This document shows positions 1 to 64,000 of a stretch of DNA of 64,000 nucleotides, piece by piece (position 1 is the stretch's first letter; the number at the start of each line of letters is the position of its first letter). The notes beneath the pieces were generated by a model that made no database searches, was not told the origin of the DNA, and was given only the letters and a program-made list of their open reading frames with translations. This stretch comes from Eggerthellaceae bacterium (lineage in GTDB: Bacteria > Actinomycetota > Coriobacteriia > Coriobacteriales > Eggerthellaceae). Made by a program: the position numbers and the translations under genes. The stretch lies in assembly GCA_022791455.1 (NCBI GenBank), contig JAAVZC010000010.1:1-64000 (forward strand). Direction: 5' to 3'.

Positions 1-389
1 AGATCGACAAGGATAAGAGCATCGGCTGCCAGTTCAGCGCCAAGGCCTGCCCCTACGGCGTTCGCTATCTGAATCAGACCGAGCGCGTCGTGGAGAAGTG
101 CACCCTGTGCGAGCAGCGCACCAGCCAGGGCGAGCTGCCCCAGTGCGTGGCCCAGTGCGGCGCCCGCGCCCGCTTCTTCGGCGACCTGGACAACGGTGTC
201 GAGAACTTCGAGGGCCCGGCCCATCCCGACAGCCCCGGCTGCGGCTACGACGACATGACCAAGACTCGCGTGAAGCTGAAGGATTACGTGGAGGCCTTCA
301 CCGAGAACGATATTCACCACCTCACCGACAAGGGCAACGCTCCCAAGCTGATGTACCTGTTGCGCGAGGGCCGAAAGTGGAGGGAGTAA
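1..389 (+). CDS. DmsB-type 4Fe-4S electron-transfer subunit, 3' part only
   Basis: The reading frame is open from base 3, so the gene starts before the window; 128 codons remain. The visible part holds a CxxxCPYG stretch followed by EKCTLCEQR and QCVAQC, the pattern of the last clusters in DmsB/NrfC-type ferredoxin subunits. Such subunits carry electrons between a membrane anchor and a molybdopterin catalytic subunit of the DMSO reductase family. The next gene, 6 bases on, is a DmsC-type anchor, so this is the B-C end of a dmsABC-like operon whose catalytic gene would lie upstream of the window. The physiological acceptor (DMSO, TMAO or other) cannot be read from this piece. Confidence 0.9.
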   Translation, partial: IDKDKSIGCQFSAKACPYGVRYLNQTERVVEKCTLCEQRTSQGELPQCVAQCGARARFFGDLDNGVENFEGPAHPDSPGCGYDDMTKTRVKLKDYVEAFTENDIHHLTDKGNAPKLMYLLREGRKWRE

Positions 390-395
390 CTACCG

Positions 396-1307
396 ATGGA
401 AATCCAATGGCCCTTGATTCTCTTCACCTTCTTTAATTGCCTGGCTGGCGGCATCTTCCTGATGCAGGGCATTCTGACGCTGGCCGGCAAGGGCAAGTCG
501 ATGCAGCTGGCCTCGTGCGCGAGCGCCATCGTGGCCCTGGCCGTGGGCGGCCTGGCGGTGTTCTTTCATCTCCAGCACCCCCTGCGCATGCTGAACGGCT
601 TCGGCCACATCACGTCCGGCATCACCATCGAGCTGATTGCCGTGATCGTGTTCGCCATCGCGGTCATCCTGTACTTCCTGATGATGCGCCGCTCCGAGGA
701 GGGCGTGGCCCCCAAATGGTGCGCCGTGCTGGCTGTGATCGTGTCGCTGCTGCTGCCGTTCCTCACCGGTGACTCGTACCTGATGAGCGCCATTCCCGTG
801 TGGGACACCATGCTGCTGCCCCTGTACTACGTGGTGGCCACGGTGATGCTGGGCGGTCTGGCCGCCATGGTCATCGCCGCTGCCACGAAGGCCGAGGACG
901 CGGTGAAGCTGTCCGCCACGGTTGCCTTCATCGGCAGCCTGGCCACCCTGGCCGTGACGCTCATCTACGCCGTGACCATTTCCGGCATGGGCGAGCACTT
1001 CACCGAGATGGAGTACTACTTCGACCCGACGCTGCCCGACGTGGCCATGCGCCAGGCCGAGCAGGTGACCGCCGCCATTATGGTGGGCGAGCACGCCGTG
1101 GCCTTCTGGCTGGGCGCCATCGTGGTGGGCTGCGTGGTTCCCGCCGTGCTGTCCTTCCTGGCCATGTCCGGCAAGATTGCCGCCGACAAGACCATGGTGC
1201 TGGCCATTGTGGCTCTGGTGTGCGCCATTATTGGCACCCTGGTGTGGCGCGTGCTGCTCTACGAAGTAGCCGTGAACGCCCTCATCCAGTTCCAGTGGGC
1301 CCTGTAG
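396..1307 (+). CDS. DmsC-type membrane anchor subunit
   Basis: A 303-residue, very hydrophobic protein with about eight predicted membrane segments and few charged residues, as in the DmsC family that anchors DMSO-reductase-type enzymes and oxidises menaquinol. The start at ATG 396 sits a short distance after GGAGGGAG at the end of the preceding gene, indicating translational coupling. It is the last gene of the operon: a 12-bp hairpin follows 14 bases after the stop. NrfD-type anchors are the main alternative, but length and the preceding ferredoxin favour DmsC. Specific quinone-site residues were not identified. Confidence 0.85.
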   Translation: MEIQWPLILFTFFNCLAGGIFLMQGILTLAGKGKSMQLASCASAIVALAVGGLAVFFHLQHPLRMLNGFGHITSGITIELIAVIVFAIAVILYFLMMRRSEEGVAPKWCAVLAVIVSLLLPFLTGDSYLMSAIPVWDTMLLPLYYVVATVMLGGLAAMVIAAATKAEDAVKLSATVAFIGSLATLAVTLIYAVTISGMGEHFTEMEYYFDPTLPDVAMRQAEQVTAAIMVGEHAVAFWLGAIVVGCVVPAVLSFLAMSGKIAADKTMVLAIVALVCAIIGTLVWRVLLYEVAVNALIQFQWAL

Positions 1308-1321
1308 CCCGTAGGTAACGC

Positions 1322-1357
1322 AAGAGGACGCCGTCTCTGGTCGGTCGGCGTCCTCTT
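1322..1357 (+). terminator. Hairpin terminator after the dmsBC-like genes
   Basis: Arms AAGAGGACGCCG (1322-1333) and CGGCGTCCTCTT (1346-1357) pair perfectly over 12 bp around a 12-nt loop. Only a short T stretch follows, so termination may be incomplete. Confidence 0.7.
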
Positions 1358-1372
1358 TGAGAAGAACTGAGA

Positions 1373-1424
1373 ACAGAGCGGGTCATCTGTAAGAAGCCCC
1401 GCAGGCAACGCAAGCCCGCTCTGT
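1373..1424 (+). other. Second intergenic hairpin
   Basis: ACAGAGCGGG (1373-1382) pairs with CCCGCTCTGT (1415-1424) around a 32-nt loop. It lies in the 378-bp gap between the DmsC-like and NapG-like genes and is followed by T/C-rich sequence; it may be a second terminator or part of the next leader. Confidence 0.5.
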
Positions 1425-1495
1425 CTTCCTTGTTCCGCTCGCCCTGACGGGACGAGCGGACGAGCCGACGCTGCGCGACTCTGACGCATTTCATC

Positions 1496-1553
1496 TTGCC
1501 CCTTGTTTGGGGCACGGCGTGACCGAAGGTCACTTGGCCCCAAGGCGGGGCAA
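1496..1553 (+). promoter_or_regulatory. Three nested stems: structured leader upstream of NapG/H-like genes
   Basis: Three stems lie one inside another: TTGCCCC/GGGGCAA (1496-1502, 1547-1553), TTGGGGC/GCCCCAA (1507-1513, 1537-1543) and GTGACC/GGTCAC (1519-1524, 1528-1533) with a GAA loop. Together they form one long, regularly interrupted hairpin about 130 bases before the ferredoxin gene. No T-run follows, so it is not an ordinary terminator. It could be a 5' leader element, an RNA processing site or a dispersed palindrome. I could not match it to a known riboswitch class. Confidence 0.5.
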
Positions 1554-1685
1554 TCTGAAACGCCTCAGAGCCGCTCGCTGACTTCCTTGGGCGCACTCTG
1601 CATTTGATTCTCTGGAGCCGTTTTTATAGAAAAAGGGTTCGAGAGGCTCAAATTCCGAAATTGCTTTTTTGAAGAGGAGGCTTTG

Positions 1686-2396
1686 ATGAAGGAAGAGAAG
1701 AAGGCCGAGCCCACGATGGAGACCGTGGACGCCGCCGAGGCCAAGCGCGAGCCCAAGGGGGGCATCACGCGCCGCGGCCTGTTCATCGGCGTCGGATCCA
1801 CGGTGGCGCTGCTGGGCCTGGGCGGTCTGCGCTATGCCGGCCACAACCCGCTGAACCACCCGCCGGGAGGCCAGGACGAGGCCCATCTGGTCAGCGCCTG
1901 CATTCGCTGCGAGCGCTGCTACGAGGCGTGCCCTCGTCAGGCCATTGTGCCGGCGAAGATCGAGGACGGTCTTTTGGGTATGCGCGCCCCCATGCTCGAC
2001 TTCAATACGGGCAATTACTGCGATTTCTGCTACGAGGAGAACGGCGGCGTGCCCCTGTGCGTGCAGGTGTGCCCCACGGCCGCCCTGGAGCTTCCGGCCG
2101 ATGCCCAGGTGGGCAACGCCGAGACCGGCGAGACGGGCAACGTCATCATCGGCCTGGCCGAGATCGACCCCAGCACCTGCCTGGCCTACCGCCTGACCGG
2201 CTGCCGCGATTGCTATGACGCCTGCAACTACGGCGCCATCGAGCTGAAGGACGAGGGCGGCGCGAACCCCATCCCCTACGTGGTGGAGGATCGCTGCAAC
2301 GGTTGCGGCGCCTGCCAGGCCGTGTGCCTGTCGCTGTCGTCCGGTTCTATCAAGTCCAGCGAGCGCGCCATTGTCGTGCGCCCCATCGAGGCCTAA
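1686..2396 (+). CDS. NapG-like Tat-exported poly-4Fe-4S ferredoxin
   Basis: A 236-residue protein with a Tat motif (TRRGLF, residues 28-33) before a hydrophobic stretch, then four cysteine clusters (CIRCERCYEACP, CDFC...CVQVCP, CRDCYDAC, CNGCGACQAVC). This matches the NapG/MauM periplasmic ferredoxin family, which accepts electrons from NapH-type membrane proteins. ATG 1686 is chosen because GAGGAGG (1674-1680) sits five bases before it; the in-frame TTG three bases upstream is too close to the ribosome site. The NapH-like gene follows after 10 bases. No NapA nitrate reductase is present in the window, so the electron acceptor is unknown. Confidence 0.88.
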   Translation: MKEEKKAEPTMETVDAAEAKREPKGGITRRGLFIGVGSTVALLGLGGLRYAGHNPLNHPPGGQDEAHLVSACIRCERCYEACPRQAIVPAKIEDGLLGMRAPMLDFNTGNYCDFCYEENGGVPLCVQVCPTAALELPADAQVGNAETGETGNVIIGLAEIDPSTCLAYRLTGCRDCYDACNYGAIELKDEGGANPIPYVVEDRCNGCGACQAVCLSLSSGSIKSSERAIVVRPIEA

Positions 2397-2406
2397 GGGA
2401 GGCGTT

Positions 2407-3477
2407 ATGACTGCTCAGAAGAACAACGAGACGCTGACCGCCTCGACGGCCGAGGCAACGGCGAAGAAGAGCGCGGCGAAGGGCAACGACGCCAAGCTGA
2501 AGACGCGCAAGCTGCGCACCGCCGTGGGCGCGGTGGGGTTCGTCGGCTTGACTGCGGGCCTCATTGCCGGCGTGAGCACCGGCACCCTTTCGGGCTTTGG
2601 CTGGGATACGTTCTCGCTCTTGTGCCCGCTGGGTGCCCTGGGCACCATGATTGCCACGAAGACCATGCTGCCCCGCGCCGTAGTGTCGCTGCTGCTCATC
2701 GCGGCCCTCGTGCTCATCTTCGGCCGTGCGTTCTGCTCGTGGCTGTGCCCCACCATGCTCATCGACCGCATCCGCGACTTCTTCCGCTCGCCTAAGAAGC
2801 GCCGGGAGTTGGCCGAGAAGAAGAATTCCGAGATCAAGGCCATTTCAAAGCAGGAGATCGAGCTTCTGAAGGGCGCCAAGGAAGGTCATGCCTGCGGTGC
2901 GTGCGGCAAGTGCCAGCCGAAGCCCCACGGCAAGGTGGATTCCCGCCACGCGGTGCTGGGCGGCGCGCTCTTGTCCACGGCCATCTTCGGCTTCCCGGTA
3001 TTCTGCCTGGTGTGTCCTGTGGGCCTGACCTTCGCCACCGTGCTTTTGGTGTGGCGTGCGTTCTCGGCCGGCGACGCCACCATCGGGTTGATTCTTATTC
3101 CGGCGCTGCTTGTTGTGGAGCTGGTGGTGCTGCGCAAGTGGTGCAGCAACTTCTGCCCGCTGTCGGCGCTGATGAATCTGGTGTCGCGCTTCTCGCGCAC
3201 CTTCGTGCCGGTCATCAACGACGAGAAGTGCCTGGAGACGGCGAAGGCCACGTCCTGCAGCAAGTGCGCCGAGGTATGCGAGGCCGACATCAACATTCGC
3301 CATCCTGAATTCGGGCTGCGCACCATGGCCGACTGCACCCGCTGCCGCAATTGTGTGGACGTGTGCCCCACGAAGGCTATTACTATGCCGGTGTTTGTGG
3401 GCAAGAAGGCAGGGAAGACTGTGGTGGAGATTCCCGATCCCGTTATGGACGATGAGCTTCGTCCGGGGCTTGAGTAG
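2407..3477 (+). CDS. NapH-like membrane-bound polyferredoxin
   Basis: A 356-residue protein with several membrane helices and the two CxxxCP membrane motifs of the NapH/NosR-C family (FCSWLCP and WCSNFCP), an extra CGACGKC segment and two C-terminal 4Fe-4S clusters (SCSKCAEVCEADI, CTRCRNCVDVCP). The family moves electrons from menaquinol across the membrane to a NapG-type partner. ATG 2407 follows AAGGGAGG, which overlaps the end of the preceding gene. Together with the NapG-like and downstream poly-Fe-S genes it looks like a quinol-oxidising electron-transfer module detached from its terminal reductase. Confidence 0.88.
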   Translation: MTAQKNNETLTASTAEATAKKSAAKGNDAKLKTRKLRTAVGAVGFVGLTAGLIAGVSTGTLSGFGWDTFSLLCPLGALGTMIATKTMLPRAVVSLLLIAALVLIFGRAFCSWLCPTMLIDRIRDFFRSPKKRRELAEKKNSEIKAISKQEIELLKGAKEGHACGACGKCQPKPHGKVDSRHAVLGGALLSTAIFGFPVFCLVCPVGLTFATVLLVWRAFSAGDATIGLILIPALLVVELVVLRKWCSNFCPLSALMNLVSRFSRTFVPVINDEKCLETAKATSCSKCAEVCEADINIRHPEFGLRTMADCTRCRNCVDVCPTKAITMPVFVGKKAGKTVVEIPDPVMDDELRPGLE

Positions 3478-3492
3478 CAATAACTGATCGAT

Positions 3493-3528
3493 GCCGTCCG
3501 AAGACTTTGGGAGAGGTTTTCGGACGGC
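3493..3528 (+). other. Intercistronic hairpin between NapH-like and poly-Fe-S genes
   Basis: GCCGTCCGAA (3493-3502) pairs with TTCGGACGGC (3519-3528), 16-nt loop. No T-run follows; it probably tunes mRNA stability or downstream expression rather than ending transcription. Confidence 0.6.
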
Positions 3529-3543
3529 AGAAGAGGAGCGATC

Positions 3544-4902
3544 ATGGTTGAGAGGATTGATGCGGCGGCCCATCGTCATGTGGGTACCGCCTTTGCGGCC
3601 GTGGACAGCGCGGCTATTCGTGTTCATCGCGAGCGGTGCGCCAAGGTGCGCAACCGCAACGTGGACTGTCTGAAGTGCGCCGCGGCTTGCACGTCGGGCT
3701 GCATTTCCCTGGTGGAGGGCGAGCTGGTTATCGACGCGGCCCAGTGCGTGGGCTGCGGTACCTGTGCGACGGTGTGCCCTACCTGTGCGTTAGAGTCGCT
3801 GAATCCTAGCGATGCTCAGCTGAAAGCGGCGTGTCTGGCCGCGGTCTCGGATGCCGCGGTGGTGATTGCCTGCAGTCAGGCAACAGCGGCCTTGGAAGGG
3901 CTGCTTGTCGAGGGCTCCTGTGCTGAAGTGGTGTGCGCGGGACGGGTGGACGAGTCGCTTTTGGCGGGACTGGCCGCCGAGGGCGTGACGCAGGTCACGG
4001 TGCTCTGCGGCGCGTGCGACCGCTGCGCCCAGCGCCATGGCCGTGCTACGGCCGAGCTGGTGGCCGAGACGGCTCGCTTGGTGCTGAATGCCTGGGGCAA
4101 CGCTATGACGGTAACGGTGACCGATGTTCCGCCGGCGTCGGTGTTGTGCGAAAGTGTGACGGTGGCTGACGCCCCGAGCGCTCGCGATGGCTACTTCGCC
4201 GAGGAGCGCGCGTGCGAGCCTTTGCGCGCTGCGATCGAAGAGGGTGCGCCAGCTTCGGAAGGCGTTCCGGTTGAAAGCAGGGCGGACGGCGCTGCGCCGG
4301 CTGAGAAAGACGCGGTTGCGCAGGCGAACGAGGTCGACGCTTCCGCCCCCATCTCCCTTTCCTCGCCCGAGGCCGAGGCGGCCGATGTGACAGCGGGAAC
4401 TGGCTTGCGCTTCTACTGGAACTCCGGCCATAGCCGCAAGGTGTCCCAATCCATGCACGTCATGAAGGACGGCACCCTGCCGCATTTTCTGCCCGACCGC
4501 CGCGAGCGTCTGCTTGACGCCCTGGCTCAGCTGGGCGAGCCGAAAGCTGCCAAACTGGCGTGTCGCCTGTGGGGCGCGGTGGTCATCGACGGCACGAAGT
4601 GCGAGTCGTGCCGCATGTGCGCCACCTTCTGCCCGACGGGCGCCATCGCGAAGTTCGACGAGGCCGACGGGACCTTGGGCGTGACCCATACGCCCGGTGA
4701 CTGCGTGAAGTGCGGAAGCTGCCAGGACATTTGCCCGGCCGATGCCATTGCGCTGCTCGATGAGGTGCCGACGGCGTGGTTAGTGAACGGCGAGAAGCAC
4801 CGCTATGCCATGGCCGGGCGCCCTGTTAGCTTGACGGACAACCCCCATCAGATTCTCGATACGTTCCGCCTCGACTTCAACGGAGACATTTTCGAGCGCT
4901 GA
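3544..4902 (+). CDS. Cytoplasmic multi-cluster 4Fe-4S protein of unknown role
   Basis: A 452-residue protein without signal peptide or membrane helix. The N-terminal third has two ferredoxin-type clusters (CLKCAAACTSGC and CVGCGTCATVCP), the C-terminal third two more (CESCRMCATFCP and CVKCGSCQDICP). The middle has an LCGACDRC motif in an alternating hydrophobic region, then an acidic, alanine-rich linker (about residues 200-290). RBS GAGGAG precedes ATG 3544. As third gene of the NapG/NapH-like cluster it may feed electrons into, or take them from, that membrane module. I do not recognise the full architecture as a named family; the assignment stops at iron-sulfur electron carrier. Confidence 0.8.
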   Translation: MVERIDAAAHRHVGTAFAAVDSAAIRVHRERCAKVRNRNVDCLKCAAACTSGCISLVEGELVIDAAQCVGCGTCATVCPTCALESLNPSDAQLKAACLAAVSDAAVVIACSQATAALEGLLVEGSCAEVVCAGRVDESLLAGLAAEGVTQVTVLCGACDRCAQRHGRATAELVAETARLVLNAWGNAMTVTVTDVPPASVLCESVTVADAPSARDGYFAEERACEPLRAAIEEGAPASEGVPVESRADGAAPAEKDAVAQANEVDASAPISLSSPEAEAADVTAGTGLRFYWNSGHSRKVSQSMHVMKDGTLPHFLPDRRERLLDALAQLGEPKAAKLACRLWGAVVIDGTKCESCRMCATFCPTGAIAKFDEADGTLGVTHTPGDCVKCGSCQDICPADAIALLDEVPTAWLVNGEKHRYAMAGRPVSLTDNPHQILDTFRLDFNGDIFER

Positions 4903-4971
4903 TGCCCTTTCCTCAAGCAGGACGAGCGCCATCTCCCGGCCGCTTCGGTGGTCACGGTGCTCCGATCTGCC

Positions 4972-5013
4972 GCCCCCGGTGCCGCTATCCTCTTCAAGGC
5001 GCCGGGGGCTTTT
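4972..5013 (+). terminator. Intrinsic terminator of the poly-Fe-S operon
   Basis: GCCCCCGGTGCC (4972-4983) pairs with GGCGCCGGGGGC (4998-5009), one G-U pair, followed by TTTT. It abuts the stop of the convergent histidine kinase gene. Confidence 0.85.
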
Positions 5014-6561
5014 CTATACCAGAGGCAAGCGCAGGGTGAAAATCGTGCCTTCCGCAGCAGTGCTGGTGGCGCTCAAGGTGCCCCGGTGAGCCTGGGCGAT
5101 GTCGCGGGCGATGGCCAGCCCTAGGCCATAGCCGTTGGGGGAGCCTTCGGTGGTGGTCGGAACGGCGGCGGGGTTGCTTGCGTTGCCCTCCGCCGCCAGC
5201 GCGCCATGGGTGCGGGCCTTGTCCACGCGGTAGAAGCGGTCGAACAGGTGGGCCAGGTCTTCTTCGGCAATGACGTCGCCGGTATTGCGCACGCGCAGAC
5301 AGGCCGTGCGTTCCTCCGCGCGCAGGGTTACCTCGACGCAGCCCCCGGGATTCGTGTACTTGCACGCGTTGTCCAGCAGCACCGCCACCAGGCGCTGCAG
5401 GCGACGTTCGTCGCCAGCGACGGTCAGCCCCGATTGCACGGTGCTTTCCCAGGTCAAACCTCGCTCGAACGCTACCGATTCGAAGGTGAGGGCCTCACCG
5501 TCCACCAGGCGGCTGAAGTTCACGGGGGTGCGGGGCACGGCAGCGGCTGCGGCCGAGGAGCGCGCCAGGTCCAGCATATCGGTGACCAGGCCCTGCATGC
5601 GCTCGGCCTCCATCTGGGTGCTCTCGATCCACTGGGCCTGGCTGGCAATGGTCTCGTCCTTGCGCTTGCGCAGGATGGCGTTGTTGGCCAGGATGACGGT
5701 GAGGGGCGTTTTCAGCTCGTGGGACGCATCGGCCACGAACTGCTGTTGCTGGGTCCATGCCTGCTGCACCGGTCGCAGGGCCCATCGGGAAAAGACAAGG
5801 TTGAGCAGGAAAAGGATGGCCAGGGCGCCCATGCCGACGCCCGCCAGCACCAGGGCCAGCGACTTCCACGATTCGGCGGCAGCGCTGTCGGCGAAGGCCA
5901 CCACGGTGGCGGGGCCGACGGTCTGCTTCGCAAAGAACAGGCCGTCGCCGTCGAGGAGTCCCCGTGAAGCGGCGGAGGCGGTGGCCTGCGTGAGAGCATC
6001 GACCAGCACGGCCTCGGGCACCGAGGCGCTGGAGTATTCCGGAAGGGCTACCGCGGTGCCGTTTTCGCAGTAGTACACCGCCATGGGCAGGGGCGTCTCG
6101 CCGCCCGTGCGCGGATCGCCGCCAATTTGGGGCGGTGCGAATCCCTCGTCGCCTTCGGTGGGCGTGTTCGCGTCCTGCTCGGTGCCGCCCTGGGGCGTGG
6201 CGGTGCCCCCTGGCTGCTCGTCTGGGCCGGTGGGATCCGTGGGAATGTGAGGAACGCCCGGCGTGTCGTTGGCGGGCGCCTCTTCGAAGGGGAGCAGCGG
6301 ATTTTTCTCGGGCACCAGCTGGGGCCGCTCGATGGCGCGGTTGGCCGCCTGGGCCAGGGTGCGGTACACGTCGTCGGTGTCGCTGCGATAGTCCATGTAG
6401 CAGATGGCGGTGAAGGAGCCGGCCAAAACCAACGTGGCCAGACCCATATTCACCGCAATGAATTTGATGCGCAGCCGCCGCAGCAAGGGCAGCGTGCCGT
6501 CGGTGCGGTCTGGCGCCGGCAGGTGATCGATGAGAATGTCGAGAGGGGAGCGCATGGGCAC
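5014..6561 (-). CDS. Two-component sensor histidine kinase
   Basis: A protein of up to 515 residues. A first membrane helix (about 38-57) and a second (about 233-257) flank an outside domain of about 175 residues whose first half is rich in Pro, Gly, Glu and Thr. The HisKA motif ASHELKTPLT places the phosphorylated His at about 281; the N box (LLDNACKYTN), F region (LFDRFYRVDKA) and G2 box (GYGLGLAIARD) follow. The start may be GTG 6561 or ATG 6555; neither has a clear ribosome site, suggesting coupling to the response regulator gene 18 bases upstream. It may control the divergent VTC/DUF4956/beta-helix genes, but this is only from position. Confidence 0.92.
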   Translation of the reverse strand: MPMRSPLDILIDHLPAPDRTDGTLPLLRRLRIKFIAVNMGLATLVLAGSFTAICYMDYRSDTDDVYRTLAQAANRAIERPQLVPEKNPLLPFEEAPANDTPGVPHIPTDPTGPDEQPGGTATPQGGTEQDANTPTEGDEGFAPPQIGGDPRTGGETPLPMAVYYCENGTAVALPEYSSASVPEAVLVDALTQATASAASRGLLDGDGLFFAKQTVGPATVVAFADSAAAESWKSLALVLAGVGMGALAILFLLNLVFSRWALRPVQQAWTQQQQFVADASHELKTPLTVILANNAILRKRKDETIASQAQWIESTQMEAERMQGLVTDMLDLARSSAAAAAVPRTPVNFSRLVDGEALTFESVAFERGLTWESTVQSGLTVAGDERRLQRLVAVLLDNACKYTNPGGCVEVTLRAEERTACLRVRNTGDVIAEEDLAHLFDRFYRVDKARTHGALAAEGNASNPAAVPTTTEGSPNGYGLGLAIARDIAQAHRGTLSATSTAAEGTIFTLRLPLV

Positions 6562-6579
6562 GGCTCAGCGCGGCGCGGT

Positions 6580-7272
6580 CTAGCGGTCAGCGCTCTCGTC
6601 GGTGCCCTCGACGAAGCGATAGCCGACGGAGCGGATGGTCTCGATGATGGAGGATGATCCCAGATGCGTCAGCTTCTTGCGCAGAAACGAGATATAGGCC
6701 TCCACGTTATTGTCGCCGGCGCTGGAATCGGGACCCCAGGCGCGGCCGATGAGCGCGTCCTTGGAAATGACGGCGCCCGGGGAGGCCATGAGAATGCGCG
6801 CGATGGCGTATTCCTTCTGGCTGAGACGAATGGTGGAATCGCCGCAGGTAAGGTCGAAGCTTTCCAGGTCCAGGGAGAGGTCGCCGGCCTTCAGCGTCTC
6901 GAACATCACGTCGCCCTGGCGGCGGGTGAGGGCACGCAGGTGCGCCATCAGCTCGGCCGGGGAGAAGGGCTTGGTCATGTAGTCGTCGGCTCCGGCATCG
7001 AGTCCTGTGATCTTATCCTGGGTGCCGTCGCGGGCCGTGAGCAGCAAGATGGGCGTGCTCACATGGGCGCGCCGCAGGCTTTGCGCCACGGTGAAACCGT
7101 CGGCCTTGGGCAGCATGACGTCCAGGATGATGACGTCGTAAATGCCCGACGATCCGTAATCGATGCCCGCCTGGCCGTCGTGGACCAAATCGACCCCATA
7201 GCCGTTGTCTTCCAGAATGCGGCCGAGCGCCTCGGCGAGGCGGACGTCGTCTTCTACTACCAGAACGCGCAT
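6580..7272 (-). CDS. OmpR/PhoB-family response regulator
   Basis: 230 residues: a receiver domain with the acidic pair in VVEDD, phosphoacceptor Asp at about 51 (ILDVMLP) and conserved Lys in TKPF, then a winged-helix output domain ending in VGYRF. ATG 7272 is supported by AAGGGGG five bases upstream; a longer in-frame extension has no ribosome site and adds residues not seen in the family. It is the first gene of the pair with the histidine kinase and diverges from the VTC-domain gene across a 150-bp promoter region. Confidence 0.94.
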   Translation of the reverse strand: MRVLVVEDDVRLAEALGRILEDNGYGVDLVHDGQAGIDYGSSGIYDVIILDVMLPKADGFTVAQSLRRAHVSTPILLLTARDGTQDKITGLDAGADDYMTKPFSPAELMAHLRALTRRQGDVMFETLKAGDLSLDLESFDLTCGDSTIRLSQKEYAIARILMASPGAVISKDALIGRAWGPDSSAGDNNVEAYISFLRKKLTHLGSSSIIETIRSVGYRFVEGTDESADR

Positions 7273-7422
7273 GGCGGCCCCCTTGGGTCCCGAAAGGCGG
7301 ATGTTTGCTGCGAGTTCCATTGTAGCGGCGCGGCTGAAAGCTCCCTGAAAAAATCCGCTGCTTCAGGCACTTTTCAGGATATCCCCGTAGGATTGCCTTC
7401 GCTTTGAGAGGAAGGAAAGAGC

Positions 7423-8430
7423 ATGGGCGGCTATCACAGCGTCTTCAAGCGCGTCGAGAAGAAGTATCGCATCGACCCCGCGCAGCGTCGGGCCGTCGAG
7501 GCGGCGGCTGCGGCGTGGATGGCCGTGGATGCCTACGGGCGCACGCGCATCACCAGTCTGTATTTGGACACACCCGATCGGGCGATGATTGCACGGTCGG
7601 TGGAGAAGCCTCTGTACAAGGAGAAGCTGCGCCTGCGTGCCTATGGCGAAGCAGCCGGGCTGGCGCTCATGGCTGCGTTCATGGTTGGCCCGATGGTGCG
7701 CTCGCTTGGGGAGCCGCCGCTTTCCGAAGCCGTGGTGGAAGCTCGGGCGCACGCTGGCTGCTCGGTGGCCGGCTTGGCCGATCCCTTGGCGGTGACGGTG
7801 TTCTTCGGCATTAAGAAGAAGTTCAAGGGCATTGTGTACAAGCGGCGCTTGGCCCTTTCGCTGCCGGCGGCGTTGGCCTTCGTCAGCGGCACGGCCTACG
7901 AAGTGGCCAGCACGCGCTGGCCTCTGGCCGATCCTGGGCAGGCTGCCGAGGCGCTCAATGCGCAGACGCGTCAGATTGCCCGCGAGCTGGAGGCGGCCAT
8001 GGGCCGCGTCACGCCGCTGGTGCCCTCCATGGGCATTGCCTGCGATCGCGAGGCCTGGGCCGTGCAGGAGATGTTGCCGACGGGAGGCGAGCTGGCGGCC
8101 AGTGTCGACAGCCCGGCCGACGCGCTGTTCGATCCCGAGCTGCGGCTCACCTTCGACGACCGACTGGAGTATTGGGATTGCTTCCGACCTCAGATGGGAT
8201 GGTGCCCCATTATCGCGCCCCGGGAGTCCATCCTCGAGATCAAAAGCGCCGGGCCCTACCCGCGCTGGTTGGTGACAGCGCTGTCGGCCCACGCCATCTA
8301 CCCCGCCTCCTTCACCAAATACGGCAACGCCTATCAGCTGAGCAAGAAGCAACGGCCAGTGCGGCGGGGTGCATCAAACCAACTGTTTTTGGCACCAGCA
8401 CTGAGAAAAGAGAGGATTCATTATGCTTGA
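7423..8430 (+). CDS. VTC-domain protein, probable polyphosphate polymerase
   Basis: A 335-residue soluble protein with the VTC/triphosphate-tunnel layout: EKKYRI near the N terminus (12-17), SLYLDT, KLRLRAYG with two tunnel arginines, KKKFKGIVYKRR with basic residues, and a late ILEIKS acidic strand. In yeast VTC4 this fold polymerises polyphosphate from ATP. The start follows GAGGAAGG. The stop overlaps the next gene by 8 bases (CATTATGCTTGA), so it is co-translated with a DUF4956 membrane protein. VTC plus DUF4956 is a recurring bacterial pairing. Activity is inferred from the family; no assay evidence exists here. Confidence 0.87.
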   Translation: MGGYHSVFKRVEKKYRIDPAQRRAVEAAAAAWMAVDAYGRTRITSLYLDTPDRAMIARSVEKPLYKEKLRLRAYGEAAGLALMAAFMVGPMVRSLGEPPLSEAVVEARAHAGCSVAGLADPLAVTVFFGIKKKFKGIVYKRRLALSLPAALAFVSGTAYEVASTRWPLADPGQAAEALNAQTRQIARELEAAMGRVTPLVPSMGIACDREAWAVQEMLPTGGELAASVDSPADALFDPELRLTFDDRLEYWDCFRPQMGWCPIIAPRESILEIKSAGPYPRWLVTALSAHAIYPASFTKYGNAYQLSKKQRPVRRGASNQLFLAPALRKERIHYA

Positions 8431-9118
8431 TGCTGCGTTTACGTCGGTTTTCGGCACGTCCGAGTCGCTGGTAGGGGCGGTCTCTACGGGCGGCTTCCTG
8501 GTCTGTTGCCTTTTCTCGGTGGTGCTGGGTGCCGCCTGCGCCGCCATCTACATGTTCCGCCACAATTACTCGAAGAACTTCGTGGTCACGCTGGCGCTGC
8601 TGCCCCTCATTGTGCAGATGGTCATCACCTTGGTGAACGGCAACTTGGGCGCGGGCATTGCGGTCATGGGCGTGTTCAACCTGGTGCGTTTCCGCTCCAT
8701 TCCCGGTTCGGCGAAGGACATCGGCAGTGTGTTTCTGGCTATGGCCATCGGCCTGGCCACGGGCATGGGCTTTCTGGTGCTGGCCTGCGTCTTCACCGTG
8801 GTGGTGGGCGTGGTGAACCTGCTGTTCGTGCTGACGCCCTTCGGCAAGCCGCGGGAGCCGGGCAAGACGCTGCGCATTACCATCCCCGAGGATCTGGAAT
8901 ACGACGGCGTGTTCGATGAGGTGCTCAATCGCTATGCAGCCGAGTCGGAGCTGACCGAGGTGACCACCACGAACATGGGCAGCCTCTTCCAGCTCACCTA
9001 TCAGCTGCGTCTGCGTCAGCCGGGGCTGGAGAAGGCCATGATCGACGAGCTGCGCTGCCTGAACGGGAACTTGAAGATTTCCCTGGGCATGACCCCGGCG
9101 GGGCGCGAGACGCTCTAG
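8423..9118 (+). CDS. DUF4956 membrane protein
   Basis: 231 residues with about four membrane helices in the first 140 residues (including NLVRFRSIPGSAKDI, a conserved-looking cytoplasmic loop) and a soluble C-terminal domain of about 85 residues with an alpha/beta pattern. It matches DUF4956, usually encoded beside VTC-domain proteins. The start overlaps the VTC stop and has AGAGAGGA upstream. Possible role: membrane partner or polyphosphate translocation channel for the VTC protein, by analogy with the membrane part of the yeast VTC complex; this is inference. Confidence 0.85.
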   Translation: MLDAAFTSVFGTSESLVGAVSTGGFLVCCLFSVVLGAACAAIYMFRHNYSKNFVVTLALLPLIVQMVITLVNGNLGAGIAVMGVFNLVRFRSIPGSAKDIGSVFLAMAIGLATGMGFLVLACVFTVVVGVVNLLFVLTPFGKPREPGKTLRITIPEDLEYDGVFDEVLNRYAAESELTEVTTTNMGSLFQLTYQLRLRQPGLEKAMIDELRCLNGNLKISLGMTPAGRETL

Positions 9119-9176
9119 CAGCCGCGGCTCGGCCGTTCGCCAACAACTTCAAAAAAAGAACGAGAGGGAGAGATCT

Positions 9177-11372
9177 ATGGTGCGAAGAAATATGAAACGA
9201 ATGACAGGACCGACACGCCGGGCGCTCTGGGCCCGCGGGGCGGTGGCCTCGGCCTTGGCGGCTACCTTGGCGCTGTCCGGCTGCACGGTTGCCGCGTACG
9301 ACAGCGATGATGCCGATACGGCGGCCTCGTCGACAGAAGGTGCGGCCACCAGCGAGGAAGAGGTAGATTGGGCCTCCCTCATTGATATTGCGGGTATGGA
9401 TTTCTCCTATTCCGATCGCGATAAGGACGCCACCTACGACGAAGCGTCGGCAACGAAGATTGCCTTGGCGGGACAGTCGGCCTCGGTGGAGGGCGACGGC
9501 GCCTCTGCTGAAGGCGCAACGGTCACCATCTCGGCGGCGGGCACCTATGTGCTTACCGGCGAGTTGTCTGCCGGTTCCGTGGTGGTGAACGCCTCCAAAG
9601 AAGACAAGGTGCAGCTGGTGCTCGACGGGGCCTCGATCCGTAATGAGACGGGGCCGGCGCTGAACATCCAGCAAGCGGACAAGGTGTTTGTCACGCTGGC
9701 GGCGGATACGCAGAACGCTCTGGCCGACGGTGCTTCCTATGCCCTGGAGGAAGGGGAGGACGAGCCCAACGCGGCACTCTACTCCAAGGACGATCTGACC
9801 ATCAACGGCACCGGCGCGCTCACCGTAGAGGGCAATTATCGTCATGGGGTGAATTCCAAGGACGACCTGGTCATCACCGGTGGCGCCGTAACGGTGACGG
9901 CGAAGGAGGATGCCCTGCTCGGCAAGGATTGCGTGAAGGTGGCTGACGGCTCCTTCGCTCTGACGGCCGGTGGCGACGGCGTGAAGTCCAGCAACGATGA
10001 GGATCCCACGCGGGGCTTTGTCAGCATCGACGGTGGTGCCTTTGCCGTCGAGGCGGGCGACGAGGGCTTCCAGGCGGCAACCTATCTGCGGCTTGCCGGA
10101 GGCGAGGCGCAGGTAAAGGCCGCCGATCACGCCCTGCGCTCGGATATCGAAGCAGCTCTGATCGACGGCGTCTATACTGTCGAGGCGGGCGGCAAGGGCA
10201 TGAATGCCGAAACGAAGTTCACCCAGGACGGCGGCGCACTGACTGTGACTGGGTGCGACGAGGGCATTGAGGCCCAAGAAGTGATCATCAACGATGGCGT
10301 GGTGGACATCACGGCCTCCGACGACGGCATCAACGCCGCCAAGGCCGAGCGTGCCTCCAACGACAACGAGACGGCGGAGACGGCGGGTGACGCGCAAGAT
10401 GCAACCGCCGCTTCGGGCACCAGCGATGGGGCTGGCACGGCCGACGGTGCAACTGGGAGCGGCGACGCGTCGGGCGCCGACGGCGATGCGCAGCGCACCG
10501 AGGGCCAGGACGGCCAAACCCCGCCCGAGTTGCCGGAAGGCGCACAGCCTGGCGAGGGCCAGACCCCGCCCGAGCTGCCCGAAGGCGTCGACCCCGGCCA
10601 GCGGCCTGAGGGCCAGGAGGGGCAGGCGCCCGAGCCTCCCGCGGGTCAGCAGGGCGAACGTCCTGAAATGCCCGAGGGTATGGAGCCCGGGCAGCGGCCC
10701 GAGGGGGACGGCCAGGGCGGCCCCGGCGGCATGCGAGGCGGTGCCGGCGGTCCCGTGGCCGATAACGCCAGCGAGCAGTGCCTCATTCAGATCAACGGCG
10801 GCTCGGTCTCCATCGATGCGGGCGGCGATGGTTTGGATTCCAACGGTTATGTGGAGGTGACGGGCGGCACCGTGCTGGCCAATGGCTCGGCTGGCGGTGG
10901 CGACAGCGCCCTGGACTACGAATACGGCGCCACCATCACGGGCGGCACCGTGCTGCTGGCGGGCTCGACGGGTATGGCCGAGACCTTCTCGGAGGGCAGC
11001 ACGCAGCCCTTCGCTTTGGTGGAAGTTGCGGGCTCGGCGAACAGCACGCTGGTTCTGACCGACGAGGCCGGCCAGGAGCTGGCGTCCTATACCGTGCCGA
11101 AGGCCTTCCAGTGCGTGGTGGTATCGGCGCCGGCGCTGACTGAAGGCGCCACGGGGGCGTTGACGGTGGATGGCGCCACAACGGACTTTACGGTGTCCAC
11201 CACGCCGACGGGCGGTATGGGAGCCATGGGCGGCCGCGGCGGCGGTCCCCATGGCGAACGTCCCGACGGGAATAGCGCTTCGGAAGCTAACGGCTCCCAA
11301 GACGGGACTTCGGAGGCGCCGCAGCAACGCGGCGCTGGGCAAGCGAGCCCGCAAGCTGAGGTGACGGCCTAG
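9177..11372 (+). CDS. Secreted beta-helix lipoprotein with Cthe_2159-like (DUF4353) carbohydrate-binding repeats
   Basis: 731 residues. A signal peptide ends in lipobox LSGC (Cys36). Residues 60-390 and 530-640 are built of short Asp/Gly-rich repeats such as KDDLTINGTGALTVEGN and GGDGLDSNGYVEVTGG, typical of right-handed beta-helix proteins and of the Cthe_2159-type polysaccharide-binding family. Between them lies a Pro/Glu/Gly-rich spacer. GAGGGAGAG precedes ATG 9177. Its position after VTC and DUF4956 suggests the three work together at the cell surface, perhaps binding acidic polymers through calcium. CotH is often found with VTC elsewhere, but no kinase motif was seen here. Confidence 0.82.
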   Translation: MVRRNMKRMTGPTRRALWARGAVASALAATLALSGCTVAAYDSDDADTAASSTEGAATSEEEVDWASLIDIAGMDFSYSDRDKDATYDEASATKIALAGQSASVEGDGASAEGATVTISAAGTYVLTGELSAGSVVVNASKEDKVQLVLDGASIRNETGPALNIQQADKVFVTLAADTQNALADGASYALEEGEDEPNAALYSKDDLTINGTGALTVEGNYRHGVNSKDDLVITGGAVTVTAKEDALLGKDCVKVADGSFALTAGGDGVKSSNDEDPTRGFVSIDGGAFAVEAGDEGFQAATYLRLAGGEAQVKAADHALRSDIEAALIDGVYTVEAGGKGMNAETKFTQDGGALTVTGCDEGIEAQEVIINDGVVDITASDDGINAAKAERASNDNETAETAGDAQDATAASGTSDGAGTADGATGSGDASGADGDAQRTEGQDGQTPPELPEGAQPGEGQTPPELPEGVDPGQRPEGQEGQAPEPPAGQQGERPEMPEGMEPGQRPEGDGQGGPGGMRGGAGGPVADNASEQCLIQINGGSVSIDAGGDGLDSNGYVEVTGGTVLANGSAGGGDSALDYEYGATITGGTVLLAGSTGMAETFSEGSTQPFALVEVAGSANSTLVLTDEAGQELASYTVPKAFQCVVVSAPALTEGATGALTVDGATTDFTVSTTPTGGMGAMGGRGGGPHGERPDGNSASEANGSQDGTSEAPQQRGAGQASPQAEVTA
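10500..10750 (+). repeat. Pro-Glu-Gly repeat tract inside the beta-helix lipoprotein
   Basis: The DNA encodes repeated units of the kind PPELPEG, PEMPEGMEPGQRPEG and QEGQ, four to six imperfect copies. It links the two beta-helix blocks and is a likely flexible spacer whose copy number may vary between strains. Confidence 0.8.
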
Positions 11373-11425
11373 AAACCGCCGGCCGTCATCGGGCAACAAG
11401 TGGGAAAAGAGCGGGAAGTTTGCGC

Positions 11426-11431
11426 TAGACT
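11426..11431 (+). promoter_or_regulatory. Candidate -10 element (TAGACT) upstream of the MFS gene
   Basis: GCTAGACTAG resembles other probable -10 boxes in this window, which share the form gcTAnnaTg. No convincing -35 was seen. It lies upstream of the hairpin at 11454, which would place that hairpin inside the MFS leader. Confidence 0.45.
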
Positions 11432-11453
11432 AGTGCATTGCAGAACGCGGTTA

Positions 11454-11499
11454 CGGCCCTGGGGCGCAGTAATATCTACGCTGCCCGGGGCCGTTTTTT
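11454..11499 (+). terminator. Terminator hairpin in the lipoprotein-MFS gap; possible attenuator
   Basis: CGGCCCTGGGGCGCAG pairs imperfectly with CTGCCCGGGGCCG (11481-11493), followed by six T (11494-11499). It may end the beta-helix lipoprotein transcript, or, because a candidate -10 lies before it, act as an attenuator in front of the exporter gene. Confidence 0.75.
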
Positions 11500-11546
11500 G
11501 TGCACGAGGTCCCTGGAAACTGACGATTTTACGGGAAAGGGCTCTC

Positions 11547-12965
11547 ATGCAATCGGATGCTTCTTCGGCCTCGCGCGGTTCATCGCTGACGGCGCTGCTG
11601 GGCGTCTTCTATGCCTGCGGCTTTCTGGCGGGCTTCAACGAAAATTTGGTGAACATGGCGCTCGTGGCCATTATGGGTGCGTTCAGCGTCGATGCGGTTA
11701 CGGCCCAATGGCTGGTCACCGGCTATATGATTGCCGTCACGGTGGTGGTGACGTGTATGGCCTACTTGTACCGCCGTTTCTCCATGCGTGCGCTGTTTCT
11801 GACGGCCTCGCTGCTGAGCATGGCGGGGTCGCTGGGCGGTCTGGTGGCTCCCAACTTTGCCGTACTCATGATAGGCCGCCTGGTCCAGGCCGCGGGTACC
11901 GGTGTTTTCATTCCCCTTATGATGAATGTCATTGTCGATAAGGTGCCCCATCAGAATATGGGCACCTATCTGGCCGTAGGCAGCTGCATGATCACGCTGG
12001 GGCCCGCCACGGCGCCCATTGTGACGGGCTTTCTCGTTAGCGACTGGGGGTGGCGCAGCGTGTTCGTCGTGCCTCTTGCGGCAGCGGCCCTGCTCCTTGT
12101 GGCGGGTTTCGTGGTGGTGCGCGATGATCGTCCTGGCCAGCGCAAGGCTCTCGATGGTCTCTCGGTACTGCTGACGGCGCTGGGCGTCACCCTGCTTTCT
12201 TGGGGCTTGTCGGAGTTGACGCTGCGCCCTGTGGCTGGCATGGCGGCTTTGGCCGCCGCGGTGGGGGTGCTGGCGCTTTTTGCGTGGCGGCAGCAGCGCC
12301 TCGCGTCTCCCTTGGTGAGCATGGCCCCCTTCGGTCAGCGCTCGTTTTGGCCGGCGGCTCTGCTGGTGGTGATCACCATGATGACCTACTTCTCGCTCAG
12401 CGTGCTGGCGCCGCTGTACTTCGAGGAAGCGGCGGGTCTGACCGCCTCGCTGGCAGGCCTGCTCATGGTGGCGCCGGTGCTGGCCAATGCCACGGCGTCG
12501 CTGGTGTCGGGGCGCGTCCTTGATCGCAAAGGGGAGTGGCCGCTTCTGCCTGCCGGACTGCTGGTGGCGGTCGTGGGTCTGCTGGCGGCTTTGGGCGGTG
12601 CCGTCCAGCAAAGCGTTGCCATGGTGACGGTGGGGCTCTTCTTCGGCTATCTGGGCACGGGCATGGTGCTGTCGCCGGCGCAAACGGCGGGGCTGCGCCG
12701 TCTTCCCGACGAGCTTGACTCCCATGGCGTGTCGCTTATGAGCATGGCCGTGCAGCTGGCCGCCTGCTTGGGGCCGGCGGCCTACGTGGGCGTGATGAGC
12801 TCGGCGGCCGCCCGGGCCGCGGCGGGCGGTGCGGCGGGGGGAGCGGCTTCGGCCACGGGCTTTGCCTGGGCCATGGGGGCGGCTCTCGTGGTGGCCGTGG
12901 CAGGATTGGTGCTGGCCGCCATCTATGCTCGGGCTATGCGCTCCCTGCCCGCGGCGGGACGGTAG
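11547..12965 (+). CDS. MFS drug:H+ antiporter (DHA2/EmrB-like)
   Basis: 472 residues with many hydrophobic segments (12-14 helices). Recognisable features are an N-terminal MALVAIMGAF..TAQWLVTGYM segment, GRLVQAAGTG and a G-rich motif-C-like segment (GPATAPIVTGFL), as in EmrB/QacA-type exporters. ATG 11547 is chosen because the upstream extension is unlike the family and overlaps the terminator hairpin; a weak GGGAAAGG precedes it. No accessory EmrA gene is present. The substrate is unknown; export of toxic small molecules is the usual role. Confidence 0.87.
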   Translation: MQSDASSASRGSSLTALLGVFYACGFLAGFNENLVNMALVAIMGAFSVDAVTAQWLVTGYMIAVTVVVTCMAYLYRRFSMRALFLTASLLSMAGSLGGLVAPNFAVLMIGRLVQAAGTGVFIPLMMNVIVDKVPHQNMGTYLAVGSCMITLGPATAPIVTGFLVSDWGWRSVFVVPLAAAALLLVAGFVVVRDDRPGQRKALDGLSVLLTALGVTLLSWGLSELTLRPVAGMAALAAAVGVLALFAWRQQRLASPLVSMAPFGQRSFWPAALLVVITMMTYFSLSVLAPLYFEEAAGLTASLAGLLMVAPVLANATASLVSGRVLDRKGEWPLLPAGLLVAVVGLLAALGGAVQQSVAMVTVGLFFGYLGTGMVLSPAQTAGLRRLPDELDSHGVSLMSMAVQLAACLGPAAYVGVMSSAAARAAAGGAAGGAASATGFAWAMGAALVVAVAGLVLAAIYARAMRSLPAAGR

Positions 12966-13025
12966 CGCGCTGGCCGCTTTGGCCGCTTCGCCTGAACCGT
13001 GCTCCACTGCTTTACTTGGATGGAG

Positions 13026-13031
13026 TACAAT
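13026..13031 (+). promoter_or_regulatory. Probable -10 (TACAAT) of the TrpR-like gene
   Basis: GAGTACAATGG lies 80 bases before the TrpR-like start codon, giving a leader of about 70 bases. No clear -35. Confidence 0.5.
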
Positions 13032-13110
13032 GGCGTTATCGACGAAGAGAACGGGGCTTGTGTGCCGGCGCTCGGGCGCTCACGCGGCTCCGTAAGAGAG
13101 GAACTGCTCC

Positions 13111-13419
13111 ATGGCTGATATTCGCACCTCCGACGTGGACGACTTGCTGACGGTGCTTGCCACCCTCGACGACCCGGACACCATCTTCGCGCTCTTGGAG
13201 GATCTGTTCACGGTGCGTGAGATTCGTGAAACGTCCCAGCGTCTGCTGGTGGCGCGCATGTTGGCGGCGGGGAAGTCCTATGCGGCCATCGAGGCAGAAA
13301 CGGGAGCCTCGGCTACCACCATTGCCCGCGTATCGAAATGCCTGAGCTATGGCGCGGGAGGCTATGCGAAGGCCCTTGAGGTGCTGCAAGATCAGGGGGA
13401 GGGTGTCCCCGTCAGCTAA
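13111..13419 (+). CDS. YerC/YecD-family TrpR-like regulator
   Basis: A 102-residue, all-helical protein. The central part (FTVREIRETSQRLLVARML) and helix-turn-helix AAIEAETGASATTIARVSKCL, ending in a YGAGGY segment, match the YerC/YecD group related to the Trp repressor. These are small DNA-binding proteins, generally of unknown ligand. The start has AGAGGAA about eight bases upstream. It stands alone, with its own probable promoter and a large noncoding gap after it, so its targets cannot be read from context. Confidence 0.88.
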   Translation: MADIRTSDVDDLLTVLATLDDPDTIFALLEDLFTVREIRETSQRLLVARMLAAGKSYAAIEAETGASATTIARVSKCLSYGAGGYAKALEVLQDQGEGVPVS

Positions 13420-13462
13420 GAGCGCTGTCGAAAGCACTTTCGGCGAAGTCCATAAAAAGAAA

Positions 13463-13491
13463 CAGGGAGGCGGCTTCAAGCCGCCTCCCTG
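13463..13491. terminator. 12-bp perfect hairpin after the TrpR-like gene
   Basis: CAGGGAGGCGGC (13463-13474) and GCCGCCTCCCTG (13480-13491) with a TTCAA loop. The T-rich flank (TTTCTTTTT) is on the minus strand, although no minus-strand gene lies to the right; on the plus strand it still follows the TrpR-like gene and may act with factor help. Confidence 0.65.
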
Positions 13492-13498
13492 GGGTTCG

Positions 13499-13559
13499 AG
13501 AACGGATTGGGGAGATCCGATTCTCGCGAGAATCGGGGAATGTGGGGAACCCGATTCTC
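13499..13559. promoter_or_regulatory. Array of GATTCTC/GAGAATC inverted repeats
   Basis: Three overlapping inverted arrangements occur: GAGAA..GGAT against ATCCGATTCTC, a 20-bp perfect palindrome CCGATTCTCGCGAGAATCGG (13517-13536), and GAGAATCGGG (13528-13537) against CCCGATTCTC (13550-13559). They are mutually exclusive if folded as RNA, and could equally be operators for a dimeric protein. A purine-only tract follows (about 13560-13594). Confidence 0.6.
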
Positions 13560-13735
13560 AAAAAGAGAGAAGAAGGAAAGGAAAGAGGAAAAGGTTTTCT
13601 TTTCCGTTTCGCTGATTGCAGTATAGGAAGTTTTTCGGCGGGGGAGAATAGCCTGGAGCCGTTGGTTACCCGCGTGTAAAGAATCCTGCACTTTTCTGTG
13701 ACTTATGGAGAAAATGTAAACCATGGTTAACCCTA

Positions 13736-13764
13736 TTGCCTCTGGGATATAGTTAACTTAATAT
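13736..13764 (+). promoter_or_regulatory. Sigma70-type promoter for the candidate sRNA
   Basis: TTGCCT (13736-13741) and TAATAT (13759-13764) are separated by exactly 17 bases within an AT-rich stretch unusual for this genome. Transcription would start near 13771. Confidence 0.6.
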
Positions 13765-13770
13765 AACTTT

Positions 13771-13935
13771 CGTCGCAAGGGACGAAGAACTTCAACGAAC
13801 CCCCTTCAAGAAGGATCTTCAGACCGACGACATCCTCCTCTCTTCTTGTTTTACTGGGTGGCGAAGCTTCTCCTCGTCTCGCTGTCGCCACAAAACGAAA
13901 CCCGCAGGATTCCCCTCCCTGCGGGTTTTCGTATT
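13771..13935 (+). ncRNA. Candidate UC-rich small regulatory RNA
   Basis: A stretch of about 165 bases between a 17-bp-spaced promoter and a strong terminator, with no supported ORF (the only long frames run through the terminator). It shows a 5' hairpin TTCGTC/GACGAA (13769-13786), a hairpin GTGGCGA/TCGCCAC (13858-13891) and the terminator stem. Single-stranded or loop parts are UC-rich and resemble anti-Shine-Dalgarno sequence: CCCCCTTC, CATCCTCCTCTCTTC, CTTCTCCTCGTCTC and ATTCCCCT. Such loops are typical of trans-acting sRNAs that block ribosome binding. It is not recognisable as 4.5S, 6S, tmRNA or RNase P. Function is inference. Confidence 0.6.
13897..13931. terminator. Bidirectional intrinsic terminator at the end of the sRNA candidate
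   Basis: CGAAACCCGCAGG pairs with CCTGCGGGTTTTCG across ATTCCCCT; T-rich on the plus strand and A-rich before it, so usable in both directions. Confidence 0.85.
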
Positions 13936-14204
13936 TCTAGGGTCTCTTCCGTATTTCATGAGTTTCCTGCTCTCCATTTCGCCTTGTTGACGCGGCGTTT
14001 TCAACGGAAACAAAGCTATGGCACCGATTTTACGAAGGCTGGTTCGGCTCTCTTTTCCTCGGTTTCGCAGTCATCATTGAGCTAGCAGGTCAAAAGGTCG
14101 TCGTCGCCCGTGCACAGCGACGCATACGCCTCGTGCGCCTTACGCGAAAGAGTCGCAGGCGCCGGACCTCACCACATAGCGAACGTTGAGGAATGGAGAT
14201 AGTC

Positions 14205-15056
14205 ATGAAGTTACGCAATTTGGGGTGGATGGCGGTGTGCGGCTTGTTTGCCGTGAGCCTGGCAGGTTGCTCTGCGGCAACAACCGATCAGGGTCAGACG
14301 TCAGGCGATCAGGCTCAAGCGACGCAGCAAGCTGCCGACCAGCAATCTAATGGTCAGACCCAGGAGCAAGTAGAGCAAGCCTCAGCGAAGGCCGACGAGG
14401 CCACGGCCAAGCAAGAAGCGTCCGATCCGGCTGATCTGCAGATTGTCGACTCGGGTTGGTTCGTGTCTGACAATGGCATGGTCGATTTTGCCGTCGAGGT
14501 TCAGAATCCCAATCAGACGGTTGAAGCCGTTGACCCGGTCATCGAGGTTGTGGGCAAGGACGATGCGGGCAACGTGCTGTTCGACGAGAAAATCGAGACC
14601 CCGAGCGTTCTGCCGAACTCTACCTACTACTATTCCTATGTGGCAGGTATGACGGCCCAGAACGGCGCCACGGACGAGGAAACGGTCAAGCCGGCTACGG
14701 TCGACTTCTCCGTGACCACCCCCGAGGGATCCTGGGAAGCCACTGATGAGACGCTGGCCAATGTGTACACCGTGCAGGATAACGGTGCCAAGGACAGCGA
14801 GTTCGGTGCCAAGGAATTCACGGGCACGGTAACGGCTTCCAAGGCCCTGGACGAGGCAACCCAGTCCCGTGTGGATGTGGTGCTTCTGGACAAGGACGGC
14901 AAGATCGAGGGCGGCTACTTCAAGATTGTCGATACCGAGCCGGGCAAGGCGGCCGATTACGATATCTTCGCCATCGATGCTCCCGATTACGCCAGCTATG
15001 CGGTGTACGCGAGCCCCTGGAACGACGCCGAGGATTCTGACGCTTCGAGCAAGTAG
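14205..15056 (+). CDS. Lipoprotein of unknown function
   Basis: 283 residues. Signal peptide with lipobox LAGC, then a Gln/Ala/Asp-rich linker (about 25-80) and two beta-rich domains. The first (LQIVDSGWFVSDNGMVDFAVEVQNPN) has the look of FxLYD-type extracellular domains, in which a conserved strand is followed by comparison of partner ions or modifications; this resemblance is tentative. ATG 14205 is preferred to ATG 14193 because GGAG sits six bases before it, while the upstream ATG touches GAGGA directly. No neighbour suggests a pathway. A 13-bp terminator hairpin follows. Confidence 0.82.
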   Translation: MKLRNLGWMAVCGLFAVSLAGCSAATTDQGQTSGDQAQATQQAADQQSNGQTQEQVEQASAKADEATAKQEASDPADLQIVDSGWFVSDNGMVDFAVEVQNPNQTVEAVDPVIEVVGKDDAGNVLFDEKIETPSVLPNSTYYYSYVAGMTAQNGATDEETVKPATVDFSVTTPEGSWEATDETLANVYTVQDNGAKDSEFGAKEFTGTVTASKALDEATQSRVDVVLLDKDGKIEGGYFKIVDTEPGKAADYDIFAIDAPDYASYAVYASPWNDAEDSDASSK

Positions 15057-15085
15057 CACGCGGCGCAACAAACTGCGCTTTATAG

Positions 15086-15114
15086 GGAAGGCCCCTGATG
15101 ATCAGGGGCCTTCC
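15086..15114 (+). terminator. Terminator of the lipoprotein gene
   Basis: GGAAGGCCCCTGA (15086-15098) pairs perfectly with TCAGGGGCCTTCC (15102-15114); a weak T-rich tail follows. Confidence 0.8.
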
Positions 15115-15172
15115 TTGGGTTTTCGGGCGCCGCGGGCACCCGATGCTGTACCGAGAGGCGAGGCGCTAGGCG

Positions 15173-16600
15173 CTAGGCGCGCAGGAACGCCTCGTAGCCG
15201 CGACGAGCCTCGTAGATGTCGGCCTTGCTGGTTACCTCCCAGGGGGAGTGCATGGAGAGTACCGGCACACCGGAGTCGATGACGTCCATGCCGTATTTCG
15301 CCGGGATATAGGCGATGGTGCCGCCGCCGCCCGCGTCCACGCGCCCCAGCTCGGCGGTTTGGAAGCTGACGCCGGCGTCGTCCATGATGCGGCGCACCTG
15401 GGCCACGTACTCGGCCGAAGCGTCGTTGGAGCCGCTTTTGCCGCGGGCGCCCGTGTACTTGTTGAACACCAGGCCGCGCCCGAGGAAAGCAGAGTTTTTC
15501 GCCTCGAAGACGCTGGCATAGGCCGGGTCGAAGCCGGCGGACACGTCCGAGGACAGCATGCGCGAGCGGGCCAGGGCGCGGCGCAGGGGCAGGGTGCCAC
15601 CCTCGCCGGCCAGTTCCATGATCTCAGCAATGGTGTTCTCGAAGAAGAGCGAGCCCATGCCTGTAGCGCCCACGGAGCCGATCTCCTCCTTGTCCACGAG
15701 CACGCAGACGGCGGCACGGGTGGGCACGTCGTCGCCCAAGGCCAGCTGGGCCACCAGTGAAGTGTAGGCGCAGACGCGGTCGTCCTGGCCGTAGCCGATG
15801 ACCATGGAGCGATCAAGTCCCAGGTCGCGGGCGCGTCCGGCGGGAACTACTTCCAGCTCTGCGGACAGGAAGTCCTCCTCGGCAATGCCGTACTTGTCGG
15901 CCAGCACCGAGAGGACCATGCGCTTCACCGGGTCCTTGGCGGCGTCTTTGCTTGCGTCCTTGTCTGCTTCGCCCGAGGCATCCTCGGCCAGCACGAGCGG
16001 ACGGTTGCCTATCAGGATGTCCAGGTCCTCGCCCTCCACCACTTTCGCGCCCGTCTTCTCCATTTGCTGGGCGCCCAGGTGGGGCAGCAGGTCGGTCACG
16101 CAGAATACCGGGTCGGCCGGGTCGTCGCCGATATTCACCTCGATGACCGTGCCGTCGGTGGTGGCCACCACGCCGTGGAGCGCCAGGGGCAGCGCCGCCC
16201 ACTGGTAGTTCTTGATGCCGCCGTAGTAATGGGTGTCCAGCAGGGCGAAATCGTTCGTCTCGTACAGGGGGTTCTGCTTGATGTCCAGGCGCGGCGAATC
16301 GATATGGGCGCCCAGAATGTTGAGGCCCGCGGACAGGGGCTCGCTGCCCACGTGCACCAGGATGACGGCCTTGCCCTGGGCGCAGGCCCACAGCTTGCTG
16401 CCCGAGCCCACGGGGGCGCCGGCTGCCATGGCGTCGGCCAAGGGCTCGTAGCCCGCGGCCTCGGCGGCGGCGATGGCCGCCGTGGCGCATTCGCGCTCGG
16501 TTTTGTTCAGCGAGATGAAATCAATGTAGTCGGCCGCCAGGGCCTCAAGGGAGGCCAGGGCGTCTTCGTCGTACTTCTTCCACGCTACTTCGCGTTCCAT
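15173..16600 (-). CDS. M18-family aminopeptidase
   Basis: 475 residues. M18 hallmarks are GAHIDSPRLDIKQNPLYE (first metal His/Asp), DKEEIGSVGATG (catalytic and metal acidic residues), AGFDPAYASVFEAKNSAFLGRG and SMHSPWEVTSKADIYEA (last metal His). These dinuclear zinc enzymes remove N-terminal, often acidic, residues from peptides in the cytoplasm. ATG 16600 is supported by AGAAGG eight bases upstream and by family length; the in-frame extension to 16804 is not credible. An acidic/lysine insert around residues 220-240 is a surface loop. It is monocistronic. Confidence 0.92.
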   Translation of the reverse strand: MEREVAWKKYDEDALASLEALAADYIDFISLNKTERECATAAIAAAEAAGYEPLADAMAAGAPVGSGSKLWACAQGKAVILVHVGSEPLSAGLNILGAHIDSPRLDIKQNPLYETNDFALLDTHYYGGIKNYQWAALPLALHGVVATTDGTVIEVNIGDDPADPVFCVTDLLPHLGAQQMEKTGAKVVEGEDLDILIGNRPLVLAEDASGEADKDASKDAAKDPVKRMVLSVLADKYGIAEEDFLSAELEVVPAGRARDLGLDRSMVIGYGQDDRVCAYTSLVAQLALGDDVPTRAAVCVLVDKEEIGSVGATGMGSLFFENTIAEIMELAGEGGTLPLRRALARSRMLSSDVSAGFDPAYASVFEAKNSAFLGRGLVFNKYTGARGKSGSNDASAEYVAQVRRIMDDAGVSFQTAELGRVDAGGGGTIAYIPAKYGMDVIDSGVPVLSMHSPWEVTSKADIYEARRGYEAFLRA

Positions 16601-16633
16601 AGCACCTTCTTTCGACGATGTTTGCTTGGCCCC

Positions 16634-16639
16634 AGTATG
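16634..16639 (-). promoter_or_regulatory. Possible -10 (CATACT) for the aminopeptidase gene
   Basis: Read on the minus strand, GTCATACTGGG lies about 35 bases before the start codon. The rest of the 392-bp gap up to the rubrerythrin gene shows no supported ORF. Confidence 0.4.
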
Positions 16640-16933
16640 ACGCAAAAGACGGCGAAAGGGGAGCGCGTGTCGCGGGTACGTGATGGTTCGGAGGAGGAAG
16701 CGGGCTGCGATTGAGCCGCGATGGGCACTGGACACAAAATGGCGGCTGATCGGGGTGAGGGGCCGAGGGCCGCGAAGAGGGGAGGACGAGCAACGGCTTC
16801 GCAACGTTCGGCTCCGCGCCCGCAGCGAATCACCTGCGACGGTTCCATAATAGAGAGCGGTTCGGGGCTCCTGGGGATTTGTTTCGTCTCTGCGAAGAGT
16901 GAACTTTTCTCAGCGCGTCTCTGTGAGCCAAGC

Positions 16934-16939
16934 TATAAT
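16934..16939 (+). promoter_or_regulatory. Perfect -10 (TATAAT) of the rubrerythrin gene
   Basis: GCTATAATGACC is 54 bases before the start codon; the -35 is poor. Confidence 0.7.
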
Positions 16940-16992
16940 GACCAAGGTTATATACCGCCTGCGAAGGCAAAGACGAGGCAAAGGAGCAATCC

Positions 16993-17601
16993 ATGAATCT
17001 TCGCGATGTTATTCCTACCGCTGAAAACTCCACCAACTTCAACGTGGTTCCCGAGTCCATCACCGAGGTGGGCACCACGCTCGACAATCTGAAGGCTGCC
17101 GTTATGGGCGAGACCGGCGCATCTGCCAAGTACGCCGCGTGCGCTCTGGCCGCCAAGGCTCAGGGCTACGATCAGATTGCCCGCCTGTTCGAGGCCACCA
17201 GCGCCGCCGAGCAGATCCACATCGGCCTTGAGGCCGGCGTCATCCAGTCCGTCGAGCCCGACTACGAGCGTCCCGCCGCTCCCGATGCCGAGGGCATTGC
17301 TACGGACCTGAACCTCATCGCCGGCGCCCTGGGCGAGATCTACGAGACCTCCGACATGTACCCCAGCTTCATCAAGGTGGCTCAGGAGGAGGGCGACAAG
17401 AAGGCCGAGTTCGTGTTCACCCGCGCCAAGCTGGCCGAGGCCGTGCATGCCGAGCTGTACATGGACGCCTACAACAACATCGACTGCCCGGACAACGACG
17501 CCTACTACCTGTGCCCCATCTGCGGCTACATCCACAAGGGCGACGACTTCGAGAAGTGCCCCATCTGCTTCACCCCGCGCGACAAGTTCCGCGAGTTCTA
17601 A
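16993..17601 (+). CDS. Rubrerythrin with C-terminal rubredoxin domain
   Basis: 202 residues. A four-helix ferritin-like domain with diiron carboxylates (GETGASAKY, EATSAAEQIH, YETSDMYPSF, AEAVHAELY) is followed by a rubredoxin knuckle pair, CPICGYIH and CPICFTPR. Rubrerythrins reduce hydrogen peroxide to water in anaerobes, using electrons through the rubredoxin iron. AAAGGAG precedes the ATG. It has its own promoter and terminator. Strong expression is suggested by the TATAAT box and very regular, GC-ending codons. Confidence 0.94.
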   Translation: MNLRDVIPTAENSTNFNVVPESITEVGTTLDNLKAAVMGETGASAKYAACALAAKAQGYDQIARLFEATSAAEQIHIGLEAGVIQSVEPDYERPAAPDAEGIATDLNLIAGALGEIYETSDMYPSFIKVAQEEGDKKAEFVFTRAKLAEAVHAELYMDAYNNIDCPDNDAYYLCPICGYIHKGDDFEKCPICFTPRDKFREF

Positions 17602-17630
17602 TCGGCAACGGAAACCAAGCGTTCCCAACA

Positions 17631-17657
17631 ACGGCCGCCCCTCGGGGCGGCCGTTTT
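17631..17657 (+). terminator. Rubrerythrin terminator
   Basis: ACGGCCGCCC / GGGCGGCCGT with a CTCG loop and TTTT. Confidence 0.9.
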
Positions 17658-17712
17658 GCGTCTAAGACCTGGGGTTGGCTGCCCCGGTTGTCTCATCGCT
17701 GGCCGTCCCTAT

Positions 17713-18606
17713 TTAGCGGCTGAGCGCTGCGGGCAGGTGCTTCTTCACCACCTCGATGAACAGCTGAGCGGCGGGGGTGAGCCAGGTGGTTTTGCGGTAG
17801 GCCAGCAGTACGGGAAAGGCGAGATCGTCAGAAGGGGAAGGGGCGGTTTGGAGCTGTCCCGCGGCCAACTCGTCGACCACGGCGAAGCGCGGGGCAATGG
17901 TGAAGCCCATCCCCAGGGTGACCAGGCGGCGAATGGCGTGGGTGGTCCACAGCTCCATAGTGTCGGCCAGGTCGATGCCGCGTTCAGCCAGGGATCGCTC
18001 GAATCCAATACGAAACACGCTGTCGGGCTCGTCGATGATGAAGGGCATCGTGACCGAATGGCCGGAGGTCTGGAGATCGGGAGGAGCCACCGTTGTTGCG
18101 ACGACGGCCACGGTGCTTACGTGAGCGATGGTCTCTACAACCATGTCGTCGGGGCGCCAATCGACGGCATAGAGCAGCGAAAGGTCGCATTCCGCGTGGG
18201 GAAGGGTGCGCGATATTTGGGCCAGCGAGCCGTCGCGCAGGCGCAGACGCACGCCGGGCGCCCGTTCGCGAAACTCCGAGATCACCTCGTTCATGGCGTA
18301 GCACAGAAGGCTCTCGGCCACATCGACGCGCAGCTCTCCGGAAAGCTCGCCCTCGGCGGCTGCCAAAGACCCCAAGCGGTCGACGGCGGCAATGATGTCT
18401 GCGGCCTGGGTCAGGGCCTCCGCGCCCTTCTGAGTGAGCACCATGCGCCGCCCGACGCGCTCGAAAAGGGGAATGCCCAGGTCTCGTTCGAGCTGCTTGA
18501 TGTGCACGGTGACGGTGGACTGCGTATAGCCCAGATGCTCGGCGGCTCGGGCATAGGTGCCGCACTGGACGACGGCTTGGAAGGTACGCAGGCATTTAAT
18601 GTCCAT
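17713..18606 (-). CDS. LysR-family regulator, divergent from a LysE exporter
   Basis: 297 residues: N-terminal winged helix (AAEHLGYTQSTVTVHIKQLE) and a periplasmic-binding-like effector domain. It diverges from a LysE-type exporter across an AT-rich 138-bp gap; such pairs (ArgP-ArgO or LysG-LysE style) usually have the regulator turn on the exporter when its amino-acid substrate accumulates. The ligand here cannot be deduced. The start ATG 18606 fits the usual LysR N terminus. Confidence 0.9.
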   Translation of the reverse strand: MDIKCLRTFQAVVQCGTYARAAEHLGYTQSTVTVHIKQLERDLGIPLFERVGRRMVLTQKGAEALTQAADIIAAVDRLGSLAAAEGELSGELRVDVAESLLCYAMNEVISEFRERAPGVRLRLRDGSLAQISRTLPHAECDLSLLYAVDWRPDDMVVETIAHVSTVAVVATTVAPPDLQTSGHSVTMPFIIDEPDSVFRIGFERSLAERGIDLADTMELWTTHAIRRLVTLGMGFTIAPRFAVVDELAAGQLQTAPSPSDDLAFPVLLAYRKTTWLTPAAQLFIEVVKKHLPAALSR

Positions 18607-18744
18607 AGGGCTCCAATGTTCGAATTATCGAAACAATATTATCAAAACTATTCGTTATACAAATGGATTCGTTTCGGCCATGATAGGGGTCGAGAAGGGT
18701 CGCCAATGCGAACGACCCGTGATTCCCTACGAGAAGAGGATGCC
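18607..18744. promoter_or_regulatory. Divergent LysR/LysE control region
   Basis: The sequence around 18618-18665 is strongly AT-rich (for example ATTATCGAAACAATATTATC) and contains partial dyads with the TnA pattern expected for LysR boxes, serving both divergent genes. Confidence 0.5.
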
Positions 18745-19353
18745 ATGACCTCCGCGCTGCTTGCCGCCATGCCCGCCTTTTTGGCGTACACCTTTGTCCA
18801 GGCCATCACGCCCGGGCCGGCCAATCTGTGCTCCATGGCCACGGCATTGCGTCTGGGCTTGCGGCCGGCGCTGCGGCAATGGGTGGGCCTGACCTTGGGG
18901 CTCTTCCTGGTGATAGCGGCGGCCTTGGCGGTGCTCTACGGAGCCGCGAACGCCATTGACAGCCTGCTGCCGGTGCTCACGGTGGTCGGAGCTGCCTATG
19001 TGCTGTGGCTTGCCTGGTCCATGGTGCGTCCCAGCGATGGCCACGGTGGCTTTGCGAACGTGCGCCCCACCATCGGCGCTGGGGTAGTTCTGCAGGTGAC
19101 GAATGCGAAGGTGCTCGTCATGTCCTGCACGGCGCTGGTGGCCTACGTCATTCCCTATGCCGAAAACGTGCCGGCGTTGCTGGGCGCATCCCTGGTGCTT
19201 CCCGTGGCCGGAGCGCTGTGCAATCTTGTGTGGATCTACGGAGGCGTGAAGCTCCAGTCGTTCTACGAAGCCCATCAGCGCCCCATCGATGCGCTCATGG
19301 CCGCTACGCTGGCATTGTGCGCCGGAGGCATGCTCATCTCGCTGATAGGCTAG
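18745..19353 (+). CDS. LysE-family amino-acid or metabolite exporter
   Basis: 202 residues, about six membrane helices. The N-terminal TPGPANLCSMATALRLGLRPAL is the LysE/RhtB signature. The family exports amino acids or related small molecules by proton antiport. ATG 18745 follows AGAAGAGGA; the much longer in-frame ORF upstream runs through the divergent LysR gene and is not real. Regulation by the divergent LysR protein is likely. Confidence 0.9.
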   Translation: MTSALLAAMPAFLAYTFVQAITPGPANLCSMATALRLGLRPALRQWVGLTLGLFLVIAAALAVLYGAANAIDSLLPVLTVVGAAYVLWLAWSMVRPSDGHGGFANVRPTIGAGVVLQVTNAKVLVMSCTALVAYVIPYAENVPALLGASLVLPVAGALCNLVWIYGGVKLQSFYEAHQRPIDALMAATLALCAGGMLISLIG

Positions 19354-19366
19354 GGGCTCTCCTTAG

Positions 19367-19436
19367 GATGAGACGGTTGGCCGTCTCATCCAGTTGCATC
19401 AAATGAGACAAGTCAGACGGTTGGCCGTCTCATTTT
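19367..19436. repeat. Double palindrome of the ATGAGACGGTTGG type; bidirectional terminator
   Basis: First hairpin: GATGAGACGG (19367-19376), TTGG loop, CCGTCTCATC (19381-19390). Second: ATGAGAC..GTCTCAT spanning 19403-19433, with TTTT after it. It lies between convergent lysE-like and tetR-like genes. A 29-base segment of the second copy (19403-19431) recurs in inverted orientation with one mismatch at 26351-26379, on the far side of the OYE/SDR cassette. Confidence 0.8.
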
Positions 19437-19445
19437 CGCTTCGCG

Positions 19446-20105
19446 TTAGGCCATGGGCGGTTCGGTGAAGGGGAAGGTTTCGCGGTAGCGGTCGGTAACG
19501 ACGTTGGTGAAGTAGGCGTGCAGCATGTGCTCGGCGTGGGCGTTCAGGTCGATGGCGCCGTCGGTGATGCACCATTCGAAGACGCAGCCTTTGATAACCG
19601 AGCAACAGTCGTAGGAGATGTCGTTGGCGCTCCAGTCTTCGCGGACGAAGCCCGCCTTCTGGGCTGCTAGCAGCCCTTCGGCACAGGCCTTCAGCAGGAA
19701 GTTCATGGTGTCGGGGGTTCCCATGACACTGCGTGCGTCGAGCGCCTTGTTCTTCGACTGGTAATAGTTGGAAACAAACTCGATGCCCATGGACTGGCAG
19801 TAGTCCAGATACTCTTGGTACAGATAGAGCACCAGCAAGTAGACATCATCGCCGGCGCGCTCAACGGCGTCGCCATTGTGCTCAGCTACGAAGTTGTCGA
19901 AGCCCTCTTGCAGGTAATACAGCATGAGGTCTTCCTTCGAATTGAAGTGATAGAAGAAGGTGCCCTTCGAGATGCCGGCCTCGTCGCAGATATTCGCGAT
20001 AGTAAGGTAATCCTCGCCGTGCTTCTTCAGAAGACGGGCGGCGGCATCGAAGATTTTCTTGCGGGTGTTCTGGGATTTTACCCGGCGCGGTGCTTTCACG
20101 GCCAT
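19446..20105 (-). CDS. TetR-family regulator of the OYE/SDR cassette
   Basis: 219 residues. N-terminal helix-turn-helix LTIANICDEAGISKGTFFYHF (about 34-54) and a helical ligand-binding domain rich in aromatic residues and Cys. ATG 20105 is chosen by family length; the upstream extension crosses the operator region. It diverges from the OYE gene over a 190-bp, AT-rich stretch with six GTTCAA half-sites. Likely role: repressor released by the cassette's own substrate, as is usual when TetR diverges from catabolic genes. Confidence 0.92.
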   Translation of the reverse strand: MAVKAPRRVKSQNTRKKIFDAAARLLKKHGEDYLTIANICDEAGISKGTFFYHFNSKEDLMLYYLQEGFDNFVAEHNGDAVERAGDDVYLLVLYLYQEYLDYCQSMGIEFVSNYYQSKNKALDARSVMGTPDTMNFLLKACAEGLLAAQKAGFVREDWSANDISYDCCSVIKGCVFEWCITDGAIDLNAHAEHMLHAYFTNVVTDRYRETFPFTEPPMA

Positions 20106-20144
20106 GGTCGGTCTCTTTCTCTCTGAGGTGTGCCATTCGCTTGT

Positions 20145-20271
20145 GTTCAAGAAAATTATACCAAAGTTCAAACTAAAGAAAAGAAAAGTCTTGACAACCG
20201 TTCAAAAAGGGGAGTATCCTGCGTCTCGAAAATTGAACTAAGTTTAAAAAACAGTTCAATAAAAAGTTCAA
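20145..20271. promoter_or_regulatory. Multi-copy GTTCAA operator region with promoter of the OYE operon
   Basis: Half-sites GTTCAA (or TTGAAC) occur at 20145, 20166, 20200, 20233 (reverse), 20254 and 20266. One good dyad is TTGAACTAAGTTTAA (20233-20247). The promoter TTGACA (20191-20196) and TATCCT (20215-20220), spacing 18, has a half-site in its spacer. The composition, about 70% AT, contrasts with the GC-rich genes on either side. This suits cooperative repression by the divergent TetR protein. Confidence 0.7.
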
Positions 20272-20295
20272 AGAGAGGTAGGAAAGGGGAGAGAC

Positions 20296-22392
20296 ATGAG
20301 CGGTTACGAGAAGCTGCTTGCGCCTATCCAGATTGGAACCCACACGTGGAAGAATCGCATTGCGAAGGGGCCCTCTTCCACGCTGTTCTGGGGACCGGAT
20401 CAGTTCTGCAACGATCGCGTCATCGACACCTTTGAGGCCATTGCCAAGGGCGGTGCCGGCGCTGTTATTCTGGGCGCCTGCATTTCCGACGATCCGGCAA
20501 TGCTCATCTGCAAGGACGGTACTTCCGGCTTCACGGTAAGCGATTACCCGTTCGGCGGCTTGTACGACGACAAGTTCATTCCCGGCATGGCCAAGCTGGC
20601 CGACGCCATTCACGCCCATGGTTGCGAGATCATCGCGCAGATCTTCCAGAATGGCTCGGCGCTGAAGACCGAGGGCGGCTCTTGGGGCCCCTCGGACATC
20701 CCCGAGACCGAGTTGCCGAGCCCGGTGCCCTACTGCTTCCCCGTGCGCGGCGTCTCTCTCGAGGAGATCGAGGCCTTCAAGGCGCGCTACATCGACGCGG
20801 CCGAGCGCGCGAAGAAGGCAGGTCTTGACGGCGTGGAAGTTCACGCGGCCAACGGCTACTTCATCATGAGCTTCACCTCCCGCATTTGGAACAAGCGCAA
20901 CGACGAGTACGGCTGCCAGACCTTGGAGAACCGCACGCGTCTGGCCTGCGAGCTCATCGCCGGCATCAAAGGGCGCTGCGGCGAGGACTTCATCGTGGGC
21001 GTGCGCATGAACGGCCAGGAATTCGGTCATCCGCTGGCCACCACCATGGAGGAGAGCGCCGAGTTCGCGAAGCTCTACGAGCGCGCCGGCGCCGACTACA
21101 TCTCCGTGACGGGCTACGGCTACGGCGATTGCCCCTTCCAGTACGCCGACGACTACTGGATGTACCCGAAGGCCGACCCGGACATGCAGCCCTACCTGCC
21201 GCGTCTGGAGGGCAGTGGCCTGCTCGTGCCGCTGGCGGCCAACGTGAAGGCGGCCGGCGTGCAGGTGCCCGTCTTCGGCATCGGCTCGCTGACGCCCGAG
21301 AAGGCCGAGGCGGCCATCGGCGCCGGCGACATGGACCTGGCGCTGTTCGCCCGCGGCCTGTGGGCCGACCCGGACATGGCCAACAAGCTGGCCGCCGGCC
21401 ACCCCGAGGACGTGCGCCGCTGCAACCATTGCGCCACCTGCGATGCCGAGCACCCGGGCGTGATCAAGCGCTGCCGCGTGAACCCGGCTTTCGGTCGCGA
21501 GCGCGAGCTGGAGGCGAAGCCGGCCGAGAAGAAGAAGCGCGTGCTGGTGGTGGGTGGCGGTGCCGCCGGCCTGGAAGCGGCGCGCGTGGCGGCCGAGCGC
21601 GGTCATGAGGTGACCCTGGCCGAGAAGGAGTCCATGCTGGCGCTGGAGCTGAAGCTTGCCACCATGGTGAAGGGCACCACCTGCGAAGACGTGCCCGCGC
21701 TCATCACCTGGCTCGAGACCCAGGCGGAAAAGACTCCCGGTCTCACCATTAAAACCAAGACCGAAGTTACCCCGGACTATGTGCGCAAGATGGCGCCCGA
21801 TGTCGTCATCGTGGCCACGGGCGGCGCCTACGGCACGCCGGCGGTGCCCGGCATCGAGGGCAAGAACGTGTCCACGGTGCCCCAGCTGACCAAGATGGCG
21901 AAGATCCCGCTGAAGATTTTCGGCGCCAATGCCCTGAACAAGTTGTCCGAGGTGGCGCTGCCGGGCGTGGGCAAGAACTGCGTGGTGCTGGGAGCCCAGA
22001 TCGAGGGCATTCAGGGTGCCATCTTCCTGCAGAAGCGCGGCAAGAACGTCATGGTGTTCGACGAGGTGGACAAGGTGGCCGACCGTATGCCCCCGCGTTA
22101 CGTCGATCGCTCGCTGCACTATCTGAACGAGGTGGGCGTGTCTATCACCACGGGCGTCACCTTCAAGGAGATCACGAAGAAGGGCTTGCGCTACGAGGAG
22201 AACGGCGTGGAGAAGTTCCAGCCGGCCGACACCATCATGGTGTTCCAGTCGCCCCATGAGGATTTGAGCCTCTACGAGGCGCTGAAGAATCTGGCTCCCG
22301 AGGTGTACTCCATCGGCGCCTGCAACGGCGAGGACGCGAGCCTCATGGTGGACGCCCTCAGCCAGGGCCGCGAGATCGGCGTGCGCATCTAG
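20296..22392 (+). CDS. Old-yellow-enzyme/dienoyl-CoA-reductase-type flavin oxidoreductase
   Basis: 698 residues. An FMN-binding TIM barrel (1-345) has H183 and N186 in EVHAANGY, the His/Asn substrate-anchoring pair of old yellow enzymes. A 4Fe-4S site follows (C376, C379, C382, C393 in CNHCATC...KRC), then an NAD(P)/FAD domain starting with VLVVGGGAAGLEAA. This is the BaiCD/BaiH, FadH and daidzein-reductase architecture; such enzymes reduce C=C bonds of enones or dienoyl-CoAs. GGGGAGAG precedes ATG 20296. First gene of the TetR-controlled cassette. Family and context suggest a ring-enone such as a steroid, bile acid or plant polyphenol; the actual substrate is unknown. Confidence 0.9.
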   Translation: MSGYEKLLAPIQIGTHTWKNRIAKGPSSTLFWGPDQFCNDRVIDTFEAIAKGGAGAVILGACISDDPAMLICKDGTSGFTVSDYPFGGLYDDKFIPGMAKLADAIHAHGCEIIAQIFQNGSALKTEGGSWGPSDIPETELPSPVPYCFPVRGVSLEEIEAFKARYIDAAERAKKAGLDGVEVHAANGYFIMSFTSRIWNKRNDEYGCQTLENRTRLACELIAGIKGRCGEDFIVGVRMNGQEFGHPLATTMEESAEFAKLYERAGADYISVTGYGYGDCPFQYADDYWMYPKADPDMQPYLPRLEGSGLLVPLAANVKAAGVQVPVFGIGSLTPEKAEAAIGAGDMDLALFARGLWADPDMANKLAAGHPEDVRRCNHCATCDAEHPGVIKRCRVNPAFGRERELEAKPAEKKKRVLVVGGGAAGLEAARVAAERGHEVTLAEKESMLALELKLATMVKGTTCEDVPALITWLETQAEKTPGLTIKTKTEVTPDYVRKMAPDVVIVATGGAYGTPAVPGIEGKNVSTVPQLTKMAKIPLKIFGANALNKLSEVALPGVGKNCVVLGAQIEGIQGAIFLQKRGKNVMVFDEVDKVADRMPPRYVDRSLHYLNEVGVSITTGVTFKEITKKGLRYEENGVEKFQPADTIMVFQSPHEDLSLYEALKNLAPEVYSIGACNGEDASLMVDALSQGREIGVRI

Positions 22393-22422
22393 CCGTCGAT
22401 GCAAGGGGAGTGAGGGGCGCCG

Positions 22423-22448
22423 AAAGGGCGGCGCCCCTGAATAGAAAG
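22423..22448 (+). other. Intercistronic hairpin OYE-MFS
   Basis: AGGGGCGCC (22423-22431) / GGCGCCCCT (22440-22448), no T-run. Probably partial attenuation or 3' end protection of the OYE message. Confidence 0.6.
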
Positions 22449-22456
22449 GGGTACGT

Positions 22457-23719
22457 ATGAAAGCTGCCAAGCTTTCCAAGGCACCGGCCTATCGCTGGTG
22501 GATCCTGGTCATGAACATGCTGGCCTACGGCTACTTCTTCATGACCATTCAAACGGCGGCGGCCTTTGGCACCGCCATCCAGGAGGCCATGGGGCTCAAT
22601 GCCACCATGCTCTCGTTCTACACCACGGCTACCATGATCAGCTTTGCGCTGCTGGCAGGGCCGGGTGGCAAGCTCATCGCCAAGGTGGGCACGAAGAAGA
22701 CCATTCTCATCGCCCTGGCCATCGACGTGGCGGCCTCGGCTGTCTTTGCCGTTGCAGGCGGCAACTACGTGTCGGATCTGGTTCTTCGCTTCATTCAGGG
22801 CATCTCCGGCGGCTTCATTGGGGCCGCGGCTGTCAACAGCACGGCCATGTGGTTCCCAGTGCGCCAGCGCGGTATTGCCGGAGGCATCCTGCTGGGCGTG
22901 CTGGGCATCGGCTTCACCCTGGCCACGCTGGGCGCCCAGGCACTTTTGGGCTGGGGGCTCCCGTGGTACACCGCCATGGGCGGCCTCACGGCGGTCTCGG
23001 GCGTGGTGATCTTCGTGCTGTATCTGCTGACGGTGCGCGAGATTGGCACGGTGTACCCCGGGGCGATGTCCATCGCCGAGCTGCTGCCCGAGGAGGCGGC
23101 CGCCGATGCGCCGGCGCGCGACACCTCCCAGCTGCCCGGCACCATGGCCGAGGTGCGTCGCAACGGCAAGTACTGGGCCTGTGCGGTGGTGGGCTTCGGC
23201 AACGCCTTCCTCGTGTATGGCTTTGGCACGTTCCTTATGTTCCTGCTCATGAACGACTTGGGCATTACCTCCGACCTGGTCACGATGGTCATCAGCTCCA
23301 CCTTCTTCATCACCATTGTGGCGGCGCCCCTCGGCGGCATCCTGTCCGACAACGTTTTCAAGGGCTCGCGCTACCAGACGCTCATGATTGCCACGGGCAT
23401 TACCGCCGTGACGCTCGTTCTCATCCCGATCATCGGCAATGCGAGCGCCATCATCGTGGCAGTGCTGCTCATGCTGGCCTACGGCTCGGTGTCCATGATC
23501 CTCGGTCCCTTCTGGGCCATTCCCAACGAAATTACCCAGCCGCAAATTGCCGGCCAGTGCACGGGCGAGCTCACCATGCTCTCCAATATCGGCGGCATTG
23601 TGGTGGCGCCGGTGTTCGCTGCGCTCATCGACAGCACGGGCACGGCCCTCATCTGCCTGGGCATCTGCGTGGCCGTGGGCGTGATCAGCTTCCTGTGCGC
23701 CCGCTTCATTCACCAGTAG
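22457..23719 (+). CDS. MFS transporter of the OYE/SDR cassette
   Basis: 420 residues, 12 predicted helices in two halves joined by an acidic loop near residue 200. Features include GPGGKLIAKVGTKK, a motif-A-like loop, and the second-half equivalent GGILSDNVFKGSR. It belongs to the oxalate/formate-antiporter-like and BaiG-like part of the superfamily. GAAAGGGG precedes the ATG. Its place between the OYE and the SDR genes implies uptake of the cassette's substrate or exchange of substrate for product. Confidence 0.88.
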   Translation: MKAAKLSKAPAYRWWILVMNMLAYGYFFMTIQTAAAFGTAIQEAMGLNATMLSFYTTATMISFALLAGPGGKLIAKVGTKKTILIALAIDVAASAVFAVAGGNYVSDLVLRFIQGISGGFIGAAAVNSTAMWFPVRQRGIAGGILLGVLGIGFTLATLGAQALLGWGLPWYTAMGGLTAVSGVVIFVLYLLTVREIGTVYPGAMSIAELLPEEAAADAPARDTSQLPGTMAEVRRNGKYWACAVVGFGNAFLVYGFGTFLMFLLMNDLGITSDLVTMVISSTFFITIVAAPLGGILSDNVFKGSRYQTLMIATGITAVTLVLIPIIGNASAIIVAVLLMLAYGSVSMILGPFWAIPNEITQPQIAGQCTGELTMLSNIGGIVVAPVFAALIDSTGTALICLGICVAVGVISFLCARFIHQ

Positions 23720-23794
23720 GGCTCTGGGTTTCGGGCTCCCGCGCCAAGCCGCGATAGCGGAAGGGCGCGAAATCGATCGAGAAAGGATCGCTTT

Positions 23795-24604
23795 ATGGAA
23801 GACAAGAAGGTAGTCATTATCACCGGGGCTGCTATGGGTATTGGCAAAGCGGCCGTGGACCGCTTCGGCCGCGCGGGCTGGCAGATTGCCGCCGTCGACT
23901 GGAACGGCGAGGCGCTGGCCGCCACCGAGGCCGAGATGACCGGGAAGGGCTATGCCGTCGACGCCTATGTGCTGAACGTGGCCGACTACGACGCCTGCGC
24001 CGCCATGGTGGCTGATGTGGAGGCGAAGTACGGACGCATCGACGGCCTGTACAACAACGCGGGCATCTTGGGCGACCGCGACGGCATCCTGGGCTTTGAC
24101 CACGAGACGGTCAAAGACGCCTTCGAGGTGAATGTGTTTGGTTCGTTGAACCTCATTCAGCTGGTGGCCCGCGTCATGGATCGCTTGGGCATCCAGGGCG
24201 CCATTGTCAACACCACCTCCATTAACGCCGAGGTGGGCACATGGGATCCCATCGGCTACATCGGCTCGAAGGGTGCCATGAAGGCCATCACCCAGGGCGC
24301 CGCTTTCCATCTGGGTGCTCAGGGCATCCGCGTGAACGCCGTGTCTCCCGGTGCCACCATCACGCCCATGGCGGCTAGCGTCTACGACGTGCCGCCGGCG
24401 CGGGAGGCTGTGGCCCTGAACCACAATCGCCACCGCTGGATCACCCCCGAAGAGGTGGCTAACGCGGCTTTCTGGCTCATCTCCGATGAGGCCTCGGGCG
24501 TGAACGGCATTGTGGTGGCCGTCGATGACGGCTATGCCACGGGCAAGGGCGCCGATCTGCTGGGCATTTTCGAGGAGTGGGAGAGCGAGCACCCGCAGGC
24601 TTAG
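23795..24604 (+). CDS. Short-chain dehydrogenase/reductase 1
   Basis: 269 residues, classical SDR: TGAAMGIG nucleotide-binding motif (11-18), NNAG, and catalytic S142, Y155 and K159. An acidic residue after strand 2 (AVDWN) suggests NAD(H) preference. GAGAAAGGA lies before ATG 23795. Classical SDRs of this size interconvert hydroxy and keto groups of steroids, polyols and fatty acyl chains. In this cassette it would supply or remove the keto group needed by the OYE. The C-terminal tail past the usual GG..TG end is about 15 residues longer than typical. Confidence 0.9.
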   Translation: MEDKKVVIITGAAMGIGKAAVDRFGRAGWQIAAVDWNGEALAATEAEMTGKGYAVDAYVLNVADYDACAAMVADVEAKYGRIDGLYNNAGILGDRDGILGFDHETVKDAFEVNVFGSLNLIQLVARVMDRLGIQGAIVNTTSINAEVGTWDPIGYIGSKGAMKAITQGAAFHLGAQGIRVNAVSPGATITPMAASVYDVPPAREAVALNHNRHRWITPEEVANAAFWLISDEASGVNGIVVAVDDGYATGKGADLLGIFEEWESEHPQA

Positions 24605-24702
24605 GCTCTCGCGTTTCTTCAAGTTCGTTGACAAGGGAGGCCTTCGCGCCCGGACGGAGGCACCGTCCCTTACAAGGGTTCCGGGAAGATTAGGAGGAGA
24701 TC

Positions 24703-25473
24703 ATGAATCGTCTGGAAGGCAAGCGCGCCATTATCACCGGTGGTGCCAAGGGTCTCGGTCTGGCCACGGCTCAGCTGTTTGTAGAAGAGGGAGCGAAGAT
24801 CGCCATCGTCGACTTCGACGGCGAGGCCGGCCGCGAGGCTGCCAAGGTGATCACCGAGGCTGGTGGCGAGGTGTACTTCCACGAGGTGGACGTGCGCGAC
24901 GCCGAGGCCATCGAGGCCACCTTCGCCACCATCAACGAGGAGATGGGTGGCATCGACATCCTGGTCAACAGCGCCGGCGTAGTGGACTCGGGCGTCATCG
25001 CTCACGAGACGAGCATCGAGGAGTGGCGCGAGGTTATCGACACCGACCTGAACGGCTCGTTCATCACCTCGAAGTTCGCCGTGCCCTACATGCTCGGCAA
25101 GGGCGGCTCCATCGTGAACATCGCTTCCACGGCCGGCCTGTCCTCGGTGTGCGACGGCAACGCCCCCTACCATGCGGCCAAGGGCGGCGTGGTGCAGATG
25201 ACCAAGAACTTCGGCATTTCCTACGCCAAGAAGGGCATCCGCTGCAACTGCGTGTGCCCCGGCACCACCCTCACCGACCTGGTGCGCAACGACCTCATCA
25301 ACAAGTTCGGCAGCGTGGAGGAGGGCGAGCCGGTCTACGGCGCCATGCACCCCATGGGTCGTCTGGGCAAACCCATCGAGACCGCCTACGCCATCCTGTA
25401 CCTGGCCTCTGACGAGGCGGCGTGGACCACGGGCGTGGCCCTGCCGGTGGACGGCGGCTTCACCGCTGCGTAA
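24703..25473 (+). CDS. Short-chain dehydrogenase/reductase 2
   Basis: 256 residues, classical SDR with TGGAKGLG, NSAG, catalytic S142, Y156 and K160, and a PVDGGFTA end. The aspartate in IVDFD after strand 2 suggests NAD(H). AGGAGGA precedes the ATG. It is most like the 3-ketoacyl-ACP reductase and 20beta/3alpha-hydroxysteroid dehydrogenase group. Two adjacent, dissimilar SDRs beside an OYE suggest two hydroxy/keto steps of opposite stereochemistry or at different positions, as in steroid epimerisation; this is inference. Confidence 0.9.
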   Translation: MNRLEGKRAIITGGAKGLGLATAQLFVEEGAKIAIVDFDGEAGREAAKVITEAGGEVYFHEVDVRDAEAIEATFATINEEMGGIDILVNSAGVVDSGVIAHETSIEEWREVIDTDLNGSFITSKFAVPYMLGKGGSIVNIASTAGLSSVCDGNAPYHAAKGGVVQMTKNFGISYAKKGIRCNCVCPGTTLTDLVRNDLINKFGSVEEGEPVYGAMHPMGRLGKPIETAYAILYLASDEAAWTTGVALPVDGGFTAA

Positions 25474-25498
25474 AGCGCGGCAATGCGAAGGAATGTGC

Positions 25499-25525
25499 GG
25501 GTGCCCTGTTTGGGGCAGGGCGCCC
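25499..25525 (+). other. Intercistronic hairpin SDR2-DUF169
   Basis: GGGTGCCCTG (25499-25508) / CAGGGCGCCC (25516-25525), one wobble, followed by TTTAA; possibly a weak terminator setting the level of the next gene. Confidence 0.6.
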
Positions 25526-25545
25526 TTTAAGAGAGGAGAATTCCC

Positions 25546-26301
25546 ATGAAGCTCACTAAGCAGGAATGGCAGGATCTGAACAACCGTCTGGTAATGGCGC
25601 TGCGCCCCCTCACCAACCCGGTGGCCATCAAGATGATCGACTCGCCCGAGGGCTTCGAGGAGTACGGCGACCTGAAGATGGCCACCAACCCCTCCACGGG
25701 CTGCCAGATCATCGGCATCGCCGCCCACTTCCATATGACTATCGGCATCAAGCCGGAGAAATTCCTCACCACCTACTGCGGCGCCAACTGCGGCTGCTGC
25801 GAGCGCGATGAGGAGTGGCACGACGGCGTGCTGCTGGCCAACCCGCCCTACCCCTGGCACGGCAACCAGGACGCCTCCCGTGCCCATATGGAAAGCTATC
25901 TGGACACGCTGCCCGAGAAGCCCTATGCCGGCATGGTGGCCTCGCCGCTCGACGACAACGACATCGCCGAGCCCGACTGCATCTCGGTGCAGATTCAGGC
26001 TTCTGGGGCCTTCCATCTGCTGGCCGGCCTGATCGAGGCCGACTTCCAGTACCTGGAGTTCCCCTTCCGCGGCGAGTCCCAGTGCGTCGACACCTGGATG
26101 CGCACCATCAAGACCGGCAAGCCCGGCCTGTCCTTGGGTTGCCGCGGTGACCGCGCCCTGGGCAACCTACAGTCCGGCGAGGTGCGCGTGACGCTCACCT
26201 GCGAGCAGTTCGTGAAGGCCATCGAGGGCGTTGAGAATCTCATCAACCGCGGAGTGGACTACCCGTACTTCGCTCCCATCATGCTGCCCGACAACGTGTA
26301 G
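25546..26301 (+). CDS. DUF169-family protein of the OYE/SDR cassette
   Basis: 251 residues, soluble. The N-terminal NPVAIKMI..PEGFEEYG and internal ACTGCQ-like NPSTGCQIIGIA with a CGANCGCCE cysteine group, and the late CLSLGCRGDR-type GLSLGCRGDRALG, fit the DUF169 family. The Cys-rich patch (C82-C88 region) could bind a metal or cluster. DUF169 proteins are common next to OYE- and SDR-type genes in anaerobes, but have no assigned reaction. RBS GAGAGGAG is strong. It is the last gene before the inverted repeat at 26335, so it closes the TetR-controlled unit. Confidence 0.82.
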   Translation: MKLTKQEWQDLNNRLVMALRPLTNPVAIKMIDSPEGFEEYGDLKMATNPSTGCQIIGIAAHFHMTIGIKPEKFLTTYCGANCGCCERDEEWHDGVLLANPPYPWHGNQDASRAHMESYLDTLPEKPYAGMVASPLDDNDIAEPDCISVQIQASGAFHLLAGLIEADFQYLEFPFRGESQCVDTWMRTIKTGKPGLSLGCRGDRALGNLQSGEVRVTLTCEQFVKAIEGVENLINRGVDYPYFAPIMLPDNV

Positions 26302-26334
26302 GAAGGCACATTGTCCGCAGCCTGGGGTGAGGAG

Positions 26335-26380
26335 GGTGAGACAGCCAGGTGAGACAGCCAACCGTCTGACTTGTCTCATC
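26335..26380. repeat. Tandem GGTGAGACAGCCA and inverted partner of the 19.4-kb palindrome
   Basis: GGTGAGACAGCCA occurs twice in tandem (26335-26347, 26348-26360). Bases 26351-26379 are the reverse complement of 19403-19431 with one mismatch. The segment can fold as TGAGACA/TGTCTCA (26350-26378) and so may also work as a terminator. Confidence 0.8.
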
Positions 26381-26403
26381 GCCGGCAAAAGCCCTTGACA
26401 GTG

Positions 26404-26428
26404 GGGAGCCCCTTTTAGGGCTCCCTTT
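26404..26428 (+). terminator. Terminator after the DUF169 gene
   Basis: GGGAGCCC (26404-26411) / GGGCTCCC (26418-26425) followed by TTTGCTCTTT. Confidence 0.8.
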
Positions 26429-26492
26429 GCTCTTTCGGGAACGAGGACGTGACAGGTGCGGAAGCGGAAGGGCGGCGGTCGATGGGGCGCGC

Positions 26493-26498
26493 TAGGAT
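26493..26498 (+). promoter_or_regulatory. Probable -10 (TAGGAT) of SDR3
   Basis: GCTAGGATGG matches the gcTAnnATgg form of other -10 boxes here and lies 35 bases before the GTG start, after the terminator. SDR3 is therefore probably transcribed separately from the TetR-controlled genes. Confidence 0.5.
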
Positions 26499-26532
26499 GG
26501 GAGGGTCAACCAACGATGCGAAGGAGCTTCCT

Positions 26533-27330
26533 GTGCGTTTGCAAGATAAAGTTGTAGTGGTCACGGCGGCGACGCGCGGCATTGGCGCGGCCATTGTGAA
26601 GGCCTGTGCTAACGAGGGCGCTACGGTGTATATCGGCGCCCGCAATATGGAGCGCGCCGAGGCCGAGGCGGCGGAGCTTGCGGCCCAGGGCCTGAAGGTG
26701 AAGTGCGTCTACAACGACGCCTCGGTGCCCGACAGCTTCCAAGCCATGATCGACACCGTGGTGAAGAACGAGGGCCGCGTCGATGTGCTCGTGAACAACT
26801 TCGGCGGCACGAGCCCCGCCACTGACAAGGACATCACGGCCACGGGCTACGAGGACTTCATCAAGAACATCGACGTGAACATCGGCAGTGTGTTCCTGGG
26901 CTGCCAGGCGGTTATCCCCGCCATGCGTGAGGCGGGCGGCGGTTCCATCGTGAACATCAGCTCCATTGCCGGCAGCGTGCCCGACATCAGCCAAATTGCC
27001 TATGGCACGGCCAAGGCGGCCATCAACCACATGAGCAAGTCCATGGCCGTGCAGCTGGCCCGTGCTGGCATTCGCGTGAACGTGGTGGCGCCTGGCATGA
27101 CTGCCACCGACGCGGTGAACGACAACCTCACCGACGACTTCAAGAAGTTCTTCCTGCGCCACATTCCGCTGGGCCGCATGGCCGACCCGGAGCACATCGC
27201 CGCGGCGGTGGTCTACTTCGCTAGCGACGAGAGTGCCTGCACCACGGGCCAGCTGCTGGAGGTCTCCGGCGGTTTCGGCCTGGCCACCCCCATCTTCGCC
27301 GACGCCATGGATGCCGCCGTCGCGCGGTAG
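26533..27330 (+). CDS. 7alpha-hydroxysteroid-dehydrogenase-like SDR (SDR3)
   Basis: 265 residues, starting at GTG 26533 with AAGGAG six bases upstream; the upstream ATG at 26449 has no ribosome site. Features are TAATRGIG, VLVNNFGGTS, GGGSIVNISSIAGSVPDIS, catalytic S143/S144, Y157, K161, and a GGFGLATP end. From memory, clostridial 7alpha-HSDHs carry the same NNxGGT, GGGSIVNIS..VPDIS and GGFALGTP blocks, so it sits nearer to that group than the two other SDRs. Those enzymes oxidise the 7alpha-hydroxyl of bile acids. The substrate is not proven. Its 3' end is duplicated about 1 kb downstream. Confidence 0.88.
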   Translation: MRLQDKVVVVTAATRGIGAAIVKACANEGATVYIGARNMERAEAEAAELAAQGLKVKCVYNDASVPDSFQAMIDTVVKNEGRVDVLVNNFGGTSPATDKDITATGYEDFIKNIDVNIGSVFLGCQAVIPAMREAGGGSIVNISSIAGSVPDISQIAYGTAKAAINHMSKSMAVQLARAGIRVNVVAPGMTATDAVNDNLTDDFKKFFLRHIPLGRMADPEHIAAAVVYFASDESACTTGQLLEVSGGFGLATPIFADAMDAAVAR

Positions 27331-27331
27331 G
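27288..27331 (+). repeat. Left copy of 44-bp direct repeat (SDR3 3' end)
   Basis: The last 43 bases of SDR3 plus one are identical to 28281-28324. Identity continues a few bases to the left with a 1-bp indel. The right copy is not part of a gene. Confidence 0.9.
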
Positions 27332-27377
27332 GCCTCTTGTGGCAAGGAAAACAAGCTCGGTAACATCCGATGTGACG

Positions 27378-27407
27378 AGAAGGAGCCCCCAAGGGGCTCC
27401 TTCTTTT
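27378..27407 (+). terminator. SDR3 terminator
   Basis: AGAAGGAGCCCC (27378-27389) / GGGGCTCCTTCT (27393-27404) followed by TTTT. A close relative of it ends the small gene at 28412. Confidence 0.9.
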
Positions 27408-27436
27408 TGTTGTCTCGAGGCGCTAGACGGGGAGCG

Positions 27437-27709
27437 CTACACGAACTGAACGACCAGCTTCTTTCCCATGCCGTCGGCAAGTTGCTGCAGAGTCTTTAGG
27501 GTGGGGCTTGATTTGCCGGTTTGCAGACGACTGAGAGCGCTCTGCTTCATTCCGCAGCGTTCGGCGAGCTCGCTTTGGGTAATGCCAAGCTCGTCTTGGG
27601 CGTCGAGAATGGCCTTAATGACGGCGTACTCCGGCTCGAGGCGCTCCCATTCCTCGGCGAACGCGGGGTCTTTCATCTGCTCGTTCAGATACTCTTTGAA
27701 GCTAAGCAT
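27437..27709 (-). CDS. HigA-like XRE antitoxin
   Basis: 90 residues: an N-terminal helical part (FKEYLNEQMKDPAFAEEWERLEP split by family into the toxin-binding region) and an XRE helix-turn-helix ITQSELAERCGMKQSALSRLQTG. It overlaps the upstream toxin gene by 8 bases, toxin first, as in higBA order. The product should neutralise the toxin and repress the shared promoter at the palindrome 28074-28093. Confidence 0.88.
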   Translation of the reverse strand: MLSFKEYLNEQMKDPAFAEEWERLEPEYAVIKAILDAQDELGITQSELAERCGMKQSALSRLQTGKSSPTLKTLQQLADGMGKKLVVQFV

Positions 27710-28058
27710 GATTGCGCCTTCTCTCCCAATCGTTCTTGTAGCGAATCGCCCGGTTTAGCTCTCGCGAAGGTGTCTTCTGCGTCTTTTTCAGGAAACCGTT
27801 CGTAAGCACGATCAAGCCGTCCTGGTAGAAGAAGTAGAACACCCGAGCTTGTTCTCCCGAGGTAGGGATTCTCAGTTCGAAGATTCCGTTTCTCAGGTGC
27901 TTCGAGGCCGGTGGCCGCAGTTCGGCGCCCTTCTCGCTCAGCACCTCAAGATCGCGGAGGCATTTCGCTCGTTGATGCGCAGGGAGCGAATCGAGAAAAT
28001 CACGCACAGGGATGCGTCCGTTTTCCTTTTCGTAGAAGACTATTTCGTAGTGGCTCAT
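27702..28058 (-). CDS. HigB/RelE-like toxin
   Basis: 118 residues of the RelE/HigB (phage-derived Gp49-like) fold: EIVFYEKENGRIPVRDFLDSLP, KHLRNGIFELRI and ARVFYFFYQDGLIVLTNGFLKKTQKTP, the last containing the conserved FxKKtqktP end. Such toxins cut mRNA on the ribosome. ATG 28058 follows GAGGAGG; the 8-residue extension is unnecessary. Catalytic residues differ among families and were not assigned. The pair is flanked by direct repeats of the neighbouring SDR3 3' end, a sign of recent insertion. Confidence 0.88.
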   Translation of the reverse strand: MSHYEIVFYEKENGRIPVRDFLDSLPAHQRAKCLRDLEVLSEKGAELRPPASKHLRNGIFELRIPTSGEQARVFYFFYQDGLIVLTNGFLKKTQKTPSRELNRAIRYKNDWERRRNHA

Positions 28059-28073
28059 ACTGTCCTCCTCATA

Positions 28074-28098
28074 ATATAACAAAATAGTTATATGTCAA
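28074..28098 (-). promoter_or_regulatory. Promoter/operator of the HigBA-like pair
   Basis: On the minus strand TTGACA (28098-28093) is followed by 16 bases and TATTAT. The spacer holds a perfect dyad ATATAAC-N6-GTTATAT (28074-28093), a natural site for antitoxin autoregulation. Confidence 0.75.
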
Positions 28099-28366
28099 GC
28101 CATCTTAAGAATGGCTGGGAGGATCTTGCAGGTTAAGTCGCCCGATGCGCGTCTGCTAATTTCGACCGATGGGCTGTGACAGAAATAAAGCTGCCCCTGC
28201 ACTGGCTCTTGCTAGCATTATACCATACAAATGTACGTTATATTAAGAGAAAGAGCATTCGTTATCGGACTTGACAGCCACCCCATCTTCGCCGACGCCA
28301 TGGATGCCGCCGTCGCGCGGTAGGCCACAACCCATCGGCCTCGCCGGAGGCGTTGCGGCATCGTGC
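28099..28366. other. Noncoding gap between the HigBA pair and the small basic ORF
   Basis: Contains AT-rich islands (about 28215-28250) and the right copy of the SDR3 repeat; no supported gene was found. Confidence 0.5.
28281..28324 (+). pseudogene. Right copy of 44-bp direct repeat: SDR3 3' remnant
   Basis: Identical to 27288-27331, including the SDR3 stop codon, but with no coding sequence in front. The 949 bases between the copies hold the SDR3 terminator and the HigBA-like pair. Confidence 0.85.
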
Positions 28367-28372
28367 TAGAAT
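28367..28372 (+). promoter_or_regulatory. Probable -10 (TAGAAT) of the small basic ORF
   Basis: GCTAGAATGG matches the local -10 style and lies 40 bases before ATG 28412. Confidence 0.5.
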
Positions 28373-28411
28373 GGCGGCATTGTCGTCGAGCCTTGGAGGA
28401 GGTGAGAGGGA

Positions 28412-28672
28412 ATGTCGAAGAAGCGCAAGCGGTCGGTGCCGGTGAGTGCGAAGGCGGCCCGGGCGAGCCACGCCTCGCGCAACGTGGTGTGGCGCCAGTC
28501 AGCAGCAGAAGCGACGCTGGCGGCCAAGCCCCGCTACAACGGTTACGCCTGCGGCCACGGAGCCCACGGCCCCGCCAAGTACAGCCGCACGAAAACCAAG
28601 CAAGCCTGGCAACGCCAGATGCGACAAGAAGGAGCCTCTCGGGGCTCCTTCTTTTTTGCGCACGACGAATGA
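28412..28672 (+). CDS. Small basic hypothetical protein
   Basis: An 86-codon frame with a near-perfect ribosome site (GGAGGAGGTGAG) and its own probable promoter. The product is rich in Lys, Arg, Ala and Ser (MSKKRKRSVPV start) and would be strongly basic. The last 14 codons run through the intrinsic terminator hairpin, giving EGASRGSFFF, so either the natural stop has been lost or translation overlaps termination. No family recognised. The strong start signals favour a real gene; the 3' end argues for truncation. Confidence 0.5.
   Translation: MSKKRKRSVPVSAKAARASHASRNVVWRQSAAEATLAAKPRYNGYACGHGAHGPAKYSRTKTKQAWQRQMRQEGASRGSFFFAHDE
28626..28657 (+). terminator. Terminator related to the SDR3 terminator
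   Basis: AAGAAGGAGCC / GGCTCCTTCTT and six T. The preceding GATGCGACAAGAAGGAGCC resembles GATGTGACGAGAAGGAGCC before the SDR3 terminator, as if both derive from one copy. Confidence 0.85.
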
Positions 28673-28705
28673 GTGGGTTGCGCACGCTCTACGAGTCTCC
28701 TAAAC

Positions 28706-28721
28706 TATCACCAAAGTGATA
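28706..28721 (+). promoter_or_regulatory. Candidate operator of the DUF3990/XRE pair
   Basis: TATCAC-CAAA-GTGATA, a perfect 6-bp dyad 26 bases before the start of the DUF3990 gene; a likely site for the downstream XRE protein. Confidence 0.55.
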
Positions 28722-28746
28722 CTTTTGGAAAGAAGGGAGAGGCAGC

Positions 28747-29433
28747 ATGTACGAAGCAGCAGCGTTTTTCGGGCATGAGACGCTTACACTTTTCCATGGG
28801 TCTTCGCAGGTTGTTTCCCGGCCTCAGTTTGGTGCGGGATCGCCCTTTAACGACTACGGCCAGGGCTTCTACTGCACCGAATCGCAGCAGCTGGCCAGCG
28901 AATGGGCTTGCCCCACGTTGGAGGATGGCTGCGTGAACGAATACGCGCTCGATCTCAGCGGCCTGAGCCTGCTCGATTTGGCAGCGCCGGAGTACTCGGC
29001 GCTTAACTGGCTCGCGGTTCTTCTTGCTCATCGCACCTTTGAAGTGGGGCCGGCTGCCAGCGCGGTGGCGCGCGACTTCATTCTCCAGCACTATGGGGTC
29101 AGCTTAGCTGACGCTGACTTGGTGCATGGCTACCGCGCCGACGATTCGTACTTTTCATTTGCGCGCGACTTTCTGTCGAACCAAATCAGCCTTGAGGATT
29201 TGGAGCGCGCCTTGTTCTTGGGTGGTTTGGGATACCAGGTGGTTCTCAAAACGCCCCGCGCCTTCGAGGCCCTGTCTTTCGTTGGCTGCGCGACGGTCGA
29301 AGGCGAGTGGTGGAATCCTTTGCGCATGGCGCGTGATACCCAGGCGCGCGAGCGCTATCATGCCGTGGTTGCGCAGTCTGCCGAACAAGGATTTCAGGGC
29401 ACCTATGTTGTTGATCTTATGAGGAGGGCGTAA
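28747..29433 (+). CDS. DUF3990-type putative ADP-ribosyltransferase toxin
   Basis: 228 residues. TLFHGSS..V near the N terminus, then DYGQGFYCTES and a late acidic region, resembling the H-Y-E order of ADP-ribosyltransferase folds and the DUF3990 family. A tyrosine/serine-rich segment (YRADDSYFSFARDF) matches the second half of DUF3990. AAGGGAGAGGCAGC precedes the ATG. The stop overlaps the start of an XRE-domain gene (TAATG), the usual toxin-antitoxin arrangement. Activity and target are inferred. Confidence 0.8.
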   Translation: MYEAAAFFGHETLTLFHGSSQVVSRPQFGAGSPFNDYGQGFYCTESQQLASEWACPTLEDGCVNEYALDLSGLSLLDLAAPEYSALNWLAVLLAHRTFEVGPAASAVARDFILQHYGVSLADADLVHGYRADDSYFSFARDFLSNQISLEDLERALFLGGLGYQVVLKTPRAFEALSFVGCATVEGEWWNPLRMARDTQARERYHAVVAQSAEQGFQGTYVVDLMRRA

Positions 29434-30086
29434 TGGGACGGATGGCGTACGAGGTCGTCAACTTCGACTTCGAGTATCTCGATGATGCCCGCGAAACGCT
29501 GGGGGCACTGTTCGATATCGGCGTGAACGAGTGGAAGGTGTCCGGCGAGGATTTGACCCAAGCCTTTCTGGCATCGGGCGTAGCCGAGCAGTTCGAGCGG
29601 CACAATCCGGTATATGTATCGGGCAAGTCGGCTCTCGACCTGCTGCGTTTGCTCGCTCCGTACCTCGCCATCGAGAAACCCGTGCCTGCCCAAGCGCAGG
29701 TGGTGCCTCGGGAAGACTACTGGCTCGGTTGGATTTTGGCCTACTACCAAATGGAAACCGGGCGTCCCTACCGTCAGGTGTTCGACACGGTGCCCTACGA
29801 CGAGCTGGTGGCCATGTTCTATCCACTTCACGAGGCCCCCGAGCAGAAGTTCGTCGAAGTGCTTACTCGCCGCTTAGAGAATGCCTCGCTGCCCACGCGC
29901 TTGCGACGCCAAAGAAAGCTCTGCGGTCTTTCCCAAAAGCAGTTGGCGAAGGCTTCCGGGGTCACGCTGCGCTCTATCCAAATGTACGAGCAGCGGCAGA
30001 AGAACATTAATCGCGCCTCTGCAGAAACGCTCTACCGGCTTGCCTTCGCCTTGCACTGCTCGATGGAAAACCTCATGGAGCGCTAG
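29433..30086 (+). CDS. XRE-domain partner (putative antitoxin) of the DUF3990 protein
   Basis: 217 residues: an unrecognised N-terminal domain of about 145 residues rich in aromatic and acidic positions, then an XRE helix-turn-helix (RLRRQRKLCGLSQKQLAKASGVTLRSIQMYEQ). The first ATG shares its A with the last base of the upstream stop; AGGAGGG precedes it. The size is large for a simple antitoxin, so the N-terminal part probably binds and blocks the toxin. The C-terminal domain likely represses the operon at 28706. Confidence 0.8.
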   Translation: MGRMAYEVVNFDFEYLDDARETLGALFDIGVNEWKVSGEDLTQAFLASGVAEQFERHNPVYVSGKSALDLLRLLAPYLAIEKPVPAQAQVVPREDYWLGWILAYYQMETGRPYRQVFDTVPYDELVAMFYPLHEAPEQKFVEVLTRRLENASLPTRLRRQRKLCGLSQKQLAKASGVTLRSIQMYEQRQKNINRASAETLYRLAFALHCSMENLMER

Positions 30087-30183
30087 GGAAGGGCCACGGT
30101 GCGGGCCGTCCCGCTTTTAGGGGCTCTCTTCCGACCGCTGCCGAAAATACCTGGCCGCTCTGGTTATTCCCGATAATCGCCCT

Positions 30184-30189
30184 TATAAT
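30184..30189 (+). promoter_or_regulatory. Perfect -10 (TATAAT) of the IMP dehydrogenase gene
   Basis: CCTTATAATGATGC, 48 bases before the GTG start; the -35 (TGGTTA) is weak. Confidence 0.65.
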
Positions 30190-30236
30190 GATGCAATTAT
30201 CGACTTTTCAGTCCGAGGAAAAGAAGGAGCGCAGCT

Positions 30237-31754
30237 GTGGCCTACTATTTCGATGAACCGTCCCGCACATTCAACGAGTACCTGCTAGTTCCGGGCCACA
30301 CGCCGGCCGATTGCATTCCGGCGCGCGTCAGCCTGAAGACGCCGCTCGTGAAGTACAAGAAGGGGCAGGAGGAATGCCCGCTCACGTTGTCGGTGCCCAT
30401 GGTGTCCGCCATTATGGCCGCCGTATCCGACGACAAGATGGCCGTGGCCCTGGCCACCGAGGGCGGCCTTTCGTTCATCTACGGCAACCAGTCCATTGAG
30501 GACGAGGCTGCCATGGTGGCCCGCGTGAAGGACTACAAGGCCGGCTTCGTTACTTCTGATGCCAACCTTTCCCCCGATATGACCCTGGCCCAGGTGGTGC
30601 ACTTGAAGGACCAGTACGGTCACTCCACCATGCCCGTCACGGCCGACGGCACCGCCCACGGCAAGCTGCTGGGCATTGTCACCGAGCGCGACTACCGTCT
30701 GTCCCGCATGGAGCTCACCGAGAAGGTGGCCGACTTCATGACCCCGCGCGAGAAGCTGGTGGTGGCCCCCGACGGCACCACGCTGAAGGAAGCCAACGAC
30801 ATTATTTGGGATCACAAGCTGAATTCCCTGCCCATCGTTGATGAGAACGACTGCCTGGTAGCTCTGGTATTCCGCAAGGACTACGACTCCCACAAGTCCA
30901 ACCCCGATGAGATGCTCGACTCCCACAAGCGCTACATGGTGGGCGCCGGCATCAACTCCCGCGACTACGCCGAGCGCGTGCCGGCTCTGGTAGAGGCCGG
31001 CGCCGACGTGCTGTGCATCGACAGCTCCGAGGGCTATTCCGACTGGCAGAAGATGACCATCGAGTGGGTGCGCGAGCACTACGGCGACGAGGTGAAGATC
31101 GGTGCGGGTAACGTGGTGGACGCCGAGGGCTTCCGCTTCCTGGCCGACGCCGGCGCCGACTTCGTGAAGATCGGCATTGGCGGCGGTTCCATCTGCATCA
31201 CCCGCGAGACCAAGGGCATCGGCCGCGGCCAGGCCACGGCCACCATCGAGGTGGCGAAGGCCCGCGACGAGTACTTCCGCGAAACCGGCATCTACGTGCC
31301 CATCTGCTCCGATGGCGGCATCGTGTACGACCACCACATCTCCCTGGCGCTGGCCATGGGCGCCGACTTCGTGATGCTGGGCCGCTACTTCGCCCGCTTC
31401 GACGAGAGCCCGTCGGCGAAGGTGATGGTGAACGGCACCTATATGAAAGAGTACTGGGGCGAGGGCTCGGCGCGTGCCCGCAACTGGGGTCGCTACGATT
31501 TGGGTGGCAACAAGAAGAGCCTGTCGTTCGAGGAGGGCGTGGACTCCTATGTGCCCTACGCCGGCAGCCTGAAGGACAACATGGCCGTGACGCTGCTGAA
31601 GCTGAAGAGCACCATGTGCAACTGCGGCGCCCTGACCATTCCGGATTTCCAGGACAAGGCGAAGCTGACGCTGGTGTCCGCCACCTCCATCGTGGAAGGC
31701 GGCGCCCACGACGTGCTGCTGAAGGACAAAGCCCCCTACGCCTCCAACCACTAA
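30237..31754 (+). CDS. guaB: IMP dehydrogenase of the protozoan (Tritrichomonas-like) type
   Basis: 505 residues from a GTG start with AAGGAG upstream. The barrel is split by two CBS domains (about residues 105-220). The catalytic loop is [20 protein letters not shown] with Cys320; the flap region has EGSARARNW and a Arg/Tyr pair, and the C terminus has [14 protein letters not shown]. From memory, Tritrichomonas foetus IMPDH (503 residues, catalytic Cys319) has nearly the same blocks, whereas ordinary bacterial GuaB has GIGPGSICTTR. It oxidises IMP to XMP with NAD+, the committed step to GTP. Standing alone with its own promoter and terminator. Confidence 0.93.
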
Positions 31755-31845
31755 GCGCTCCGGCTGCAACTGCGAAGGAAGCTGCAACCGCACAGCAAAC
31801 CGCACTTGCGCACGGGGCCGCAACCGCACAGGAAACTGCAACCAC

Positions 31846-31871
31846 AGAAGGCCCGCTCCGGCGGGCCTTCT
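31846..31871 (+). terminator. IMP dehydrogenase terminator
   Basis: AGAAGGCCCGC / GCGGGCCTTCT with a TCCG loop. It is preceded by degenerate repeats of the form GCAACCGCACAG (about 31764-31845). Confidence 0.85.
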
Positions 31872-32362
31872 TCATGCGCGGGCTCGTTGAAGTTGGTGTC
31901 GCTGGACAACTTTGCGGGTTTTTCAGCACACTCGCCGGCCCATTTCTTCTGATATCAGCAGTTGTGCGTCAAAACTTCTGATATCAGAAGTTTCGGTCCG
32001 CCCCGTCTTCTGAAAAACCGCCATTTCCGCCCAGCCCCTCTTCTTCATGGCAGTGGCGGTGGCAGAATCGTACGATTCTTCGCAGGGTTTTGCCTTCTCC
32101 GGGGTGCGGCCGCTTGGAATCAGGCAAAACCGCACGATTATTCGAGATCGCGCCGCCCCGAGCTCTCCCGTCTAGCCGCATCTCCTCTAAAGTTAGAGAA
32201 CTCTTGTCTACCCAAACTCTAAAGATCGCGTAGATTTGGCTACTTCTTTCAGCCCAAGCCAAGTTTGCACGATCTTTCGCAAAATCTTGCCACACGGATC
32301 CACGCGATCGCGATTGGTGGGGGGAGGCAGCTTTTCGACCGGGGGCCGCGGCGTTCGACCAA
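31872..32362. other. Palindrome-rich noncoding gap
   Basis: No ORF with coding character. Contains the perfect palindrome AACTTCTGATATCAGAAGTT (31973-31992) with a near copy TTCTGATATCAGCAG about 27 bases before it; AATCGTACGATT (about 32067); inverted GGTTTTGCCT / AGGCAAAACC (about 32085-32130); and two CTCTAAAG units. The function is unknown. Confidence 0.6.
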
Positions 32363-32388
32363 GGGGCCGCATCGCGCGGCCCCTTTTT
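32363..32388 (+). terminator. Terminator pointing rightward before the LysR stop
   Basis: GGGGCCGC / GCGGCCCC with an ATCGC loop and TTTTT on the plus strand. The gene beside it is on the minus strand, so either it is bidirectional or it ends an unannotated plus-strand transcript from the gap. Confidence 0.7.
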
Positions 32389-32391
32389 GCG

Positions 32392-33273
32392 CTAGCCCTT
32401 CACCGCTTTGAACAGGGATTTCATTTGGGGTTCGAAGATGCTGTTTTTGAGGCGGATGAAGGAGATGTCGTGGGTGAGGTTTTCCTGGGGCAGGGGAATG
32501 ACGGTCAGGGCGCCTTCTTCCAGCTCTCGTTGCACGGCGGCTTCGTAGACGAAGGAGATGCCGAGGCCCTGAGCCACGAAGATCTTGATGATGTCCAGGC
32601 TCTCCACCACGCAGGAGTCCGCGAAGGCTGCAACTGAGAGATCCCGCTGCGCGAGCGCCCCCTCCAGCACGGCGCGGCTGCCGCTGCCCTGCTCGCGCAA
32701 GATGAGCCGCATTCCCAGCAGGTCTTCGAACGACCGCACCTTTGCCGCCGGCAGCTGGTCAGGCGCGCAAATGCACACCAGCTTCTCGGTGCGGAATTTG
32801 TCCCAGGCAAACGCCGCCTTATCGTATAGGCCCTCCACGAACGCGCAGTCGATCTCGCCGTTGGCCATGAGCCCCAGCAGCCGCTTGGTGTCGCCGGAGC
32901 GCACATGGGCCCGCACTTCCGGGTGCTCTGTTAGGTAGGCGGCTAGCGGTGCTGCCACCACATATTCGCCGGCAGTGAGGGTCATTCCAATGCGCAGCTG
33001 CGTCTTCGCTCCGTGGGCCACCTCCGCCACGCGCTCGTGCAGCAGCTTCTCGTCGTGGGCCATGGTGGAAAGCGCTTCCTGCAGCACGCGCCCCGCGGCC
33101 GTCAGCTGCAGTTTCTTGTGGTGGTACTCGAACAGTTGCGCCCCGTATTCCCGCTCGAGCACCGCAATGTGCTGCGAGACCGCCGGCTGTGTGAGGGCCA
33201 GCTCCTCTGCGGCGCGAGTGTAGTTCAGCGTCTTGCACACGGTAAGGAAGGTCTTCACCCGAAAATCTTGCAT
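32392..33273 (-). CDS. LysR-family regulator, divergent from a TDT transporter
   Basis: 293 residues: winged helix AAEELALTQPAVSQHIAVLEREYG and effector domain with a CysB/YeiE-like look (LREQGSGSRAVLE ligand-binding segment typical of regulators of inorganic-anion genes). The start ATG 33273 is set by family N terminus; longer frames cross the neighbouring gene. It diverges from the TDT transporter over 240 bp containing AT-rich dyads. It probably activates that transporter in response to its substrate. Confidence 0.9.
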   Translation of the reverse strand: MQDFRVKTFLTVCKTLNYTRAAEELALTQPAVSQHIAVLEREYGAQLFEYHHKKLQLTAAGRVLQEALSTMAHDEKLLHERVAEVAHGAKTQLRIGMTLTAGEYVVAAPLAAYLTEHPEVRAHVRSGDTKRLLGLMANGEIDCAFVEGLYDKAAFAWDKFRTEKLVCICAPDQLPAAKVRSFEDLLGMRLILREQGSGSRAVLEGALAQRDLSVAAFADSCVVESLDIIKIFVAQGLGISFVYEAAVQRELEEGALTVIPLPQENLTHDISFIRLKNSIFEPQMKSLFKAVKG

Positions 33274-33513
33274 GGGGCCTCCTGGGGTCGATAATTCAGC
33301 AATAAAATATTCTAATGGATACCAAATAAAGCATAAGGGAATGTTTCCGAACAGTTCCCCCATAATAATCACCACGTTCCTGTGCGTTGCTGCGAAATCC
33401 CGGCAGGTCATGGTCGAACAAAGCGGTTTGAAATTGGCGAAGGGCCCTCCCCGGTGCCCTTCCCGACAGAAACAACCGGAGCTTCGCGCTCCGTGAACAG
33501 CGAAAGGCATCTC
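33274..33513. promoter_or_regulatory. Divergent LysR/TDT control region
   Basis: An AT-rich block (about 33295-33345; AATAAAATATTCTAATGG) is the likely LysR box region and holds the minus-strand promoter; CATAATAATC near 33361 may be the plus-strand -10. Confidence 0.45.
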
Positions 33514-34503
33514 ATGCGCGAACTGATCAAGAAAGTCCCCATCCCCACCGCGGGTCTGGCCCTGGGCCTTGCCGCCCTGGGTAACCTGCTGGCCCCTCAT
33601 GCGGAAGCGGCCCGCGTGCTCTGCGGCACCCTGTCTGCCTGCATGGCCCTGCTGGTGATGGCGAAGGTGGTGCTGTTCCCGCAGATGATCCGCGAGGACT
33701 TCAAGAACTCCATCCTGGCCAGCGTTTCCGCCACCTTCTTCATGACCCTCATGCAGCTGGCGGGTTACCTGGCTCCGGTGGCCTACGTGCCGGCGTTCAT
33801 GCTGTGGGGCGCGGCGGTTCTGGCCCACTTCACGCTGATGATCTGGTTCTCCGCCACCTACATCCGCCGGTTCCAGCTGAAGGAAGTGTTCCCCACCTAC
33901 TTCATCTGCTACGTGGGCATCATTGTGGCGTCGGTCACCTCCCCGAACTTCGGCATGGAGGCTCTGGGCACCGGCATCTTCTGGTTCGGGTTCGTTGCGT
34001 ACCTGGTGCTGCTCGCGGTGGTCACCGTGCGCTACCTGAAGCACGAAATCCCCGAGGCCGCCCGTCCGCTGTTCTGCATCTACGCTGCTCCCATGAGCCT
34101 CTCGCTGGCCGGCTATCTGGCCGTGACCCCCAACCCGCATCCGGCGTTCACCGCGGTGTTGGCCATCCTGGCCCAGCTGCTGCTGGCGATGGTGCTGGTG
34201 CGCCTGCCGAAGTTCATGGCCCTGAAGTTCTACCCCAGCTTCGCCGCCATGACCTTCCCCTTCGTCATCTCCGCGACGGCGCTCGGCAAGGCGGTGGACG
34301 CCCTGGTGGCCGCGGGCTTTAGCATCCCGCTCTCTCCGGTGGTGGACGTGCTGGTGCTGGCGGAAACCGCGCTGGCAACCTTCATGGTGTTCTACGTGTT
34401 CACCCACTATCTGAAGTTCTTCTTCGGCACCCCGAAGCAGGCGAAGGCCCCTCAGGCCCCCCTGGCCGTTGCCAACCCCGAGCTGGAGGGCGCCGCGAAA
34501 TAA
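33514..34503 (+). CDS. TDT/SLAC1-family transporter
   Basis: 329 residues, about ten membrane helices. The N-terminal KKVPIPTAGLALGLAALGN and later PTYFICYVGIIV are typical of the tellurite-resistance/dicarboxylate (TehA/SLAC1/Ssu1) family of anion channels and exporters. ATG 33514 follows GAAAGG; family alignment supports this start. Substrates in the family include sulfite, malate and tellurite; the CysB-like divergent regulator makes a sulfur oxyanion plausible. This is inference. Confidence 0.88.
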   Translation: MRELIKKVPIPTAGLALGLAALGNLLAPHAEAARVLCGTLSACMALLVMAKVVLFPQMIREDFKNSILASVSATFFMTLMQLAGYLAPVAYVPAFMLWGAAVLAHFTLMIWFSATYIRRFQLKEVFPTYFICYVGIIVASVTSPNFGMEALGTGIFWFGFVAYLVLLAVVTVRYLKHEIPEAARPLFCIYAAPMSLSLAGYLAVTPNPHPAFTAVLAILAQLLLAMVLVRLPKFMALKFYPSFAAMTFPFVISATALGKAVDALVAAGFSIPLSPVVDVLVLAETALATFMVFYVFTHYLKFFFGTPKQAKAPQAPLAVANPELEGAAK

Positions 34504-34541
34504 CGCGCCGCATAACCTGCCCGCTCGCCCGTTTAATCTGT

Positions 34542-34547
34542 TATAGT
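34542..34547 (+). promoter_or_regulatory. Probable -10 (TATAGT) of the DUF218 gene
   Basis: GTTATAGTGGCC, 30 bases before the start codon. Confidence 0.55.
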
Positions 34548-34577
34548 GGCCTACTCGCCAAATCGAAGGAGGTGACT

Positions 34578-35291
34578 ATGACCAAGGAGAACCGCAAGCC
34601 CAAGAGCCCCCTTGTGCGGGCCATCTTGCTGCCGGTGAAGCTGGTCGTAGGCCTCCTTCTTGCTGCTGTGCTGGTGGTGGGCGTGACGAATGCTGTGACC
34701 ATCGGCACCACGCGCGACGACGTGCACGTGATTGCCGACCTCACCGACTACGATGCCGATGCGGTGGTGGTGCTGGGCGCGTCGGTGCACGCAGACGGCA
34801 CGCCGTCGCCCATGTTGCAGCATAGGCTGGACACCGCCTGGGCCCTTTATGACGCGGGGGCGGCCGACGCTATTATCGTGAGCGGCGACAACCGCGAATC
34901 CAACTACAACGAATCGCGCGCCATGAAGGCTTATCTGGTGGGACTGGGAGTGCCGAGCGAAGACATCTACGAAGATCACGCCGGCTATTCCACCTATGAG
35001 TCGATGTACCGAGCCCGCCATGTGTTCGGCGCGGAGAAGATTATCGTGACCACCCAGGCCTATCATCTTTATCGTGCGCTCTACGCCGCACAGGGGCTGG
35101 GAATGGAGGCAGTCGGCGTGGCCAGCGACCACGGTGCCTACCTGAACCAAACCAGCTACAGCCTGCGCGAAGCCCTGGCCCGCACCAAGGACTTCTTCAA
35201 CACGCTGTTTCAAAACAGCGAAGGGGAAACCGGCCCCATAGCCGCCGAAGGCGAAGCGGTAGACCTCAACGCCTCCGGCGATCTTTCGTAA
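34578..35291 (+). CDS. YdcF/SanA-family (DUF218) membrane protein
   Basis: 237 residues, one N-terminal membrane helix and a DUF218 domain: VVVLGASVHADGTPSPMLQHRL, VSGDNRESNYNES and EDHAGYSTYES. SanA/VanZ-neighbour-type proteins of this family affect the envelope barrier (vancomycin exclusion in E. coli), with no known reaction. ATG 34578 has GGAGGT five bases upstream. A dispersed palindromic repeat begins two bases after the stop. Confidence 0.88.
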   Translation: MTKENRKPKSPLVRAILLPVKLVVGLLLAAVLVVGVTNAVTIGTTRDDVHVIADLTDYDADAVVVLGASVHADGTPSPMLQHRLDTAWALYDAGAADAIIVSGDNRESNYNESRAMKAYLVGLGVPSEDIYEDHAGYSTYESMYRARHVFGAEKIIVTTQAYHLYRALYAAQGLGMEAVGVASDHGAYLNQTSYSLREALARTKDFFNTLFQNSEGETGPIAAEGEAVDLNASGDLS

Positions 35292-35292
35292 T

Positions 35293-35408
35293 CGTCATCT
35301 TGAGCGGAGCGCAAAGCGCGGAGTCGAAAGATCTTTGCGGCCCTAGTGACGTTTTGGGGCTTGGGAAGATCTCTCCACTCCGGCCTCCGGCCTCCGGTCG
35401 AGATGACG
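35293..35408. repeat. Dispersed GTCATC-type palindrome, copy 1
   Basis: CGTCATCT at the left end and AGATGACG at the right, with GAGCGGAGCGCAAAGCGCGGAGTCGA and a degenerate inverted partner between. Fold-back element of about 116 bases. Confidence 0.85.
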
Positions 35409-35432
35409 AAGGGGCGCAGAAGCGCCCCTTCG
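35407..35432. terminator. Bidirectional terminator between the DUF218 gene and leuS
   Basis: CGAAGGGGCGC / GCGCCCCTTCG with an AGAA loop. Confidence 0.75.
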
Positions 35433-35457
35433 AAACGGTCTGAGGTGTCGTTAGATT

Positions 35458-38022
35458 TTACTTCGCCACAATGTTGACGAGGCGGCCGGGGACGACGATT
35501 TCCTTCAGAACAGTCTTGCCCTCCAGCGCGCCCGCTACGGCGGCCTTCGCGGCGGCCAGCACTTCTTCCTGCGGGGCGTCGGCGGCCACGGTAATGCGCG
35601 CCTTCACCTTGCCGGAAATCTGGACCGCCAGCTCTACCTGATTGTCTTTCGCCTGATCGGGATCCCATTCCGGCCACGGCGCGTTGTGCACGGAGCCCTC
35701 GCGGCAAAGCACCGTCTGCCACAGCTCTTCGGCCCAGTGGGGGGCGATGGGCGCCATCAGCTTCACGATCACCTCGGCCACTTCGGCGTCCACGGCGGCC
35801 AGCTTCGGGTCCGCGGCGCGCACCTCGGCCGGCACGGCCCGCAGGTACTCGCCGGTGGCGTTCGACAGCTCCATGATGGCCGCCAGCGCGGTGTTGAAGT
35901 TGTTGCGCTCGAAGTCCGCTTCCACCTTGCCCACCACGCGATGACGCTCGCGCATCAGCTTCTCAGCCAGTGCGGCGTTCTGGGCGCCCCCGGCGAACAG
36001 CGTCTCGTCGTCGGCCTTGCCCGCCAAGTCGTTCACCTGGCGCCACAGGCGGTTCAGGAACTTGTACATGCCCGCCAGGCCGTCCTCGTTCCATAGCTTC
36101 TCCTTGTCCGGAGGGCCCATGAACAGCATGGTGGCGCGCACGGCATCGGCGCCGTAGTTCGCGATCATCTCCTCGGGGGAGACCACGTTGCCCTTCGACT
36201 TGCTCATCACTTCGCCGTGCTCGTCCAGCACCATGCCCTGGCAGAGCAGGTTGGTGAAGGGCTCGTCGAAGTCCAGCAGCCCCATATCGCGCAGCACCTT
36301 TGTGAAGAAGCGGCTGTAGAGCAGGTGCAGAATGGCGTGCTCGATGCCGCCGATGTACTGGTCCACCGGCATCCACTGGTTAGTGATGGCCGGGTCGAAT
36401 GGCGCGTGGACGTTGTGCGGATCGGTGTAGCGCATGTAGTACCAGCTGGAGCACGTGAACGTGTCCATGGTGTCGGTCTCGCGCCGCGCCTTGCCGCCGC
36501 ACTTAGGGCAGGTGCAGTCGGCGAACCCGGCATGCGTGGCCAGCGTTTCGCCGGCGGCCAGGTCGATGTCCTCCGGCAGGCGCACCGGCAGGTCTTTTTC
36601 CGGCACCGGTACCACGCCGCAGTTGGGGCAGTGGATGGCGGGGATGGGGTTGCCCCAGTAGCGCTGGCGGGAGATCAGCCAGTCGCGCAGACGGAACTCC
36701 ACCGTGCGCTTGCCGCGGCCCATTTCCTCGAGCGCCGCCACCACGGCCGCCTCGCCTTCGGAGTGCTTGCCGCCCACCATGCCGGTGTAGGGGCCGGACT
36801 GCACCAGGATACCCTCGGCGTTGTAGGCCTCCGGCCAATCCACCTCGGTCACCACGCGGCCCTGCTCGTCCTTCAGCTGCGGGAACAGCGGGTCGTCTTC
36901 GCCCAGGATAATGGGGATGATGGGCAGGTCGTACTTGCGGGCGAACTCGAAGTCGCGCTGGTCGCCGCAGGGCACGGCCATCACGGCGCCGGTGCCGTAG
37001 TCTGCCACCACGTAGTCCGCCACCCAGATGGGCACTTTCTCGCCATTGATGGGGTTCACCACGTAGCGGCCGGTGAATGCGCCGTGCTTCTCGTGGTCGC
37101 CCTGGGCGCGCTCCACGGCGCTCACCTTCTTGGCGGCTTCCACCAGGTCCATGACGGGCTTTTCGTACTCGGTGCCCGCCACGAGCGCCTGCAGCCCCTT
37201 GTATTCCGGCGCCAGCACGAAGAAGCTGCAGCCGAACAGGGTATCCGCGCGGGTGGTGAACACGGTGATGATATCGTCGTCGGTGGGCTCGGCGGGGGCG
37301 TTGCCCTCAGCGTCGCACAGGATGAAGTCTACGTTGGCGCCCTCGGAGCGGCCGATCCAGTTCGCCTGCTGCTGCTTCACGCGCTCCGGCCAGCCGGTCA
37401 GCTGGTCCAGGTCGTCCAGCAGCTCCTGGGCGTAGTCGGTGATCTTGAAGTACCACTGGGTGAGGTCGCGCTTCTCCACTTCGGAATGGCAGCGCCAGCA
37501 ACGGCCCTCGATGACCTGCTCGTTCGCCAGCACGGTGCCGCAGTCGGGGCACCAGTTCACGGGGCTATTGCGGCGCTCTACCAGGCCGCGCTCCCAGAAC
37601 TTCAGGAAGATCCACTGGCCCCAGCGGTAGTACTCGGGATCGCAGGCCACCACGGTGCGGTCCCAGTCGTAGGAGAAGCCCATGCGCTTGAAGCTGGCGC
37701 GCTGGGTGTCGATGTTCTGGTAGGTCCACAGCGCCGGGTGGCTGTGGTGCTTGATGGCGGCGTTCTCCGCCGGCAGCCCGAAGGCGTCCCAGCCCATGGG
37801 GTGCAGCACGTTGAAGCCGTGCATCTTGGAGTAGCGCGCCACCACGTCGCCGTAAGTGTAGTTGCTCACGTGCCCCATGTGGATGTCGCCCGACGGATAG
37901 GGGAACATCTCCAGCACGTACTTGCGCGGCTTGTCGGAATTCTCGTCAACAGTGTAGAGGCCCTCTTCTTCCCATTGAAGCTGAAGGCGCGGTTCTATCT
38001 CGTGTGGGTTGTAGGCTTTCAT
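35458..38022 (-). CDS. leuS: Leucyl-tRNA synthetase
   Basis: 854 residues, normal bacterial length. The HIGH-type motif is [14 protein letters not shown], the KMSKS motif is [10 protein letters not shown], and the editing domain has the [12 protein letters not shown] threonine-rich motif. Two zinc-binding cysteine groups are present ([13 protein letters not shown]...CWRC and [10 protein letters not shown]...CTCPKCGG). AAGGGAG precedes ATG 38022. A TATAAT lies about 85 bases upstream. It charges tRNA-Leu. The leader carries no T-box. Confidence 0.97.
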
Positions 38023-38105
38023 AGCTCTCCCTTGGCAACTGCGAGGTTCGGTCGTGCGGCGGGGGAGTGCCCGCGCCCGTCAACCGTCCATTACGACAAC
38101 CGCTC

Positions 38106-38111
38106 ATTATA
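38106..38111 (-). promoter_or_regulatory. Perfect -10 (TATAAT) of leuS
   Basis: Read on the minus strand: CCGTATAATGAGC. The transcript leader would be about 75 bases. Confidence 0.65.
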
Positions 38112-38131
38112 CGGGAAATGGCTGTTGGAAA

Positions 38132-38431
38132 TTACGCTCTTTGGGGCTTTGAGGTTCGGGCGGCGCCGCAGCACCAGCAGAATTGCTCGTCTGGGGGGTT
38201 GTCGGCGGCGCAGTGGTTGCAGGTCCAGTGAATGTCCGGCACTTCTTCGGAAACGGTGGAAAGGTTGCCGAAGGGGTCGGCGCCGCAGGGGCGGTGCGGC
38301 TCGGGGGAGACCGAACCACCGGCCTGGGAACCGCGCAGCATTTCGAAGGCGGCGCGGATGCCGGCCGGCCCGTTCAGGTGCGCAACTTCTACGCGGTTGC
38401 CGCGCGATTCATTCCCAGATTTATTCGCCAT
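38132..38431 (-). CDS. Small zinc-ribbon protein
   Basis: 99 residues. The C-terminal CNHCAADN..FCWCCGA resembles a RanBP2-type zinc finger or treble-clef ribbon with four cysteines. The N-terminal part is polar and probably disordered. Its start (ATGGCGAATAA) overlaps the stop of the MATE gene by 11 bases, so it is co-translated with the transporter. Function unknown. Confidence 0.75.
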   Translation of the reverse strand: MANKSGNESRGNRVEVAHLNGPAGIRAAFEMLRGSQAGGSVSPEPHRPCGADPFGNLSTVSEEVPDIHWTCNHCAADNPPDEQFCWCCGAARTSKPQRA

Positions 38432-39809
38432 GAGGCGCCTCTAACTCGGCCGCTTCCTGTGCTTTCACGGCGCGGCGGGTGAAGCCGTACTTGTTCCGCA
38501 GCGCCACCAAGAAGCCCACCGCTAGCACGGCCGCCGCCAGCTCGCCCACGGAAACCGACAGCCAAATGCCGTCGATGCCCCAGATGAGCGGCAGGATAAT
38601 AACGGCGCCGCACTCGAACACCAGCGTGCGCATGAACGCGATGACCGCCGAAACCACGCCATTGTTCAGGGCGGTGAACAGGGCAGACAGGTAAATGGGC
38701 AGCCCCATGATGAGGAACGCCAGCGCGTACAGTTTGTAAGCCTGCACGGTGAAGTCCAGCAGCTCGGGATCGTAGCTCACGAAAATGGCCGAAAGCGGAG
38801 CCGCCAGCCACTGGGCCGCCAGGAACATCACTACGCTGCCCACCCCAATAAGCCCCAGGCTTTTCAGCAGGATGCTGCGCATTTCCCGATGGTTCTGGGC
38901 GCCGAACTGGTAGCTCATCAGCGGCGACGACCCAAGCGCGTATCCCATGAAAATGGCACTGAAGATCATGGCGGTGTAGCCGATGACGCTGTAGGCGGCC
39001 ACGCCGTCTTCGCCGATGAAGCGCATCAGCTGGTAGTTATAGAGCATCGACACCAGGCTCATGGCAATGTTGGACACCAGCTCCGAGCAGCCGTTCAGGC
39101 AGGCCTTCCCAATGGGGCGCCATTCCGGTCGCGTCCAGCGCAGCCGCAGGAAGCTGGAGTTGTTGCGCCGCGCGAAGTACACCAGGGGCACCGCGCCGCC
39201 TACCACCTGCCCGAGCGCCGTGGCGATGGCGGCGCCGTCTACGCCCCAGCCAAAGACGCAGATGAACAGCCAGTCCAGCACCACATTGGTGACGCCGGCG
39301 GCCACGATCACATAGAAGCCGTAGTTGGGCTTGCCAGCAGTGGAGTAAAACACTTGGAACGCGAATTGCAGCGCAAAGAACGGCAGGGCGGCGGTGACCC
39401 ACCGTCCGTAGCTGATGGTGGCGTCCAGCAGCTCGCCCTCGGCGCCGAACAGCTGGATAACCGGCACCATGATCACCTGCCCCACGGCCCCCAGCACCAG
39501 TGCCACTGCAACGGTGAAAAAGACCAGCATGCTGAAGTAGCGGTTGGCGCGTTCGTTGTCCCCTTCGCCGCGGGTCTTTGCCACCAGCGCACTGCCGCCG
39601 GTGCCGGTCATAAGACCCACTGTGGCCAGGATCATAATGATGGGCCACACCAGGTTGACGCCCGCCAGCGCGGTTTTGCCCACGTAGTTCGAAACGAAAA
39701 AGCCGTCCACCACCGTGTAGAGGGAGGTGAAAATCATCATGCAGATGGTGGGGAAGGTAAATTTAAGAAGAGCGCTCAGCGAAAAATGCCGGTTCATATC
39801 TTGAGCCAT
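38421..39809 (-). CDS. MATE-family efflux transporter
   Basis: 462 residues, 12 predicted helices in two similar halves, with the DinF/NorM-type start (LKFTFPTICMMIFTSLYTVVDGFFVSNYVG) and central GYALGSSPLMSYQFGAQN motif. MATE proteins export cationic drugs by Na+ or H+ antiport. AAGGA lies before ATG 39809. It is first in a two-gene unit with the zinc-ribbon gene. Confidence 0.92.
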   Translation of the reverse strand: MAQDMNRHFSLSALLKFTFPTICMMIFTSLYTVVDGFFVSNYVGKTALAGVNLVWPIIMILATVGLMTGTGGSALVAKTRGEGDNERANRYFSMLVFFTVAVALVLGAVGQVIMVPVIQLFGAEGELLDATISYGRWVTAALPFFALQFAFQVFYSTAGKPNYGFYVIVAAGVTNVVLDWLFICVFGWGVDGAAIATALGQVVGGAVPLVYFARRNNSSFLRLRWTRPEWRPIGKACLNGCSELVSNIAMSLVSMLYNYQLMRFIGEDGVAAYSVIGYTAMIFSAIFMGYALGSSPLMSYQFGAQNHREMRSILLKSLGLIGVGSVVMFLAAQWLAAPLSAIFVSYDPELLDFTVQAYKLYALAFLIMGLPIYLSALFTALNNGVVSAVIAFMRTLVFECGAVIILPLIWGIDGIWLSVSVGELAAAVLAVGFLVALRNKYGFTRRAVKAQEAAELEAPHGE

Positions 39810-39866
39810 TGTTTTTCCTTGAATTGAGACGGCGGCAATTACGGCTTGCCGATGGCACGTAGCCGG

Positions 39867-40094
39867 CTAGTCTAGCGGATGTTCGTCTGTCGTCTCAAGA
39901 GCGTGCAGTTTGTCCACAATAAGTTCATTTGCCAGACCGAACGCCGCAATGCGCCGCTGCGCCAACGTGATTTGTGACTTCAGGCGCCCCGGATTTTCCT
40001 TCGCTTCCAGCGTTTTCGCCGTCTCGCGCAGCTTGTGCAGCGTGGAATCAATCTGCCGCTTCGCCTCCAGCAAATCCTCGCGCGTGTACTCCAT
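39867..40094 (-). CDS. Small helical hypothetical protein
   Basis: 75 residues, mostly charged helix (LLEAKRQIDSTLHKLRETAKTLEAKENP) and probable coiled coil. AAGGAG is at the right distance before ATG 40094; the longer frame upstream is unsupported. No family recognised. It is divergent from the amidohydrolase gene. Confidence 0.7.
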   Translation of the reverse strand: MEYTREDLLEAKRQIDSTLHKLRETAKTLEAKENPGRLKSQITLAQRRIAAFGLANELIVDKLHALETTDEHPLD

Positions 40095-40139
40095 GGCTGC
40101 TCCTTGTTTTCCGTTTGATCGCCGTCGCTGTTTTGGTTC

Positions 40140-40145
40140 TATACT
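40140..40145 (+). promoter_or_regulatory. -10 (TATACT) of the amidohydrolase gene
   Basis: TTCTATACTACC; the transcript would start about 27 bases before GTG 40179. Confidence 0.6.
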
Positions 40146-40178
40146 ACCCAGTTGTCTGTACGGGAGAAAGGGGCGAAG

Positions 40179-41798
40179 GTGGCACGGAAGATTGCGGCGG
40201 ATTTTGCAGTGGTGGCGGGCAGCGGGTTTTCTGGCGACGCCCCGTTCGAAGGCCCCGTGGCCGTGGCGGTGCGCGAAGACCGCATCGTCTGGGTAGGCGC
40301 CCCAGAAGATTTGGCCGGAGAAGTTGAGGCTTCTTCGATTCTCGAATTCCCCGGGAGCTTTCTTATGCCGGGGTTTCATGATGCGCACATTCATATGTTC
40401 CATAGCGCGCTGTATCACTCTGACCTGGCGGAACGCTATTGCGGCGCGAGCGAGGCGGATGCGGTGGCGCGGTTGGCTCCGCTGGCGGCGCGACGGCCGG
40501 CGGGCGGTTGGCTACTCACGCAGGGCTGGCGCGACTATCTGTGGGAGCCGCCGGTCACGCCCTCGAAGGCCTCCCTGGATGCCGCTTACCCGGACCGTCC
40601 CGTGGCCATGTATTCCGGCGACGCCCACACACTGTGGCTGAACTCTTGCGCGCTGGAGCGTTTGGGGATCGCGGAAGATTCCGTCCCGCCCGCCGGCGGC
40701 AGCTATGACAAGGACGAAAATGGCCAACTCACCGGCATCGTGCGCGAGGCGGCGGCCATGGCGCTCATGCCGAGGATTGTGGGGGAGTTCTCGCGCGAAG
40801 AGTTGCTGGACGCCTATCGCGGCCTGTTCGCACGTCTGAGCGCCGAGGGCATCACCAGCGTGTGCGACGTGTCGCTCATGGCGCTGCCGGGACTGGACTT
40901 CGTGCGGGACGACCTGTACGAGGATCTGCTGGCGGCCGGCGACCTTACCGTGCGCGTGCACCTGTTCCCCACACTGTTGGAAGGCACCACGCGCCTGGCG
41001 GAATTGCAGGAGAAGCTGACTGACCCGCTGCTGCAGGCGCAAGGCTACAAGCAGTTCTTCGACGGCGTTTCCAGCCAGCACACCGCCTGGGTCCACGACC
41101 CCTACTCCAACCCGCATTTCCCCGGAGACAACGGTCGACCCACGGTGGACCCCCGGGTCATGAAGCGCTTGCTGGCGGAGGCCCGGGCAGAAGGCCAACC
41201 GGTGCGCATCCACGCCATAGGCGACGAAGCCATCCACCAGTTGCTGGATTTCTTTGAGGAGGAAGGCGAAGGAAGCCAACGCCCCCACAACTCCATTGAG
41301 CATCTGGAGAACTTCCAGCCTGCGGATATTGCGCGGTTGGCGCGGCTTGGGGTGGTGGCCTCGGTGCAGCCGCGGCACATCACGCTGGACCCCGGCGGTC
41401 CGGAGCGCGACCTAGGGCCGGAACGCGTTCCCTTTATGTGGCCCTTCCGTACGCTGCTCGACGAGGGGGCGGTGCTCGCCTTTGGCACCGATTCGCCGGT
41501 CACCGCCACAAACCCGTTGGACGCGGTCTACACCGCCGTCACCCGCCGCGACGCCGACAGCCACCAGCCGGAAGGCGGCTGGCTTCCCGAAGAGCGCATC
41601 ACCACAGAAGAGGCCCTGCGCGCCTACACCGTGGGAAGTGCCACTGCCGCCAGCCGCGAGGAAGACCTGGGCCGTATTGCCCCCGGCCAGTTCGCCGACT
41701 TCATCCTGCTCGACCGCAATCTTCTGACGGCGAACCCTGAGGCAATCCAGCAAGCAACCCCCCAAGCCACCTTCGTAGCAGGTCGCAGAGTCTACTAG
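40179..41798 (+). CDS. YtcJ-like metal-dependent amidohydrolase
   Basis: 539 residues from a GTG start with GAAAGGGG upstream; the in-frame TTG at 40152 coincides with the likely transcription start. Metal ligands of the amidohydrolase barrel are visible: PGFHDAHIHM, a carbamylation-type segment YKQFFDGV, RIHAIGDEAIHQ, and FGTDSPV. The family cleaves C-N bonds in diverse cyclic or N-substituted compounds; YtcJ-type substrates are mostly unknown. No neighbours give a pathway. Confidence 0.88.
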   Translation: MARKIAADFAVVAGSGFSGDAPFEGPVAVAVREDRIVWVGAPEDLAGEVEASSILEFPGSFLMPGFHDAHIHMFHSALYHSDLAERYCGASEADAVARLAPLAARRPAGGWLLTQGWRDYLWEPPVTPSKASLDAAYPDRPVAMYSGDAHTLWLNSCALERLGIAEDSVPPAGGSYDKDENGQLTGIVREAAAMALMPRIVGEFSREELLDAYRGLFARLSAEGITSVCDVSLMALPGLDFVRDDLYEDLLAAGDLTVRVHLFPTLLEGTTRLAELQEKLTDPLLQAQGYKQFFDGVSSQHTAWVHDPYSNPHFPGDNGRPTVDPRVMKRLLAEARAEGQPVRIHAIGDEAIHQLLDFFEEEGEGSQRPHNSIEHLENFQPADIARLARLGVVASVQPRHITLDPGGPERDLGPERVPFMWPFRTLLDEGAVLAFGTDSPVTATNPLDAVYTAVTRRDADSHQPEGGWLPEERITTEEALRAYTVGSATAASREEDLGRIAPGQFADFILLDRNLLTANPEAIQQATPQATFVAGRRVY

Positions 41799-41829
41799 CC
41801 CCTGAGCGCGAGCCCAAGCCCATCCCCTG

Positions 41830-41929
41830 TTGTCATCCTGAGCGAAGGCCGAAGGCCGGAGTCGAAGGATCTCATCCCAGCTGCGGAGATCCTTCGACTG
41901 CGCGCTTCGCGCTCCGCTCAGGATGACAA
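41830..41929. repeat. Dispersed GTCATC-type palindrome, copy 2
   Basis: TTGTCATCCTGAGCG (41830-41844) pairs perfectly with CGCTCAGGATGACAA (41915-41929); inner parts GTCGAAGGATCTC / GAGATCCTTCGAC also pair. The clearest copy of the family. Confidence 0.9.
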
Positions 41930-41983
41930 AGGTGCAGGTCGCAGAGTTTGTTAGGGGAGGGCCCCAAACAGGGGGTTTCTTGC

Positions 41984-41989
41984 TATACT
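41984..41989 (+). promoter_or_regulatory. -10 (TATACT) of the hybrid kinase gene
   Basis: TTGCTATACTGCG, 70 bases before ATG 42059. Confidence 0.6.
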
Positions 41990-42058
41990 GCGTAAACGGG
42001 AAACGTTGCCTTTTCGTTACGTTTCTCTGCAGCACCATCGCCCTTAAGGATTCGCGTC

Positions 42059-44806
42059 ATGTACCATAGCCGCTTAAACATCTGTCTTGTGGGAGCATCT
42101 GATACGGTTGCCGCCATCATCGAGGCGCAGCCCCCTCTGGAGAACTTGCCCCACCAGGTCACGCGGCTGGTCGTCCCGGCGCCCGCCGTAGCCCAGGCCA
42201 ACGTCACCATCGCCGACGTCACAAAGGCGAACGCCTGCGAATGGACCCGCGAGTTGGCGCAGCTCAAGGCAGCCAACGCGCAGCTGGTGGTCATGGCAAC
42301 GGAGGACCAGCGCGACGAGCTAGCGGACTGCTTCCCCCTGCTGAGCGACCTATGGATCGCCCCGCTTTCCGACGCCGAACTCGCCTTCCGCTTTCGCCGC
42401 GTGCAGCGGCTCTCCAAAGCGGCGGCCGACGCTTGGGAATCGCGGCAGTACCTGGAAGCCACCATCAACTCCATCCCGTGCCTTGTGTGGTACAAGGACG
42501 ACGACGGCATCCACCACAAGGTGAACGACGCCTTCTGCGAAACCGTCCGCAAAGAAAAGGACGACGTGCAGGGGCGCGGTCACGCTTATATTTGGGACGT
42601 GGAGGCGGACGATCCCGCTTGCATCGAATCGGAGCGCCAGGTGATGGAGAGCCGTTCCACCATCGTTTCCGAAGAAGTGGTGCAGACCGGCGACGGTACG
42701 CGCCTTTTGACCACCTACAAGTCGCCGCTGTACAACATCGACGGCTCCGTCATGGGCACCGTGGGCGTGGGCATCGACGTCACCCAAGAGCGCGCCTTCG
42801 AGAACGAGATTATCGAGAAGAACCGCAACCTGGAGAACATTTTCCGCTCCATGGACTGCGGCGTCATCACCCATTCCATCGATGGCTCGCGTATCCTTGG
42901 CATCAACCAGGCGGCGCTGAACATTCTGGGCTACGACACCGAAGCCGACCTTGTGACCAGCGGGTTCGACATGATTGCCCCCTCGGTCATCGCCGAGGAC
43001 GTGGAGAAGCTGCGCGAGGACATTGCCAGCCTGAAGCACGTGGGAGACTCCGTTGCCACCGAGTACCGCGTGCGCCGCGACAACGGCGACATCATCCACG
43101 TGATGGGCAACGTAAAGCTGATCGAGAACGAGGGCGAGCTGCTCTATCAGCGCTTCCTTCTGGACAATACCGCCGCCAAGCTGGAGCAGGTGCAGAAGGA
43201 ACGCCAACAGAAGGATCTCATCCAGGCGCTTTCCGAGGACTACCTGGTGGTTTGCTCTTACAACCTTGACACCGGCGAGGGCACGCCGCTGCGCGTGAGC
43301 GTCGACCAGGCACGTTTTTCCGACCGGCTGTTCTCGGAAAACCTCACCATGGACAGTTCGCTGGGCGCCTACATTGCCACCGCCGTGCTGCCGGAGGACC
43401 GCGAACGTTTGGCGGAAGCGCTCTCGGTGGAGAACCTGCTGCAGGAGCTGCCCGCGCAAGGACGCCTGCACGTGAACTACCGCGTGCTGCGCGAGGACGG
43501 CGAAGAGTACTGCCAGGCCACCGCCGTGCGCACCGGCGACTGGTTGGAGAATCGCACCATCGTGTTGGGCCTGCGCAGCGTGGACAAGCAGACGCGTGAC
43601 GAAATGATGCAACGGGAGCTTCTGGAAGAGGCGCTGACGCAGGCGAACAAGGCCAGCGCCGCGAAGAGCGCCTTCCTCTCCAACATGTCGCACGACATCC
43701 GCACTCCCATGAACGCCATCGTGGGCTACACCACCCTGGCCACCAACCATGTGGAGCAGCCGGAGAAAGTGAAGAACTACCTGGAGAAGATCCAGTCCTC
43801 TTCCACGCACTTGCTTAGCCTCATCAACGATATTCTGGACATGAGCCGCATCGAGAGTGGCAAGGTGCTGCTGGACGAGCAGCCCTGCAACCTGGTCACC
43901 CTGCTGGACGACCTGCACAGCATCATCCAGGCGGAAACCAGCGCGCGGCAGCTGTACTTCTCCATCAACACCGAGAACCTGCAGCATCCCAACGTGCGCT
44001 GCGACCGGCTGCGCATCAACCAGATTCTGCTGAACCTGCTGGGCAACGCGCTGAAGTTCACCAACCCCGGTGGCTTCGTCAAGCTGGGCCTGGAGGAGCT
44101 GCCCGGCGCGGCCCCCGGCTGCGGGCGCTACCGGTTCCAGGTGTCCGATACGGGCATCGGCATGAGCGCGGACTTCGTGAAGCACATCTTCGACCCGTTC
44201 GAGCGCGAGCGCACGAGCACCATCAGCGGCATCCAGGGCACGGGCTTAGGCATGTCCATCACCAAGAACCTGGTGAATATGATGCACGGCTCCATCGAGG
44301 TAGAAAGCGAGAAGGGGAAGGGCACCACCTTCACGGTGGAAGTGGTGCTGGCGCTGGAGAGCGCGGCGGCCGCCGATGCCGAGGCGCGATTCGAGCCGGT
44401 GCACCTTTCGAGCGACCACCGCATGAAGGGCTCGAGCATCCTGCTGGTGGACGACAACTTCCTCAACCGCGAAATTGCCGTGACCATTTTGGAGGACGAA
44501 GGCTTCAAGGTGGACGTGGCGGTGGACGGCCAGAAAGCGGTGGACCGGCTGCTGGAAGTGGGGCCGGGCCGCTACCAGCTGGTGCTCATGGACGTGCAGA
44601 TGCCGGTGATGAACGGCTACGAGGCCACCCGCGCCATCCGCGCGCTGGAAAACCAAGAGCTGGCGAACATTCCCATTCTGGCCATGACCGCCGATGCGTT
44701 CGAGGAAGACCGACAGAAGGCGCTGCGCTCCGGCATGAACGGGCACCTCACCAAGCCCATCGAGATCGAGAAGCTGTTCGAGGCGCTGGACGCTATTCTG
44801 GGTTAG
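42059..44806 (+). CDS. Hybrid sensor histidine kinase with PAS domains and receiver
   Basis: 915 residues with no membrane helix. N-terminal receiver-like region (about 1-110), PAS domain 1 (INSIPCLVWYKDDDG, about 135-255), PAS domain 2 (IFRSMDCGVITHSIDG, about 260-380), a third sensory segment (about 390-520), HisKA (FLSNMSHDIRTPMNAI), HATPase (DRLRINQILLNLLGNALKFTNPG; GTGLGMSI), and a C-terminal receiver with DxxM (LVLMDVQMPVMNG). AAGGA lies eight bases before the start. Such soluble hybrid kinases in this family often sense redox state or metabolites. The target phosphotransfer protein is not in the window. Confidence 0.92.
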   Translation: MYHSRLNICLVGASDTVAAIIEAQPPLENLPHQVTRLVVPAPAVAQANVTIADVTKANACEWTRELAQLKAANAQLVVMATEDQRDELADCFPLLSDLWIAPLSDAELAFRFRRVQRLSKAAADAWESRQYLEATINSIPCLVWYKDDDGIHHKVNDAFCETVRKEKDDVQGRGHAYIWDVEADDPACIESERQVMESRSTIVSEEVVQTGDGTRLLTTYKSPLYNIDGSVMGTVGVGIDVTQERAFENEIIEKNRNLENIFRSMDCGVITHSIDGSRILGINQAALNILGYDTEADLVTSGFDMIAPSVIAEDVEKLREDIASLKHVGDSVATEYRVRRDNGDIIHVMGNVKLIENEGELLYQRFLLDNTAAKLEQVQKERQQKDLIQALSEDYLVVCSYNLDTGEGTPLRVSVDQARFSDRLFSENLTMDSSLGAYIATAVLPEDRERLAEALSVENLLQELPAQGRLHVNYRVLREDGEEYCQATAVRTGDWLENRTIVLGLRSVDKQTRDEMMQRELLEEALTQANKASAAKSAFLSNMSHDIRTPMNAIVGYTTLATNHVEQPEKVKNYLEKIQSSSTHLLSLINDILDMSRIESGKVLLDEQPCNLVTLLDDLHSIIQAETSARQLYFSINTENLQHPNVRCDRLRINQILLNLLGNALKFTNPGGFVKLGLEELPGAAPGCGRYRFQVSDTGIGMSADFVKHIFDPFERERTSTISGIQGTGLGMSITKNLVNMMHGSIEVESEKGKGTTFTVEVVLALESAAAADAEARFEPVHLSSDHRMKGSSILLVDDNFLNREIAVTILEDEGFKVDVAVDGQKAVDRLLEVGPGRYQLVLMDVQMPVMNGYEATRAIRALENQELANIPILAMTADAFEEDRQKALRSGMNGHLTKPIEIEKLFEALDAILG

Positions 44807-45476
44807 GTGCGCAGGCGTCGGTTGCGGAATTGCTGGATGCGGCGGGCATGACCCGCTGCCAGATGATGGCGGCCACCGGAATCACCACGCCGCCGCAGAG
44901 CAGCATCGAGCCCAGTACGTCGCTCGGCCAATGAACCCCCAGGTAAATGCGGGTAAAGCCAATATAGAGCACCCACAGCACGGCGGCTGTTGCCAGCGCC
45001 GTCTTGGCGCCGCGCGGCCATTGGGGATGCAGCTTCACCAACACGAACACCGCCAAACCCACCGCAACGATGGCGCCGAAGGTGTGGCCGGAGGGGAAGG
45101 ACGCGTTCCACGGGAATTCGATGAGGTTCATGCCTACGGGGCGCTCGCGACCCAGCAGGAACTTGGTGGCCTCGATGACCACCTCGCTGGCTACGAGGGC
45201 GCCTACGTAAATGCCTGCAGGGCGGAGCTGTCGCTTCGCCATCAAATATAAGGTGAAGAGGGCTGCCACCACAACGCACGGAACGGTGTCGGAGAGGTCG
45301 GTGGTGAAGGCCATGAGCGGCGTGAGGGCATCGCTGCGCAGCGGGAAGACCGCCGCCTGCACGGCGCCGTCCAGCCCGTGCACCCAGCCGGCATCCATCG
45401 CCACCCCTGCCAGCAGCACTCCATAAGCCACCGCGCAAACGGCCGCCACAACAGCAAGAACCCGAGTCCTATCCAT
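44793..45476 (-). CDS. PAP2-family membrane phosphatase
   Basis: 227 residues, about six helices. The three motifs of the phosphatidic acid phosphatase superfamily are KFLLGRERP, PSGHT and TRIYLGVHWPSD. It hydrolyses lipid phosphates such as undecaprenyl or phosphatidylglycerol phosphate at the outer face of the membrane. ATG 45476 has AAGGAG upstream. Its last 14 bases overlap the end of the convergent hybrid kinase gene. Confidence 0.9.
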   Translation of the reverse strand: MDRTRVLAVVAAVCAVAYGVLLAGVAMDAGWVHGLDGAVQAAVFPLRSDALTPLMAFTTDLSDTVPCVVVAALFTLYLMAKRQLRPAGIYVGALVASEVVIEATKFLLGRERPVGMNLIEFPWNASFPSGHTFGAIVAVGLAVFVLVKLHPQWPRGAKTALATAAVLWVLYIGFTRIYLGVHWPSDVLGSMLLCGGVVIPVAAIIWQRVMPAASSNSATDACAPNPE

Positions 45477-45601
45477 AAAGCTCCTTCCGAGCTGGCATCC
45501 TGCCGCACTTGCATTCATTTTCCCCGTCAGCACCGCGCGGGGCGTGTGCGGGAAACCATTAGCGGTATCCTTTGCTCATCGTAAACGGAAGGAGCCCCGC
45601 C

Positions 45602-46516
45602 ATGTACAAAGTGCACTGCCTTAACAACATTTCTCCCAAAGGCCTGGAGCTTTTGGACGAGAACTACGAGCTGACCGACAACGTTGAGGAAGCGGACGTG
45701 ATTCTGGTGCGCTCTGCCAACATGCACGAGATGGACATCCCCGCCAGCCTGAAAGCGGTGGCCCGCGCCGGCGCTGGCGTGAACAACATTCCGCTGGAGA
45801 AGCTGGCCGAAGCGGGCGTGGCGGTGTTCAACACCCCCGGTGCCAACGCCAATGCCGTGAAGGAACTGGTGATTGCCGGCATGCTGCTGGCCTCCCGCGA
45901 CATCATCGGCGGCGTGGAGTGGTGCCGCGTCAACGCCGACGACGAGAACATCGGCAAGTCCGCCGAGAAGGCGAAGAAGCAGTTCGCCGGCACCGAGATT
46001 ACCGGCAAGACGCTGGGCGTCATCGGGCTGGGCGCCATCGGCAAGCTGGTGGCCCAGGCGGCCGAGGCCCTGGGCATGAAGGTGGTGGGCTACGACCCCT
46101 ACTCCAGCGCCGAGAAGGCGGCGGCCATTTCCCCCAACCTTATATATGTAGAGGATCTGGCGGATCTGTACCCGGTGGCGGACTTCGTCACCATCCACGT
46201 GCCCGCCACGCCCGCCACTAAGGGCATGATCGGCGAAGAGGCGCTGGCCCAGATGAAGGACGACGTGGTGATCCTGAACTTCGCCCGCGACACCCTGGTG
46301 GACGACGCCGCGCTGGCCGCTGCCATGGAAGCCGGCAAGGTGCGCGCCTACGTGACCGACTTCGCCAACCCCGCCGTGATGCAGCTGGACCGCGCCATCG
46401 TCATCCCGCATCTGGGCGCCTCCACCGAGGAAGCCGAAGACAACTGCGCCATCATGGCCGTCCAAGAAGTAATGGCCTACCTGGCCGACGGCACCAAGAC
46501 CCACTGCGTTAACTAG
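45602..46516 (+). CDS. D-2-hydroxyacid dehydrogenase, probable 3-phosphoglycerate dehydrogenase
   Basis: 304 residues, without the C-terminal ACT domain of long SerA. Features: ARAGAGVNNIPLEK (substrate Arg region), GVIGLGAIGKLVAQ Rossmann motif, NFARDTLVDD and catalytic His in PHLGASTEEAEDN. The usual catalytic Glu region (DVFxxEP) reads VTDFANP, an unusual but known variant of short PGDHs. AAGGAG precedes ATG 45602. Forms an operon with the permease 12 bases downstream. Serine synthesis is the likely role; other 2-hydroxyacids are possible. Confidence 0.85.
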   Translation: MYKVHCLNNISPKGLELLDENYELTDNVEEADVILVRSANMHEMDIPASLKAVARAGAGVNNIPLEKLAEAGVAVFNTPGANANAVKELVIAGMLLASRDIIGGVEWCRVNADDENIGKSAEKAKKQFAGTEITGKTLGVIGLGAIGKLVAQAAEALGMKVVGYDPYSSAEKAAAISPNLIYVEDLADLYPVADFVTIHVPATPATKGMIGEEALAQMKDDVVILNFARDTLVDDAALAAAMEAGKVRAYVTDFANPAVMQLDRAIVIPHLGASTEEAEDNCAIMAVQEVMAYLADGTKTHCVN

Positions 46517-46528
46517 AAGGGAAAGGCT

Positions 46529-47938
46529 ATGGCGAAGACCAACAAGCCGGTGCCCACGATGGGCGCTCAAGATTCTGCCGATGCCGTTTACGACGCTCGC
46601 AAGCAGGGCGCGCCCAAGATGGGCATTTTGGGCCTGCAGCACATGTTCGCCATGTTCGGCGCCACCATTTTGGTGCCCACGCTTACCGGCCTCTCGGTTT
46701 CCGCCACGCTTTTGTTCGCGGGCCTGGGCACGCTGCTGTTCCATCTGGTTTCGAAGGGGAAGGTACCGGCGTTTCTGGGCTCCTCCTTCGCGTTCATTGC
46801 CGGGTACGCCGCCATTGCCCCTAACGGCGAGGCGGAGCTTCTGCCCTACGCCTGCCTGGGTGTTGCCTGTTCCGGCCTGCTGTACCTGTTGCTGTCGCTG
46901 TGCTTCAAGGTGTTCGGCGCGAAGCGGGTCATGCGCTTCTTCCCGCCGGTGGTGACCGGCCCCATCGTTATCTGCATCGGGCTCATTCTGGCGTCTTCCG
47001 CCATCGCCAACTGCCAGACCAACTGGCTGGTGGCCATTGTGGCCATTGCGGTCATCGTCATCTGCAACATTTGGGGCCGCGGCATGATCCGCATCGTCCC
47101 CATTCTTTTGGGCGTCATTGGCGCCTACATTGCTGCCGCGCTGATGGGCGAAGTGGATTGGCAGCCGGTCATGGACGCTGCGTGGATCGGCCTGCCGGTG
47201 CTTTGGGACAACACGGTGTTCTCCCTGTTCGGGCCGCAATTCGACACGGGCCTGGCCATCACCGCCATCATTACCATCATGCCGCTTGCCTTCGCCACCA
47301 TCATCGAGCACATTGGCGACATGTCTGCCATCAGCTCCACCTGCAACCGCAACTACATTGCTGAGCCGGGCCTGCACCGCACCCTTCTGGGCGACGGCCT
47401 GGCCACCATTCTAGCGTCGCTGTTCGGCGCGCCCGCCAATACCACGTACGGCGAGAACACCGGCGTGCTGGCGCTGACCCGTGTGTTCGACCCGCGCGTC
47501 ATCCGTATTGCCGCCTGCTTCTCAATCGTGTTCTCCTTCTGTCCGAAGTTCGCGGCCATCATCGCCTGCATGCCGGCCTGCGTCATCGGCGGCGTATCGC
47601 TGGTGCTCTACGGCATGATCTCGGCGGTGGGCATCCGCAACCTAGTGGAGAACCACGTGGACTTCATGCGCAGCCGCAACGTGCTGGTGGCGGCCATCAT
47701 CCTGGTGCTGTCGCTGGGTATCGCTTACAGCGCCGAGGGGGCCATCACCTTCATGGTGGGTGCCGTGACCATTTCGCTCTCGGGCCTGGCCGTGGGCAGT
47801 CTGGTGGGCATTGTGCTGAACATGATCCTGCCGGACCAGGAACCCTACTGGGACGGTGGAGCCGCAGCCAAAGCCGAAGCCGACGACATCGGCCTGCCCT
47901 TGGAAGCCGAGCTGGAAAACTTGCCCATTTCGGAATAG
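46529..47938 (+). CDS. NCS2-family uracil/xanthine permease
   Basis: 469 residues, 14 transmembrane spans expected. Features: ILGLQHMFAMFGATILVPTLTG at the N terminus, PLAFATIIEHIGDM (substrate Glu in helix 8) and GAPANTTYGENTGVLALTRV. This is the UraA-type nucleobase:proton symporter group. GAAAGG lies just before the ATG. No purine riboswitch or PyrR leader was seen in the 12-bp gap. Confidence 0.93.
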   Translation: MAKTNKPVPTMGAQDSADAVYDARKQGAPKMGILGLQHMFAMFGATILVPTLTGLSVSATLLFAGLGTLLFHLVSKGKVPAFLGSSFAFIAGYAAIAPNGEAELLPYACLGVACSGLLYLLLSLCFKVFGAKRVMRFFPPVVTGPIVICIGLILASSAIANCQTNWLVAIVAIAVIVICNIWGRGMIRIVPILLGVIGAYIAAALMGEVDWQPVMDAAWIGLPVLWDNTVFSLFGPQFDTGLAITAIITIMPLAFATIIEHIGDMSAISSTCNRNYIAEPGLHRTLLGDGLATILASLFGAPANTTYGENTGVLALTRVFDPRVIRIAACFSIVFSFCPKFAAIIACMPACVIGGVSLVLYGMISAVGIRNLVENHVDFMRSRNVLVAAIILVLSLGIAYSAEGAITFMVGAVTISLSGLAVGSLVGIVLNMILPDQEPYWDGGAAAKAEADDIGLPLEAELENLPISE

Positions 47939-48211
47939 GTTCCACCTGCCCGCGAGCGCGGCGTTCGCGAAGGTTACGCTCGACGCGTCGTCGGGCTGAG
48001 CTAACTCCGCTGCGCGGAGTGGATCTCATCCCTCCTTTGGCTTAACCTCGCTCCACCCTCACGAACACCGCACCCGCTACGTCATCTCGACCGGAGCGCG
48101 AAGCGCGGAGTGGAGAGATCCCGTGGCGGACGGCCGAATGGTTGCTGGCTAGCCAATAGCCAAGCGTTCGGCTAATATTTCCTTCGCCGATTCAAGGAGG
48201 AAAGGAAGATC
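47939..48211. other. Intergenic region with partial GTCATC-type repeat, copy 3
   Basis: Bases 48080-48120 (CGTCATCTCGACCGGAGCGCGAAGCGCGGAGTGGAGAGATC in form, one arm only) belong to the dispersed palindrome family; a more decayed relative may lie at 47960-48035. TAATAT at 48173-48178 is the likely -10 of the next gene. Confidence 0.65.
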
Positions 48212-48970
48212 ATGAAGAAAATCGTTTTGAGCGTTGCGGTTTGCGGCGCCCTGGCGCTGACCCTGTTCGGCTGTGGTCAGCAGGCTTCGCCCGAAAGCAC
48301 CGGCACCGACGCGCCGGCCCAGCAGGAGCAGCCGGCCGAGAAGCAGATGACGCCGGAGGAAATCAAGGCGGAGCTGTCGAAGCTGATCGAGAACCAGCCG
48401 GACAACGCCACTATCGTGAACGACACCGTGACCACGGTTGAGGCTGGCGGCCAGTCCATGACCACCACCATGTTCATCACGGCCATGGCCGATAACACCG
48501 ACGGCTACAAGGGCTATGCCCTCATCAGCGCTCCGGGCACCGAAGTGGACGGCATGGAGACCTTCATGGCCGACGGCAAGGTGATCGCCCAGTTCAACGG
48601 CCAGGTCATCGACATGACCGACCAGATGGGCGGCCAGTCTGAGGACCCGGTGAAGGAAAGCAACGAGCAGGCGCTCCAAGTGGTGAAGGCTGCGAAGGAT
48701 ATCACCATGACCGACAACGGTGGCCAGAAGACCTTCACTATCACCATGGATGGCGACTCTGCAGCTGTGCTGGATATCGATGACATCGACGTGATCAACG
48801 ACGTGCGCGCCACCTACACCTTCAACGCCGAGGGTCAGCTGGAACTCATGGACATGACCTGCGAAGGCACCACCACCGTGCAGGATCAGGAAGTGACCAT
48901 CACCGTGCAGTCGAAGGCGAAGTACTCCGACTACGGCACCACCCAAGTCCCCGCCGCCCCCGAGGTGTAG
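48212..48970 (+). CDS. Lipoprotein with LolA/LppX-like beta domain
   Basis: 252 residues. Signal peptide ending in lipobox LFGC, a short Gln/Pro/Ala linker, then a beta-rich domain with repeated strand patterns (GYALISAPGTEVDGMETFM, QVIDMTDQMGG, TFTITMDGDSAAVL) reminiscent of the half-barrel LolA/LppX/DUF6612 type. AAGGAGGAAAGG precedes ATG 48212. Probably binds a lipid or peptide at the outer membrane face; substrate unknown. The family resemblance is tentative. Confidence 0.8.
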   Translation: MKKIVLSVAVCGALALTLFGCGQQASPESTGTDAPAQQEQPAEKQMTPEEIKAELSKLIENQPDNATIVNDTVTTVEAGGQSMTTTMFITAMADNTDGYKGYALISAPGTEVDGMETFMADGKVIAQFNGQVIDMTDQMGGQSEDPVKESNEQALQVVKAAKDITMTDNGGQKTFTITMDGDSAAVLDIDDIDVINDVRATYTFNAEGQLELMDMTCEGTTTVQDQEVTITVQSKAKYSDYGTTQVPAAPEV

Positions 48971-48995
48971 CGATCTAACGTAACCCGCACCTTCT

Positions 48996-49066
48996 CGTCA
49001 TCCTGAGCGCAGCGAAGGATCTTTCCGCCCCAAGTGGCAAGATCCTTTGCGATGCTCAGGATGACG
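48996..49066. repeat. Dispersed GTCATC-type palindrome, copy 4; also terminator
   Basis: CGTCATCCTGAGC (48996-49008) pairs with GCTCAGGATGACG (49054-49066); inner GCGAAGGATCTT / AAGATCCTTTGC extends the stem. It lies just after the lipoprotein stop. Confidence 0.9.
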
Positions 49067-49159
49067 TGCGTTTAGGGCATTGTGGGTCGGGATCCGTTTC
49101 GTCTGAATAACGCCTAAGCTACAGGTGAAGTCAAGACTGGCGTTGGGACTTTCGACGGC

Positions 49160-49165
49160 TATACT
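49160..49165 (+). promoter_or_regulatory. -10 (TATACT) of the 6S-like RNA
   Basis: GGCTATACTTTTAG; start of transcription would be about 49171-49172, exactly before the 5' arm of the terminal stem. Confidence 0.65.
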
Positions 49166-49171
49166 TTTAGT

Positions 49172-49340
49172 CAGACCTCGTCCCCACCACATTTACGCGA
49201 TGGACCGACGTATTTTAACGAGGGAGCTCAAGATAGCTGGTGGAACGGAGATTCGTGTCCGTTGATACGAAAGCCGGGAAGCAAGCTGCGAGCACCCACC
49301 TTTTGAGGTGGGTTCATCCTTCTGGTGGAGGATGGGGTTT
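49172..49340 (+). ncRNA. ssrS: Probable 6S RNA
   Basis: About 169 bases with a TATACT promoter before and an intrinsic terminator after, no ORF. The ends pair over about 14 bp (CCTCGTCCCCACCA 49176-49189 with TGGTGGAGGATGGGG 49323-49337, one bulge), giving the terminal stem. Inside there is a large open region with a small 3'-side hairpin ACCCACC-TTTTGA-GGTGGGT (49294-49313), as in the central bubble of 6S RNAs, and an upper arm with AACGGA / TCCGTT and GCTC / GAGC. 6S RNA mimics an open promoter and holds RNA polymerase-sigma70. The identification is by architecture, not by search. Confidence 0.72.
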
Positions 49341-49342
49341 TC

Positions 49343-49377
49343 AATCCGGCGACTCTCGGGTCGCCGGATTCTTTTTT
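49343..49377 (+). terminator. Terminator of the 6S-like RNA
   Basis: AATCCGGCGAC / GTCGCCGGATT (11 bp, TCTCGG loop) followed by C and TTTTTT. Confidence 0.92.
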
Positions 49378-49440
49378 CCTGCAAGGTCGTAGGCGTTCGC
49401 GGGAAATTCTCAACGGTTTGAAAAAATGCCTTCTGTTAAC

Positions 49441-49481
49441 CACATATTGTGCTAATATGCTCGAACGCACCACAAGATGTG
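49441..49481 (+). promoter_or_regulatory. Two NrdR-like boxes flanking a -10 element
   Basis: CACATATTGTG (49441-49451) and CACAAGATGTG (49471-49481) are dyads with starts exactly 30 bases apart; TAATAT (49453-49458) lies between them. NrdR boxes consist of two ACACxATATxTxGTGT-like dyads at about three helical turns over a promoter, so the layout fits. Confidence 0.6.
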
Positions 49482-49514
49482 GGTTTTAACCCTTCGACCG
49501 TTAAGGAGAATGCA

Positions 49515-49829
49515 ATGGAAACGAAGACCATCGAAGGCGTGAAGATCAACCTGAACTACGCTAACGCTACTGACACTCCGGTGTCTGACGAAGAGATTGC
49601 CGCCTACCTCAAGCGCGCTTACGAGAAGTTCCCGCATGGCCATCTGGAGTCCCTCACGCTGGATGTTGACGGCGAAGACGTGGGCATTCACTACGGTCTG
49701 GCGCCGGAGCAGTTCGACCGCATTCGCCGCATCACCGGCTACCTGGTGGGCACCCTGGACCGCTTCAACGACGCGAAGCGTTCCGAAGAGGCGGACCGCG
49801 TGAAGCACAACATCAGCTGCGGCTGCTAA
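49515..49829 (+). CDS. Stand-alone protein like the C terminus of anaerobic ribonucleotide reductase NrdD
   Basis: 104 residues. The C-terminal half, RRITGYLVGTLDRFNDAKRSEEADRVKH, is the recognisable NrdD C-terminal block (RxTGYL..RFNxGKxxExxxRVKH), and the protein ends in ISCGC. The barrel and glycyl-radical loop of NrdD are absent. The N-terminal half (SDEEIAAYLKRAYEKFPHGHLESLTLDVDG) is a small alpha/beta unit. AAGGAG lies six bases before ATG 49515. Two NrdR-like boxes cover its promoter, which supports a link to dNTP synthesis. Its role could be a regulator, assembly partner or reductant dock of NrdD; this is inference. Confidence 0.8.
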   Translation: METKTIEGVKINLNYANATDTPVSDEEIAAYLKRAYEKFPHGHLESLTLDVDGEDVGIHYGLAPEQFDRIRRITGYLVGTLDRFNDAKRSEEADRVKHNISCGC

Positions 49830-49850
49830 CGGCGAATCGTCCTGAGACGC

Positions 49851-49880
49851 AAAATGGCTCCCCACGGGGAGCCATTTTTT
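49851..49880. terminator. Bidirectional terminator between the mini-NrdD gene and bioY
   Basis: AAAATGGCTCCC / GGGAGCCATTTT with a CACG loop; T-run on both strands. Confidence 0.9.
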
Positions 49881-49900
49881 GTTGAGAGCAGGGGCGGGGC

Positions 49901-50506
49901 CTAACGGCTGACGGCGTTGCGGACGGCTTCGGCGCAGACGATGGCGGCGATGGCTTTGCAGATGTCTACCACCAGGAACGGGGCGGCGCATACCAGGAAG
50001 GCGGCCAGGGGGTCCACCGAGAACAGCAGCGCGTACTGAAGGCAGCCGCAGAAATCGATGATGCAGATGAGCACCAGCATGGCCACAATCTCCCAGCTGG
50101 CGGTGCGCAGGATCTGCTTCCAGCGCGCGCCTGCAGCCGGTGCTTTCGCCGTGCTCAGCTTGCGGCCTGCAGCAACGATGGCCGCGGCCACAATTCCGCC
50201 CAGCAGGTAGCCCCACAGGAAGCCGCCCGTAGGGCCAAGCAGGCAGCTAATGCCACCGGAGAATCCGGCGAAGACCGGCAGCCCAATAGCGCCCAGAACC
50301 AGATAGCCCGCAATGGCAGCCACCGCTTCTTTCGGCTTAAGCGCCAGCACAATGAACGAGATGGCGAAGTTCTGCAGAGTAAAGGGAACGGGGCCCAGCG
50401 GAACGGTGACCATGGCGCACGCGGCGGTGAGGGCGATGGCGATGGCGACGAAAACAATGGAACGCACGCGGCTCTGAGTCGCGGAAGCGCTGAGGGCTTT
50501 TTCCAT
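49901..50506 (-). CDS. bioY: BioY-type biotin ECF transporter S-component
   Basis: 201 residues, six helices. The BioY signatures are VPLGPVPFTLQNFAISFIVLAL, AGYLVLGAIGLPVFAGFSGG, LLGPTGGFLWGY and a C-terminal KAIAAIVCAEAVR. It binds biotin and works with an EcfT membrane part and EcfA ATPases. ATG 50506 is chosen over an upstream frame by family length; a weak GGAAAGG precedes it. The EcfT gene lies directly upstream on the same strand, but no EcfA gene is present in the window. Confidence 0.93.
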   Translation of the reverse strand: MEKALSASATQSRVRSIVFVAIAIALTAACAMVTVPLGPVPFTLQNFAISFIVLALKPKEAVAAIAGYLVLGAIGLPVFAGFSGGISCLLGPTGGFLWGYLLGGIVAAAIVAAGRKLSTAKAPAAGARWKQILRTASWEIVAMLVLICIIDFCGCLQYALLFSVDPLAAFLVCAAPFLVVDICKAIAAIVCAEAVRNAVSR

Positions 50507-50611
50507 GGGTATTCCTTTCCGTTGGAGCTTCGAAGCTATGAAGTCTACCAGAAGGCTGGGCGCCCTCATGTTCCTTTCCGGCCAGCGTAGGCCCTTGTTT
50601 TCTCTGTGGAA

Positions 50612-51376
50612 TTAGAGAAGAATGGCCGCTATGATACAGGCCGCTGCGCCCATGGCCACAGCGATTCCGCTCGCAATGCTGAAGGACGCAGCGTTCAGAC
50701 GACTGCGCGGTTCAGGGGCGCCATAGCAACGCGCCTCCATAGCTAGAGCCAGGGTCTCGCCGCGGCGAAACAGACCCACGAGCACCGGCACCAGGGCGCC
50801 GCCCCAAGCCTTTATGGCCTGCAGCGGGCCTCCGTCGAAGCCAGCGCCGCGGCTCAACTGCGCGCGGCGCACTTGGCTCATCTGCTCGGAAATCAGCGGG
50901 ATGAAGCGCACCGCCAGACTAAGGGTGAGGGCGATATCATCAGCTGGCACGCCCAGCCGTTTCAAAGGCGAAAGGAAGCTGGAAAACGCCTCCATGAGCT
51001 GCGTAGAGGTGGTGGAATAGGTGACCACGAGGCTGGCCCACGCCAGCAAGAGGATGCGCGCCCCCAGCAAAAGCCCGCGATTCAGGTTCGCGGCGGAAAA
51101 CCCCATGGCACCGTCGTTGTAGGCGAAGGCGTTCAGCGCCACTGTGACCGCCACGAGAATATACACCGCCACCAGCGGTGCCAGAAGCGGCCGCGCCGGC
51201 AAGCGACTGGCCAGTACGACGGCCAGCAGCGCAGCAGCAGCCAGCGCCATTCCCGCCCACGTATCCAAGAAAAACAGCGACACGGAGTAGGCCAACAGCA
51301 GCACCAGTTTCACGCGCGCATCGGCGCGATGGATAGGGGAGCGCCGCGGAATATATGTCGAAGGGGATTGAGCCAT
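50612..51376 (-). CDS. EcfT (CbiQ/BioN-type) energy-coupling transmembrane protein
   Basis: 254 residues, about five helices. The ATPase-coupling region is present (RRAQLSRGAGFDGGPLQAIKAWG and an MEARCYG motif, corresponding to the two Ala-Arg-Gly type motifs of EcfT). Starts at ATG 51376. No ribosome site precedes it; a TATCAT box ends six bases before the ATG, so the mRNA is probably leaderless. Together with bioY 105 bases downstream it forms the BioN-BioY part of a biotin importer whose ATPases must be encoded elsewhere. Confidence 0.9.
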   Translation of the reverse strand: MAQSPSTYIPRRSPIHRADARVKLVLLLAYSVSLFFLDTWAGMALAAAALLAVVLASRLPARPLLAPLVAVYILVAVTVALNAFAYNDGAMGFSAANLNRGLLLGARILLLAWASLVVTYSTTSTQLMEAFSSFLSPLKRLGVPADDIALTLSLAVRFIPLISEQMSQVRRAQLSRGAGFDGGPLQAIKAWGGALVPVLVGLFRRGETLALAMEARCYGAPEPRSRLNAASFSIASGIAVAMGAAACIIAAILL

Positions 51377-51382
51377 GGGGGA

Positions 51383-51423
51383 ATGATAGCAAAACGGTCG
51401 CGCCGGTAGATTGGCGCGACCGT
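51383..51423 (-). promoter_or_regulatory. Terminator of the sulfatase-like gene fused to a leaderless promoter of ecfT
   Basis: Read on the minus strand, ACGGTCGCGCC / GGCGCGACCGT (11 bp, 51394-51423) is followed by TTTT, then TATCAT (51388-51383), then the ecfT ATG at 51376. The terminator T-run and the promoter -10 are three bases apart, and the -35 would lie in the hairpin. Confidence 0.65.
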
Positions 51424-51455
51424 CCGAGGAGGGTGAGTGCTTGCAGGAACGCGGG

Positions 51456-53387
51456 CTAGATGACCATATCGAAGCAGTTGATGATGGTGTCCAAATCCGC
51501 TTCGCTGCCCGCCATTTCAATCTGGCCGGCGCTGATGCCGTCCTTGATGGTCATCTGGCCAACGCCGATGGCGGGAATGAGCGCAAAGGGCATCTTCAGC
51601 TCCACGTCGGGGCTCTCGATGGCGCCGCGGATGGACTGCGCTACGCAGCTGTGGATGGACATGGTCTCCACATCGCCCGTATCCGTGAAATTGAAGGTGA
51701 GGGTCTTGTTGACGCCCTTCGCCTTCTCCGGGTTCAGGTTGATGCCGAGCACCTGGATGAAGTAGTTCTTTTCGCCCGTGGCATAGCCTCCGGCCAGCAT
51801 CATGGCGCCGCCGGCCCACGGCAGTTCGCCAACCTTGCCCTCGAGGCGCAGCGCTTCCGTCAGGTACCAGTTGCGCGAAGACGAGTCCTTGCTGCGGTAG
51901 CCCATCTGGCGGAACGCCTCAGCCTTGATGCGGGTGGCGTCGGCATTCTCAGGGTCGACGCGCAGGACATGCGTGGCAAGCGTGGCGGCCCAAGACCACT
52001 GTTCGTCGCCCAGGACGTTCTCGCACTCGGCAACCGCGGCGTCCACGCCGCCCATCGCCTCAACGAACTTCTTCGACTCGAATTCCTTCGAAACAGGGTG
52101 CAGCTCGATGGCATCGTTGCCAAACCAGCCAACCATGCCGCTGTAGATGCCGCGGATGTAATACTCGGGATCGCCGTAGAGCGGGCGCACGGCTTCAATG
52201 ATCTCGTCGGGGAAGGTGATGGAGCGCACAATCTCGTCCGGGGTGAGGCCCAGATTCATACCGCGCAGCGTCTGGTCGTTGAGGAACTGCAGACTGTCGC
52301 GGAACAGCGAGATGCCGCGCTGGCACTCCTCGGCGCCAATCATGGGCATGCCGTGACAGGCCACGTGGTACTCCGGCTGCCAGGACAGGCAAATGTCGAT
52401 GCCCTTGATGATGGAGTTGGGATCGCGGAAAATCTGGCCACGCAGTGGATAGATGTTGTAGAAGGCGTTCCAGACCTGGTTGGTCAGGGCCATCTTCATG
52501 TCCGGGAACCACATGTTCATGCTTGCAATGGAGTCGGAAACCAATGGCCAGAATTGAATGCGAACGCCATCGATAGTCATTTCGGTGAACTCGTCGCTTG
52601 CCGGGATGTTAGTGTTCGGCAGGATGAAGCCGCTCTTCTGCTCGGTGTCGGCAGGGTTCGCCTGGAAACGACCCATTCCGGCGCCGATCAGGGCATCAGG
52701 GCCTTCTTGGGGCAGCACGTTGCCGAACTGGCGGGTTGCGCGCATGGCCATGCTGGGCACGTTCATGGCGGTGGTGCCGAACTTCGCCGCGGCGAGCAGC
52801 TCGTGAGCGATAATGGGCACATTGTTCGGATTCCCTTCGCCCACATAAGCAGTGGTGCCCCCGCAGTAGTGGTCATGCGTATAGATCACAGCGGAAATAG
52901 GTCGCTCCGCAACGCCTGGTACGGTTTTGAAGAGATCGTAATCCCAGTTGCCAGTAGCTTCGGACTCGGCGGTGTCGATGACGATGATGCCGGTGTCGCC
53001 GATGATCATTGCGGAGTTGGCATTCGTGTTGCCGATCGCGCAATATACCTTGTTGGGAATGACTTCCACCAGACGCGGGTCGAAGTCCTTGTCGTAGTCC
53101 AGGCAGACCTCGGGGGCCAGACCGCCATTGGGCATCTCGACGATCTTCAGCTCCTTGCCGTTCTTGTCGTTCTTGCTTCCCATGAAGACGGGGTTGTTGA
53201 CGGCGGCTGCGCGTTCCTCGTCGGTCATGGGAGTGAACTCGGCGGCGCCTCCCGTTTCGGGCAGGTTCTCTTCAGCGGGAGTCGAGCAGCCCGCCAAAGC
53301 AGTCATGCCGAGTGTCCCCAATGCAGCAACCCCGCCGAATCTCATCAGATCACGACGGCTCATTCCCGATGCACTATATTCCCCCAT
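51456..53387 (-). CDS. Alkylsulfatase-like MBL-fold protein (Tat lipoprotein) with altered metal motif
   Basis: 643 residues. Tat motif SRRDLM with lipobox LAGC. Organisation follows linear alkylsulfatases: metallo-beta-lactamase domain (90-360), a dimerisation helical domain with ALTNQVWNAFYNIYPLRG, and a C-terminal SCP2-like domain (LTFNFTDTGDVETMSIH). In SdsA1-type enzymes the metal motif is HxHxDH; here residues 171-177 are HDHYCGG, so Asp and last His are replaced by Cys and Gly. The usual Glu of the AEN motif also reads TNQ. A later ACHGMPMIG His is kept. It may bind one metal or have a new reaction. Divergent TetR gene; own terminator. Confidence 0.82.
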   Translation of the reverse strand: MGEYSASGMSRRDLMRFGGVAALGTLGMTALAGCSTPAEENLPETGGAAEFTPMTDEERAAAVNNPVFMGSKNDKNGKELKIVEMPNGGLAPEVCLDYDKDFDPRLVEVIPNKVYCAIGNTNANSAMIIGDTGIIVIDTAESEATGNWDYDLFKTVPGVAERPISAVIYTHDHYCGGTTAYVGEGNPNNVPIIAHELLAAAKFGTTAMNVPSMAMRATRQFGNVLPQEGPDALIGAGMGRFQANPADTEQKSGFILPNTNIPASDEFTEMTIDGVRIQFWPLVSDSIASMNMWFPDMKMALTNQVWNAFYNIYPLRGQIFRDPNSIIKGIDICLSWQPEYHVACHGMPMIGAEECQRGISLFRDSLQFLNDQTLRGMNLGLTPDEIVRSITFPDEIIEAVRPLYGDPEYYIRGIYSGMVGWFGNDAIELHPVSKEFESKKFVEAMGGVDAAVAECENVLGDEQWSWAATLATHVLRVDPENADATRIKAEAFRQMGYRSKDSSSRNWYLTEALRLEGKVGELPWAGGAMMLAGGYATGEKNYFIQVLGINLNPEKAKGVNKTLTFNFTDTGDVETMSIHSCVAQSIRGAIESPDVELKMPFALIPAIGVGQMTIKDGISAGQIEMAGSEADLDTIINCFDMVI

Positions 53388-53599
53388 TATTCCCCCTCGT
53401 TACAAAATCAAGCAATACTCCTTGTCGTTTGTGCTGGGAATTGGCCAATTTCCATGATTGTCATATTGTCACAAACCTTTGCGACAAACAAGAAACTCGG
53501 CTATCCTATAAATAGGTAATCGATTCGCTAAAAATGTCGCATATCTGCCCTATGCGTCGGGGGAGACGCAGATGGGAAGCATGCGGAAGAGGGGGAGCA
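53388..53599. promoter_or_regulatory. Divergent control region of the sulfatase-like and TetR genes
   Basis: A near-perfect palindrome TTGTCACAAA-CC-TTTGCGACAA (53466-53487) covers the -35 (TTGCGA, 53479-53484) of a promoter with TATCCT (53502-53507), spacing 17, for the TetR gene. A second perfect palindrome AATTGGCCAATT (53439-53450) and extra TTGTC units (53422, 53458) lie on the sulfatase side. Confidence 0.7.
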
Positions 53600-54211
53600 A
53601 TGGGGGTCGATGCGCGGGTGGTTTATACCAAGACAGGTGTGAGGGCTGCTTTTGTCGAGTTGTTGCGAACGCGTCCGCTTACGCAAATTCGTGTGCGGGA
53701 GATTTGCGCGATCGCTGGCATCAGCAGGGCCACATTCTACCGTCACTATGATGGAGTCGAGGGCTTGCTGGATGCTATCGAAGACGAGTTCATAGAACAG
53801 ATAGAGGGAGCCTTACGGGAGGCGTCGGAAGAGAACATCCACGACACGCTCGTGCTGATTTTGGCCGCATTCGAAGAGAACGCTGACGTGTTCTCGGAGC
53901 TGTCGTCGCGTAATGCCGACCCGCTGTTTCCCTACAAGATTTTCGAGGCCTGCTTCCGAAACTACCGCGAGGTGAGCGCACGGAACATGGGAGTTGTGCT
54001 GAAGCCCGAAGAGGGGCAGTGGCTTTACGGTTATACCTGTTGGGGTTTCTACGGCGTAGTGATGCGTTGGATGGCGGGAGGTATGAAGGAGCCCGTATCG
54101 GTTGTGGCCGAGTTTGCGGAACGGCTGCTCATGGGCTCAGTTGAGGGGTTGAAGGAGAAAGGCCACCACGATGACGCGGCGGCCTCTGAACCTGCGGGGG
54201 AGGGACGCTAA
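53600..54211 (+). CDS. TetR-family regulator of the sulfatase-like gene
   Basis: 203 residues: helix-turn-helix IRVREICAIAGISRATFYRHY and a DUF/TetR_C-type helical domain. ATG 53600 has GAGGGGGAG upstream. The palindrome at 53466, placed over its own promoter and near the sulfatase gene, suggests autorepression and control of the divergent gene. It ends six bases before the convergent pknB stop with no hairpin between. Confidence 0.9.
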   Translation: MGVDARVVYTKTGVRAAFVELLRTRPLTQIRVREICAIAGISRATFYRHYDGVEGLLDAIEDEFIEQIEGALREASEENIHDTLVLILAAFEENADVFSELSSRNADPLFPYKIFEACFRNYREVSARNMGVVLKPEEGQWLYGYTCWGFYGVVMRWMAGGMKEPVSVVAEFAERLLMGSVEGLKEKGHHDDAAASEPAGEGR

Positions 54212-54217
54212 AAGCAG

Positions 54218-56284
54218 CTAGACGGTTTGTGCTTGGGCGTCTCCGCCTTCGCCGGTGCCGGTGTCGCCACCTTCGCCTTCGTTGCCCGTGTCGGGATCAG
54301 GGTTGGCAGGTGGCTCGGGCTCGGTTTGCGCTGGGCCGTCACTGACGGTGAGGCTGACCTTCTTGCCGCCCTCAAGAGAGGCGCCAGCGCCGGGGTCTTG
54401 GCCAATGACGGTGCCAGCAGCCTGATCGCTGGTTACGCGGTCAATGCTTCCCACCGAGAAGCCGGCATTTTCGATGGCATCTTTTGCGGCACCTTCGGTC
54501 TTGCCTATAACGTTGGGTACTTCGTTTTGCGCAGGGCCGGTCGAGATGGTAATGATGATGTTCTGGCCCTTCTGAACGGGTTCGCCCTTGCGGGGGCTTG
54601 TCATCATGACGCAGCCTTTGTCGGTGTTTGACGACGACGCACGCTCTACCGTCACCGTGTAGCCAGCGTCCTCAAGTTGCTTTTTGGCTTGTTCTTCGGG
54701 TACATCGTCCAGATTGGGCATTGTGTCACTCTCGGGGCCGGTGGAAACGACCACCAGCACATTCTGCCCCTTCTTGACCTCTTTGCCTGCTTGGGGGTCT
54801 TGGCGAATGATCTTTCCCTCTTCGACATCGTCGGAGGCTTCTTCGCCGTTTTCCTCAACCGTGAAGCCGTACTGGTCACCGATCTTCCGCGCCTCCTCGA
54901 GCGTGCTGCCTTCAAGGGGCGGCATCTCGAACGTCTCGCTTGCTTGGGTCACGGTCAGGTTTACGCGGCTGCCTTCGGGGACCTTTTCGCCGCCCTCGGG
55001 GTCTTGGCCTACGACGGTATTGTCTTCTTGGGTGTCGTCGGTGACGCGGTTGATGTTGCCCACTTCAAGGCCGGCGTCCTCGAGGGCCTTGGTGGCCTCC
55101 GCCAAAGACGAGTTGGTCACGTTGGGCACATCTACTTCCTTGGCGCTGCCGTTGGAAACGATGAACACGATGACGCCAATCACCACCAGTGCCGCAATAA
55201 TGGCCAGCGCGATGATGGGGCCCTTATTCAGGCCTTCCTTCTCGGTAGAGCGGTAGGTGGAGCGGCTGTTGCGAGCCGCCGGATCCACTGGCTTCATGGT
55301 CTGGGTGCCCGGCACACCGCCGGCCCCTTCCACGGCGGGCATCACCTGGGTGCCGTTTTCCGGCACGCGGTTCATGAGGTTGGTGGCAGCGGCGCCGCCC
55401 AGCATGGCGGTGGCGGCGGCTCCCACCGCGCCCACGGCTGCCAGGTTCACGGGGCGTCCCGCCAGGTAGTCGTTCAGTGCCAGGCGCATGTCGTTAGCGG
55501 TGGCGAAGCGGTCGGCCGGGTTCTTGGCCAGGGCGCACATGATGATGCTCTCCAGGCCCGGATCGATCTTCGGGTTGATCTCGCGCGGCGGCACCGGCGC
55601 GTCTTTCACCTGCATGAGGGCTACGGAAACGGCGTCCGGACCGTCGAAGGGAAGGCGCCCGGTGGCGGCTTCGTAGAGCACGATGCCCAGCGAGTAGATG
55701 TCGCTCGCGGAGGTGAGCTCTTTGCCCTGCGCCTGTTCCGGCGAAATATAGTGGGCGGTGCCCAGCACGGAGGAGGTCTTCTGCTCCACGGAGTTCTTCG
55801 CCCGCGCGATGCCGAAGTCCATCACCTTCACATTGCCGTCCGGCTGCACCATGATGTTCTGCGGCTTGATGTCGCGGTGGATGATATCCTGGTTGTGGGC
55901 CACGGTGAGCGCTTGGCACACCTGCGAGCCAATTTCGGCCACCTTGCGCTGGTTGATGGCGCCGCGCTGCTGAATGGCGGTCTTCAAGTCCGAACCGCGC
56001 ACGAATTCCATAACGATGAAGTAGGTCTGGCCGTCCTGGCCCCAGTCGTAGACGTTCACAATGTAGGGGCTCTGCAGGTTGGCGGCCGAGGCGGCCTCCT
56101 GGCGGAAACGACGGGTGAAGTCGGGGTCGGCGGCGTACTGGGGAAGCATCACCTTCACGGCCACAACGCGCCCGAGCACGTTGTCGACGGCGCGATAGAC
56201 TTCGGCCATACCGCCAATGCCGATGCGATCTTTGATTTCGTATCGGCCGCTAAAGGTTCTTCCAGTCATTGGTTCGGTGGTCAC
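54218..56284 (-). CDS. pknB: PASTA-domain Ser/Thr protein kinase
   Basis: 688 residues from a GTG start with AAAGGAG upstream (ATG 56269 is an alternative). Kinase domain with GIGGMAEVYRA, catalytic HRDIKPQN, DFGIA and GTAHYISPEQA; a membrane helix near 360-380; then four PASTA repeats (PNVTNSSLAEA, PPLEGSTLEEA, PNLDDVPEEQA, PNVIGKTEGAA) and a Pro/Glu/Gly-rich tail. PASTA repeats bind muropeptides or lipid II, and the kinase phosphorylates wall and division proteins. Last gene of the fhaA-pknB operon; no pknA is present. Confidence 0.96.
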   Translation of the reverse strand: MTTEPMTGRTFSGRYEIKDRIGIGGMAEVYRAVDNVLGRVVAVKVMLPQYAADPDFTRRFRQEAASAANLQSPYIVNVYDWGQDGQTYFIVMEFVRGSDLKTAIQQRGAINQRKVAEIGSQVCQALTVAHNQDIIHRDIKPQNIMVQPDGNVKVMDFGIARAKNSVEQKTSSVLGTAHYISPEQAQGKELTSASDIYSLGIVLYEAATGRLPFDGPDAVSVALMQVKDAPVPPREINPKIDPGLESIIMCALAKNPADRFATANDMRLALNDYLAGRPVNLAAVGAVGAAATAMLGGAAATNLMNRVPENGTQVMPAVEGAGGVPGTQTMKPVDPAARNSRSTYRSTEKEGLNKGPIIALAIIAALVVIGVIVFIVSNGSAKEVDVPNVTNSSLAEATKALEDAGLEVGNINRVTDDTQEDNTVVGQDPEGGEKVPEGSRVNLTVTQASETFEMPPLEGSTLEEARKIGDQYGFTVEENGEEASDDVEEGKIIRQDPQAGKEVKKGQNVLVVVSTGPESDTMPNLDDVPEEQAKKQLEDAGYTVTVERASSSNTDKGCVMMTSPRKGEPVQKGQNIIITISTGPAQNEVPNVIGKTEGAAKDAIENAGFSVGSIDRVTSDQAAGTVIGQDPGAGASLEGGKKVSLTVSDGPAQTEPEPPANPDPDTGNEGEGGDTGTGEGGDAQAQTV

Positions 56285-56405
56285 TTTAGCTCCTTTGCCA
56301 CATGGGGTTCGTTTTGCTGCTGCGTTTTAATGTAGACAAGTACTCGGATTGTACTAGATCATCGGCCATTTTTCGACTTCCTTATCAACGTGTAACCTCA
56401 ATGCT

Positions 56406-59165
56406 CTACAGAAGACCGTAAAGGGCAAGGGAGGTCTCCAAAACATCGTGCGCCTTGTAGGCGGCGATGGAGTCTTCGCCCTTCTCGATGACAATTGCCA
56501 CGACCACTTGCGGGTCATCGGCGGGGGCCATGCCCACAAACCACATGTTGGTGGTGCCGTCGCCGTTTTCCGCCGTGCCGGTTTTGCCCGCCACTTCCAC
56601 GCCGTTAAGGGCGGCGGGGTAGCCGGTGCCGTTGGAGACGACGCCCTTCATCACCTCGCGTACTTCCTGGGCCACCTGTTTCGAGGTGGCCTGCTTGAAG
56701 GGCAGCGGAGTGGGGGAGAAGCTGCGTTCGCCGTTGGCGTTGTAGATGCCGTCCACCAGGTAGGGGTTCATGATGACGCCGTCGTTGGCGATGGCGCAGC
56801 CGGCCAGAGCCATTTCCAGCACCGTGGCTTGCGGGCCGGCGGGGCTTTCGTGCTCGCCCACCGGTTCGCCGCAGGCGGCCCAGGCGGTTTCCCACGTGGT
56901 CATTTCGGAGGGGTCCGGCATGAGCGACTTCGCCAGGGGCAGCGCGAAGTCGGGGTTGGTGCCGAAGCCGAAGGCGTTGGCGGCGTTCACCAGGCGCTCG
57001 CTGCCAAGCTCGTCTCCCACCTGGCCGAATACCGTGTTGGAGGAGACCTCCATGGCGCGGGCCAGCGTGATGTTGCCGTAGGCGATGTCACGGGCGTTGG
57101 TGACATCGGCGTTGCCGATATCGATGGAGGCGGGGGAGTTGTAGACGGTTTCCGTGGTGGCCACGCCGTCTTCCAGCGCTGCCGTCAGCGTGATCATCTT
57201 AAAGGTGGAGCCGGGGGCGTAGAGCGCCTGGGTGGCGCGGTTGAACAGGGCCGACGAGTCGGAGGCGTTGGTGGCGGAATCGGCCAGCAGCTTCTCGAAA
57301 TCGGCAGCGTCGTAGGTGGGAGCGGAGGCCAGGCCCAGCACCGCGCCGGACTTCGGATCCATCACGATGCAGGCGCCCACGTTGCCTTCGAGCGCTTGCT
57401 GCGCCGCCTTCTGAATCTGCGAATTAATGGTGAGGGTGACGTCGTTGCCGGGATTGCCCACGCCGGCTAGCATGTTCAGGGCGTCGCTCCAGGTGGCGAA
57501 GTCCTGGTTGCCCTGCAGCGTTTCGTTGTAAGCCGCTTCTATTCCTGCGGTTCCGTATTGCTGCGACGCGTAGCCCACAATGTGGCTGGCCAGGGTGCCG
57601 GCCGGGTACACACGGGTGTAGTGGCCGTCCTCTTCCACCGACTGCGCCAGCACCACGCCGTCGTAGGTGGAAATAGTTCCCCGCTCGCCTTCCGCCTGCT
57701 TCGCCAGCGTATGGCCGTTGCTGGGCATCTGCTGCACGTCTTCAGCGTGAATGACCATCCACCAAGTGAGGTTAGCCACCAGCGCCACGAACAGCAGCGA
57801 CAGGAAGATCATGGTGGCGGTGAGGCGCTTGCCCAGCGCCACGCGCCCCAGCACGCTGTTGGAGGAGATGGTGGACGTTTGCATGAGGTCGCGGCCGTCG
57901 CCCACGCCCTCGTCGCCGCAGCGCAGCAAAAAGCCCACGATGATGAAGCTGGAAAGCAGCGAAGAGCCGCCCTGTGCAATGAAGGGCAGCGTGATGCCCG
58001 TCAGTGGGATGAGGTCGGTGATGCCGCCCACGATGATGAACGCCTGCAGCACGATAATAGAGGTGAGGCCCACGGCGATGAACGAGCTGACGTCGCTCTT
58101 CGCGCGCGCCGCCACCACCATGCCGCGGATGGCGAAAGACAAGTACAGCAGCAGAATGCCCGCCGCACCCAGCAGGCCGGATTCTTCGGCGATGACGGCG
58201 AAAATGGCATCGTTGTAGGCATAGGGGATGGGGATGTCTGCACCCAGTCCGCGGCCGATGCCGGTGCCGAACATGCCGCCGTCGGCAATGGAGAACAGGC
58301 ATTGGGCCAGCTGGTAGCTGGTGTTCTGCGCATCGGCGAAGGGGTCGAGCCAAATGGCCACGCGCAACTGCACATGGCCGAACATGCCGTACAGGGCCAC
58401 CGCGGCAATGGCGGCCATGAGCAGGCCGGTTACCACGTAGAGCTTCTTGCCGGTGGCGCAGTAGAGCATGACCAGGAACACGGCGAACAGCACGAGCGCC
58501 AGGCCCAGGTCCTTCTCCAGCACAACCACCAAGAAGGCGAGCGCCCACATGATGACCATGGGCATGAGGGTGCGCAGATCCGGCAGCCAGAACGGCCCCA
58601 CCTTCCAGGTGAACACCGAGAGCAGCTCGCGGTTCGCCGCCAAATAGCCGGCCAGGAATAGCACGATGCAAATCTTCGCCAGCTCGCCCGGCTGGAAGGA
58701 GAAGCTACCAAGGCTCAGCCACAGGCGGCTGCCGTTCTCCTCGTGGCCGATGACCGGCAGCATGGGGGAGAGCAGGAGCAAGATGCCCAGCAGCACCAAT
58801 ATATATTTGTATTGGGCCACGCGGTCGATGTTCTTCAGGAACACGAGCACCAGCACCATGCAGGCAATGCCAAGGTAGAGCCAGATGACCTGGCGCACGG
58901 CCATTTCCGGCACAATGCGTGTGACGAACGCGATGCCGATGGCAGAAAGGGCGAAGGTGATGGGCAAGATGGCGGGGTCGGCGCCCGGGGCGAACACGCG
59001 CACGGCAATGTGGGCCACCAAGAATGCGCCGAAGATGCCCAGCGGCACCGCCAGGTTCTCCACCGTGACAACCATGCCGTCGTGAATGAGGAGCATGGCG
59101 AACAGCACAATGACGAGCGGCGCCGCAATAACCAGCAGCAACAGCTCTAGGTTGCGGCGGGTCAC
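56406..59165 (-). CDS. Natural SEDS-PBP fusion: FtsW/RodA glycosyltransferase plus class B penicillin-binding protein
   Basis: 919 residues in one open frame. Residues 1-425 are a SEDS polymerase with about ten helices, GSRLWLSLGSFSFQPGELAK, the catalytic acidic segment VVLEKDLG (Asp219), and GITLPFIAQGGSS. A helix near 445-470 then leads to a class B PBP: SxxK at Ser653/Lys656 (PGSTFK), SSN at 708-710, KTG at 861-863. In mycobacteria rodA and pbpA are separate neighbours; here they are joined. The start overlaps the phosphatase stop (ATGA). Makes and cross-links peptidoglycan during elongation or division. Confidence 0.96.
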   Translation of the reverse strand: MTRRNLELLLLVIAAPLVIVLFAMLLIHDGMVVTVENLAVPLGIFGAFLVAHIAVRVFAPGADPAILPITFALSAIGIAFVTRIVPEMAVRQVIWLYLGIACMVLVLVFLKNIDRVAQYKYILVLLGILLLLSPMLPVIGHEENGSRLWLSLGSFSFQPGELAKICIVLFLAGYLAANRELLSVFTWKVGPFWLPDLRTLMPMVIMWALAFLVVVLEKDLGLALVLFAVFLVMLYCATGKKLYVVTGLLMAAIAAVALYGMFGHVQLRVAIWLDPFADAQNTSYQLAQCLFSIADGGMFGTGIGRGLGADIPIPYAYNDAIFAVIAEESGLLGAAGILLLYLSFAIRGMVVAARAKSDVSSFIAVGLTSIIVLQAFIIVGGITDLIPLTGITLPFIAQGGSSLLSSFIIVGFLLRCGDEGVGDGRDLMQTSTISSNSVLGRVALGKRLTATMIFLSLLFVALVANLTWWMVIHAEDVQQMPSNGHTLAKQAEGERGTISTYDGVVLAQSVEEDGHYTRVYPAGTLASHIVGYASQQYGTAGIEAAYNETLQGNQDFATWSDALNMLAGVGNPGNDVTLTINSQIQKAAQQALEGNVGACIVMDPKSGAVLGLASAPTYDAADFEKLLADSATNASDSSALFNRATQALYAPGSTFKMITLTAALEDGVATTETVYNSPASIDIGNADVTNARDIAYGNITLARAMEVSSNTVFGQVGDELGSERLVNAANAFGFGTNPDFALPLAKSLMPDPSEMTTWETAWAACGEPVGEHESPAGPQATVLEMALAGCAIANDGVIMNPYLVDGIYNANGERSFSPTPLPFKQATSKQVAQEVREVMKGVVSNGTGYPAALNGVEVAGKTGTAENGDGTTNMWFVGMAPADDPQVVVAIVIEKGEDSIAAYKAHDVLETSLALYGLL

Positions 59166-60349
59166 TGGGCATCGCCGCCTTGAGCGGAGGGAGTGACGCT
59201 TGCGCCTGCTTCGTCAGCTTCTTTTGCGGTTTTGGCCTCTTCGGCGGCGGCTTGCTGGTCTGCTTCCGCCTGCTGCTTCGCGGCGATTTCGGCGCGATAG
59301 GAATCCACGAGCGCTTCGGCCGCTTCAACGCCGTCCACCTTGATGCCGTCGGTGCGCAGGCGGTTGGCCACGCCCGGCTGCAGATCGTCCACCGCTACGT
59401 CGGTCAGGTCGTAGAGGTGAGAGGAGGACAGCCCCAGCATTTCGCCTTGGAGGCCTTGGTAGATGGCTACTTTTCCGTCCTGCTCCATCAGGTAGGCGGA
59501 GTGGTCGGAGGCGAAGTTGAATCCGTACACGGCCGCGGCAATGATGGCCGCCAGCAGCGCCAGGATGAAGAACGCGGTGATGCGCGTCTTGCGGGTGAGC
59601 TTGCGGCGGCGCACTTCGGTGAAGCCGGTCACGTCGGCCACAATCACGGTCACGTTGTCGTAGCCGCCCGCGCCCACGGCGGCGTTCACCAGTTGGCGGG
59701 CGCACAGCTGCGGGTCGGGGGTGCGGGCAAGAATTTGGGCAATTTCCTCGTCGGAGAGCATGGTGGTCAGGCCGTCCGAGCAGATGAGCAGCCTATCACC
59801 TGGGTTCACGTCAATCTCGAACAGGTCCGGCAGCATGCGCGGGTCCGACCCGAGGGCGCGGGTGATGACCGACCGCTGCGGGTGCACCTTCGCCTCTTCT
59901 TTAGTGATGTGGCCGGCTTCGATGAGGTCGGCCATGAGGGAGTGGTCGCGGGTCAGCTGCTGCAGCCGCCCCTTCGACAGCAAGTAGGCGCGCGAGTCGC
60001 CCACCTGGGCAATCACGAGCCGTTCGTTCTCCAGAATAGCGGCGGTGCAAGTGGTGCCCATGCCCTCGCGGCCACGCCCTTCGTGGGCGGCGCGGATGAT
60101 GGCCAGGTTCGCCTCTTCCACCGCTTGCCCCAGCTCTTCCACGTCGGCGTGGGCGGGCGCGCGGTTCTCGATCACGCGCACGGCAATTTCCGAGGCTACC
60201 TCGCCGGCCGCATGGCCGCCCATGCCGTCGCACACCACGAACAGCGGCGGCGCCACCACCAGCGAGTCTTCGTTGTGGTCGCGCACGCAGCCCACGTCGG
60301 TGCGGCTGCCGAAGGTGGTGTAAGCGGTCTTGCGCTTGCGGGCCGCCAT
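59162..60349 (-). CDS. pstP: PP2C-family Ser/Thr phosphatase (PstP-like)
   Basis: 395 residues. Cytoplasmic PP2C domain with GSRTDVGCVRDHNEDS, DGMGGHAAGE (metal Asp41), GMGTTCTAA, and GGYDNVTVIVAD; a membrane helix (about 250-272); a short extracellular domain; an Ala/Glu-rich tail. It dephosphorylates PknB substrates and PknB itself. Start and stop overlap the neighbours by one and four bases, so the operon is translationally coupled. Confidence 0.95.
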   Translation of the reverse strand: MAARKRKTAYTTFGSRTDVGCVRDHNEDSLVVAPPLFVVCDGMGGHAAGEVASEIAVRVIENRAPAHADVEELGQAVEEANLAIIRAAHEGRGREGMGTTCTAAILENERLVIAQVGDSRAYLLSKGRLQQLTRDHSLMADLIEAGHITKEEAKVHPQRSVITRALGSDPRMLPDLFEIDVNPGDRLLICSDGLTTMLSDEEIAQILARTPDPQLCARQLVNAAVGAGGYDNVTVIVADVTGFTEVRRRKLTRKTRITAFFILALLAAIIAAAVYGFNFASDHSAYLMEQDGKVAIYQGLQGEMLGLSSSHLYDLTDVAVDDLQPGVANRLRTDGIKVDGVEAAEALVDSYRAEIAAKQQAEADQQAAAEEAKTAKEADEAGASVTPSAQGGDAQ

Positions 60350-60762
60350 TATTGGTACCTCACGCGGATGGCGACGTCGCCCACGGTGACCACGTCCCTA
60401 TCGTGCAGCACGGTAGGGCCTTCGATGATATGGCCGTTCACGTAGGTGCCGTTCTTCGATCCCAAATCTTCCACGAACAGGTTCTGGCCCATCAGCTGGA
60501 ATTTCGCATGGCGCCCGGAAACGTAGCCGGCGCCAATGACGATGTCGGCCCCGGGCGTGCGACCCACGATGACCTCGCCGCGCACGTTGATGGACAGGCC
60601 GCGCAGCTCCTTCGGGCCGCGCTCCACCGAAAGCGTCCAGGTGCGTTCCTTCTTCCGCTGGCCCTTCACCAGGCCAATTCCCGTGCGCATGATGGCGAAC
60701 AGGAACAGGTAAAGAAGCGCCACGAACAGCAGGCGGGCTATGAGCAGAACTACATCGATCAC
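60349..60762 (-). CDS. fhaB: FhaB-like FHA-domain protein
   Basis: 137 residues: a membrane helix near the N terminus and an FHA domain (VGRTPGADIVI, SGRHAKF, DLGSKNGTYVNG). FHA domains bind phosphothreonine; FhaB/FipA of mycobacteria links kinase signalling to division. It overlaps the phosphatase start (TAATG). Confidence 0.94.
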   Translation of the reverse strand: MIDVVLLIARLLFVALLYLFLFAIMRTGIGLVKGQRKKERTWTLSVERGPKELRGLSINVRGEVIVGRTPGADIVIGAGYVSGRHAKFQLMGQNLFVEDLGSKNGTYVNGHIIEGPTVLHDRDVVTVGDVAIRVRYQ

Positions 60763-60814
60763 CGTTGAAACTCCCTTGTCTTGGTTTGGTGCTGCATTTG
60801 GGCGGTGCTTTGGG

Positions 60815-61681
60815 TTAGATGAGCTGGAATTCTATGTCGGTTATGCCCAGCGTTATGCGGTCGGCGTCGTTCAGGGCCACGGACTTCACCTTGCGGCCGT
60901 TGACGAAGGTTCCGTTCATGGAGCCGAGGTCCGTCAGCGTCCAGTGGTTGTTGCCCATGTTGCGAATTTCCGCATGGTGCCGGGAGATGTTGATGTCTTG
61001 GAGCACGATATCGTTGTTGTTCTCGCGCCCGATGGTCATGGCGTCGGAGTCCAGCAGGAACGCCTGGTCGTGTGTGATGTCGTACAGGTACGGCGTCAGC
61101 TGGGCATTCGCGGACTGCGGGCCGGTTTCCATGGCGTAGCCGTCGTCGGCGTAGTGGTCTTCGTAGGCGTCCTGCTCGCCGTAGGGGTTCACGCCGTTGG
61201 GGCGCAGCGGGGCGTAGCCAGGTGCGGGGGCGGGGGCCGGTGCGGCCATGCCCTGCGGCGCGGCCAGGCCGTAGCGCTCCATCTCTTCCTGGCGCAGCTT
61301 CGCCACCAGGGGCGCCGCCACCATTTCCGACTGGATGGTGAACTTGCCGTGCTTCAGGTCGTCGTCCACCATGAAGCGCACGAGCGGCTGCCCGTCCATG
61401 ATCAGGCCGTGCTCGGCGGCTTTGGCGGAGAGGTAGGTTTCGGTTTCGCCTGCAAGCGTGGGGTAGTAGCCGAACAGGCGCGCATCGTCGTCGGCGTTCA
61501 CGAACACCGTGTACAGCGTGGGGGCGTACTCCTTGCCGGCGCCCACCATCTTCTCGCGGCGCATCTGCTTTTCGGCGCGCTTTGCAATCTGAACAGGGGA
61601 AAGCGGCGTTCCGCCCATTTTGTTGGCGGCGCCTTCCACGGTGTCTTCCATCTTTCCTTCGAACTTCGAAAGGAATCCCAT
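60815..61681 (-). CDS. fhaA: FhaA-like DUF3662-FHA protein
   Basis: 288 residues: N-terminal DUF3662 domain (residues 1-120), a proline/alanine-rich linker, and a C-terminal FHA domain (TIGRENNNDIVLQD, ISRHHAEIRN, NGTFVNGRK). The mycobacterial FhaA binds phosphorylated MviN/RodA-related partners. It is the first gene of the operon. An AT-rich region at 61755-61800 (TATATTATG on the minus strand) probably carries the promoter. Confidence 0.95.
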   Translation of the reverse strand: MGFLSKFEGKMEDTVEGAANKMGGTPLSPVQIAKRAEKQMRREKMVGAGKEYAPTLYTVFVNADDDARLFGYYPTLAGETETYLSAKAAEHGLIMDGQPLVRFMVDDDLKHGKFTIQSEMVAAPLVAKLRQEEMERYGLAAPQGMAAPAPAPAPGYAPLRPNGVNPYGEQDAYEDHYADDGYAMETGPQSANAQLTPYLYDITHDQAFLLDSDAMTIGRENNNDIVLQDINISRHHAEIRNMGNNHWTLTDLGSMNGTFVNGRKVKSVALNDADRITLGITDIEFQLI

Positions 61682-61922
61682 AGGTGCTCCTTGACGCTTG
61701 CTTGCAGCCGATGAGCCGCGCCGTTAAGGGCGCGCCCGCAACCGGCCAGGCACTATTACTCCTATTGTTAATCTTACATAATATATGACCAGCCAACGCG
61801 AAGTTCGAATTTCCTTAACCCAAATGGCAATTCTTACGGAAATTTAAGGGAACGGAAGCGGGCGAGGGCGGGGAGGACTGGCGAATGCCGAAAAGCATCT
61901 AGCGCTGCCAGTGGGAATCCGC

Positions 61923-61928
61923 TATACT
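61923..61928 (+). promoter_or_regulatory. -10 (TATACT) of the tRNA-Thr gene
   Basis: GCTATACTGC, 18 bases before the mature 5' end. Confidence 0.65.
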
Positions 61929-61945
61929 GCATCCTTGCCTTAATT

Positions 61946-62021
61946 GCCAATGTGGCTCAGTTGGTAGAGCAACGCACTCGTAATGCGTAGGTCAGCGGTT
62001 CGAGTCCGCTCATTGGCTCCA
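61946..62021 (+). tRNA. tRNA-Thr (anticodon CGT)
   Basis: 76 bases including an encoded CCA. Acceptor arms GCCAATG and CATTGGC pair over 7 bp; the anticodon loop CTCGTAA holds CGT (61979-61981); the T arm reads GTTCGAGTC. It reads ACG codons. A promoter and an intrinsic terminator flank it. Confidence 0.97.
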
Positions 62022-62030
62022 GGGAATTCG

Positions 62031-62057
62031 CGGGTCGGCTTCGTGCCGACCCGTTTT
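62031..62057 (+). terminator. tRNA-Thr terminator
   Basis: CGGGTCGGC / GCCGACCCG with TTTTG; it lies close to the end of the convergent LysR gene. Confidence 0.9.
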
Positions 62058-62071
62058 GTTGTGTGCTGCTT

Positions 62072-62980
62072 TTACAGCCCCAGGTTCTTCACCGCTTGCT
62101 CCAGTTGTTCGATGAAGGGGCGCAGTTTTTCCCAGTTGTCCTGCCGGTAGATGGCGTAGGTGCTGAATACCGCGCGCTCGTCGGTGATGGGCAGGGCGAT
62201 ACGGTTGGTGGCGTAGTCCAAGAACTTCAGTTCCTTCGAAGCGCCGGGGTAGAGCAGGATGCTGCCGGTGGGCAGCACGGCAATGGCCTCAGCCTGGGAG
62301 CGCACCGCCAGCGGGCGCACGCGCGGCTCGAACCCGTTTTGGCGGCACAGCTCGGTGATCTTCTCCCATCCGGCTTTGGTGTGGTCCCAAATCAGCTGCG
62401 CCAGCAGCGAGTCTTTGAGGTCGGCGATGGTGAGCGAGCTTTTCTGCGCCAGGGGGTTGTCCGGTTCCATCACGGCCACAAAGGGGCGGCTGAACAAGAA
62501 TCTTGTGGCGATGCTGTCCGGCATGGAGCCGTCGCGGGCCGGCAGCATATCGATGAGCAGATCCAGCTCGCCGCTGCTGATGAGCTCCAGAGGAGCGCGG
62601 TCCTTCATATGGTTGAAAGTGATCTGGACCGAATTCTCCGAGGTCAGGGACGACGCAATGGAAATGAGCCCCGAAATGGCGGGGTCTTCCATGCGCGCTT
62701 CGATGGAAATGGGCTTGCGGGCGGCCATGGTTCGCACCGTGTTCTGGGCACTCTTGTAGTCGTTAACGATGCCGCTTGCTACGCCCAGGAAGAAATAACC
62801 CTCTTCCGTAAGTTCTACCTGCGAATGATGGCGTCGGAACAGGCGAACCGACAGGTCGGCCTCGAGCAGCGACATGTGCTTGCTCAGCGTAGATTGCGCC
62901 AGGTGCAGTTCATCGGCCGTTTTCGTGAAATTCAGCCGATGCGCCAGAGCGACGAACTCCTCCAGATACGAGATTTCCAA
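62072..62980 (-). CDS. LysR-family regulator, divergent from a molybdoenzyme gene
   Basis: 302 residues from a TTG start: AAGGGGG lies five bases upstream and no ATG exists nearby that keeps the HTH. Winged helix TADELHLAQSTLSKHMSLLEADL, then an effector domain. It diverges from a Tat-exported molybdopterin oxidoreductase across 326 bp with a TATAAT (63010-63015, minus strand), so it probably controls that enzyme. Eggerthellaceae genomes commonly pair such regulators with their many reductases. Confidence 0.9.
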   Translation of the reverse strand: MEISYLEEFVALAHRLNFTKTADELHLAQSTLSKHMSLLEADLSVRLFRRHHSQVELTEEGYFFLGVASGIVNDYKSAQNTVRTMAARKPISIEARMEDPAISGLISIASSLTSENSVQITFNHMKDRAPLELISSGELDLLIDMLPARDGSMPDSIATRFLFSRPFVAVMEPDNPLAQKSSLTIADLKDSLLAQLIWDHTKAGWEKITELCRQNGFEPRVRPLAVRSQAEAIAVLPTGSILLYPGASKELKFLDYATNRIALPITDERAVFSTYAIYRQDNWEKLRPFIEQLEQAVKNLGL

Positions 62981-63306
62981 GATATCCCCCTTGCTTGGCC
63001 AATGTCCTCATTATAAATGCTGGCGAAGGAAGTGCGCCGCGGTGCGAGGGCGATTCCGATTTGCGATTGCGTCATCGCGCGCGGGAATGGGGGCCGCTTG
63101 ATTCGCGGCGGCGATGGCAACTTTAAGCGCGCGTGATGGCGGAACATGTTATGACGTTTTTCCATTTCTCAATTCCTTGTTTCGCGGCCATACTCTGGGA
63201 AAAGGCTGCCCATGCGCGGCGGTTTCGGAAGGGAATCTGGGGCCGAAGTTGCAACCCGCAATGGTGCGTAGCCTGACCTGTCTCGTTGCAAAAAGGAGGA
63301 GAGTGA
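62981..63306. promoter_or_regulatory. Divergent LysR/molybdoenzyme control region
   Basis: Contains the minus-strand TATAAT above and a plus-strand CATACT (63189-63194) giving a leader of about 105 bases. No ORF or clear terminator was found. AAGGAGG before ATG 63307 is strong. Confidence 0.5.
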
Positions 63307-64000
63307 ATGGGAAAGCTCAACGTAACGCGCCGCAGCTTTTTGCGGGCCGCTTTGGTTACTGCCGCCGCCACCGCATTCGCCGCTGAAACGACCGGCCTGA
63401 CCGCTATGGCCGATGAAGCGGCCGCTGCGTCGTCCGGCGAGGTCACGCGCGTGCGCAGTTGCTGCCGCGGCTGCGGAAAGATGGAGTGCGGTGTGTGGGT
63501 GACGGTGCAGAATGGTCGCGCCATTAAGATTGAGGGCGACCAGAGCGCGCCGCAGTCTCGCGGCAACTGCTGCTGCAAATCACAGTCTTCGCTGCAGGCG
63601 GCCTACCACCCCGATCGTCTGTATCACCCCATGAAGCGCACGAACCCCAAGGGCCAGGAGCCCGGCTGGGTGCGCATTGGCTGGGACGAGGCCATCGGCA
63701 TGATGGCGGAGGGCTTCTTGGGCCTGACCGAAAAGTACGGCGCCGAATGCCTCATGACCCTGAACGGCACCAGCCGTATTTGGTCGATGGGCGGTTATGC
63801 CGGCATGAAGATTCTGATGGGCACCCCCAACGGCAGCCTGGCCTCGCAGATCTGCAAGGGCCCGCGCCACTTCACCGGCCAAATGATCGACCAGCTGGGC
63901 GGCTACTGGATGGCCACGGTGGATAACCCCCGCGTGTACGTGCAGTGGGGCACCGGTGTTGAGGCCTCCAACTATGACGACACTGCCCGAACGGTGGTGG
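63307..64000 (+). CDS. Tat-exported molybdopterin oxidoreductase, DmsA-type, 5' part only
   Basis: At least 231 codons, open at the window end. Tat motif TRRSFLRAA (residues 7-15) and signal peptide, then a 4Fe-4S binding region (C52, C53, C56, C61 and a CCC at 88-90). The following PDRLYHPMKRTNPKG and GWVRIGWDEAIGMM are hallmarks of DMSO-reductase-family catalytic subunits. RBS AAGGAGG lies eight bases before ATG. The substrate cannot be read from the N terminus. The next genes, outside the window, are probably ferredoxin and anchor subunits. Confidence 0.93.
   Translation, partial: MGKLNVTRRSFLRAALVTAAATAFAAETTGLTAMADEAAAASSGEVTRVRSCCRGCGKMECGVWVTVQNGRAIKIEGDQSAPQSRGNCCCKSQSSLQAAYHPDRLYHPMKRTNPKGQEPGWVRIGWDEAIGMMAEGFLGLTEKYGAECLMTLNGTSRIWSMGGYAGMKILMGTPNGSLASQICKGPRHFTGQMIDQLGGYWMATVDNPRVYVQWGTGVEASNYDDTARTVV

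Follow-up and report, generated by a model that had tools for sequence, protein, structure and literature searches.

The locus lies in a 64,000-nt stretch of an Eggerthellaceae contig (the window) and comprises an sRNA of about 165 nt encoded on the forward strand at 13771..13935, with its start placed from the −10 element and its end from the terminator, in a yerC/lipoprotein gene context. The candidate promoter consists of the −35 hexamer TTGCCT (13736-13741; TTGACN in many homologues), a 17-nt spacer and the −10 hexamer TAATAT (13759-13764; TAnnnT is kept in homologues), all on the forward strand, and it was not listed by a strict consensus scan of the window because its −35 is weak. An operator-like box, GTTAACTTAATATAAC (GTTA-N8-TAAC; 13752..13767), overlaps the spacer and the −10 hexamer. 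The predicted transcript carries a first pyrimidine tract, CCCCCTT, within AACCCCCTT at 13798, and a second, CATCCTCCTCTCTTC, at 13831, where the unpaired segment CATCCTCCTCTCTT (13831..13844), which could act against Shine-Dalgarno (SD) sequences and is not part of the helices conserved in alignment A5, also begins. It is followed by hairpin 2 (13858..13891; stem GTGGCGAAGC/GCTGTCGCCAC, 10 of 10 pairs covarying), the loop of which, TTCTCCTCGTCTC (13868-13880), holds the third tract, CTTCTCCTCGTCTC, and by an intrinsic terminator hairpin (13898..13928; stem 13898-13908/13918-13928, 11 of 11 pairs covarying) with a C-rich loop, ATTCCCCTC (13909-13917), that includes the tract CCCCT, and a U-rich tail. 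Both the promoter with 17-bp spacing and the terminator had been proposed in an initial annotation of this DNA, and both were found where it had put them.

Judged from the single window sequence, the excess of anti-SD motifs is modest: CCTCC/CTCCT occurs four times compared with 1.2 times in dinucleotide shuffles, 5% of which reach four, and 0.9% of nearby 165-nt stretches attain the same count. The RNA folds better than all of 200 shuffles (z −3.1). The conserved hairpin 2 is absent from the minimum-energy fold of the window sequence taken alone and is present in the comparative structure.

A DNA search with the window RNA returned homologues in three other genera (genomes G007, G006 and G015). 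R1, a covariance model built from three homologous sequences, had matches in 58 of the 138 Eggerthellaceae genomes, spread over 24 of 48 genera; its best E-values reached 1e-26, and a single genome could hold as many as three copies. A refined model, R2, built from 30 sequences, gave hits in 75 of the order's 397 genomes: 73 belong to Eggerthellaceae, and the other two, outside the family, were matched weakly. All 21 base pairs have changed on both sides in the 30-sequence alignment, where 98.3% of paired cells are complementary, against 70.8% in shuffles and 37-45% with the partner slid; because this alignment was fitted to the model, the counts are biased in favour of the structure, yet the contrast remains large. 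Mean pairwise identity is 0.67 and 0.53 in the stem columns and 0.82 and 0.78 in the loop columns, the values for hairpin 2 being 0.67 for its stem and 0.82 for its loop. The loop motif CUCGUCU is found in 64 of 71 model matches and the terminator loop CCCCY (CCCC[CT]) in 63 of 71. The initial annotation had foretold that a covariance search in other Eggerthellaceae would show hairpins whose stems vary while their UC loops are kept, and the family bears this out. Its four UC tracts all exist in the window, but they are unequal in the homologues: the 5′-most CCCCCTT is not generally conserved and the leading CUCCUC/CCUCCU-type motif of the unpaired segment occurs in only 41 of 71 matches, so that most of the signal comes from the two loops that are conserved.

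An RNA on the minus strand was rejected, as the minus strand folds slightly less well against its own shuffles (z −2.5) and the G–U cells outnumber the A–C cells (15 versus 5), which favours the plus strand. A coding gene was likewise rejected: no ORF is shared among the first 30 homologues, in keeping with the ORF-free stretch of about 165 bases originally described. The model matches, the covarying pairs and the lack of a common ORF indicate that the window element is real, and a conserved, structured non-coding RNA family with its own promoter is well supported in Eggerthellaceae. That the feature is instead a functionless product of chance in a pyrimidine-rich intergenic region would fit the moderate motif excess of the single sequence but is hardly credible given the family-wide covariation and the conservation of promoter and loops.

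Rfam 15 gave no match at gathering level for the window RNA, and a check of 20 homologous loci gave none besides a tRNA. Assignment to a known Rfam family was therefore rejected, ar14, P37 and CcsR1 being weak or architectural resemblances below gathering level. The best match, ar14 (RF02344; 42.3 bits, E 2.6e-6), fell short of the gathering score of 58.8 bits in the window RNA and in the 20 homologous loci. The alphaproteobacterial ar14/NfeR1 RNAs resemble the present family in having differing stems with conserved anti-SD motifs in unpaired parts. However, ar14 has three hairpins, each with an identical CCUCCUCCC, whereas the present RNA combines two conserved hairpins, looped by CUCGUCU and by CCCCY, with a single unpaired segment; the Eggerthellaceae loops differ from each other, the phylum is another, and NfeR1 responds to nitrogen status (PMC10746234). 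By the tests made, the RNA is not a member of ar14. Since the loops resemble a generic anti-SD sequence and are nearly identical across genera, they might be thought to bind a protein or the ribosome, by imitating the anti-SD tail of 16S rRNA or acting as a sponge, rather than particular mRNAs. We consider this very improbable: conservation extends past the anti-SD core, into CUCGUCU and the linker that precedes hairpin 2, and characterized RNAs with such loops (NfeR1/ar14, IsrR and FsrA) pair with mRNA (PMC10746234, PMC9410917).

The upstream regions are conserved along with the RNA. In 60 distinct homologous upstream regions, each retaining at least 12 of the 16 fixed positions of the box, a promoter of the form TTGAC/TTGC-17-TAnnnT is overlapped by AGTTAnCnTAnnnTAAC, with TGTC after the box near the start point. 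As the promoter had played no part in finding the RNAs, its conservation constitutes independent support. A matrix trained on the sRNA promoters was then applied to the 200-nt regions preceding feoA in 29 genomes: the median best score was 15.2, compared with −4.4 for shuffled sequences, and 22 of the 29 regions exceeded the 99% shuffle level, as did one of 127 upstream regions of other genes. The box at both kinds of promoter is thus an operator-like site common to the sRNA and feoA, and a promoter site held in common with iron-uptake genes, one mark of an iron-sparing sRNA, is present here as GTTA-N8-TAAC. Seven loci (L045, L121, L122, L133, L139, L140 and L159) hold copies with a variant promoter box, TGTTAGCTTAATnTAACTTnCATCG, and are possibly a second subfamily in multi-copy genomes. 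A weaker box was also noted in G000, the assembly to which the window belongs, at approximately 455.5-457.2 kb of G000:C5 (L225, L226, L256, L257), between genes for an AraC-type regulator and a small FeoA-like protein, with another box-like site close by, ahead of L256.

The RNA family is also linked to feo by position, and this link is well supported. In 23 of 70 copies the RNA, in most cases just after feoB, is followed 51-343 nt downstream by a DtxR-family repressor gene on the same strand, FeoB-region matches are upstream of the RNA in 18 loci and downstream in three, and the common order is feoA-feoB-Cys-rich-RNA-dtxR. This arrangement raises the possibility that the RNA is a cis-acting leader or attenuator of dtxR, its terminator controlling read-through into the repressor gene, but such a role is improbable and is contradicted by the varied contexts in which the RNA occurs. 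The Adlercreutzia RNA does not adjoin feo, and the next gene after the window RNA is the lipoprotein gene, 258 nt on; the g31 copies precede feoAB, many other copies have neither feo nor dtxR nearby, and at L161 the Cys-rich gene is immediately followed by dtxR, with no RNA between them. Several genomes have two or three copies; G096, for example, has one at G096:C1:2736222-2736325, 225 nt upstream of feoAB, and another at G096:C1:727572-727677. In G001 and G002, which carry the same genus label as G000, feoA is present and the RNA was not detected. The contexts seen (yerC/lipoprotein, feo-dtxR, feoAB and others) show no tie to one downstream gene and, being unrelated, speak for action in trans more than for a leader function. 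The initial annotation had suggested a trans-acting regulator with anti-SD loops, which would pair with mRNAs and affect their translation; this view gains from the conserved loops on covarying stems as well as from these contexts. The iron connection, comprising the feo operon, the DtxR-family gene and the common operator-like box, goes beyond that annotation and points to the signal that the RNA probably answers and to its probable purpose.

The DtxR-family homologue on contig 12 of G000 exceeds the Pfam cut-offs for both domains, Fe_dep_repress (PF01325; 30.0 bits, cut-off 26) and Fe_dep_repr_C (PF02742; 57.3 bits, cut-off 27), and from its gene position and protein family we infer that it binds the box. 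Its nearest NCBIfam model is MntR, at 84 bits and under the cut-off of 153, so that the metal sensed could be manganese rather than iron. Another possibility is therefore that the RNA is a trans-acting anti-SD sRNA under a different signal, outside any iron-sparing response, whether manganese or a regulator at the imperfect palindrome GTAAACCATGGTTAAC (13716..13731). The palindrome forms part of a conserved block (TGTGGAGAAATTGTAAACCATGGTTAAC-like) ahead of the promoter, recurs in most homologous upstream regions and is probably a second regulator site; the targets considered below are, in addition, only weakly enriched. We nevertheless regard this possibility as unlikely, as the DtxR-family gene sits within an operon for ferrous iron uptake and the box recurs at feoA promoters.

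We propose, as the probable reading, that the RNA is a DtxR-controlled, trans-acting sRNA which is induced by iron starvation and blocks the SD sites of iron enzymes. The DtxR-family repressor encoded in the feo operon, when loaded with Fe(II), would bind the GTTA-N8-TAAC box over the −10 element and, while iron is plentiful, keep the RNA off; when iron is scarce, repression of the RNA and of feoAB would be lifted together. The RNA would then expose two or three pyrimidine segments, CCUCCUCUCUU, CUCCUCGUCU and CCCCCU, able to pair with purine-rich SD sites and so block translation of mRNAs for dispensable iron-rich enzymes, probably including molybdopterin Fe–S oxidoreductases.

Predicted targets were sought in seven other genomes with the RNA as genes with the SD complement AGAGAGGAG before the ATG, with a permuted SD, GGAAAGGAG, as control. 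Molybdopterin oxidoreductases made up 14 of 49 such genes, compared with 4 of 55 for the control (Fisher p 0.004), and iron proteins, counted from Pfam tallies and inspection of sequences, 18 of 49 compared with 8 of 55 (p 0.008). The numbers are small, and paralogous enzymes are not independent and may share leaders, which makes the enrichment weak. Moreover, the other contigs of G000, probably from another genus and with no RNA detected, gave a similar share (5 of 11 iron proteins, three of them Mo enzymes), and the RNA may therefore not be the cause of the enrichment. For molybdopterin Fe–S enzymes it is only suggestive. In the window itself, the SD/start region AAGAGAGGAGAATTCCCATG (25529..25548, forward strand) of a DUF169 gene (25546-26301) is a predicted target site, with a perfect 10-nt complement of CUCCUCUCUU. 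The loop-2 complement, GACGAGGAG, was dropped as a target signal: its 37 matches in G000, against 27 for the reversed pattern, lie mostly inside genes and are uninformative.

Target counts from the RNA's own assembly were set aside because the initial 31.8 kb of the window and the remainder of G000 seem to derive from different organisms. In the stretches compared, positions 1-31758 of the window share 95-97% identity with Adlercreutzia equolifaciens DFI.6.87, and positions 7111-19416 are 99.99% identical to the metagenome-assembled genome MGBC131384; past about 31758, the rest of the window and G000 show mostly 65-89% identity, with scattered matches of 65-83% to A. equolifaciens. From this drop in identity, contig 15 of G000 appears to be a chimera or a recombinant, with the break near 31.8 kb. 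The feo operon, which is on contig 12, may then belong to another organism, and searches of G000 may concern another genus. The RNA falls well within the Adlercreutzia portion of the window, and the family-wide evidence is independent of the contig 15 problem.

We class the RNA as a new family within a known type, the iron-linked anti-SD sRNAs, with putative DtxR-type control and feo linkage as its own features. FsrA of Bacillus subtilis is iron-repressed and iron-sparing and binds SDs via a C-rich motif (PMC9410917); the Eggerthellaceae RNA appears alike in its C-rich, potentially SD-pairing motif and its inferred iron-sparing control, but FsrA is Fur-controlled and works with FbpABC, and the window RNA has no Rfam match to it. 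IsrR of Staphylococcus aureus has several C-rich regions, acts by SD occlusion and has among its targets a Mo-dependent formate dehydrogenase and nitrate reductase (PMC9410917), which recalls the predicted targets here, rich in molybdopterin Fe–S enzymes. IsrR, however, is Fur-controlled with no feo/dtxR linkage described, and no test made gave any relationship. The iron-sparing MrsI of Mycobacterium tuberculosis is, like the present RNA, actinobacterial, and its promoter has a site for IdeR, a DtxR-family repressor; it acts through a six-nucleotide seed and is not known to have an anti-SD loop array (PMC8628891). The actinobacterial 6C RNA (B11), with conserved cytosines in two stem-loops (PMC8628891), is similar in origin and in its cytosine-bearing stem-loops; the window RNA gave no Rfam match to it at E up to 5.

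Eggerthellaceae depend on large sets of Fe–S and molybdopterin enzymes to transform drugs and dietary compounds. In the literature searched, we found no description of an iron-responsive sRNA in Coriobacteriia. If the proposed mechanism is correct, a single RNA coupling translation of these enzymes to iron would offer a direct handle on drug and dietary-compound metabolism, and the iron-sparing solution of FsrA, IsrR, MrsI and RyhB would have arisen independently in Eggerthellaceae. More speculatively, and with considerable doubt, the RNA family may be limited to Eggerthellaceae, either belong to the feo-dtxR operon or descend from it, and serve as the iron-sparing regulator of this lineage, setting translation of its many molybdopterin Fe–S oxidoreductases and haem proteins; xenobiotic metabolism in the gut, with the transformation of drugs, hormones and dietary compounds by these enzymes, would in that case be governed by iron supply through one RNA.

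Some further features were noted in the window before the sRNA. An intergenic block after yerC (13600-13627), CTTTTCCGTTTCGCTGATTGCAGTATAG, is conserved in several Adlercreutzia loci. A stretch downstream of yerC (13436-13604) gave a sub-threshold match to the Rfam family Collinsella-1 (21.5 bits, gathering 35), and inside it lies a strong inverted repeat (13463-13491).
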